The position numbers and the translations under genes were made by a program. Shown in pieces: positions 1 through 33,266 of a stretch of 33,266 bases of DNA (position 1 is the first letter of the stretch; the number at the start of each line of letters is the position of its first letter). Location: NCBI RefSeq assembly GCF_000310225.1, contig NZ_AMXF01000024.1, forward strand, positions 1 to 33,266, given 5' to 3'. The notes beneath the pieces are model-generated. The model saw nothing but the letters and a program-made list of their open reading frames with translations, had not been told where the DNA came from and did not search any database. Source of the DNA: Thauera phenylacetica B4P (lineage in GTDB: Bacteria; Pseudomonadota; Gammaproteobacteria; Burkholderiales; Rhodocyclaceae).

Positions 1-147
1 GGTGGCGGTGTGCAGCTCGGCGGCGGCGAGCAGGCGGGCGAGCTCGCCGGCGTCGAGCGTCGCGCGCCCGGCTGTGCGCGCCGTGTGGTAGAGCCGCGCG
101 GCTTCGCCTGCCGCAGGGCTGGCGGCGTGGCTTCGGACTTCGGTCAT
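1..147 (-). CDS. Unidentified gene, 5' end only (cut by window edge)
   Basis: An open frame starts with ATG at 147-145 and runs off the left edge, giving 49 residues beginning MTEVRSHAASPAAGEAARLY. A ribosome binding site (GGAGACA) lies just upstream. Its leader resembles that of padB, which also has GGAGACA-like sequence followed by a short spacer ending in CG before ATG. The visible part is Ala/Arg-rich and probably helical, and I do not recognise a family. It lies 90 bases after padJ in the same direction, so it may be a further gene of the pad operon, although a GC-rich hairpin separates them. It could equally be the start of an unrelated unit. Confidence 0.5.
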   Translation of the reverse strand, partial: MTEVRSHAASPAAGEAARLYHTARTAGRATLDAGELARLLAAAELHTAT

Positions 148-237
148 CGGGTGTCTCCGTCTTCGTTCTTGTAGTGAGGGCCGGGGAGGCCCGGCAGGTG
201 GCCCGGTGCCGGGATCCCGTCCCGGCACCGGGCGATC
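148..237 (-). other. padJ-downstream spacer with perfect GC-rich hairpin
   Basis: The spacer holds a perfect 14-bp inverted repeat: GCCCGGTGCCGGGA at 201-214 and its complement at 220-233, with a 5-base loop. It starts five bases after the padJ stop codon. No run of U follows it on the minus strand, so it is not a classical intrinsic terminator. It may stabilise the 3' end of the mRNA, attenuate read-through into the next gene, or be a partial terminator. Confidence 0.6.
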
Positions 238-1554
238 TCAGGCCTCGCTGGCGACGCGCTCGCGGCGGTCGATCACGCGCTTGGCCTTGCCGACCTGAGT
301 GCGCTCGATGCTGTCTGGCTCGAGGATCTCGATCTCGGCGCTGATGCCGACGAAGCTCTTGATCGCGTGCCGGACTTCCTCGCCGATCTGCCGGCGCAGG
401 CCCTGGCCAATGTGGTCGGCGAGCTCGGGGCGCAGCTCGACGCGCACGGTGAGCTGGTCTAGGTGGCCTTCTCGGGTGAGCACGAGCTGGTAGTGCCCGC
501 ACAGCTTGTCGTGGCGCAGCAGCACCTCCTCGATCTGGGTCGGGAAGACGTTCACTCCGCGGATGATCAGCATGTCGTCGCTGCGCCCGGTGATCTTGTC
601 GATGCGCCGCATCGCGCAGCCGGTGCCGGGCAGCAGGCGGGTGAGGTCGCGGGTGCGATAGCGGATCACCGGCATCGCCTCCTTGGTGAGCGAGGTGAAC
701 ACCAGCTCGCCACGCTCGCCGTCGGGCAGCACCTCGCCGGTGACCGGGTCGATGATCTCGGGGTAGAAGTGGTCTTCCCAGATGTGCGGGCCGTCCTTGT
801 GGCCGACGAACTCGCAGGCCACGCCCGGGCCCATGACCTCGGACAGGCCATACACGTCGATCGCGTCGATGCCCAGCATGCGCTCGATCTCGGTGCGCAT
901 CTGGTTGGTCCACGGCTCGGCGCCGAACATGCCCAGCCGCAGCGTCGTCGCGGAGGGGTCGAGCCCCATGCGCTGCATCGTGTCGGCCAGGGTCAACATG
1001 TAGGACGGCGTGGCCATGATCACCGTGGGGCCGAACTCCTGGATGAGCTGGATCTGCTTCTCGGTGTTGCCGCCGCCCATCGGGATCACCGTGGCGCCGA
1101 GCGCCTCGCCGCCGTAGTGCGCACCGAGGCCGCCGGTGAAGAGCCCGTAGCCGTAGGAGTTGAGGATGATGTCCTCGCAACTCGCGCCGGCCACGCGCAG
1201 CGAGCGCGCCATGACCGCGGCCCAGCGCTCGATGTCGCCCTTGGTGTAGCCGACCACGGTGGGACGGCCGGTGGTGCCGGACGAGGCGTGCACACGCACC
1301 ACCTGGGACATCGGCACCGCGAAGAGGCCGTAGGGGTAGTTGTCGCGCAGATCCTGCTTGGCGGTGAAGGGGAACCTTGCCAGGTCGGCCAGGCTCTCCA
1401 GGTCGGACGGCCGTACACCGGCGGCCTCGAAGGCGTGGCGGTAGTGCGGCACGTTGTCGTAGGCGTGCTGCAGCGACCAGCGCATGCGCTCGAGCTGCAG
1501 CGCCTGCAGCTCGGCGCGGCTCATCCGCTCGGGGGCGGGCTTCTCATTGCTCAT
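238..1554 (-). CDS. padJ: Phenylacetate-CoA ligase (anaerobic, AMP-forming)
   Basis: This 438-residue protein is an adenylate-forming ligase of the PaaK/PadJ type, whose usual length is about 430-440. It would activate phenylacetate with ATP and CoA in the cytoplasm. Visible motifs are the AMP-binding loop SSGTTGRPTVVGYT (around residue 91), YGLSEVMGPG (around 238), and the hinge and C-terminal region with GRSDDMLIIRGVNVFPTQIEEVL-like features. The start ATG at 1554 overlaps the 3' end of padI by 11 bases, which indicates translational coupling. It is the last identified gene of the pad operon, following the two oxidoreductases that process its product, so the anaerobic name padJ is preferred over the aerobic paaK. 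Benzoate or related acids are conceivable minor substrates. Confidence 0.9.
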   Translation of the reverse strand: MSNEKPAPERMSRAELQALQLERMRWSLQHAYDNVPHYRHAFEAAGVRPSDLESLADLARFPFTAKQDLRDNYPYGLFAVPMSQVVRVHASSGTTGRPTVVGYTKGDIERWAAVMARSLRVAGASCEDIILNSYGYGLFTGGLGAHYGGEALGATVIPMGGGNTEKQIQLIQEFGPTVIMATPSYMLTLADTMQRMGLDPSATTLRLGMFGAEPWTNQMRTEIERMLGIDAIDVYGLSEVMGPGVACEFVGHKDGPHIWEDHFYPEIIDPVTGEVLPDGERGELVFTSLTKEAMPVIRYRTRDLTRLLPGTGCAMRRIDKITGRSDDMLIIRGVNVFPTQIEEVLLRHDKLCGHYQLVLTREGHLDQLTVRVELRPELADHIGQGLRRQIGEEVRHAIKSFVGISAEIEILEPDSIERTQVGKAKRVIDRRERVASEA

Positions 1555-2899
1555 CGGCCTGCTCCGCGATCTTGCGTACGAAGCGCAGGTTCTCCGTGAC
1601 CTTCTTCTGGATGTGCTCGACCTGCTCCGGGCTGAGGTGGCGGAAGCGCCCCATCGCCTCGAGGTAGTCGGTGACCGGCAGGGGCTTGTCCACCGGGCGG
1701 GTGAAGTGCAGCCCGCTCTCGGGGGTGTATTCCCACAGGGTGACGAAGTTCGACTCCACCGCCTTGCGTGCGACCTCGATGTTGAGCGCGCTCTGGAAGC
1801 GCCAGCCGGTGGTGCAGGGCGAATACACGTGCAGGTAGGCGAAACCGCGCTCGGAGGCGGCGAGCGCCTTGTCGAGCTTGTCGTAGAGATCTTCCATGTA
1901 GGCGGTCGACGCGGTGGCGACGTATTCGCAGCGGTGGTTGATCATGATCATCGGCAGGTTCTTGGCGTCCTGCGACTTGCCGCGGGTGTGCTCACCGACC
2001 GGGGTGGTCGAGGTCCATGCGCCGTAGGGCGTGCAGCTCGAGCGCTGCATGCCGGTGTTCATGTAGCCCTCGTTGTCGACCACCATGAAGAGGATGCGTT
2101 CGCCGCGCTCGGCCGCGCCCGAGAGCGACTGGAAGCCGACGTCCGAGGCGCCGCCGTCGCCGGCGATCGCCATCGCGGTGACCTTGCGGCCGACGCGCTC
2201 GTACTGGCGCTTGACCCCGGCGAGCATCGCCGCGGTGTTGGTGAGCAGCGGGTGGAAGACCGGCACCTTGGTGCCGGTGGTGCCGTTGAATCCCACCGAG
2301 CCCATGCCGGGGACGCAGCCCGGCGGGGTGGCGAGCACGGTGTCGGGGCCGACGCGGCGCAGCGCGTGGCGCATCAGCAGCTCGGTGTTGCAGCCCTGGC
2401 AGCCAGCCAGGCCGGGGGCGAACAGGTCTTCCCAGCTGCCGACCTCGTTGTAGATGCGCGCGGTGGTGACGTGGCGCAGCGCGCCGGTGGGGCAGGCGGG
2501 CACGCAGGCCGGCTTGCCCTCGCAGGTGTCGCACTTGCTGACGCGGCCGCTGTGCTCGTCGAGCGCGATGCCGGCGTAGGTGCAGCCGATGGTGCACAGC
2601 AGGCAGTCGACGCACTTCGAGGCGTCCCAGTCGATGACGCCGGTGGCGCCGTTCTTGCCGAGCGCGCCCGCCGGGCAGACGGTGGCGCACTTGGGGTCGG
2701 CGCACTGGCGGCACAGCGCGAGCTCGAACTCGCCCGGGCGCGGCGGCTCGATGCTGGCGCCGCCGCTGCGCACGATCTGGATCAGCGAGCGGGTGGTGTC
2801 GGTCGAGTCGAACTTGACGCTCGCGCACGCCGTCATGCATTTGCCGCAGCCGTCGCACTTGGCGGGGTCGAAGGCGATGGTGGAGTAGGCTTGTCCCAT
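1544..2899 (-). CDS. padI: Phenylglyoxylate:NAD+ oxidoreductase, beta (TPP) subunit with fused ferredoxin domain
   Basis: This 451-residue protein combines two modules. The N-terminal ~150 residues carry four cysteine groups (CDGCGKCMTAC, CRQCADPKCATVCP, CVDCLLCTIGC, CDTCEGKPACVPACP), as in multi-cluster ferredoxins. The remainder is a thiamine-diphosphate beta subunit of the 2-oxoacid oxidoreductase family, with CQGC near residue 170, the TPP/Mg motif GDGGASDVGF near 245, and a following VDNEGYMNTG segment. With PadE, F, G and H it forms the complex that oxidatively decarboxylates phenylglyoxylate to benzoyl-CoA. The gene lies 10 bases after padH and overlaps padJ. The fused ferredoxin module suits a complex that sends electrons to a flavoprotein subunit. 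The substrate is inferred from the gene neighbourhood. Confidence 0.88.
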   Translation of the reverse strand: MGQAYSTIAFDPAKCDGCGKCMTACASVKFDSTDTTRSLIQIVRSGGASIEPPRPGEFELALCRQCADPKCATVCPAGALGKNGATGVIDWDASKCVDCLLCTIGCTYAGIALDEHSGRVSKCDTCEGKPACVPACPTGALRHVTTARIYNEVGSWEDLFAPGLAGCQGCNTELLMRHALRRVGPDTVLATPPGCVPGMGSVGFNGTTGTKVPVFHPLLTNTAAMLAGVKRQYERVGRKVTAMAIAGDGGASDVGFQSLSGAAERGERILFMVVDNEGYMNTGMQRSSCTPYGAWTSTTPVGEHTRGKSQDAKNLPMIMINHRCEYVATASTAYMEDLYDKLDKALAASERGFAYLHVYSPCTTGWRFQSALNIEVARKAVESNFVTLWEYTPESGLHFTRPVDKPLPVTDYLEAMGRFRHLSPEQVEHIQKKVTENLRFVRKIAEQADEQ

Positions 2900-2909
2900 G
2901 ATCTTCCCC

Positions 2910-4166
2910 TTAGCGCCAGAGCTGCGACATGAGCTCGCGGCCGGTGGCGAGCGGCTGTGCGAAGAAGCGTTCGCGCAGCGGCCCGAGATCGGTGCGGCGG
3001 AGGATGAGCTGGGCCATCACGCCGGCATCGAAGAATTCGTTGACCCCGAAGATGCCGGTCAGGCGCTCGTCGCGGTCGAACACCGCGCGCAGGTAGCGTC
3101 CGCTCGCGGCGTCGAAGCGCACCTGCGCGCGTCCGCCCTCGGGTACCGCGGCGCTGCCCACCGAGATCGCGTGGCGGCCGAAGAAGTGGTAGGTATTGAG
3201 CGGCACGCCGCCCGGGTAGGGCTTGATGCCCGGATCGCCCGCCATCGCCATGCCGGCGATGCGGCCCTGCACGGTGGCGTCGGGCAGGATGGCGTTCATC
3301 ACCGGGGTGCCGGTGAAGAAGCCGCGCGCCTGCGCACAGTCGCCGGCGGCCCAGACGTCCTCGACGCTGGTGCGCATGCTGTCGTCGACCAGGATGCCGC
3401 GCTCGGTGGCGACGCCGCTGCCGTCGAGGTAGCCGAGCTCGGGACGCACGCCGACCGCGACCAGCAGCAGGTCGGCCGGGATGGTGTCGCCGTTGTCGAG
3501 CTGCAGGGTCGCGCCTTTCGGCCCGGGCTCGAGGCCGACCACGCGGTGGCCGGTGCGGATCTTCGCGCCGTTGCCGAGGAAGGCCTGCTCGATCATGCCG
3601 GCGGCGACCTCGTCGAAGTAGCCGGAGGTGAGCTGCTTGCTCATCTCGACGATGGTGACGCTGGCCCCGGCCTTGACCAGGTTTTCGGCGGCGTGCATGC
3701 CGACCAGGCCCGCGCCGAGCACGACCGCGTTCTTCGAGCCGGCCATCGCGGCGCGCAGCCGGGTGGCGTCGTCGAGCGTGCGCAGCACGTGGTAGTCGAC
3801 GCGGTCGATGCCGGAGATGGGCGGCACGACCGGGCTGGCGCCGGTGGCGAGCAGCAGCTTGCGGTAGCCGATGGTGCTGCCGTCGGCCAGGCGCGCCTGG
3901 TGCGCCGCGGGGTCGAGGCCGGCGAGCGCGCAGCCGCTGCGGTAGTCGACCTTGTTGAGCGTGAAGAACGCGTCGTCGCGCAGATAGACGCGCTCGGGCG
4001 TCGAGCGCCCGGAGACGACGTAGGGCAGCACGGTGGGCGAGTAGGGGCGATGCGGGTCGCGGGTGACGACGGTGATGGAGCCTTCGCCGTCGTGCATGCG
4101 GATCGCGTTGATCGCCTCGAGCGCGGCGTGGCTGCTGCCGGCGATCAGGTAGTCGGTGGTGTGCAT
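2910..4166 (-). CDS. padH: Phenylglyoxylate:NAD+ oxidoreductase, FAD/NAD(H)-binding subunit
   Basis: This 418-residue flavoprotein belongs to the pyridine-nucleotide-disulfide oxidoreductase-like group. The N terminus DYLIAGSSHAALEAINAI is the first dinucleotide fold; it has GSSHAA where GxGxxA is usual. A second Rossmann motif, VVLGAGLVGMHAAENL, lies near residue 148 for NAD(H). The late FAD motif SVEDVWAAGDCAQ lies near residue 265. No redox-active CxxxxC pair is evident, so electron transfer from the iron-sulfur subunits to NAD+ is the likely role. It sits between padG and padI with gaps of 24 and 10 bases, as expected for the electron-output subunit of PadEFGHI. Confidence 0.87.
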   Translation of the reverse strand: MHTTDYLIAGSSHAALEAINAIRMHDGEGSITVVTRDPHRPYSPTVLPYVVSGRSTPERVYLRDDAFFTLNKVDYRSGCALAGLDPAAHQARLADGSTIGYRKLLLATGASPVVPPISGIDRVDYHVLRTLDDATRLRAAMAGSKNAVVLGAGLVGMHAAENLVKAGASVTIVEMSKQLTSGYFDEVAAGMIEQAFLGNGAKIRTGHRVVGLEPGPKGATLQLDNGDTIPADLLLVAVGVRPELGYLDGSGVATERGILVDDSMRTSVEDVWAAGDCAQARGFFTGTPVMNAILPDATVQGRIAGMAMAGDPGIKPYPGGVPLNTYHFFGRHAISVGSAAVPEGGRAQVRFDAASGRYLRAVFDRDERLTGIFGVNEFFDAGVMAQLILRRTDLGPLRERFFAQPLATGRELMSQLWR

Positions 4167-4190
4167 GGTGGTTTCCTCTGTCCCTGGCGC

Positions 4191-5447
4191 TCAGTCTTTC
4201 GCGTTCAGCCACACCGGCTCGTCGGCGGCCGGCCGCTCGAGCAGGGCGCGGGTCTCGGCGATGACGCGGTGGAAGGTGGCGACGGTGAGGTCGGCGCCGG
4301 CGAGGCCGCCGATGAAGCTCTGTGCGGGCAGCTGGCGACCGAGGCGGTAGAGCACGCCGAGCGTCTCCTGGAACATCGGCCCGCAGTTCCAGCGGAAGTT
4401 GACCGAGCGGTCGACCACGCCGAGCGCGCGCACGTCGCGCAGCGCATGCTTGAGCGCCTCGACCGGAAAGGGGCTGAAGGTCTTGATCTTGATGAGGCCG
4501 ACCTTCTCGCCGGCCGCACGCGCCTCGTCGATCGCGTCCTTGGCGGCGCCGGTCATGCTGCCCAGGGTCATGATCGCGTACTCGGCGTCGTCGAGCCGGT
4601 ACTCCTCGACCAGCGGGGCGAAGCGGTGGCTGTCGCCGAAGCGGCGCGCCCAGTCCTCGTGCAGCTCGGTGATCACGCGCAGGGCGTTCTTCATGCCGGC
4701 GCACTGGCCGCGGCGGTAGCGCACGAAGGTCTCCGGGCCGGTGCCACCCGAGCCGCCGGTGAGCGGGTCGACCGCCATCGGGCGCAGCGGGTCGAGGGCG
4801 ACGTGCCAGTTGACGTCCTTGCGCCCCATGAAGTCGTCCACCTCGGCCTGGTCGGGCATCTCGACGCGCGAGGCGCCGTAGGACAGGTAGTTGCCGTCGA
4901 GGCAGACGTTGACCGGCAGCATGACGTCGTGGTGCTCGGCGAGGCGGAAGGCCATCACCGTGGTGTCGAGCACCTCCTGCACGGTCTCGCAGTAGATCTG
5001 GATCCAGCCCGCCTCGCGCACCGTCATCGCGTCCTGGTGGCCGCCCCACACCGACTGCGGCGTGATGCCGTCGCGGGTGACGATGGTCATCACCATCGGC
5101 AGGCGCATGCCCGAGGTGCGGAAATAGGGCTCGAACATGAAGGCGAGGCCCGGGCCGCAGGTCGCGGTGTAGGTGCGCCCCCCGGCGAGCGCGCTGCCCT
5201 GCAGCACCGAGAGCACCGAGTGCTCGCCCTCGGCGTCGACGATGTCGGCGTCCATGCCGCCGTCGGCGATGAGCTTGGCGAGCTTCTCGACCAGCGAGGT
5301 CTGCGGCGTGATCGGATACACCGCGACCATGTCGGGGCGGGCGAGCGCGACGCCGAGCGCGGCGGCCTCGTTGCCCTCGACCAGCATCAGCTGCGGGGTG
5401 CGCTCCGCGACGGCGGGCGCCGCGGCTTCGGTCGTGGTGGTGTTCAT
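4191..5447 (-). CDS. padG: Phenylglyoxylate:NAD+ oxidoreductase, alpha subunit
   Basis: This 418-residue protein is the alpha subunit of a 2-oxoacid:acceptor oxidoreductase. The N-terminal half shows EGNEAAALGVALARPDMVAVYPITPQTS and TCGPGLAFMFEPYFRTSGMRLP, typical of the pyrimidine-binding TPP domain. The C-terminal half has the transketolase-like domain with GLIKIKTFSPFPVEAL. The ATG at 5447 overlaps the TGA of padF by four bases, giving strong translational coupling; upstream extension of the frame would run through padF and was rejected. It works with PadI at the catalytic centre. The phenylglyoxylate assignment rests on the conserved operon context with phenylacetyl-CoA oxidoreductase and phenylacetate-CoA ligase. 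Confidence 0.88.
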   Translation of the reverse strand: MNTTTTEAAAPAVAERTPQLMLVEGNEAAALGVALARPDMVAVYPITPQTSLVEKLAKLIADGGMDADIVDAEGEHSVLSVLQGSALAGGRTYTATCGPGLAFMFEPYFRTSGMRLPMVMTIVTRDGITPQSVWGGHQDAMTVREAGWIQIYCETVQEVLDTTVMAFRLAEHHDVMLPVNVCLDGNYLSYGASRVEMPDQAEVDDFMGRKDVNWHVALDPLRPMAVDPLTGGSGGTGPETFVRYRRGQCAGMKNALRVITELHEDWARRFGDSHRFAPLVEEYRLDDAEYAIMTLGSMTGAAKDAIDEARAAGEKVGLIKIKTFSPFPVEALKHALRDVRALGVVDRSVNFRWNCGPMFQETLGVLYRLGRQLPAQSFIGGLAGADLTVATFHRVIAETRALLERPAADEPVWLNAKD

Positions 5448-5746
5448 TGCGCCTCCGGGACCATGATGATCGCCCGCTGTGGGCACTCGTGCGCGCAGAT
5501 GCCGCAGCCCTTGCAGGTCTTCAGATTGAAGTCGAACCACGCTGCGTGCTCTTCGACGCACTGCACCGGGCAGTACAGCCAGCACACCGCGCACTTGACG
5601 CACTTGTCGCGATCCACCACCGGGCGGAAGCTGCGCCAGTCGCCGGGCAGCATCGGGGTGAGCTCGGTGGCGACCGGACAGAGGTCTTCCGGCACGCCGT
5701 GCTGCTTGAGGTGCCAGGCGGGATAGTGGGTATGTCGCTCGCTCAT
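5444..5746 (-). CDS. padF: Phenylglyoxylate:NAD+ oxidoreductase, delta (2[4Fe-4S] ferredoxin) subunit
   Basis: This 100-residue protein has two CxxCxxCxxxC groups, C49-C52-C55-C59 and C78-C81-C84-C88, followed by the usual proline after the fourth cysteine. It is a delta-type ferredoxin subunit with an N-terminal extension of about 45 residues. It would carry electrons from the TPP centre to PadI/PadH. Its start codon overlaps the padE stop by four bases and its stop overlaps the padG start by four, so the three subunits are translationally coupled. Confidence 0.88.
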   Translation of the reverse strand: MSERHTHYPAWHLKQHGVPEDLCPVATELTPMLPGDWRSFRPVVDRDKCVKCAVCWLYCPVQCVEEHAAWFDFNLKTCKGCGICAHECPQRAIIMVPEAQ

Positions 5747-6315
5747 GCTGTGATCCTCCGTTCGAGGGTGTGCACCGTCGTCTCCTCGTAGCCGCGCTCG
5801 AGGGCGGTGAGGTTCTGCGCGAGGCCGGCGTGGCGGAAATCCGACTGCTCGATCACCTTCTTGAGCGCCGCCAGCGAGACCTGGCCGGTGGTGCGGGCGA
5901 AGGCGCCGAGCATCAGGGTGTTGGTGATCGGGCGGCCGAAGATCTCGGTGGCGATGCGCACCGCGTCGCACAGGCCGACCGTGCCGACCGTGTCGGCGAC
6001 CGCGACCTCCTCGAGTGGGCGCGAGGTCGCCTGCACCATCGCCCCGCCGGGCTTGAGGCCGGCGAAGATGTCGACCGTGCGCGCGAGGGTGGGATCGACG
6101 CAGATGATGCAGTCCGGCGTGTAGATGTTGGTGAGCTGGCGGATGGGCGCTTCGCTCGCGCGGATGAAGGACACCACCGGCGCGCCGCGACGCTCGAAGC
6201 CGAAGGCGGGGATGGAGACGGCGTACTTGCCGTCGAACACGAGTGCGGTCGCGAGCAGCTGGGCTGCAAGCACCGCGCCCTGCCCGCCACGACCATGAAT
6301 CCTGACCTCGTACAT
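5743..6315 (-). CDS. padE: Phenylglyoxylate:NAD+ oxidoreductase, gamma subunit
   Basis: This 190-residue protein is the gamma subunit/domain of a pyruvate-ferredoxin-oxidoreductase-type enzyme. It shows the hallmark N terminus YEVRIHGRGGQGAVLAAQLL, a FGFERRGAPVVSFIR segment, and the NTLMLGAFARTTG segment near residue 135. The ATG at 6315 is where similarity to the family begins. A 65-base gap separates it from padD, larger than the other spacings in the operon and GC-rich with weak inverted repeats. That fits the functional break between the membrane-bound PadBCD enzyme and the soluble PadEFGHI complex. Confidence 0.87.
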   Translation of the reverse strand: MYEVRIHGRGGQGAVLAAQLLATALVFDGKYAVSIPAFGFERRGAPVVSFIRASEAPIRQLTNIYTPDCIICVDPTLARTVDIFAGLKPGGAMVQATSRPLEEVAVADTVGTVGLCDAVRIATEIFGRPITNTLMLGAFARTTGQVSLAALKKVIEQSDFRHAGLAQNLTALERGYEETTVHTLERRITA

Positions 6316-6380
6316 GCGCTTTGCTCCTGATGTCGGCGGCGGTCCGCAGTGGTCCGGCGCCGCGGGGTGGAGGGAGGGGT

Positions 6381-7262
6381 TCAGTTCCAGCCCGGCTTGA
6401 CGCCGGGGTGCGAGTAGCCGGGGGTGCGCGCCGGCACGTGCTGCAGCGCAAAGCCCTGGGTGTAGGCGATGCGGGTGATGAGCGCGAGCTTGAACAGCCA
6501 GCCGCTGGCGGCGACCGCGATGCCTGCGAGGGCGAGCAGCGCGGTGCCGAAGCTGCCGCCGGCCACGAGCGCGAGCACCAGCACGGCCGCCGGCAGATAG
6601 TGGCCGAGGAGGTGGAAGCGGCGGTCGGTCTCGCGCAGCGCGCGCAGGGTCTGCAGCGGTGCGTTGTTCGGGCGGGCGAGGTGGGCGGCGTAGCGTCGCG
6701 ACAGCCAGAAGCGCAGCACGACCAGCACCAGCAGCGGGAAGGCGAACTCGGCTCCGGGCGAGCCTGCGAGCAGCGGCGAGAGCAGCGCGAGCATGCCCGC
6801 GCCTTCGGCCAGCCCCGTGACGATGATCAGCGGCAGCAGCGCCGGCTCGCGCCAGGCCGGGATGCCGCGCGCCGCCTTCAGGATGCGCGCCTGGCAGTAC
6901 AGGAAGCCGATGCCGATCAGCGCGGCCAGCCAGGCGAAGAGCAGCGAGCCGCTGAGCAGCGCGACGAGGCCGCACAGGAACAGCGGCCCGGCGACGATCG
7001 CCTCGCGCGTCATCCACGAGGTGCGCGCATGGAAGAAGACGTTGAGCGCGCGCAGCGGGCGACCGATCTCCATCCACACGCAGAACAACCCGACGCCGAT
7101 GAAGGCGAGCGCGAGGAAGAGCGGCAGGCCGGTCGCGGTGCCGTGGCCGCTGGCCGCGATCGCGGTCCATAGCAGCAGGCCGGCGCCGGTGCCGCCGCCG
7201 ATGAAGTTGCCCGCGGCACGCTCGTCCCAAAAGGGCTGCAGTTCAGGTTCCACGCCTCTCAT
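6381..7262 (-). CDS. padD: Phenylacetyl-CoA:acceptor oxidoreductase, membrane anchor subunit (NrfD/DmsC-like)
   Basis: This 293-residue protein is very hydrophobic, with about eight predicted membrane segments (for example around residues 22-43, 47-64, 90-110, 112-128, 145-165 and 230-265). It resembles NrfD/DmsC-type quinone-interacting anchors. It would hold PadBC at the cytoplasmic membrane and pass electrons to the quinone pool. This agrees with the known membrane association and quinone-type acceptor use of phenylacetyl-CoA:acceptor oxidoreductase. The ATG at 7262 overlaps the padC stop by four bases. Confidence 0.85.
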   Translation of the reverse strand: MRGVEPELQPFWDERAAGNFIGGGTGAGLLLWTAIAASGHGTATGLPLFLALAFIGVGLFCVWMEIGRPLRALNVFFHARTSWMTREAIVAGPLFLCGLVALLSGSLLFAWLAALIGIGFLYCQARILKAARGIPAWREPALLPLIIVTGLAEGAGMLALLSPLLAGSPGAEFAFPLLVLVVLRFWLSRRYAAHLARPNNAPLQTLRALRETDRRFHLLGHYLPAAVLVLALVAGGSFGTALLALAGIAVAASGWLFKLALITRIAYTQGFALQHVPARTPGYSHPGVKPGWN

Positions 7263-7909
7263 TGCTTTTTCTCCCAGAGATAGAAGAAGCCGGGGCCGGT
7301 GCCGAGCTCCTCGTGCATACGGAAATGCTCGTTCTCGCGCAGCAGGCGCGAGACCTTGCTGTCGGGGGCCTCGATGTCGCCGAAGGTGAGCGCGTTGGCG
7401 ATGCAGGCGTTGGCGCAGGCCGGGGTGGCGTCGGGATCGACGCCGGGCACGAGGCCGTGGGCGTGGCCGTAGTCGATGCGGTCGACGCAGAAGGTGCACT
7501 TGGTGGCCACCCCGATCCGCGTCGGGTCGGCGCGCTGGGTCTCGTTGGCCATCTTGCGATCGCCATAGGCCGGGATGTCGCGGGTGACCTTGTAGCGCGC
7601 GTTGTAAGGACAGGCGACCGAGCAGTAGGCACAGCCGATACAGAGGTCGTAGTCGATGGTGACCAGCCCGTCGGCGCGCTTCTTGGTGGCGGTGGTGGGA
7701 CACACCGTCTCGCAGGGTGGCTCGTCGCAGTGCTGGCAGCCGACCGGAACGAAGGTGCGGGTGACATCGGGGAATTCCCCTGCCTCGACGTCGAGCACCC
7801 AGCGCCATTGCACCCCCGGCGGGGTGGCGTTGGTGTGCTTGCAGGCGGCGGTACAGGTCTGGCAGCCGACGCAGCGGCGCAGGTCGACCACCATGGCGTA
7901 GCGGGTCAT
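7259..7909 (-). CDS. padC: Phenylacetyl-CoA:acceptor oxidoreductase, iron-sulfur subunit
   Basis: This 216-residue protein is an NrfC/DmsB-like electron-transfer subunit with cysteine groups for four [4Fe-4S] clusters. These are CVGCQTCTAACK near residue 13, CQHCDEPPCETVCP near 59, CIGCAYCSVACP near 92, and CTFCVD pairing with a later CANAC group near 130-165. It would bridge the molybdenum subunit PadB and the membrane anchor PadD. No signal peptide is present, so the complex faces the cytoplasm, where the CoA thioester substrate is. Its start overlaps the padB stop and its stop overlaps the padD start. Confidence 0.88.
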   Translation of the reverse strand: MTRYAMVVDLRRCVGCQTCTAACKHTNATPPGVQWRWVLDVEAGEFPDVTRTFVPVGCQHCDEPPCETVCPTTATKKRADGLVTIDYDLCIGCAYCSVACPYNARYKVTRDIPAYGDRKMANETQRADPTRIGVATKCTFCVDRIDYGHAHGLVPGVDPDATPACANACIANALTFGDIEAPDSKVSRLLRENEHFRMHEELGTGPGFFYLWEKKQ

Positions 7910-10647
7910 TGGGCACCTCCGATGCGCTTGATCGACACCGGCACGATGTCTGCGGCCGAGCCGGTGGCGTCGGTCAGGTCCATCAGCATCGGCACGAGGG
8001 CGTTCATGCTGGGGACGTTGAAGTCCTTTGCGTAGGGGGTGATCCAGTGGTCGAACTGGCCGACCATGAGCAGGGTGTCGGGACGGATGCCCTGGCGCAG
8101 CACCACGTGGCCGCGCGTCTCGCGCAGCGGCGAGCGCACCTCGACGAGGTCACCGTCCTCGATGCCCAGCTTGCGGGCGGCGGCCGGGTTCATGATCACG
8201 CCGCGGTGTCCCTTCACGTTGTCGGCGACCTCGTGCACCATCTGCAGGCTGACGTTTCCGCCCCACATATATTGCATGCTGCGCGCGGTGAGCAGCCAGA
8301 ACGGGAAGTCCTCGTCGCGTCCGCCCAGGTTGGAGATCACCGCGTGCTTGATCAGGTGGGAGAAGTCGTGGAACTCGGGCAGTGGACGGTACTCGGTGAG
8401 TTGGCGGTCCCACCAGTCGATGCCGGATTCGTGCAGGCGGCGGCCGAGCTCCTCGCCGATGCGGGAGATGCGTTCCTGGTAGGGCATCTCGAAGCGCAGG
8501 CCCTGGTCCACCAGGTGGGGGTAGAGGTACCACTGCAGGCGCGGGTACTCGATGGTGCGGAAGCCGTGCTCCTTCCACCACTCCAGGCCATGATCCTCGG
8601 CACCCTCGGTGAGCTCGGCGCTGGCGGCGCGGCAGCTGGCGTCCCAGATCTCCTCGACGCCATAGGCGCGGTCGGGCTGCAGCGAGAAGTCGTAGTTGGG
8701 CCCCTTCAGCGGCACGCCGGCGGCGCCGCGGCTGATCGCCTTGTTGTAGGTCTCGAGGATGCCGGAGCGGCGGGCGAGCTCGGTGCTGATCCAGGTGAAA
8801 TCGCGCGTGTCGCCCTGTGGCGAGACCACCGGCTGGCGCAGCGCGAAGCCCTGGTGATCCCAGAACTGCTCGACGTACTTGGTGCCGCCGATGCGCAGCA
8901 TCTGCAGGCCTTCGAGGTCGGTGCGGTCGGGCAGCAGGATGTCGGCGAAGTGGTTGGTCTCGTCGTGGGTGTAGCTGAAGGCGACGACGAAGGGGAACTT
9001 CGCCACCGCTTCGGCGACCTGCGGCGTATCCCAGAACGAGATCACCGGGTTGGTGCGGTAGAAGAACCAGACGTCGGGCTGGGTCGGCTCGGGGAAGCTC
9101 TCGAAGCCGTGGCGTTGCTGCATCCAGGCCAGATGGGTGGGGCCGAGCGCGGCGCTCCAGGCCGAGTTGGCCACCAGCGGCACCAGGGTGCGGTTGGCGT
9201 TGCGGATCTGCGGGCGCGCGATCCAGTTTTCCTTGTCGGTCGGGTTGAACGGGTAGTCCATGAACCCGTCGACGCCCGGCTTGGCGCTGCTCTGGCGGTC
9301 GTTGGCCGGGCGGTTCAGGCGTACCGCGGTGCCGATGGTGCCGCCGGGCACGTCGAGCGCGCCGACCAGGCAGGCCATCAGGGTGCGTGCCCAGCAGCAG
9401 TCGTAGCCGCCCCAGCCGTTGTTCACCGTCTTGCCGAGCGTGACCGCCACCGGGCGGAAGGGCAGGCTGCGGCCCTCGATCTCGATCGTGGCGCCGATCT
9501 CGGCGTGGTCGAGGTATTCGTTGGCGACGCGGCGGATGGTCGCTGCCGGGACGTCGCAGATGCCCTGCGCCCACTCGGGCGTGAACGTGCGCTCGTGGTC
9601 GAGCAGCTTGCCGAAGGCACTGCGCACCGCGATGGCCTCGTGGGTGACGAGCTCTTCGTCGGGCAGGACCTCGAGGCCGGAGGCGACGAAGTCGCCGTCG
9701 AGCGCCGGGTCGATGCCGGGGGTGTCGAAGACCACGGCCTTGCCGGCCTTCAGGTCCCAAACCAGGGGCTTGCGGGTGTCGGGGTCGCGCAGGTAGAAGC
9801 CGTTCGGCGCCACCAGGTAGGGCGATGCCGTCCGGTGCTTGAGGAAGTCGATGTCCAGCCGGCTGCGCGCGTTCTCGAACAGCATCACGTGGATCAGCGC
9901 GTGCATGCAGGCGGCGTCGGTCTTGGGCTTGATCGGCACCCACTCGGCGGAGCAGCCGCCGGTGACGGACAGGTGCGGCTCGAACTGCACGCGCTTGACG
10001 CCCTGCTCGACGCGCGCGGCGGCGTGGCGCCAGACGCCGCACACGCCGCCCGAGGCCTCGATGTTGCTGCCGAAGGACAGGATGTACTTGGTGCGCGGCG
10101 TGTCGGGACAGACGATGAAGGCGCGGTGCCACAACTCGCCGTAGAGATGCTCGGAGTGGTAGCACTTGACGCCCTGGCCGCTGCCGAAGCTCATGTCCAC
10201 CGGCCCCCACGCGGCGAGGAAGGCGGGGAAGGTGCCCATGTAGGCGGTGGGGGTCCCGCCGCCGCCGAAGCTGGCGGCGACCCGCGGATAGCCCGAGGCG
10301 TCGAGCAGGCCGGTCTCGCGGATTCCGCGCAGCTTCGCGGCGATGGTGTCGAGCGCCTCGTCCCAGGAGATCGGCACGAAGCCCGGGTCCTCGTGGCGCC
10401 CCTTCTTCGGGTTGGTGCGCTTCATCGGCTGCAGGACGCGGTTCGGGTTGTAGATCTTCTGCACGAGGCCGAAGGCCTTCACGCAGACCCGGCCCGCTGC
10501 AGGATGTACGTGCTCGGCGTCGAAGTTGGGTTCGACGGCGGTGGCTACGCCATCCTCGACCTTGACCTTGAGCAGGTCCGGTCCGGCTACGCATTGGTAG
10601 CAGTAGGTAGCGACCTTCGTCGTGGCCTGGGGGTTGCTGACGGTCAT
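7906..10647 (-). CDS. padB: Phenylacetyl-CoA:acceptor oxidoreductase, molybdopterin catalytic subunit
   Basis: This 913-residue protein belongs to the DMSO-reductase (molybdopterin guanine dinucleotide) family. It would oxidise phenylacetyl-CoA at the alpha carbon in two two-electron steps, giving phenylglyoxylate. The start chosen is ATG at 10647, which has GGAGGAGA eight bases upstream; an in-frame ATG at 10689 would add a 14-residue, non-conserved tail and lacks that site. No Tat signal is present, consistent with cytoplasmic action on a CoA ester. Near the N terminus only C16, C19 and C55 are seen where family members usually have four cluster ligands. The C terminus has a typical molybdopterin-dinucleotide-binding domain, with NPAAARKLGIEDGDLVEV near residue 810. 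It is the first gene of the operon, 64 bases after the predicted transcription start. Confidence 0.88.
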   Translation of the reverse strand: MTVSNPQATTKVATYCYQCVAGPDLLKVKVEDGVATAVEPNFDAEHVHPAAGRVCVKAFGLVQKIYNPNRVLQPMKRTNPKKGRHEDPGFVPISWDEALDTIAAKLRGIRETGLLDASGYPRVAASFGGGGTPTAYMGTFPAFLAAWGPVDMSFGSGQGVKCYHSEHLYGELWHRAFIVCPDTPRTKYILSFGSNIEASGGVCGVWRHAAARVEQGVKRVQFEPHLSVTGGCSAEWVPIKPKTDAACMHALIHVMLFENARSRLDIDFLKHRTASPYLVAPNGFYLRDPDTRKPLVWDLKAGKAVVFDTPGIDPALDGDFVASGLEVLPDEELVTHEAIAVRSAFGKLLDHERTFTPEWAQGICDVPAATIRRVANEYLDHAEIGATIEIEGRSLPFRPVAVTLGKTVNNGWGGYDCCWARTLMACLVGALDVPGGTIGTAVRLNRPANDRQSSAKPGVDGFMDYPFNPTDKENWIARPQIRNANRTLVPLVANSAWSAALGPTHLAWMQQRHGFESFPEPTQPDVWFFYRTNPVISFWDTPQVAEAVAKFPFVVAFSYTHDETNHFADILLPDRTDLEGLQMLRIGGTKYVEQFWDHQGFALRQPVVSPQGDTRDFTWISTELARRSGILETYNKAISRGAAGVPLKGPNYDFSLQPDRAYGVEEIWDASCRAASAELTEGAEDHGLEWWKEHGFRTIEYPRLQWYLYPHLVDQGLRFEMPYQERISRIGEELGRRLHESGIDWWDRQLTEYRPLPEFHDFSHLIKHAVISNLGGRDEDFPFWLLTARSMQYMWGGNVSLQMVHEVADNVKGHRGVIMNPAAARKLGIEDGDLVEVRSPLRETRGHVVLRQGIRPDTLLMVGQFDHWITPYAKDFNVPSMNALVPMLMDLTDATGSAADIVPVSIKRIGGAQ

Positions 10648-10710
10648 CGAGTGTCTCCTCCGGTGGCATGCGGGTGAGGCTGAGGCCACCCGATCCCCTT
10701 TTTGGCTTAT

Positions 10711-10730
10711 GGGAGGAATTCTAGATTCTA
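10711..10730 (-). promoter_or_regulatory. Predicted pad operon promoter
   Basis: On the minus strand the hexamer TAGAAT lies at 10723-10718. Its centre is exactly 32 bases downstream of the centre of the FNR-like box at 10746-10759. If TAGAAT is the -10 element, the start would be near 10711 and the box would be centred at -41.5, the standard class II position for FNR activation. A second TAGAAT at 10730-10725 is the alternative. The resulting leader to padB is about 64 bases. This is a prediction from spacing only. Confidence 0.55.
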
Positions 10731-10745
10731 TGACTGACTGGTCGG

Positions 10746-10759
10746 TTGATATTTGTCAA
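10746..10759. promoter_or_regulatory. FNR/DNR-type binding site between padB and the CBS-ACT gene
   Basis: TTGATATTTGTCAA matches the FNR consensus TTGAT-N4-ATCAA in nine of its ten defined positions. Its spacing to a -10-like hexamer of the pad operon places it at -41.5. It would connect pad expression to oxygen or nitrate/NO status, as expected for an anaerobic pathway in a denitrifier. Confidence 0.65.
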
Positions 10760-10766
10760 AGGATCA

Positions 10767-10780
10767 CGTTGACGTGAACG
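10767..10780. promoter_or_regulatory. Palindromic operator, copy A
   Basis: CGTTGACGTGAACG fits the 14-bp palindrome CGTTNACGTNAACG with no mismatch. The same motif recurs at 10803, 15186 and 15302, all within the two divergent control regions. It lies just upstream of the pad FNR-like box and overlaps a possible TTGACG -35 element for the CBS-ACT gene. The binding protein is unknown. Confidence 0.6.
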
Positions 10781-10802
10781 GAAGTTTTTTGTGTAGAGTT
10801 AA

Positions 10803-10816
10803 CGTTCACGTAAACG
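10803..10816. promoter_or_regulatory. Palindromic operator, copy B
   Basis: CGTTCACGTAAACG fits CGTTNACGTNAACG with no mismatch and lies 36 bp after copy A. It would lie just downstream of a possible -10 (TGTAGA or TAGAGT, 10792-10799) for the rightward gene. That is a good position for a repressor controlling the CBS-ACT gene. Confidence 0.6.
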
Positions 10817-11020
10817 ATTGGTTGCTGCTTGGCGTCCGGCCTTTCCGATACACTGCGCTCCAGCCGCCGATCCGGTGCCTCGAAGTGCGTGGCGGAGCGG
10901 GCTTCCGCAGCCGTGCGTCGCCAGCGGCCTGCCGTCGCCCTTCGTCGCTATCTGCTTTCCCGGTTTCCCGCTGTTTAGTGCTGTTTCCCCGCTGTTTACC
11001 TCTTCCAACTGGAGTGACCC
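10817..11020 (+). other. Leader of the CBS-ACT gene with a 15-bp direct repeat
   Basis: This stretch appears non-coding; open frames here have no support. Close to the gene it contains a direct repeat, GTTTCCCGCTGTTTA at 10963-10977 and GTTTCCCCGCTGTTTA at 10983-10998, with a period of 20 bases (about two DNA helical turns). A ribosome binding site GGAG at 11011-11014 precedes the ATG at 11021. The rest shows nothing I can identify. Confidence 0.5.
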
Positions 11021-11674
11021 ATGTTCGTCGAAAACATCATGACCCGGGAGGTGTTGCATGTCGCTCCGGAAGCCTCGTTCTCGCAGGTTTCCGAGATCAT
11101 GCGACTGAAGAAGGTGCGTCACGTGCCGGTGATCGACCAGGACCGCAAGGTGCTGGGGATCATCTCGCACCGCGACGTGCAGCGTGCCCAGCCTTCCATG
11201 ATCACGACGCTCGACGTCGGCGAGGTGAAGTACCTGCTGTCCAAGATCACCGCGGCGGACATCATGCACAAGTCGGTGGTGAGCTGCTCGCCGCGCACGC
11301 AGATCGAGGAGGCCGCGCGCATGATGCGGCCGAAGAAGCTGGGCTGCCTCACCGTGGTGGACGACGCCGGTCGCCTGGTGGGCATCGTCACCAGCGTGGA
11401 CCTGCTCGACTTCTTCCTCGACATCACCGGCTGCTGGGTCGAGGGCGCGACGCGGATCACCGTCAAGCTGGCGGATCGCGCTGGCCAGCTCGCCGCGCTG
11501 CTCGCCTCGGTCAATGCACAGGGCGGTTACATCGTCTCGGTGGTGTCGCCGCGCACGCCGCAGTCCGAGGGCCTGCGCACCGCGACCATCCGCTTCGAGG
11601 CGAAGGATGCCGGTGCGGTGGTGCAGGGCCTGCGCGAGGCGGGATACGAGCTGAGCGTCGATCAGACGGCGTGA
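11021..11674 (+). CDS. CBS-CBS-ACT domain protein (AcuB-like sensor)
   Basis: This 217-residue cytoplasmic protein has a CBS pair, first domain about residues 5-55 (ENIMTREVLHVAPEASFSQVS) and second about 78-135 (ADIMHKSVVSCSPRTQIEEA). A C-terminal ACT-like domain follows at about 142-215 (TRITVKLADRAGQLAALLASV). CBS pairs bind adenine nucleotides such as AMP, ATP or NAD, and ACT domains bind small ligands, often amino acids. The architecture matches the AcuB group, whose biochemical role is poorly defined. It is transcribed divergently from the pad operon, from a leader with two shared operator copies, so it probably belongs to the same regulon. A role as an energy or metabolite sensor for the pathway is an inference. 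Its TGA stop lies inside a heptamer repeat array. Confidence 0.8.
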   Translation: MFVENIMTREVLHVAPEASFSQVSEIMRLKKVRHVPVIDQDRKVLGIISHRDVQRAQPSMITTLDVGEVKYLLSKITAADIMHKSVVSCSPRTQIEEAARMMRPKKLGCLTVVDDAGRLVGIVTSVDLLDFFLDITGCWVEGATRITVKLADRAGQLAALLASVNAQGGYIVSVVSPRTPQSEGLRTATIRFEAKDAGAVVQGLREAGYELSVDQTA

Positions 11675-11732
11675 GATGTGAGGCGTGAGGCGTCAGGCGT
11701 GAGGAGTGAAAACCGCTCCTCCTGACGCCTCG
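11671..11732 (+). repeat. GTGAGGC heptamer array with inverted partner
   Basis: From 11671 the sequence reads as consecutive 7-base units GTGAGAT, GTGAGGC, GTGAGGC, GTCAGGC, GTGAGGA, then GTGA. The first unit contains the stop codon of the CBS-ACT gene. Two inverted units follow at 11719-11732, so GAGGCGTCAGG (11687-11697) can pair with CCTGACGCCTC (11721-11731). The result is a hairpin at the 3' end of the gene without a clear U tract. Confidence 0.7.
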
Positions 11733-11833
11733 TCGCATCCGGTTGCGGTGTCGTCGGTCGGCCGCGGCTCGAGCGTTTTTGCGTGAGGCCTTCCTTCTTT
11801 CCCGATGCCGGAGCCTTTTGCCTGACCCTCTCC

Positions 11834-11876
11834 AAAAAACGATGCGCGCGCTGGCTTCCCAGCGCGCGCATCGTTT
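11834..11876 (-). terminator. Intrinsic terminator of the kor operon
   Basis: A perfect 18-bp stem (AAACGATGCGCGCGCTGG at 11837-11854, complement at 11859-11876) encloses a 4-base loop, CTTC on the plus strand. On the minus strand it is followed by a run of U (plus-strand A run at 11834-11839). It lies about 40 bases after the ferritin-like gene, so it ends the korAB operon. For rightward transcription the stem is followed by only three T, so it may act weakly in that direction. Confidence 0.85.
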
Positions 11877-11922
11877 CTGGCGCCTGACGCCTTACTCCTG
11901 GCGCCTTACTCCTTACCCCTGG
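11874..11922 (-). repeat. CGCCTTA heptamer array at the end of the ferritin-like gene
   Basis: Consecutive 7-base units CGCCTGA, CGCCTTA, CTCCTGG, CGCCTTA, CTCCTTA, CCCCTGG run from 11881 to 11922, with a partial unit before. They are the inverted form of the array at 11671. The unit at 11909-11915 supplies the TAA stop of the ferritin-like gene (minus strand), and the next unit encodes its last residues. Confidence 0.7.
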
Positions 11923-12452
11923 AGCGAGGGCGGGTCCGGGTCCTCGTTCCAGCCCTTGGGCGGCGGCTGGAAGCGGGCGAGCCAGCCCTCGAGCAGGGTG
12001 ACGTGTTCGCGTTCGGTCTCGCACAGCTCGGCGGCGAGCTTGCGGATGTCCTCGCGATCCGATTGGGCGACGAGGTGGTCGTAGAAGTCCACCCCGCGAC
12101 GCTCGGCCTCGAGCGCCATGGCGATCGCGTGGTAGGGGTGCATCATGTAATGCAGGCCTTCGGCCGACACCGACGGCGCCTCCGGGCTCTCGGGGGCCTC
12201 CCAGGAGTACTCCCACGGTGCGATGTGGGGCAGGGTGTGGCCTTCGCTGATGTCGTTCACGTTGTCGACGTGCAGCTTCTCGATCTCCGCCAGCTTGCGG
12301 AAGAGCGCGGCGACGTCGCGGTTGTTGTGGGTCTCCATCTGGTCGGCGAGCGACTCGTAGCGCTCGACCGCCTCGACTTCCATCGCCAGCGCGTGCGCCA
12401 GCAGGTGCTCGACCGACTGGATGCCGGTGTCCTGCGGATCGGGTTTGTTCAT
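11913..12452 (-). CDS. Ferritin-like di-iron protein (rubrerythrin-type), third gene of the kor operon
   Basis: This 179-residue protein looks like a four-helix ferritin-like fold. Helix-type motifs with iron ligands are EVEAVERY (E25/E30), E58-x-x-H61, ALEAERRG (E115/E117) and E147-x-x-H150, the paired E and ExxH pattern of di-iron carboxylate proteins. No rubredoxin CxxC domain is present, so it is not a full rubrerythrin. The ATG at 12452 overlaps the korB stop by four bases, so it is translationally coupled to an oxygen-sensitive iron-sulfur enzyme. A role in peroxide or oxygen defence, or in iron supply, is an inference; an accessory subunit of the enzyme is another possibility. Confidence 0.8.
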   Translation of the reverse strand: MNKPDPQDTGIQSVEHLLAHALAMEVEAVERYESLADQMETHNNRDVAALFRKLAEIEKLHVDNVNDISEGHTLPHIAPWEYSWEAPESPEAPSVSAEGLHYMMHPYHAIAMALEAERRGVDFYDHLVAQSDREDIRKLAAELCETEREHVTLLEGWLARFQPPPKGWNEDPDPPSLQG

Positions 12453-13288
12453 AACACGAACTCCTTCTCGAGATCTGCAACGGAATCGACGCTCGCCTGC
12501 CGCTCGGGCTGGAAGGGCTTGCGACTTCCGCGATACAGTACGCCGACGTTGAAGCCGTCGTCGGTCATCAGGCGGCGCGCGGCGCGCGCGGGGTCGTCGG
12601 TCGGGTCGACCGCGGCGGGGTGAACCATGTCCTTCCAGTCGCGCTGCTCGGGGCGGAAGGTGACGCAGGGGCTGAGCAACTGCACGAAGGAGAAGCCGGG
12701 GTGGCGGATCGCCTCGGTGATGAGCTGCGCGGTGCCGTTCTGGTCGCCGGAGAAGCCGCGGGCGATGAAGTTCGCGCCCGCGGCGAGCGCGATCACCAGC
12801 GGGTGGAAGGGGTTGATGCCGGTGCCCTGGGGGGTGAGCTTGCTCTTCTCCCAGTCGGGCGCGGTGGTCGGCGAGGCCTGGCCCTTGGTCATGCCGTAGA
12901 CCTCGTTGTCCATGACGATGTAGGTCATGTCGACGTTGCGCCGGCAGGCGTGCATGAAGTGATTGCCGCCGATCGAGAAGCCGTCGCCGTCGCCGCCCGA
13001 GGCGATCACGGTGAGCTCGGGGCGGGACACCTTGATGCCGGTGGCGATCGGCAGCGCGCGGCCATGCACGCCGTGGAAGCCGAACACGTTGGTGTAGGCG
13101 GGCAGACGCGAGGAGCAGCCGATGCCGGACACGAGGGCGACGCTCTCGGGCGGGATCGACAGCTCGGCCAGGGCCTTGGTGATCGAGCCCAGCACCGAGT
13201 AGTCGCCGCAGCCCGGACACCAGACGGGCTTGACCTCGGACTTGTAGTCGCGCGCGGAATAGCTCGGGCAGGTGGATGTGGCTTCCAT
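12449..13288 (-). CDS. korB: 2-Oxoacid (2-oxoglutarate):ferredoxin oxidoreductase, beta subunit
   Basis: This 279-residue protein is the TPP-binding beta subunit. It shows CPGCGDYSVLGS (C24, C27), GIGCSSRLPAYTNVFGFHGVHGRALP, the TPP/Mg motif SGGDGDGFSIGGNH and IVMDNEVYGMTKGQ. These fit the 2-oxoglutarate/2-oxoacid:ferredoxin type (KorB). In Thauera aromatica KorAB regenerates reduced ferredoxin for benzoyl-CoA reductase at the expense of 2-oxoglutarate, and its position next to the bcr operon supports the same role here. The gene is two bases after korA and overlaps the ferritin-like gene. Confidence 0.9.
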   Translation of the reverse strand: MEATSTCPSYSARDYKSEVKPVWCPGCGDYSVLGSITKALAELSIPPESVALVSGIGCSSRLPAYTNVFGFHGVHGRALPIATGIKVSRPELTVIASGGDGDGFSIGGNHFMHACRRNVDMTYIVMDNEVYGMTKGQASPTTAPDWEKSKLTPQGTGINPFHPLVIALAAGANFIARGFSGDQNGTAQLITEAIRHPGFSFVQLLSPCVTFRPEQRDWKDMVHPAAVDPTDDPARAARRLMTDDGFNVGVLYRGSRKPFQPERQASVDSVADLEKEFVL

Positions 13289-13290
13289 GT

Positions 13291-15009
13291 TCAGCTCCAG
13301 TCGGCCAGTTGGCGGAAGATTTCGTTCGGACGGATCGGCAGCGGGCCGGGCCGGTGGAAGGCGCGCACGCTCCCCGGGAGGTCGTAGTGCGCGCGCAGGT
13401 AGCGGTGGAACTGGGCGCCGTGGCTCTGTTCAACGACGAGCACGCGCGCCACGCCTTCGAGCGCGGCCGCGAGTTGTTCCGGACGCACCGGCGAGATCAG
13501 GCGGATTGACACCAGGCGGGCACGGCCGCCGCTGGCGCGGAAGCGCTCGAGCGCCTCGCGCACCGGACCGGTGGTCGAGCCCCAGGTCAGCACCGCGATG
13601 TCGCCGTCGCCCTCGATGTCCGCCCAGTGCTGGCCGTAGTCATGCACGGCGAGCTTGCGCAGGCGCTTGTCGAGCTGGGCGCTGTGGTCGGCGGCGGCGC
13701 TGGACGGGGTGCCGTACTCGTTGTGCTCGAGGCCGTCGGCGGTGTACTGGTAGCCCTTCATGCCCGGCACGGCCATCGGCGAGACGCCCGACGCGGTGTT
13801 GGTGTAGCGACGGTAGCGTTCGGCCGCCTCGCCCTCCGGCATCAGGCGGATCGCGCGGAAGCCCGGGTCGGCGGGCGGCGCGATCGTCGCCCGGCTCTGC
13901 CCCAGGGACTGGTCGGAGAGCACGATCGCGGCGGTCTGCAGGCTGTCGGCGAGGTGGACCGCCCACTGGGTGGAGAACGCGCAGTCGGCGAGCGAGTTGG
14001 GCGCCACCACGAGGTGCGGGGCGTCGCCGTGCAGGCCGTAGAGCGCGATGTTGAGGTCGCTCTGCTCGGACTTGACCGGGATCCCGGTGGAGGGGCCGCC
14101 GCGCATCACGTTGACCACGGTGATCGGGGTCTCCGAGGCGACTGCGAGGCCGAGCGATTCGGTCATCAGCGCGAGGCCGGGGCCGGAGGTTGCGGTCAGC
14201 GAGGGCACGCCGGCATAGGAGGCGCCGATGATCTGGTTGATCGAGGCGAGCTCGTCCTCGGCCTGCACCAGCACGCCACCGAGCTTGGCGAGGTTGGGTG
14301 CGAGCCACTCCAGCACCTCGGTGCCCGGGGTGATCGGGTAGGCGGCGACGAAGCGGATGCCGCCGCGCACCGCGCCGAGGCCGGCGGCCTCGTTGCCGGT
14401 GATGCTCCACAGGCGCTCGCTCTGGCCTTCGGCAGCGGCCAGGCGGGGGCAGGCAGGCAGCCCGGCGGCGAAGGCCATGCCGGCACGTACCGAAGCCTCG
14501 CTGGCGGTGCGCGCGGCCTCTCCCTTCTTGGCGAGCGAGTCGCGCACCACGCCGAGCACCGCGTCCTCGGGCAGGCCCACCAGCCCGGCGACGGCGCCGA
14601 GCGCGATCATGTTCGGCCGCCCGCCCTCGATCTCCTTGGCCATCTTCTTGAACGGGATGTCGGCACGGCGCGCGCCCTTGGCGCCGATCTGCTCGGGGAA
14701 CTCGCCGCCGTCGGGGTCGCCGAGCACCAGGCCGTCCGAGGTCATCGGGATCTCGGCGGAGAAGCGCCCGACGTTCTGCCAGTCGATCGCGACCAGCACG
14801 TCGAAGCGGTCGTCGTGCGACTGCACCGGCGACGTCGACAGACGCATCATCGCGGCGGCCTCGCCACCACGGATCTGCGCCCCGGACGAGCGCGTCATAT
14901 AGGCATACCAGCCGGCGCGGCCGGCGGCGTCCAGCAGCATGTTGCCTGCGGTCATCACCCCCGCGCCGCCGCTGCCGGCAAATGTTATTGAAACCGATCG
15001 GGCTGTCAT
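13291..15009 (-). CDS. korA: 2-Oxoacid (2-oxoglutarate):ferredoxin oxidoreductase, fused gamma-alpha subunit
   Basis: This 572-residue protein fuses a gamma domain (about residues 1-185, starting SVSITFAGSGGAGVMTAGNM) to an alpha subunit. The alpha part shows GNEAAGLGAVRGGIRFVAAYPITPGTE, TATSGPGLALMTESLGLA and VMRGGPSTGIPVKSEQSDLN. This gamma-alpha fusion is typical of KorA. ATG at 15009 was chosen because family similarity begins there and GGAG lies upstream; a longer frame up to 15156 adds 49 unrelated residues. It oxidises a 2-oxoacid, probably 2-oxoglutarate, to the acyl-CoA and reduces ferredoxin. It is the first gene of a three-gene operon transcribed divergently from had. Confidence 0.9.
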   Translation of the reverse strand: MTARSVSITFAGSGGAGVMTAGNMLLDAAGRAGWYAYMTRSSGAQIRGGEAAAMMRLSTSPVQSHDDRFDVLVAIDWQNVGRFSAEIPMTSDGLVLGDPDGGEFPEQIGAKGARRADIPFKKMAKEIEGGRPNMIALGAVAGLVGLPEDAVLGVVRDSLAKKGEAARTASEASVRAGMAFAAGLPACPRLAAAEGQSERLWSITGNEAAGLGAVRGGIRFVAAYPITPGTEVLEWLAPNLAKLGGVLVQAEDELASINQIIGASYAGVPSLTATSGPGLALMTESLGLAVASETPITVVNVMRGGPSTGIPVKSEQSDLNIALYGLHGDAPHLVVAPNSLADCAFSTQWAVHLADSLQTAAIVLSDQSLGQSRATIAPPADPGFRAIRLMPEGEAAERYRRYTNTASGVSPMAVPGMKGYQYTADGLEHNEYGTPSSAAADHSAQLDKRLRKLAVHDYGQHWADIEGDGDIAVLTWGSTTGPVREALERFRASGGRARLVSIRLISPVRPEQLAAALEGVARVLVVEQSHGAQFHRYLRAHYDLPGSVRAFHRPGPLPIRPNEIFRQLADWS

Positions 15010-15185
15010 CCTCGTTCTCCAGTGTGCGACTGCGGACCGGCGCGTGCCGGGACGGTCATGTTCGGGGCCCCTTGTGTGCGGGACCCATGCGAACGTCGAT
15101 CCCGGTGGGCTGGGTGCGACGCTTGCCGGAGGTTTGCGGATCCAGGCAGACCACATTCCGCCGACCCCCGATGCGATTGAGTTTA

Positions 15186-15199
15186 CGTTGACGCAAACG
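15186..15199. promoter_or_regulatory. Palindromic operator, copy C
   Basis: CGTTGACGCAAACG fits CGTTNACGTNAACG with one mismatch. It lies between the FNR-like box at 15208-15221 and a minus-strand -10-like hexamer TAAACT (15185-15180). A bound repressor here would block the korA promoter. Confidence 0.55.
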
Positions 15200-15207
15200 T
15201 CAATCTG

Positions 15208-15221
15208 TTGACATTGGTCAA
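15208..15221. promoter_or_regulatory. FNR-type inverted repeat between korA and had
   Basis: TTGACATTGGTCAA is a perfect inverted repeat TTGAC-N4-GTCAA, one base per half-site away from the FNR consensus. On the minus strand, TAAACT at 15185-15180 lies at the spacing that would put the box at -41.5. On the plus strand a weaker TAACTT (15244-15249) has the same spacing. The box could therefore activate kor, and perhaps also had-bcr. Confidence 0.55.
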
Positions 15222-15301
15222 CTGGCCTCCTGCTCGGCTGGTTTAACTTTCATCCAACGCAGCGGCAGGGGATGAAATCCTGTCCATCAATAAGCGATTT
15301 A

Positions 15302-15327
15302 AGTTGACGCGAACGTAAACGTAAAAT
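15302..15327 (+). promoter_or_regulatory. Palindromic operator copy D overlapping a possible had promoter
   Basis: AGTTGACGCGAACG (15302-15315) fits CGTTNACGTNAACG with two mismatches and is followed by a further ACGTAAA half-site. TAAAAT at 15322-15327 is a good -10 hexamer (five of six). With a weak -35 at 15299-15304 it would give a start near 15334, a leader of about 30 bases, and an operator lying across the promoter spacer. This is prediction only. Confidence 0.45.
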
Positions 15328-15363
15328 ACGCAGCCTCGAAGCTGCAGCAAATGGAGGACGCAG

Positions 15364-16431
15364 ATGAGCACCAAACCGTATCGCTGGATGATGGTGGAGC
15401 CGGGTCGACCGATGGTCCGCACCGAGTTCGAGATCGGCGAACTGGCCGCTGACCAGGTGGTGGTCGAGGTCGCCGGCTGCGGCGTCTGCCACACCGACCT
15501 CGGCTACTACTACGACGGCGTGCGCACCAACCAGCCGCTGCCGCTCGCGCTCGGTCACGAGATCAGTGGTCGGGTGGTGAATGCGGGCAGCGCGGCGGGG
15601 CAGTGGGTCGGCCGCGCGGTGATCGTGCCGGCGGTGATGCCTTGCGGCACCTGCGAGCTCTGCACCTCGGGACACGGCACGATCTGCCGCGCCCAGGTGA
15701 TGCCCGGCAACGACATCCAGGGCGGCTTCGCCTCCCACATCGTGGTGCCGGCACGCGGCCTGTGCGCGGTCGATGAGCAGCGTCTCGCCGCCGCCGGCCT
15801 GCAACTCGCCGACGTCTCGGTGGTGGCAGACGCGGTCACCACGCCCTATCAGGCGGTGACGCAGGCGGGCGTCGAGCCCGGCGACGTCGCGATCGTGATC
15901 GGCGTCGGCGGTGTCGGCGGCTATGCGGTGCAGATCGCCAATGCCTTCGGCGCGAGCGTGGTGGCGATCGACGTCGATCCGGCCAAGCTCGAGCTGATGT
16001 CGAAATACGGCGCTGCGCTGACGCTCAATGCCCGCGAGGTGACCGGTCGCGACCTCAAGAAGGCGATCGAGGCGCACGCCAAGGCCAACGGCCTGCGCAC
16101 CACGCGCTGGAAGATCTTCGAGTGCTCGGGCAGCGGCGCCGGACAGACCAACGCGTACAGCCTGATCAACCACGGCGCCACGCTCGCGGTGGTCGGCTTC
16201 ACGATGGACAAGGTCGAGGTCCGCCTCTCCAACCTGATGGCCTTCCACGCCCGCGCGCTCGGCAACTGGGGCTGCCTGCCCGAGTACTACCCGCCTGCGC
16301 TCGACCTGGTCCTCGACGGCCGCATCAACCTCGCCAACTTCGTCGAGCGCCACCCGCTGGCGCAGATCAACGAGGTCTTCGAGGCGGCCCACGCCCACAA
16401 GCTGACCCGGCGCGCGATCCTGACCCCCTGA
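15364..16431 (+). CDS. had: 6-Hydroxycyclohex-1-ene-1-carbonyl-CoA dehydrogenase
   Basis: This 355-residue protein is a zinc-dependent medium-chain dehydrogenase. Catalytic zinc motifs include CGVCHTD (C42) and GHE (H65). The structural zinc loop is [15 protein letters not shown]. The NAD-binding motif [28 protein letters not shown] ends in an Asp, consistent with NAD+. It oxidises 6-hydroxycyclohex-1-ene-1-carbonyl-CoA to the 6-oxo compound, the step between Dch and Oah. The start ATG at 15364 has GGAGGAC upstream. It is the first gene of the had-oah-dch-bcr operon, the order known from Thauera, and this context is what separates it from generic alcohol dehydrogenases. Confidence 0.92.
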
Positions 16432-16484
16432 TTCCCGCATCCCCTTCCAGACCGACAAGAGAGCAGACAGAGGAGCCCTACGAG

Positions 16485-17618
16485 ATGAAAGAGACGACGC
16501 AACGCGTGATTGACCAGACCGCCCCCAAGCACTTGGTCGACCACAACCTGGTGCCCGAGGCCGTGGTGCCGGGCGTGATCTATGAGAAGCGCCCCGCGCG
16601 CAACCTGAAGGGCGAGGTCGTGCCCGGCCTCTACAACGCCTGGATCTGGCTGGACAACCCCACGCAGTACAACTCCTATACCACCGACATGACGAAGGGC
16701 TTGATCCTCGCCTTCCGCGCCGCGTCCTGCGCCCGCGACGTCGCCACGGTGGTGTTCACCGCGGTCGGCGACAAGGCCTTCTGCACCGGCGGTAACACCA
16801 AGGAGTACGCCGAGTACTACGCCGGCAACCCGCAGGAATACCGCCAGTACATGCGTCTCTTCAACGACATGGTGTCGGCGATCCTGGGGTGCGACAAGCC
16901 GGTGGTGTGCCGCGTCAATGGCATGCGCATCGGCGGCGGCCAGGAGATCGGCATGGCGGCGGACTTCACCGTCGCCCAGGACCTCGCCAACTTCGGCCAG
17001 GCCGGACCCAAGCACGGCTCGGCCGCGATCGGCGGCGCCACCGACTTCCTGCCGGTGATGATCGGCTGCGAGCAGGCCATGGTGTCGGGCACGCTGTGCG
17101 AGCCCTTCTCGGCGCACAAGGCCTACCGCCTCGGCATCGCCTCGCAGATCGTCCCGGCGCTCAAGGTCGACGGCAAGTTCGTCGCCAACCCGCTGGTGAT
17201 CACCGACCGCTACCTCGACGAGTTCGGCCGCATCATCCACGGCGAGTTCAAGACCGGCGACGAGCTGGCCGCCGGCAAGGAAGTGCTCAAGCGCGGCGAG
17301 ATCGATCTCTCCCTGCTCGACGAGGCGGTCGAGAAGCTGTGCGCCAAGCTCATCTCCACCTTCCCCGAGTGCCTGACCAAGAGCTTCGAGGAACTGCGCA
17401 AGCCCAAGCTCGACGCCTGGAACCGCAACAAGGAAAACAGCCGCGCCTGGCTCGCGCTCAACATGATGAACGAGGCCCGCACCGGCTTCCGCGCCTTCAA
17501 CGAGGGCACCAAGGAGACCGGCCGCGAGATCGAGTTCACCGACCTGCGCCAGGCGCTGGCCGTCGGTACGCCCTGGACGCCCGAGCTGATCGAAAGCCTG
17601 ATGCCGGGGGCGAAGTGA
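16485..17618 (+). CDS. oah: 6-Oxocyclohex-1-ene-1-carbonyl-CoA hydrolase (ring opening)
   Basis: This 377-residue protein is a long member of the crotonase family. It carries the oxyanion-hole type segments AFCTGGNTKEYAEYY and RVNGMRIGGGQEIGMAADF, and a FGQAGPKHGSAAIGG stretch. It adds water and cleaves the ring of 6-oxocyclohex-1-ene-1-carbonyl-CoA to give 3-hydroxypimelyl-CoA. The ATG at 16485 was chosen because AGAGGAG lies about ten bases upstream and the family N terminus begins there; the frame stays open further upstream, inside had, without support. The next gene, dch, overlaps its stop codon by one base. Confidence 0.92.
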   Translation: MKETTQRVIDQTAPKHLVDHNLVPEAVVPGVIYEKRPARNLKGEVVPGLYNAWIWLDNPTQYNSYTTDMTKGLILAFRAASCARDVATVVFTAVGDKAFCTGGNTKEYAEYYAGNPQEYRQYMRLFNDMVSAILGCDKPVVCRVNGMRIGGGQEIGMAADFTVAQDLANFGQAGPKHGSAAIGGATDFLPVMIGCEQAMVSGTLCEPFSAHKAYRLGIASQIVPALKVDGKFVANPLVITDRYLDEFGRIIHGEFKTGDELAAGKEVLKRGEIDLSLLDEAVEKLCAKLISTFPECLTKSFEELRKPKLDAWNRNKENSRAWLALNMMNEARTGFRAFNEGTKETGREIEFTDLRQALAVGTPWTPELIESLMPGAK

Positions 17619-18394
17619 TGGGCGAGGCGACCTCTCCGCTCAAGGCCTGGCTGGAGCGCGACGGCGGGCTGCTCCGCCTGCGCCTGGCGCGGCCCAAGGC
17701 GAACATCGTCGATGCCGCGATGATCGGCGCGTTGCTGGAGGCGCTCGGCGCCCACCTGGCCTCGCCGACGCTGCGCGCGGTGCTGCTCGACGCCGAGGGT
17801 CCGCACTTCAGCTTCGGCGCCAGCGTCGATGAACACATGCCCGACCAGTGCGCGCAGATGCTGAAGACCCTGCATGCGCTGGTGCGGCAGATGCTCGACA
17901 GCCCGGTGCCGATCCTGGTTGCGATCCGCGGCCAGTGCCTCGGTGGCGGCCTGGAGGTGGCGGCGGCGGGCAACCTGCTTTTCGTCGCGCCGGATGCGCG
18001 CCTCGGCCAGCCGGAGATCCGCCTGGGCGTGTTCGCCCCCGCGGCCTCCTGCCTGCTGCCGCCGCGCGTCGGGCAGTCGCGTGCCGAGGAGCTGCTGTTC
18101 TCGGGACGCAGCATCGACGGCGCCGAGGCGTTCCGCATCGGCCTGGCCGACGTGCTCGCCGACGACCCCGAGGCGGCCGCGCTGAAGTGGTACGACGAAC
18201 ATCTTGCTGCGTCGAGCGCCAGCTCGCTGCGTTTCGCGGTGCGTGCCGCGCGCTGCGACCACGTGCCGGCGATCAAGCAAAAACTGGAAACCGTGGAGGC
18301 CATGTATCTCGAGGAGCTGATGGCCAGCCACGATGCGGTGGAAGGTCTACGGGCCTTTCTTGAGAAGCGTTCTGCAAACTGGGAGAACCGTTGA
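17618..18394 (+). CDS. dch: Cyclohexa-1,5-diene-1-carbonyl-CoA hydratase
   Basis: This 258-residue protein is a standard-length crotonase-family enzyme. It shows FSFGASVDEH and IRGQCLGGGLEVAAAGNLLFVA, with LGQPEIRLGVF after it. It hydrates the dienoyl-CoA produced by benzoyl-CoA reductase to 6-hydroxycyclohex-1-ene-1-carbonyl-CoA, the substrate of Had. The ATG at 17618 shares its A with the TGA of oah, so the two are translationally coupled. Assignment as Dch rather than a generic enoyl-CoA hydratase rests on its place between oah and bcrC. Confidence 0.91.
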   Translation: MGEATSPLKAWLERDGGLLRLRLARPKANIVDAAMIGALLEALGAHLASPTLRAVLLDAEGPHFSFGASVDEHMPDQCAQMLKTLHALVRQMLDSPVPILVAIRGQCLGGGLEVAAAGNLLFVAPDARLGQPEIRLGVFAPAASCLLPPRVGQSRAEELLFSGRSIDGAEAFRIGLADVLADDPEAAALKWYDEHLAASSASSLRFAVRAARCDHVPAIKQKLETVEAMYLEELMASHDAVEGLRAFLEKRSANWENR

Positions 18395-18396
18395 CC

Positions 18397-19557
18397 ATGA
18401 GTACGGCAGACATCATCGCGCGCTGTGAAGCGCTCTACGAAGACCTCGATTTCACCGCCGCAAGGAAGTGGAAGGAGGCCGACCCCTCGCGTAAGGTAAT
18501 CGCCTACATGCCGGTGTACGTGCCGCGCGAGATCATCCACGCCGCGGGGATGCTCCCGCTTGGCATCATGGGCGGCGGCGACGGCCTGGAGGTCATCCAC
18601 GGCGACGCCTACTACCAGAGTTACATCTGTCGCATCCCACGCTCGACCATCGAGCTGGGTCTGTCCAAGCGCATGGATTTCGTAGACGGCATGCTGTTCC
18701 CCAGCATCTGTGACGTGATCCGTAACCTGTCCGGCATGTGGAAGCTGCTGTTCCCGGGCAAGTACGTGCGCTACTTCGACGTGCCGCAGAACTACAAGGA
18801 CGACGTCGGTGGCAGCTACTACACCAACGAGCTGAACGAACTGCGCGAAGGTCTCGAGCACCTGTCCGGGCGCAAGATCAGCGACGATGCGCTGCGCGCC
18901 TCGATCGAGGTCTACAACGAGAACCGCAAGCTGGTGCAGGCCGTGTATGCCATGCGCTCCCGCGAGCCTTGGAAGGTGCCCTCGTCCGAGGTCTACCTGC
19001 TGATGCGCGCCGGCCTGGTGGTGCCCGTCGAAGAGCACAACCAGATCCTGCGCGACTACCTGGCCGCGGCCGAGAAGGTCCAGGCCTCCAAGCGCGACAA
19101 CTGCCGCGTGGTCATCAACGGCTCGTTCTGCGAGCAGCCGCCGCTCAACCTGATCAAGTCGATCGAGCTCGCCGGCTGCTACATCGTCGATGACGACTAC
19201 ATGATCGTGCATCGCTGGCTGCGCAACCCGGTCTCGACCAGCGGCGACCCGATGCAGAACCTGTCGCTCGCCTTCCTGCACGAGTCGATCGCCACCGCGG
19301 CCAAGTACGACGACAAGGAAGAGGACAAGGGCAAGTACCTGCTCGAGCAGGTGCGCGGCAACGCCGCCGAAGGCGTGATCTTCGCCATGCCCAGCTTCTG
19401 CGACCCGGCGCTGCTCGAACGCCCGATGCTGGCCGACCGCTGCTCGGAGCACAACATCCCCTACATTTCCTTCAAGTACGCCGAGAACTCCGGCCAGATG
19501 CAGCCGATCCGCGAGCAGGCTGGCACCTTCGCCGACTCGATCAAACTCTGGAGCTAA
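18397..19557 (+). CDS. bcrC: Benzoyl-CoA reductase, gamma subunit (BcrC)
   Basis: This 386-residue protein belongs to the 2-hydroxyacyl-CoA dehydratase D-component family (HgdB/BcrB/BcrC). It contains conserved cysteines in YICRIPRSTIELG, FPSICDVIRNL, GSFCEQPP and PSFCDPALLERP, which are candidate ligands for the cluster in the ring-reducing BC module. ATG at 18397 was chosen over TTG at 18391, because GGGAG at 18381 is better spaced for the ATG. The protein starts MSTADIIARCEAL. With BcrB it binds benzoyl-CoA, while BcrAD supplies ATP-driven low-potential electrons. It follows dch with a two-base gap. Confidence 0.93.
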   Translation: MSTADIIARCEALYEDLDFTAARKWKEADPSRKVIAYMPVYVPREIIHAAGMLPLGIMGGGDGLEVIHGDAYYQSYICRIPRSTIELGLSKRMDFVDGMLFPSICDVIRNLSGMWKLLFPGKYVRYFDVPQNYKDDVGGSYYTNELNELREGLEHLSGRKISDDALRASIEVYNENRKLVQAVYAMRSREPWKVPSSEVYLLMRAGLVVPVEEHNQILRDYLAAAEKVQASKRDNCRVVINGSFCEQPPLNLIKSIELAGCYIVDDDYMIVHRWLRNPVSTSGDPMQNLSLAFLHESIATAAKYDDKEEDKGKYLLEQVRGNAAEGVIFAMPSFCDPALLERPMLADRCSEHNIPYISFKYAENSGQMQPIREQAGTFADSIKLWS

Positions 19558-19559
19558 TC

Positions 19560-20858
19560 ATGAGCGCAGCCACCTCCCCCGAAGTCATCAAAGAATCCTC
19601 GATGTTGAAGCAGAAAGGGATGATCGCGGGCAACTACGATCGTCTCACCGGCACCAAGGAATCTGGCGAGAAGGTCGTGTCGACCTTCGTCCCCGGCAAC
19701 CTGAATGAACTGATCATGTGCTTCGACATGGTCAACAACCTGCCCGAGACCAACGCCATCCAGAACGGCATGCGCAAGGTGTCCGGCGGCATGATCATGG
19801 ACGCCGAGAAAGCCGGCCACTCCGAGGACGTGTGCACCTACGTCAAGGCCGACATCGGCATGATGGGCCGCGGCAACATCGCCCCCAACGGCAAGCCGAT
19901 GCCCGCCCCGGACATGCTGCTGCTGTCCTACACCGGCTGCTTCACCTTCATGAAGTGGTTCGAGCTGCTGCGCCACGAGTACAAGTGTCCGACCGTGATG
20001 CTGCAGATCCCGTATCAGGGCGACGGCAAGATCACCAAGAACATGCGTGACTTCGTCGTCAAGCAGCTCAAGGAAGAAGTCATCCCGATGTTCGAGAAGG
20101 TCTCGGGCGTCAAGTTCGACATCGACCGCCTGCGCGAATACCTGAAGAACTCGGCGAAGGCCGAGGACAACCTGGTGTGGGTGCTCGAGAGCGCGAAGAA
20201 CCGTCCCTCGCCGATCGATGCCTACTTCGGCGGCGTGTATTACATCGGCCCGATGTTCACTGCCTTCCGCGGCACCGCCGATGCGGTCGAGTACTACGAC
20301 CTCGTGCGCAAGGAGATCGAGCAGCGCATCCGCGAGGGCAAGGGCCCGATCACGCCCGAAGGCGACATGAAGGAAGAGAAGTACCGCCTGGTCGTCGAGG
20401 GTCCGCCGAACTGGACCAGCTTCCGCGAGTTCTGGAAGCTCTTCTACGACGAGGGCGCGGTGGTGGTGGCGAGCTCCTACACCAAGGTGGGCGGCCTCTA
20501 CGACCAGGGCTTCCGTCACGACCCGAACGATCCGCTGGGCACGCTGGCCGACTACTGCCTGGGTTGCTACACCAACAACAACCTGCCGCAGCGCGTCGAA
20601 CTGCTCGAGAAATACATGAACGAGTACCAGGCCGACGGCCTGCTGATCAACTCGATCAAGAGCTGCAACAGCTTCTCGGCGGGTCAGCTGCTGATGATGC
20701 GCGAGATCGAGAAGCGTACCGGCAAGCCGGCGGCGTTCATCGAGACCGACCTCGTCGATCCGCGTTATTTCTCGCACGCAAACGTCAAGAACCGCCTGGA
20801 GAGCTACTTCCAGATGGTCGATCAGAAACGCAGCGGCGCGTCGCTGGCAGCCGCGTAA
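19560..20858 (+). CDS. bcrB: Benzoyl-CoA reductase, beta subunit (BcrB)
   Basis: This 432-residue protein is the second HgdB-family subunit. It shows [20 protein letters not shown], conserved YCLGCYTNN, and [21 protein letters not shown] near the C terminus, all carrying likely cluster-ligand or structural cysteines. With BcrC it forms the module that carries out the two-electron dearomatisation of benzoyl-CoA to the cyclohexadienoyl-CoA. The ATG at 19560 lies two bases after the bcrC stop, and bcrA follows after ten bases. The ATP-dependent class I enzyme is indicated, as distinct from the tungsten BamB-type found in strict anaerobes. Confidence 0.93.
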
Positions 20859-20868
20859 GGAGGGCATC

Positions 20869-22188
20869 ATGGAATGTTTCGTCGGAATTGATCTGGGGTC
20901 CACCACGACCAAGGCGGTCGTCATGGACGACAAGGGGCAGGTGCTTGGTCGCGGCATCACCAACTCCCGCTCCAACTACGATACCGCCGCACGTGTCTCC
21001 AAGCTCGAGGCCTTGATCGATGCCCGCCTGAGCCTGATCCGGCGCGAGCTCGACAAGGAACCGGTGCTGGCTGGCCGGGTCGATGAGATTCTCGGTGGCC
21101 TGACTCGCAACTTCCGTCGCGAGCAGTTCATCGAGCAGCTCGGCGACCTCGAGCAGACCTGCATCGCCAACGTCGAAGGCCCGCGTTTCGCCGGCAAGGA
21201 AAAGGCGATCACGGCTGCGCTGACCGAAGTCTTCCGCCGCCTGCGCGACGAGGAGTCCGACCAGCTGTTCGCGCCCGGCGCGCAGCGCAAGTCGGACTTC
21301 TTCCGCGACCTCGCCGGTTCGCGCTTCATGCAGATCGGCGAAGAAGTGGCCCGCGATGCTGGCATCCCCTTCGACCACCTGCTGCACATGTACGACAAGT
21401 CGATCATCGAGGTCGAGAACCGTCCGCCCTCGGGCGACATGAACCGCAAGTTCCGCACCGCGATGGAGCGGGTGCGCGGCGAGCTCTCCGGTGCCGACCT
21501 CGACACCGCCGCGCTCGGCGCCCCGATCGACGCCGCGCTCGATGTCGACATGGTCGAGCGCTACGTCGTCGGCACCGGCTACGGCCGCGTCCGCCTGCCC
21601 TTCCCGAAGGAGCACATCCGCTCCGAGATCCTCTGCCACGGCCTGGGCGCCCACCTGATGTATCCGAAGACCCGCACGGTGCTCGACATCGGCGGCCAGG
21701 ACACCAAGGGCATCCAGATCGACGAGAAGGGCATCGTGGTCAACTTCCAGATGAACGACCGCTGTGCCGCCGGCACCGGCCGCTACCTGGGCTACGTCGC
21801 CGACGAGATGAACATGGGCCTGCACGAGCTCGGCCCGCTCGCGATGAAGGCGACCAAGTCGATCCGCATCAACTCGACCTGCACGGTGTTCGCCGGCGCC
21901 GAGCTGCGCGACCGCCTGGCGCTGGGCGACAAGCGCGAGGACATCCTCGCCGGCCTGCACCGCGCCATCATGCTGCGCGCGATGTCGATCATCTCGCGCT
22001 CGGGTGGCATCACCGACGAGTTCACCTTCACCGGCGGCGTGGCCAAGAACGAGGCCGCGGTCAAGGAGTTGCGCCAGCTCGTCAAGGAAAACTACGGGGA
22101 GGTGAAGATCAACATCGACCCGGATTCGATCTATACCGGTGCGCTTGGGGCTTCCGAATTCGCCCGCCGCGCCGTCGTGGAGGCTTGA
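20869..22188 (+). CDS. bcrA: Benzoyl-CoA reductase, alpha subunit, ATPase/electron activase (BcrA)
   Basis: This 439-residue protein is a member of the BadF/BadG/BcrA/BcrD (ASKHA-fold) ATPase family. Motifs are the phosphate-binding [18 protein letters not shown] at the N terminus, [15 protein letters not shown], and the two cluster cysteines C299 (DRCAAGTGR) and C338 ([10 protein letters not shown]). The 39-residue distance between these cysteines equals that between C130 and C169 in BcrD. Together they would hold the [4Fe-4S] cluster at the BcrA-BcrD interface. It is longer than BcrD because of a large insert at about residues 50-240. ATP hydrolysis drives electron transfer from ferredoxin to the BcrBC module. 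Confidence 0.94.
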
Positions 22189-22190
22189 AA

Positions 22191-23039
22191 ATGACCATCA
22201 CCGCAGGCATCGACATCGGCACCGGCGCCGTCAAGACCGTCCTCTTCCGCGTTGAGGGCGACAAGACGGAGTGGCTGGCCAAGCGCAACGACCGCATCCG
22301 TCAGCGCGACCCCTTCAAGCTCGCCGAGGAGGCCTACCACGCGCTACTCGAGGAGGTTGGACTGAAGGCCTCGGACGTGGATTACGTCGCCACCACCGGC
22401 GAGGGCGAGAGCCTCCACTTCCACACCGGTCACTTCTACTCCATGACCACCCACGCCCGCGGCGCGGTGTACCTCAACCCCGAAGCCCGTGCCGTGCTCG
22501 ACATCGGCGCGCTGCACGGGCGGGCGATCCGCAACGACGAGCGCGGGAAGGTCGAGACCTACAAGATGACCAGCCAGTGCGCGTCCGGATCGGGTCAGTT
22601 CCTCGAGAACATCGCGCGCTACCTCGGCATCGCCCAGGACGAGATCGGTTCCTTGTCGACCCAGGCCGACAACCCCGAGGTGGTGTCGAGCATCTGCGCG
22701 GTGCTCGCCGAGACCGACGTCATCAACATGGTCTCGCGTGGCATCACGGCACCCAACATCCTCAAGGGCATCCACATCTCGATGGCCGGTCGCCTCGCCA
22801 AGCTGCTCAAGTCGATCGGCGCGCGCGAAGGCGTGGTGCTCTGCACCGGCGGCCTGGCGCTCGACGAGGGTCTGCTGAAGACGCTCAACGAGTCGGTCAA
22901 GGAGCAGAAGATGAATGTGACCGCCTTCAACCACCCCGACTCGCCCTTCGCCGGCGCGATCGGCGCGGCCCTGTGGGGTGCCTTCCGCCACGAGAAACTC
23001 GCGCGCCTGGGCGGGCAGCCGCTCGCCGCCGCGGCCTGA
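22191..23039 (+). CDS. bcrD: Benzoyl-CoA reductase, delta subunit, ATPase/electron activase (BcrD)
   Basis: This 282-residue protein is the smaller ASKHA ATPase of the pair. It shows TAGIDIGTGAVKTVLF, VLDIGALHGRAIR and the cluster cysteines C130 (SQCASGSGQF) and C169 (SSICAVLAE). ATG at 22191 was chosen because GGAGG at 22179-22183 is well spaced; the in-frame TTG at 22185 is too close to it. It overlaps nothing but follows the bcrA TGA by two bases. With BcrA it couples hydrolysis of ATP to delivery of single electrons to benzoyl-CoA. Confidence 0.94.
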   Translation: MTITAGIDIGTGAVKTVLFRVEGDKTEWLAKRNDRIRQRDPFKLAEEAYHALLEEVGLKASDVDYVATTGEGESLHFHTGHFYSMTTHARGAVYLNPEARAVLDIGALHGRAIRNDERGKVETYKMTSQCASGSGQFLENIARYLGIAQDEIGSLSTQADNPEVVSSICAVLAETDVINMVSRGITAPNILKGIHISMAGRLAKLLKSIGAREGVVLCTGGLALDEGLLKTLNESVKEQKMNVTAFNHPDSPFAGAIGAALWGAFRHEKLARLGGQPLAAAA

Positions 23040-23064
23040 AACCAGCGTACAGGAGGAAGCCATC

Positions 23065-23307
23065 ATGGCCCTGCTCATCAATGACGACTGCACCGCGTGC
23101 GATGCCTGTGTCGAGGAGTGCCCGAACGAGGCGATCACCGCCGGCAACCCGATCTACGTGATCGATCCGAACAAGTGCTCCGAGTGCGTCGGTGCCCACG
23201 ACGAGCCGCAGTGCGTGCTCGTCTGCCCGGCCGACTGCATCAAGGATCACCCGGACTACCGCGAATCGCAGGACGAACTGCAGGCGAAGTACGACAGCCT
23301 GCACTGA
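23065..23307 (+). CDS. fdx: 2[4Fe-4S] ferredoxin, electron donor to benzoyl-CoA reductase
   Basis: This 80-residue ferredoxin has CTACDACVEECP (C9, C12, C15, C19) and a second group CSECVGAHDEPQCVLVCP. The spacing of eight residues between the second and third cysteines of the second group is typical of the Chromatium (Alvin) type, with one very low-potential cluster. In Thauera aromatica a ferredoxin of this kind connects KorAB to BcrABCD. Position immediately after bcrD, with AGGAGGA upstream of ATG 23065, supports this. Confidence 0.93.
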   Translation: MALLINDDCTACDACVEECPNEAITAGNPIYVIDPNKCSECVGAHDEPQCVLVCPADCIKDHPDYRESQDELQAKYDSLH

Positions 23308-23313
23308 TCCACC

Positions 23314-23341
23314 GGCGGGGTCCCCGGCAAGGGTCCCCGCC
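23314..23341 (+). other. Hairpin between fdx and the first GNAT gene
   Basis: GGCGGGG at 23314-23320 pairs with CCCCGCC at 23335-23341, and CCC/GGG inside extends the stem. It follows the fdx stop by seven bases and has no T run. It may stabilise the upstream bcr-fdx message or lower expression of the genes downstream. Confidence 0.5.
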
Positions 23342-23363
23342 CCAGTCATCTCAGGGAGACGCA

Positions 23364-23828
23364 ATGACTGCGAATACCGAAATCAAGCTGCGGCCGTTGG
23401 CCGCAGGCGATCTGGCGGCGGTCACCCGCCTCGACGCGACCAACGGCGGCGAGAGCCGCGCCGGCTTCTTCGAGCGCCGCCTCCAGGCCGAGCAGCAGAG
23501 CCCCGCGGGCTTCTTCTCGTGCGTGGCCGAGCGTGGCGGCGAGGTCGCCGGTTTCCTGCTGGGCCACCTGCTGGACGGCGAGTTTGGCGGCCTGGAACGC
23601 GTCGCGGTGCTCGACGCCGTGGCGATCGACCCCGCCGCCCAGCGCCAGGGCCTTGCCCGCAAGCTGGTCGGCGAGTTCGACCGCAACGCGCGCGAACGTG
23701 GCGCCAGCGAGATGCGCACCCAGGCGCAGTGGGATCGTCCCGGTCTGGTCGAGTTCTTCTCCGCGGCCGGCTTCCGCCTTTCGCCGCGCCTGGTGCTTGA
23801 GCGCCCGACCGAATACGTGAACTTCTGA
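23364..23828 (+). CDS. GNAT-family N-acetyltransferase, first of a tandem pair
   Basis: This 154-residue protein shows the GNAT fold pattern. These are an N-terminal IKLRPLAAGDLAAVTRLD, VAERGGEVAGFLLGHL (beta 2-3), LDAVAIDPAAQRQGLARKLV (beta 4 plus the acetyl-CoA pyrophosphate loop QRQGLA), and C-terminal FFSAAGFRL. It aligns along its length with the next gene, sharing VAExxGxVAGFL, GEFG, RTxxxWxRxGLxxF and GFR. It is transcribed with the bcr genes. The substrate is unknown: protein lysine acetylation, small-molecule acetylation, or an acyl-CoA-dependent reaction are all possible. The known RimI/Pat-type control of acyl-CoA synthetases in phototrophic benzoate degraders makes protein acetylation a reasonable hypothesis. 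Confidence 0.82.
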   Translation: MTANTEIKLRPLAAGDLAAVTRLDATNGGESRAGFFERRLQAEQQSPAGFFSCVAERGGEVAGFLLGHLLDGEFGGLERVAVLDAVAIDPAAQRQGLARKLVGEFDRNARERGASEMRTQAQWDRPGLVEFFSAAGFRLSPRLVLERPTEYVNF

Positions 23829-23863
23829 GCTCACGTCCGGAAACGACAACCTGGAGATCAGCG

Positions 23864-24409
23864 ATGACCACGCGTCCGCATCCCACCACCAAGCAACTGC
23901 TGGACCAGTTCAACAACGAGCCCGACTACAGCGACGTCAGCCAGGACGACGCCGAGGCCTTGTCGCGCGACCGCATCCCGGTGCGCTCGCTGACCGCGGC
24001 CGACTTCGACGCCGTCGTGCGCATCGACCGTCGCAGCACCGGCCATGACCGCAGCGCCTACTACCGCCGCAAGTTCGACGAGGCGCTCGGCGAGTCCGGC
24101 GTCCGCGTCTCGGTTGTCGCCGAGCAGGACGGCATGGTCGCGGGCTTCCTGATGGCACGGGTCGACTTCGGCGAGTTCGGCCGCGCCGCCACCGCCGCGG
24201 TGATCGACACCATCGGCGTCGATGCGGCGGCCAGCGGCAAGCACGTCGGCCGTGCGCTCGTGTCGCAGCTGCTCGCCAACCTGACCTCGCTGCACGTCGA
24301 GTCGGTGCGCACCGAGGTCGAGTGGAACCGCTTCGGCCTGCTGCGCTTCCTCGACCGCTGCGGCTTCCGTCCCGGCCAGCAGCTGTCGCTGTCGCGCCCG
24401 CTCGTCTGA
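23864..24409 (+). CDS. GNAT-family N-acetyltransferase, second of a tandem pair
   Basis: This 181-residue protein resembles the preceding gene but has an extra ~35-residue, Asp/Gln-rich N-terminal extension (HPTTKQLLDQFNNEPDYSD). Its GNAT core reads IPVRSLTAADFDAVVRID, VVAEQDGMVAGFLMARVD, IDTIGVDAAASGKHVGRALV and FLDRCGFRPGQ. The acetyl-CoA loop GKHVGRA lacks the first Arg/Gln of the usual Q/RxxGxG/A motif (Lys instead). It may therefore be the less active or regulatory partner. It follows the first GNAT gene by 35 bases and is most simply a duplicated, diverged pair that might form a heterodimer. Confidence 0.8.
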   Translation: MTTRPHPTTKQLLDQFNNEPDYSDVSQDDAEALSRDRIPVRSLTAADFDAVVRIDRRSTGHDRSAYYRRKFDEALGESGVRVSVVAEQDGMVAGFLMARVDFGEFGRAATAAVIDTIGVDAAASGKHVGRALVSQLLANLTSLHVESVRTEVEWNRFGLLRFLDRCGFRPGQQLSLSRPLV

Positions 24410-24425
24410 GCGTTCGTGGCGAACC

Positions 24426-24457
24426 CGCCCGGGGCCCGCGCATGCGGGCTCCGGGCG
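24426..24457 (+). other. GC-rich hairpin between the GNAT pair and the SDR gene
   Basis: CGCCCGGGGCCCGC (24426-24439) pairs with GCGGGCTCCGGGCG (24444-24457) around a GCAT loop, with a single G-U pair. There is no T run after it. Its likely effect is on mRNA stability or partial attenuation inside the operon. Confidence 0.6.
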
Positions 24458-24484
24458 CACGCACTTCCGGAGAGGGATCGATAC

Positions 24485-25195
24485 ATGGCTTTTGATGGAA
24501 AACTGGCCGGACAGGTCGCGATCGTCACCGGCGGCGCACGCGGCATCGGGCGCACGATCACCGATGCGCTGGTCGCGCGCGGCGCGCGGGTTCATGTCTT
24601 CGACATGACCGACAGCAACGAGTCGGAGGGCGTGCTGCACCGGGTGAACGTGGCCGATGCGCAGTCGGTCGCCGACGCGGTCGCGCAACTTCCCGAGCCG
24701 GCGACGCTGCTGGTCAATAACGCGGGCATCACCCGTGACCGCAGCCTGCTGAAGATGAGCGACGACGAATGGCGCTCGGTGCTCGACGTGAATCTGAGCG
24801 GTGCCTTCCACATGCTGCGCGCCTGTGCGCCCGGCATGATCGCGGCCGGCAGCGGCCGGATCGTCAACATCACCTCGATCAACGGCCTGCGCGGCAAGTT
24901 CGGCCAGGCCAACTACACGGCGGCGAAGGCCGGCATGATCGGTCTCACCAAGACCGCCGCGCGCGAGCTCGGCCCCAAGGGCATCACCGTCAACGCGGTC
25001 GCGCCCGGCATGGTCATGACCGAAATGGCGCGCGCGCTGCCGGCCGAGGTGCTCGAGCGGGCACTGCAGGAGTCGGTGATGCGCGAACTCGCCACCCCGG
25101 ACGACATCGCCGCGGCGGTCGTCTTCCTGCTGTCGGACATGGCGCGCATGATCACCGGCGAGGTGATCCGGGTGGACGCCGGGCAGTACGTCTGA
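24485..25195 (+). CDS. Short-chain dehydrogenase/reductase (FabG/PhaB-like)
   Basis: This 236-residue protein is a classical SDR. It has TGGARGIGR near residue 15, NNAG at 78-81, S131, Y144 and K148 of the catalytic set, and a final GEVIRVDAGQYV. D40 at the end of the second beta strand favours NAD(H) over NADP(H). The ATG at 24485 has GGAGAGGGA upstream. It is the last gene of the bcr operon. By position it could be the 3-hydroxyacyl-CoA dehydrogenase for 3-hydroxypimelyl-CoA, the product of Oah, but SDR sequence alone cannot prove the substrate; a general 3-oxoacyl reductase is the alternative. Confidence 0.8.
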   Translation: MAFDGKLAGQVAIVTGGARGIGRTITDALVARGARVHVFDMTDSNESEGVLHRVNVADAQSVADAVAQLPEPATLLVNNAGITRDRSLLKMSDDEWRSVLDVNLSGAFHMLRACAPGMIAAGSGRIVNITSINGLRGKFGQANYTAAKAGMIGLTKTAARELGPKGITVNAVAPGMVMTEMARALPAEVLERALQESVMRELATPDDIAAAVVFLLSDMARMITGEVIRVDAGQYV

Positions 25196-25381
25196 AACAT
25201 CGCAAAGCGGCATGGGCAGCCGCATTGCGCGTAGCATGCATCACGCCCGCGGGGCGCGGAATCGTCTACCATTGAGACGCTTTTCGTGGAACCGCAGGTA
25301 TCGGGTTTCATCGGGTGGCAAGAAGGGCGGCCCGTCATGGTCAGGCGGGTCGTCTAATCCATAACGACCGGAGGAGATACC
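25196..25381 (+). other. Spacer between the bcr operon and the transporter genes
   Basis: This contains an imperfect hairpin (GCAAAGCGGC at 25202-25211 with GCCGCATTGC at 25219-25228), which could end the bcr transcript although no T run follows. Neither the FNR-like box nor the CGTTNACGTNAACG motif occurs here. GGAGGAG at 25371-25377 is the ribosome binding site of the next gene. No clear promoter was recognised. Confidence 0.4.
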
Positions 25382-26530
25382 ATGAAACTGAAGAAGACCC
25401 TGTTCGTCGCGCTCGGCCTCGCCTTCGCGGCGGGTGCCGCCCATGCCCAGCTCAAGGTGGGGATCACCGTCTCGGCCACCGGCCCGGCCGCCTCGCTCGG
25501 CATCCCCGAGCGCAACACCGTCGAGCTGATGCCCAAGGAGATCGGCGGGCAGAAAGTAACCTACATCGTCCTCGACGACGCCTCGGACACCACCAGCGCG
25601 GTCAAGAACATCCGCAAGCTCGTCTCCGAGGACAAGGTCGACGTGGTGCTCGGCTCGACCACCTCGCCCAACTCGCTCGGCATGATCGACGTCGCGGCCG
25701 AATCGCAGACCCCGATGATCGCCTGGGCCGCCTCCAGCCGTATCGTCGAGCCGGTGGACGAGAAGCGGCGCTGGGTGTTCAAGACGCCGCAGAACGACTC
25801 CCACATGTCGACCGCGATCGTCTCCCACATGACGAGCAACAACGTCAAGAACGTGGCCTTCATCGGCTTCGCCGATGCCTACGGCGAGGGCTGGTACGAG
25901 CAGTTCAAGTCGGTCGCCGAGGCGCGCGGGATCAAGATCGTCGCCAACGAGCGCTTCACTCGCACCGACACCTCCGTCACCGGCCAGGTGCTCAAGATGA
26001 TGGCGGCCAAGCCGGACGCCATGTTCATCGCCGGCTCCGGCACGCCGGCGGCGCTGCCGCAGAAGACGCTCAAGGAGCGCGGCTGGTCGGGCAAGGTCTA
26101 CCAGACCCACGGCGTGGCCAACAACGACTTCCTGCGCGTCTGTGGTGCCGACTGCGAGGGTACGCTGCTGCCGGCCGGCCCGGTGCTGGTCGCCGACCAG
26201 CTGCCCGACGACAACCCGGTCAAGGCGAGCGCGATGACCTACATCAAGGCCTACGAGGCGGCGCACGGCAAGGGCAGCGTGTCGACCTTCGGCGCGCACG
26301 CCTGGGATTCGGGCGTGATGCTGCAGGCCGCCGTTCCCGAGGCGCTCAAGAAGGCCCAGCCCGGCACCGCCGAGTTCCGCGCCGCGCTGCGTGACGCGCT
26401 CGAGGGCATGAAGGAGGTCGCCGGGGCCCACGGCGTGTTCACGATGGGCCCGAACGACCACCTCGGTCTCGACCAGCGCGCACGCGTGATGGTGCAGATC
26501 CAGAAGGGCGCCTGGAAGCTCGTCCAGTAA
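25382..26530 (+). CDS. ABC transporter, periplasmic substrate-binding protein (LivJ/LivK-like)
   Basis: This 382-residue protein starts with a signal peptide (MKLKKTLFVALGLAFAAGAA) with likely cleavage after residue 22 (AHA before QLKVG). The mature part has the periplasmic-binding-protein type I fold (VGITVSATGPAASLGIPERNTVELM, VDVVLGSTTSPNSLGMIDVAAE) found with branched-chain amino acid transporters. In anaerobic aromatic degraders such binding proteins often serve aromatic acids, and its place after the bcr operon suggests benzoate, phenylacetate or a related compound. The sequence does not show the ligand. Confidence 0.87.
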   Translation: MKLKKTLFVALGLAFAAGAAHAQLKVGITVSATGPAASLGIPERNTVELMPKEIGGQKVTYIVLDDASDTTSAVKNIRKLVSEDKVDVVLGSTTSPNSLGMIDVAAESQTPMIAWAASSRIVEPVDEKRRWVFKTPQNDSHMSTAIVSHMTSNNVKNVAFIGFADAYGEGWYEQFKSVAEARGIKIVANERFTRTDTSVTGQVLKMMAAKPDAMFIAGSGTPAALPQKTLKERGWSGKVYQTHGVANNDFLRVCGADCEGTLLPAGPVLVADQLPDDNPVKASAMTYIKAYEAAHGKGSVSTFGAHAWDSGVMLQAAVPEALKKAQPGTAEFRAALRDALEGMKEVAGAHGVFTMGPNDHLGLDQRARVMVQIQKGAWKLVQ

Positions 26531-26543
26531 GCCTCGCTCGCGC

Positions 26544-26574
26544 GCGGTCGCCGGGCCTGCGGCGCGGCGACCGC
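26544..26574 (+). terminator. Hairpin after the binding-protein gene (attenuator or mRNA stabiliser)
   Basis: GCGGTCGCCG (26544-26553) pairs perfectly with CGGCGACCGC (26565-26574), followed by CCTTTCCCC. It lies 14 bases after the binding-protein stop. Hairpins here are common in ABC operons, where the binding protein must be made in excess over the membrane parts. Full termination is unlikely because the other transporter genes follow. Confidence 0.5.
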
Positions 26575-26644
26575 CCTTTCCCCATCAGTCGGTCCACTCG
26601 ATCGCGCTCCGTCTCATGACCGGGGCGCGCGGAGGCTCGCGCCC

Positions 26645-27682
26645 ATGGATTTTCAGATTGCATTGATCCTCGGCCAGGATGGCATCACCAACGGCGCCAT
26701 CTATGCGCTGCTCGCGCTCGCGCTCGTGCTGGTGTTCGCCGTCACCCGGGTGATCTTCATTCCGCAGGGAGAGTTCGTCGCCTATGGCGCGCTCACCCTC
26801 GCGATGATCGGTAACAACGTCTTCCCCGCCACGGCCTGGCTGCTGCTCGGCGCCGGGGTCGCCGTCGCCGCCCTCGACGGGCTCGGCGCGCTGCGGGCCG
26901 GGCAGGCGCGCAAGCTGCCTCGCGTGCTCGCGGTCAATGTCGGCTACCCGCTCGCGGTGATCGCACTCCTGCGCCTGCTGCCGCTGGCCGAGCTCGGCCT
27001 CGCGGTGCAGATCCTGCTCGCCATGCTGGTCGTGGTGCCGCTCGGGCCGATGATGTACCGCATCGTCTATCAGCCGATCGCCGAGGCCACGGTGCTGGTG
27101 CTGTTGATCGTCTCGGTCGCCTCCCACGTCGCCATGGTGGGCCTGGGGCTGCTGTTCTTCGGCGCGGAGGGATACCGCACGCCGCCGCTCTCCGATGCAC
27201 GCTTCGACCTCGGTTCGCTGTCGATCAGCGGACAGACGATCTGGGTGGTCGCAGCCTCGATCGTGCTGATCGTCGCGCTCGCGCTGTTCTTCGGCCGCAC
27301 GATCTACGGCAAGGCCTTGCGCGCCACCGCCATCAACCGCAACGGCGCCCGCCTGATGGGGATCCCGCCCGCGCTCGCCGGCAAGCTCACCTTCCTGCTC
27401 GCAGCGCTGATCGGCGTCCTGTCGGGCGTGCTGATCTCGCCGATCACCACGATCTACTACGACAGCGGCTTCCTGATCGGCCTCAAGGGCTTCGTCGCCG
27501 CGATCATCGGCGGGCTGGCGAGCTATCCGCTCGCCGCCTTTGGTGCGGTGCTGGTCGGCCTGCTCGAATCCTTCAGCTCGTTCTGGGCGAGCGCCTACAA
27601 GGAGGTCCTGGTGTTCACGCTGATCATCCCGGTGCTGGTGTGGCGCTCCCTGACCAGCCACCACGTGGAGGAAGAGGAATGA
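26645..27682 (+). CDS. ABC transporter permease (LivH-like)
   Basis: This 345-residue integral membrane protein has about eight hydrophobic segments. It starts with FQIALILGQDGITNGAIYALLALALVLVFAVTRVIF, which is typical of LivH, and has LRATAINRNGARLMGIPPALAGKLTF near the coupling loop. GGAGG at 26631 precedes the ATG at 26645. Its TGA overlaps the next ATG (ATGA), so it is coupled to the fused permease-ATPase. It is somewhat longer than usual LivH (about 290-310), owing to an extra segment near residues 65-105. Confidence 0.87.
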   Translation: MDFQIALILGQDGITNGAIYALLALALVLVFAVTRVIFIPQGEFVAYGALTLAMIGNNVFPATAWLLLGAGVAVAALDGLGALRAGQARKLPRVLAVNVGYPLAVIALLRLLPLAELGLAVQILLAMLVVVPLGPMMYRIVYQPIAEATVLVLLIVSVASHVAMVGLGLLFFGAEGYRTPPLSDARFDLGSLSISGQTIWVVAASIVLIVALALFFGRTIYGKALRATAINRNGARLMGIPPALAGKLTFLLAALIGVLSGVLISPITTIYYDSGFLIGLKGFVAAIIGGLASYPLAAFGAVLVGLLESFSSFWASAYKEVLVFTLIIPVLVWRSLTSHHVEEEE

Positions 27683-29493
27683 AAACTGCGCTCTCTCCGC
27701 GCCTGGTGCTGGCCGCGTTCGTCGCACTGCTGCTCGTGGCGCCGCTGGTGTTGCCGGCCTTCTACATCACCCTGCTCAACTACATCGGCCTCTACGCCAT
27801 GGTCGCGCTCGGGCTGGTGCTGCTCACCGGTGTGGGCGGCCTGACCAGCTTCGGCCAGGGGGCCTTCGTCGGTCTGGGCGCCTATACGACCGCGCTGCTC
27901 ACCACCTCGGCCGAGCTCCCCGGCTGGCTCGGCTGGGCCGGCGGCTCGCCCTGGCTCGCCTTGCTGGTGGGCCTGGTGTTCACCTGCGTGGTCGCCTTCC
28001 TGATCGGCAAGCTGACGCTGCGCCTGTCCGGGCACTACCTGCCGCTGGCGACCATCGCCTGGGGCCTGAGCCTGTACTTCCTGTTCGGCACCATGGCCTT
28101 CCTCGGCGGCCACACCGGCCTCACCGGCATCCCGCCGATCTCGGTGTTCGGCTACGAGCTGCGCCAGGGCGAGGAGGTGTACTACCTGATCTGGCTGTTC
28201 GTGCTCGCTGGCGTGCTGACCACCAGCAACCTGCTCGACTCGCGCGAGGGCAGGGCGATCCGCGCGCTCAAGGGTGGCATGGTGATGGCCGAGGCGATGG
28301 GCGTCGACACCGCGCGCTCGCGCATGGTGATCTTCATCCTCGCCGCCTTGCTCGCCTGCGCTTCGGGCTGGCTGTACGCGCACATGCAGCGCTTCGTGAA
28401 TCCGACGCCGTTCGGCCTGCACATCGGCATCGAGTATCTGTTCATGGCGGTGGTCGGCGGCGCGGCGCACGTCTGGGGCGCGCTCGTCGGCGCGGGCGTG
28501 ATCACCGTGCTCAAGCAGTGGCTGCAGGACCTGCTGCCCAAGCTCTTCGGTACGAGCGGCAACTTCGAGGTGATCTTCTTCGGGGTGCTGATGGTGCTGG
28601 TGCTGCACAAGGCGCGCGGCGGGTTGTGGCCGATCCTGGTGTCCGGGTTCAAGCGCTTCATCCCGGTCGCGGCGCAGCGTCGGACCGTCGATCGCGACGC
28701 GGTGGCGCTGCCGCGGCGCGAGCTGCCGGCCGCCGGCAGCGTGCTGCTCGAGGCCAAGGCGGTCACGCGGCGCTTCGGCGGCCTGCTCGCCAACAACAAC
28801 ATGAGCCTGGAGGTGCGCGCCGGCGAGATCCTCGCCCTGATCGGCCCCAACGGCGCCGGCAAGAGCACGATGTTCAACCAGGTCTCGGGTGTGGATACGC
28901 CGACCTCGGGCGAAGTCCTATTCCTCGGCGAGTCGGTGGTCGGCAAGGGCTCGCGCACGATCGCACGCATGGGCATGAGCCGCACCTTCCAGCACGTGCG
29001 CCTCCTGCCCACCATGAGCGTGCTCGAAAACGTCGCCATCGGCGCACACATGCGTGGCTCGAGCGGCGTGCTGTCGGCGGCGTGGCGGATGGAACGCTCC
29101 GAAGAGGCACGCCTGCTCGCCGAGGCGGCTCGCCAGATCGAGCGCGTCGGGCTCGGCGAGCACATGTTCGACGAGGCCGGCAGCCTCGCGCTCGGCCAGC
29201 AGCGCATCCTCGAGATCGCGCGTGCGCTCGCCTCCGACCCCTGCCTGCTGCTGCTCGACGAGCCGGCCGCCGGCTTGCGCTACAAGGAGAAGGAGGCGCT
29301 CGGCGACCTGCTGCGCAAGCTGCGCGCCGAGGGCATGGGCGTGCTGCTGGTCGAGCACGACATGGACTTCGTGATGGGCCTGGTCGATCGCGTGGTGGTG
29401 ATGGAGTTCGGCGAGAAGATCGCCGAGGGCCTGCCGGAGGACGTGCAGCGCGACCCGGCCGTGCTCGCGGCCTATCTTGGGGGAGAAGACTGA
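27679..29493 (+). CDS. ABC transporter permease-ATPase fusion (LivM-LivG)
   Basis: This 604-residue protein joins a LivM permease (residues about 1-315, many membrane segments, GLTSFGQGAFVGLGAYTTALL near 50) to a LivG ATPase (about 355-604) through a charged linker. The ATPase has Walker A GPNGAGKST at 389-397, signature LALGQQR at 503-509, and Walker B LLLLDEPAAGL near 533. Such LivM-LivG fusions are known in proteobacteria. It overlaps the ATG of the LivF-like gene by one base. Confidence 0.9.
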   Translation: MKTALSPRLVLAAFVALLLVAPLVLPAFYITLLNYIGLYAMVALGLVLLTGVGGLTSFGQGAFVGLGAYTTALLTTSAELPGWLGWAGGSPWLALLVGLVFTCVVAFLIGKLTLRLSGHYLPLATIAWGLSLYFLFGTMAFLGGHTGLTGIPPISVFGYELRQGEEVYYLIWLFVLAGVLTTSNLLDSREGRAIRALKGGMVMAEAMGVDTARSRMVIFILAALLACASGWLYAHMQRFVNPTPFGLHIGIEYLFMAVVGGAAHVWGALVGAGVITVLKQWLQDLLPKLFGTSGNFEVIFFGVLMVLVLHKARGGLWPILVSGFKRFIPVAAQRRTVDRDAVALPRRELPAAGSVLLEAKAVTRRFGGLLANNNMSLEVRAGEILALIGPNGAGKSTMFNQVSGVDTPTSGEVLFLGESVVGKGSRTIARMGMSRTFQHVRLLPTMSVLENVAIGAHMRGSSGVLSAAWRMERSEEARLLAEAARQIERVGLGEHMFDEAGSLALGQQRILEIARALASDPCLLLLDEPAAGLRYKEKEALGDLLRKLRAEGMGVLLVEHDMDFVMGLVDRVVVMEFGEKIAEGLPEDVQRDPAVLAAYLGGED

Positions 29494-30260
29494 TGGCGAC
29501 GAACAACCGTGCCGATCGTCCGGTGCTGAAGGTCGAGGGCCTGTGCGTGTCCTACGGCAAGGTCGAGGCGCTCACCGACGCCAGCATCACGGTGGGGGAG
29601 GGCCAGATCGTCACCGTGATCGGCCCCAACGGCGCCGGCAAGACCACCATGCTGTCGGCGATCATGGGGCTGTTGCCCTCGCGTGGCCGCATCGAGTTCG
29701 ACAGCGTGGCGATGGTGGCGCCGGAGGTCGAGACCATGGTCGCGAGCGGGATGAACCTGGTCCCGGAGAAGCGCGAGCTCTTCGGCGAGATGAGCGTGGA
29801 GGACAACCTCGTGCTCGGCGCCTTCCAGCGCTACCGCATGGGCCTGCGCGACCACGCGCAGACGATGGAGGAGATCTTCACGCTCTTCCCGCGCCTGCGC
29901 GAGCGCCGCACGCAGATGGCCGGCACCCTCTCGGGCGGAGAACGCCAGATGCTGGCGGTCGGTCGCGCGCTGATGGCCAAGCCCAAGCTGCTGATGCTGG
30001 ACGAGCCCAGCCTGGGGCTGGCGCCTCTGATCACGCGCGAGATCTTCCGCATCGTCACCCAGCTGCGCAGCCGCGGGGTGTCCATCCTGCTGGTCGAGCA
30101 GAACGCTCGCGCAGCGCTGCAGGTGGCCGACTATGCCTACGTGCTCGAGACCGGCGGGGTCGCCATGGAGGGCCCCGCCTCCGAGCTCGCCGGCGACCGC
30201 CGCGTGATCGACGCCTACCTCGGCGTGGGCGGCAAGCACCAGGAGATGCTCGCGACGTAA
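29493..30260 (+). CDS. ABC transporter ATPase (LivF-like)
   Basis: This 255-residue ATPase has Walker A GPNGAGKTT at residues 44-52, the family signature LSGGERQML near 148, and LLMLDEPSLGLAPLI near 168. The ATG at 29493 overlaps the previous TGA, consistent with stoichiometric synthesis. Its own stop, TAA at 30258-30260, lies in the first unit of a heptamer array. It completes the transporter (binding protein, LivH, LivM-G, LivF). Confidence 0.9.
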   Translation: MATNNRADRPVLKVEGLCVSYGKVEALTDASITVGEGQIVTVIGPNGAGKTTMLSAIMGLLPSRGRIEFDSVAMVAPEVETMVASGMNLVPEKRELFGEMSVEDNLVLGAFQRYRMGLRDHAQTMEEIFTLFPRLRERRTQMAGTLSGGERQMLAVGRALMAKPKLLMLDEPSLGLAPLITREIFRIVTQLRSRGVSILLVEQNARAALQVADYAYVLETGGVAMEGPASELAGDRRVIDAYLGVGGKHQEMLAT

Positions 30261-30359
30261 GGGGTGAGGTGCGGGGTGTGAGGAGCGGTGGGGGCGGGGC
30301 GCTCGTGGCGTTTCCGGCTGCGCGGGTTTCGCGCCTCACGCCTCGCGCCTTACTCCTCA
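30257..30359. repeat. Inverted heptamer arrays after the LivF-like gene
   Basis: The left arm has units GTAAGGG, GTGAGGT, GCGGGGT, GTGAGGA (30257-30284). The right arm has the inverted units CGCCTCA, CGCCTCG, CGCCTTA, CTCCTCA (30332-30359). They can form a long imperfect hairpin with a loop of about 45 bases, and the left arm contains the TAA of the LivF-like gene. This is the same sequence family as at 11671 and 11881. Confidence 0.65.
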
Positions 30360-30406
30360 CCGCGCGCTAAACTCGCGGCTTCGACGCTTATCGGGCCCGC
30401 TCCGCG

Positions 30407-30874
30407 ATGAAGAAACGCTCCGCCGTCCTCCGCTCCTCCCTTTTCGCCGTGCTTTGCACCGCAGCCTGGTCCGCCGCTGCGCAGGGCGTCACGGCCAGCC
30501 TCCCGGTCGTCGAGCTCGGGGCCGGGATGTACCGCATCGAGGCCGAGGTGGCCCACACCGCCGAGGCGCGCCAGACCGGGCTGATGCACCGCGTGGCGAT
30601 GCCGCTGCAGCGCGGCATGGTGTTCGTGTTCGCCGAGGACGCGGTGCACTGCATGTGGATGCGCAACACCCACCTGGCGCTGTCGGTCGCCTTCATCGAC
30701 GCCGGCGGAAAGATCCTCAACATCGAGCGCATGGCGCCACGCACCGAGGACAACCACTGCGCGGCGGCGCCGGCGCGCTTCGCGCTCGAGATGAACGCCG
30801 GCTGGTTCGAGGAGCGCGGGATCGCCCCGGGCGCAGTGCTGCGCGGCATCGAGCGCCTGCCCGCGGCACGCTGA
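30407..30874 (+). CDS. DUF192 protein, exported
   Basis: This 155-residue protein begins with a signal peptide (MKKRSAVLRSSLFAVLCTAA, cleavage near AAQG). The mature part is a DUF192 domain: VEVAH-type start (IEAEVAHTAEARQTGLMHR), MPLQRGMVFVF, HCMWMRNTHLALSVAFID and ALEMNAGWFEERGIAPG. Two histidines and the WMRNT segment are conserved in this family. Its biochemical function is unknown. It is a single gene between the transporter and flagellar genes, with no evident link to either. Confidence 0.85.
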   Translation: MKKRSAVLRSSLFAVLCTAAWSAAAQGVTASLPVVELGAGMYRIEAEVAHTAEARQTGLMHRVAMPLQRGMVFVFAEDAVHCMWMRNTHLALSVAFIDAGGKILNIERMAPRTEDNHCAAAPARFALEMNAGWFEERGIAPGAVLRGIERLPAAR

Positions 30875-31076
30875 CGGGCGCCCGGGCGGGTCGAGGGGCC
30901 GCCCGCAGGGCACGTTGGACGACAGCGCCTCGGTGGCGCCCGCACAAAGCGCAGAATTGCAGCCCTTTCCGGCGTGTTTTCCGCGTCCGGCCCTTGCCGG
31001 CGCCGGCCGATAATCCGCACACGTCGTCGCGCGCCCGCATGCCTGCGGTGCGGCGCGGCGGTGGACGGAGCCGGCC
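30875..31076 (+). other. Spacer before flhB
   Basis: Two hundred GC-rich bases hold no supported gene. GCCGATAA at 31006-31013 matches the flagellar sigma-28 -10 consensus, but no matching -35 lies upstream, so I give it little weight. GGAG at 31067-31070 is the ribosome binding site of flhB. Confidence 0.4.
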
Positions 31077-32219
31077 GTGGCCGAAGACAGCGACCTCGAG
31101 AAGACAGAAGACCCCTCGCCACGAAGGCTGGAACAGGCGCGCGAGGAAGGCCAGGTCCCGCAATCGCGGGAGCTGTCGACCTTCCTCGTCACCATGACCG
31201 GCGCGGCGACGCTGCTGCTGCTCGGCGGCTGGATGGCGGGGCGGGTGTCGGGCCTGTTCCGCGACGGCTTCGCCTTCGACCGCCGCGCCGCCTTCGACGA
31301 GAACGTCATGCTCGACATGCTCGAGCGCATGCTCGGCGGCGCGCTGCTGACTCTCATGCCGCTCTTCGTCGCGCTGATGGTCGCCGCGGTGGCCGCGCCG
31401 ATGGTGCTCGGCGGCCTGGTCTTCGCGCCCAAGGTGCTCGGCCTCAAGTTCGACCGCCTCAACCCCCTGCAGGGGTTGGGCCGGATGTTCTCGCTGCACG
31501 GCCTGGCCGAGATGTTCAAGGCCATCCTCAAGTCGGTGCTCGTCGGCGGCGTGGCCGCGCTGGTGCTGTGGTACGAGTTCGAGCACCTGTTCAGCCTGAT
31601 GGTCGAGCCGCTCGAAACCGGGATGGCGGATTTTTCCGACACGATCGCCTTCGCCACCTTGCTGATCGTGCTCAGCCTGGGCCTGCTCGCCCTGATCGAC
31701 GTGCCCTTCCAGCTCTGGCAGTACCACAAGAAGCTGCGCATGACCAAGGAAGAGGTCAAGCGCGAGAGCAAGGAACAGGAAGGCGACCCGATGATCAAGG
31801 GCCGCATCCGCGCGATGCAGCGCGAGATGGCGCGGCGTCGCATGATGGCCGAGGTGCCCAAGGCCGACGTGGTGGTCACCAACCCGACGCATTTCTCGGT
31901 CGCGCTGAAGTACGACGCCGCGAAGATGGGCGCGCCGGTGGTGGTCGCCAAGGGGCGGGGCGAGCTTGCCCTCAAGATCCGCGAGGTGGCGAAGGAGAGC
32001 GCGGTGCCCTTGCTCGAGGCGCCACCGCTCGCGCGCGCGCTGTACAGGCACTGCGAACTCGAGCAGGCGATCCCCGCCGCCTTGTACACCGCGGTCGCCG
32101 AGGTGATGGCCTATGTCTATCAGCTCGACGCCTGGATGAAGCAGGGCGGCCTGCCGCCCGCTACCCCCACCGCCTTGCCGGTGCCCGCCGGGATGGACCC
32201 CGGCGTGCCTGAGGAATGA
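31077..32219 (+). CDS. flhB: Flagellar type III export protein FlhB
   Basis: This 380-residue protein starts with GTG at 31077, preceded by GGAG. The N-terminal EDSDLEKTEDPSPRRLEQAREEGQVPQSREL segment is the FlhB hallmark, followed by four membrane segments. The self-cleavage site NPTH is at residues 269-272, the same position as in E. coli FlhB. It controls the export-substrate switch of the flagellar secretion apparatus. It is followed by flhA after ten bases, starting a flagellar operon unrelated to aromatic catabolism. Confidence 0.95.
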   Translation: MAEDSDLEKTEDPSPRRLEQAREEGQVPQSRELSTFLVTMTGAATLLLLGGWMAGRVSGLFRDGFAFDRRAAFDENVMLDMLERMLGGALLTLMPLFVALMVAAVAAPMVLGGLVFAPKVLGLKFDRLNPLQGLGRMFSLHGLAEMFKAILKSVLVGGVAALVLWYEFEHLFSLMVEPLETGMADFSDTIAFATLLIVLSLGLLALIDVPFQLWQYHKKLRMTKEEVKRESKEQEGDPMIKGRIRAMQREMARRRMMAEVPKADVVVTNPTHFSVALKYDAAKMGAPVVVAKGRGELALKIREVAKESAVPLLEAPPLARALYRHCELEQAIPAALYTAVAEVMAYVYQLDAWMKQGGLPPATPTALPVPAGMDPGVPEE

Positions 32220-32229
32220 AGCCTGAACC

Positions 32230-33266
32230 ATGGCCATGAACGACGCCCTCAAGCTGCGCCAGCTGCTCACGCCGGCCAACCTGCGCCCGCTCGCCGCGCC
32301 GCTGCTGATCATCGTCATCCTGTCGATGATGGTGCTGCCGCTGCCGGTGTTTCTGCTCGACGTCTTCTTCACCTTCAACATCGCGATCTCGGTGATGGTG
32401 ATGCTGGTGGCGATGTACTCGACGCGGCCGCTGGACTTCTCCGTCTTTCCCACCGTGCTGTTGGTGACCACGCTGCTGCGCCTGTCGCTCAACGTCGCCT
32501 CCACCCGCATCGTCCTGCTCGAGGGCCACGCCGGGCCGGACGCCGCCGGCAAGGTGATCGAGGCCTTCGGCCACTTCCTCGTCGGCGGCAACACCGCGGT
32601 CGGCCTGGTGGTGTTCATCATCCTCACGTTGATCAACTTCGTCGTGATCACCAAGGGCGCGGGGCGTATCGCCGAGGTGTCGGCGCGCTTCACCCTGGAC
32701 GCGATGCCCGGCAAGCAGATGGCGATCGACGCCGACCTCAACGCCGGCCTCGTCGACGAGAAGGAGGCCAAGCGCCGGCGCAAGGAGATCGCGCAGGAGT
32801 CCGACTTCTACGGCGCCATGGACGGCGCGTCGAAGTTCGTCCGCGGCGACGCGGTCGCCGGCATCATCATCCTGATGATCAACATCCTCGGCGGCCTCTT
32901 CGTCGGGGTCATGCAGCACGACATGGCGGTGGGCGACGCCGCCCACACCTACACCCTGCTCACCATCGGCGACGGCCTGGTGGCGCAGATCCCCTCTCTG
33001 ATCGTCTCGGTGGCGGCCGGCCTGGTGGTGTCGCGGGTGGGCGACGAGGGCGACGTCGGCGAGCTGGTGATCGGCCAGCTGTTCTCGAATCCGCAGGTCA
33101 TGGTGCTGACCGCGGCGATCATCGGCGTGCTCGGCCTGATCCCCGGCATGCCCAACCTGGTCTTCCTGCTGCTCGCCGCCACGCTCGGCGGCATGGCGTG
33201 GATGCGGCGCAAGCGCATCGCCGAGGACGCCGCGGCCGCCGCCGCGCCCGCGGCCGCGGCGCCGGC
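32230..33266 (+). CDS. flhA: Flagellar biosynthesis protein FlhA, 5' part (cut by window edge)
   Basis: The open frame from ATG 32230 reaches the right edge, giving about 345 residues of a protein usually near 690. The N-terminal membrane part is visible, with [22 protein letters not shown], the conserved [17 protein letters not shown] segment, the [20 protein letters not shown] loop and [16 protein letters not shown]. An in-frame ATG at 32236 is a second possible start. The last visible residues are an Ala-rich stretch in the linker before the cytoplasmic domain, which lies outside the window. Confidence 0.94.

Follow-up and report, generated by a model that had tools for sequence, protein, structure and literature searches.

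Paired GNAT proteins encoded beside class I benzoyl-CoA reductase genes: a candidate heterodimeric acetyltransferase with a possible regulatory role

Pat and KatA of Rhodopseudomonas palustris are GNAT acetyltransferases of anaerobic benzoate catabolism, and Pat has an extra large domain. GNATs with two domains in one chain (tandem GNATs) include the proteins of PDB entries 2WPX (clavulanic acid pathway), 7Q3A (MAB_4324), 2C27 and 1OZP (mycothiol synthase) and 5KGA (glucosamine N-acetyltransferase). According to the available text of VanDrisse & Escalante-Semerena (2018, PMC6191541), BadL of R. palustris acetylates aminobenzoates, acetamidobenzoates lift the repression of badDEFGAB by BadM, and BadL has the homologues MmBadL and GmBadL. 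Neither the tandem GNAT fold nor a GNAT encoded in an aromatic cluster is new. Here we describe two adjacent genes of Thauera phenylacetica B4P, GNAT-A and GNAT-B (A and B hereafter), which resemble BadL in being PF00583 GNATs encoded in a benzoyl-CoA reductase cluster. The large domain of Pat is absent from A and B in Pfam.

The GNAT pair in the Thauera operon

The window, that is, the whole stretch of 33,266 nucleotides that was analysed, is the entire contig C24 of a host genome of 5.02 Mb in 681 contigs. Its plus strand carries had, oah and dch for the next pathway steps (15364–18394), followed by bcrC (18391–19557), bcrB (19560–20858), bcrA (20869–22188), bcrD (22185–23039) and fdx (23065–23307). 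The four bcr genes are above the NCBIfam equivalog cut-offs, and by these matches the bcrC-bcrB-bcrA-bcrD set encodes a class I benzoyl-CoA reductase; fdx, directly 5ʹ of A, encodes a dicluster ferredoxin of the YfhL type (NCBIfam NF033683, above cut-off). The original prediction placed two mutually similar GNAT genes between fdx and a short-chain dehydrogenase/reductase (SDR) gene of this operon, and both open reading frames were found there on the plus strand: A at 23364–23828 (154 aa, ATG at 23364, stop ending at 23828) and B at 23864–24409 (181 aa, ATG at 23864, stop ending at 24409). The SDR gene (24485–25195, plus strand, ATG at 24485) is of the FabG/PhaB type and had no equivalog match, remaining under the cut-offs shown. 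The spacing is 56 nt between fdx and A, 35 nt between A and B, and 75 nt between B and the SDR gene, and a scan of the fdx–SDR interval revealed nothing resembling a promoter or terminator on the plus strand. A weak terminator-like hairpin follows 3ʹ of the SDR gene (25263–25279, plus strand); the region holds three such hairpins on both strands against a mean of 1.0 in shuffles, which is itself a weak signal. Beyond the SDR gene lies a branched-chain-type ABC transporter set, and farther 5ʹ in the window are kor genes, a molybdopterin oxidoreductase gene, a padE-type gene and paaK. A gene for a CBS-domain protein (11021–11674) separates the kor genes from that for the molybdopterin oxidoreductase.

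Both proteins belong to the GNAT superfamily, with PF00583 matches of 46.2 bits for A and 36.4 bits for B against a gathering score of 20.7, and both fell below every NCBIfam cut-off listed. They share 35% identity, with a local alignment score of 225 where 500 shuffles of B reached at most 58; judged by this alignment, A and B are paralogues. The dN/dS ratio was about 0.22 for A and about 0.22 for B in comparison to genome G048, and 0.21 for A and 0.18 for B in comparison to Azoarcus taiwanensis (L097), and both genes look to be evolving under purifying selection. Chance likeness or a gene-calling artefact was rejected on account of the alignment score far above the shuffles and the low dN/dS. 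When the host genome was searched with A, the only two matches were A and B themselves, and the closest named relative was a Thauera MAG with 98% identity in B. The segments VAExxGxVAGFL, GEFG, RTxxxWxRxGL and GFR, predicted as common to the two proteins, were indeed found in both, and B has the acidic N-terminal extension (about 30 residues) and the changed loop that had been ascribed to it, with SGKHVG in place of QRQGLA of A. The acetyl-CoA loop of GNATs follows the motif Q/R-x-x-G-x-G/A; the loop of A fits it, and that of B is without the usual glycine, yet B keeps GEFG.

Distribution and linkage to bcr genes

A scan of a species-genome collection with an alignment of B and of a related single GNAT (S, see below) yielded 443 relatives, from which we retained the 80 best. 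A was directly upstream of B in 79 of these 80 loci, as one open frame in 38 and as two genes in 41, a count that speaks for the nearest relatives of B (best 80 of 443). The exception, L173, has B alone, on a contig that begins at the N-terminus of B. Taxa with the pair among the best 80 of 443 included Thauera, Azoarcus, Paramagnetospirillum, Rhodovulum, Rhodoplanes, Roseovarius, Ruegeria, Motiliproteus, Neptunomonas, Azospirillum and Geothermobacter. In Paramagnetospirillum marisnigri, two fused A-B genes (L103 and L104) lie about 29 kb apart on one contig. A plasmid search by tblastn gave no match.

Reductase or next-step genes were present in the fetched flank of 50 of the 79 loci, upstream on the same strand in 21, convergent in 23, downstream in 5 and divergent in 1. 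Where bcr genes were missing from the flank (29 loci), bcrC above cut-off was found elsewhere in 10 of 12 named genomes, which were picked mostly for long flanks and are a non-random choice. Many of the 80 named loci also had fdx-like sequence close to the pair; bcrD was within 8 kb in 44 of 79 loci and an SDR group within 8 kb in 45 of 79. Of those 45 SDR genes, 39 were within 0.7 kb: 28 in divergent orientation to A and 11 downstream in the same orientation, as in the window. Linkage of the GNAT pair to bcr genes was seen in Alpha-, Beta- and Gammaproteobacteria and also in Geothermobacter.

In a sample of 150 genomes of the family, a GNAT together with a BcrC-like protein was present in 26, the GNAT only in 1, the BcrC-like protein only in 6 and neither in 117, at thresholds chosen post hoc (E ≤ 1e-10 for a relative of A, ≥ 90 bits for BcrC-like). 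Seven family genomes had bcrC above the curated cut-off, and the A-B pair was present in all seven, as separate genes in G000 (the host), G103, G048 and G033 and as one open frame in G116, G006 and G119. In a class sample of 289 genomes (the class of G340), bcrC above cut-off was found in 11. A strong B (E ≤ 1e-50, a threshold set after seeing the lists) occurred in 9 of these 11 vs 0 of the 278 others (Fisher 1.6e-15), with at most 13 candidates scored per genome, so that a B could have escaped notice among the bcrC-negative genomes. Together with G381 of the phylum sample, there were 12 such bcrC-positive genomes, nine of which had full A and B; in G709 the A-B frame is interrupted by a contig end, and G796 and G654 are without A-B and have a BadL-like protein alone. 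Over the 7 family genomes and these 12, the pair was present in 17 of 19 bcrC-positive genomes, so the predicted companion of the reductase is conserved with bcrC rather than absent from most of its genomes.

Architecture and relatives of the pair

The fused form made up 42 of 85 pairs (the pairs of G103 and G033 are omitted from the 85, being on the same contigs, by length, as L095 and L097), and the fused or split state changed 14 times on the tree of pairs. For a fused protein of Motiliproteus (L155), AlphaFold2 returned a model with pLDDT 87.9 and pTM 0.83, from an alignment of 36 rows representing 36 of the 42 fused sequences. The best PDB matches of this model were tandem GNATs (2WPX/2WPW, 7Q3A, 4ZM6, 5KGA and 2C27), and the match to 2WPX had Z 21.8 and rmsd 4.1 over 291 residues. 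Fused A-B is thus predicted to pack two GNAT domains in one chain, like the known tandem GNATs, with a near whole-length structural match between them. It differs from them in that the sequence identity is only about 16%, the gene neighbourhood is different, and A and B are separate genes in Thauera and in about half of the surveyed pairs. Many single-domain GNATs aligned to a range that runs from one terminus of the L155 model to the other, as judged from the first and last residues given, and such whole-range alignments could reflect a swapped C-terminal strand. B modelled alone, from fewer sequences than the fused model, had pLDDT 74 and no C-terminal strand.

The suggestion that A and B form a heterodimer is backed by these natural fusions, with their repeated changes of state, and by the predicted tandem fold of the fused form. 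Because the pairing is conserved, the switches between split and fused forms are repeated and the fold is that of a tandem protein, we treat A and B as one unit, and we infer with considerable confidence from the fused forms that Thauera A and B make a heterodimer equivalent to the fused protein found elsewhere.

The two halves differ in their motifs. The loop glycine was retained in 79 of 85 A and 39 of 86 B in our motif survey, whereas the Glu of GEFG was retained in 80 of 85 A and 80 of 86 B (with Asp in the others), in 24/24 S and in 32/32 proteins of a BadL-like group (P). Counted per pair (n = 85), the loop glycine was present in both halves in 32, in A alone in 47, in B alone in 6 and in neither in 0. 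The absence of pairs that had lost both (0/85) gave Fisher p 0.006 with ancestry ignored. On the tree of pairs, however, the state changed twice in A and nine times in B, and the complementarity of the loops, which depends on two independent losses in A, is not significant with ancestry counted. With so few losses in A, we stop short of claiming that every pair needs an intact half. In G709, which is outside the 85, the truncated A seems by eye to be without the loop glycine, and its B keeps it. B was the more conserved half in the sample, with 43 columns at 90% conservation vs 17 in A, partly perhaps because the loci were picked by B.

The closest characterised relative of A-B is probably BadL, a precedent that the original prediction did not name. 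In this comparison the P group, chosen by genomic context, was the stand-in for BadL. A P protein used as query matched A of the window at E 4.9e-11 with about 25% identity, which indicates that the A-B and P groups are related. In a tree of 132 of the 227 domain rows, made by a quick method, P formed its own clade (support 100), with A, B and S outside it; S formed a clade (99) as sister to B (97), B came together (91), and A was in two pieces, the stray one made up of the long-branched A proteins from G116, G006 and G119. P carries WEFG where A-B carries GEFG, and P is a single-domain protein with an Rrf2 neighbour, whereas A-B is a tandem beside fdx, bcr or SDR genes. An Rrf2 (BadM-like) gene was within 1.5 kb of P in 37 of 37 rows examined (L068–L071, L089–L093, 24 of L094–L173, L217, L218, L220 and L225), and a Pfam confirmation was run on two of these Rrf2 genes. 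P with Rrf2 was also observed in G288 and G396, two sampled genomes where the BcrC search gave nothing at E ≤ 1e-60, and the BadL-BadM-like pair may thus extend beyond benzoate clusters.

Since A-B is in a clade separate from the BadL-like group, the function of BadL cannot simply be transferred to it. Moreover, P co-occurs with A-B in 24 of 80 loci (in one of them, L173, the contig carries B only), which suggests that A-B would not simply repeat the job of BadL; in G340 the P gene adjoins the fused A-B gene. P and A-B are distinct components of shared clusters. P is absent from the host genome, where a BadM-like query matched nothing on contig C24 at E ≤ 1e-5 and gave only weak hits on other contigs, the best Rrf2-like one having 35% identity over 84 residues. 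A BadM ligand would therefore have no receptor here. The absence of the paired regulator and the coexistence with BadL-BadM-like pairs speak against A-B as a mere copy of BadL, and, with P standing for BadL, we rejected that identity on these grounds and on the separate clades. Another contig of the host genome (C45, L230 1471–2454) encodes a 328-aa protein resembling shikimate kinase, whose N-terminal half looks by eye like a helix-turn-helix, as in BzdR/BoxR.

S, a third GNAT group of 24 rows, was found in the other GNAT-bearing genomes of the family; it belongs to the same family as A-B but is a single protein, without A, instead of a pair. The loop glycine was retained in all 24 rows, with GEFG or GEYG. 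In 21 of the 24 rows, S was on the same contig as a BcrC-like gene below the cut-off and started 3.4–4.1 kb after it; in G065 and G078 the two were on different contigs, and G017 was without such a match. From these BcrC matches below the cut-off, the S clusters appear to be of the bzd type, and the position of S after a ferredoxin gene would make it bzdS in the published order bzdNOPQMSTUVWXYZA. In L078 (9780–14182), S is preceded by a ferredoxin-like ORF and followed by ORFs resembling, by eye, a PHP/amidohydrolase protein and a large Fe-S protein.

Candidate roles of the pair

We propose tentatively that A-B is one heterodimeric acetyltransferase of class I benzoyl-CoA reductase clusters with a regulatory role, in which A and B would be the two halves of a single enzyme serving these clusters. 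Acetyl-CoA would be bound and used in A, and B would shape the acceptor site or the dimer. This division of labour, with the predicted acetyl-CoA site of the Thauera protein in A, is fairly probable, because the loop of B is without the usual glycine yet GEFG is kept. The acceptor would be a small amine, probably aromatic as for BadL, whose product, or the absence of it, could tune the pathway, so that acetyl-CoA, the pathway end product, would feed back on an ATP-costly and oxygen-sensitive route; by analogy, an acceptor of this kind with such feedback is possible, and we hold to it with reserve. The linkage to bcr is most naturally read as pointing to pathway control as a candidate role. Since A-B is akin to the BadL-like proteins, we slightly favour a small amine over a protein as the acceptor, although a protein is allowed by the bcr and fdx linkage and by a weak likeness to Ard1 and RimI.

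The nearest competing explanation, conceivable if somewhat doubtful, is that A-B is instead a protein acetyltransferase of Bcr, the ferredoxin or an acyl-CoA ligase, modifying a lysine or the N-terminus and so switching the ATP-consuming reductase or the substrate supply. The original prediction named PadJ, a benzoate-CoA ligase or Bcr as possible targets of lysine acetylation, and none of the present results indicated this. The tight linkage to bcr and fdx genes would fit such a role, as would the solved relatives of the B/S profile: YpeA (E 4e-9), archaeal Ard1/SSO0209 (1e-6) and RimI (about 1e-3), the latter two named as protein N-terminal acetyltransferases. Acyl-CoA synthetases of benzoate catabolism in R. 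palustris are lysine-acetylated (Crosby 2010, as cited in the available part of PMC8388817); however, BadL homologues left BadM unacetylated in the conditions tested, according to the available text of PMC6191541. Furthermore, no deacetylase or ligase gene was a constant neighbour among the recurrent gene groups that were identified, which are a minority, and A alone has weak solved matches, the best being 3jvn at E 4e-4.

The anaerobic benzoate pathway yields aryl- and alicyclic acyl-CoA esters, and A-B might move benzoyl or another ring acyl group to an amine, freeing CoA from dead-end acyl-CoA. The glycine N-acyltransferase of mammals works in this way, and in the available part of PMC12509317 it is described as binding benzoyl-CoA and appears under GNAT terms; the SDR neighbour could serve a side-product route. 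We nevertheless regard this activity as improbable, as the related BadL uses acetyl and the A-B sequence shows no sign of a larger acyl pocket. That A and B are passengers, ordinary GNAT genes caught in the operon, is highly improbable and was rejected: GNATs are common, but the pair covers several classes, strong B was found in 0 of 278 bcrC-negative genomes (at most 13 candidates scored in each), the split and fused states changed repeatedly, and dN/dS is low in A and B.

The heterodimeric acetyltransferase with a regulatory role thus remains our preferred reading. On a bolder reading, which we consider rather unlikely, nearly every class I benzoyl-CoA reductase cluster would carry an obligate heterodimeric or fused GNAT, or a single-gene counterpart of it, as a missing regulatory part of the system; this GNAT would sense the acetyl-CoA formed at the end of the pathway and acetylate a reductase-ferredoxin component or a dedicated ligand, setting the rate of the ATP-driven ring reduction.

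The original prediction regarded the pair as the best candidate for an undescribed component, and this holds within the open-licence literature: the pair genuinely and consistently accompanies bcr, and no paper on it was found. Neither the A-B subfamily, nor its split and fused forms, nor the link to class I benzoyl-CoA reductase was found described in open-licence papers; the available parts of PMC5852087, PMC2988823 and PMC7285207 contain nothing on these GNATs. Class I benzoyl-CoA reductase is central to anaerobic aromatic degradation, and the presence of the pair in 17 of 19 bcrC genomes hints at a step or control tied to acetyl-CoA that may have gone unnoticed.
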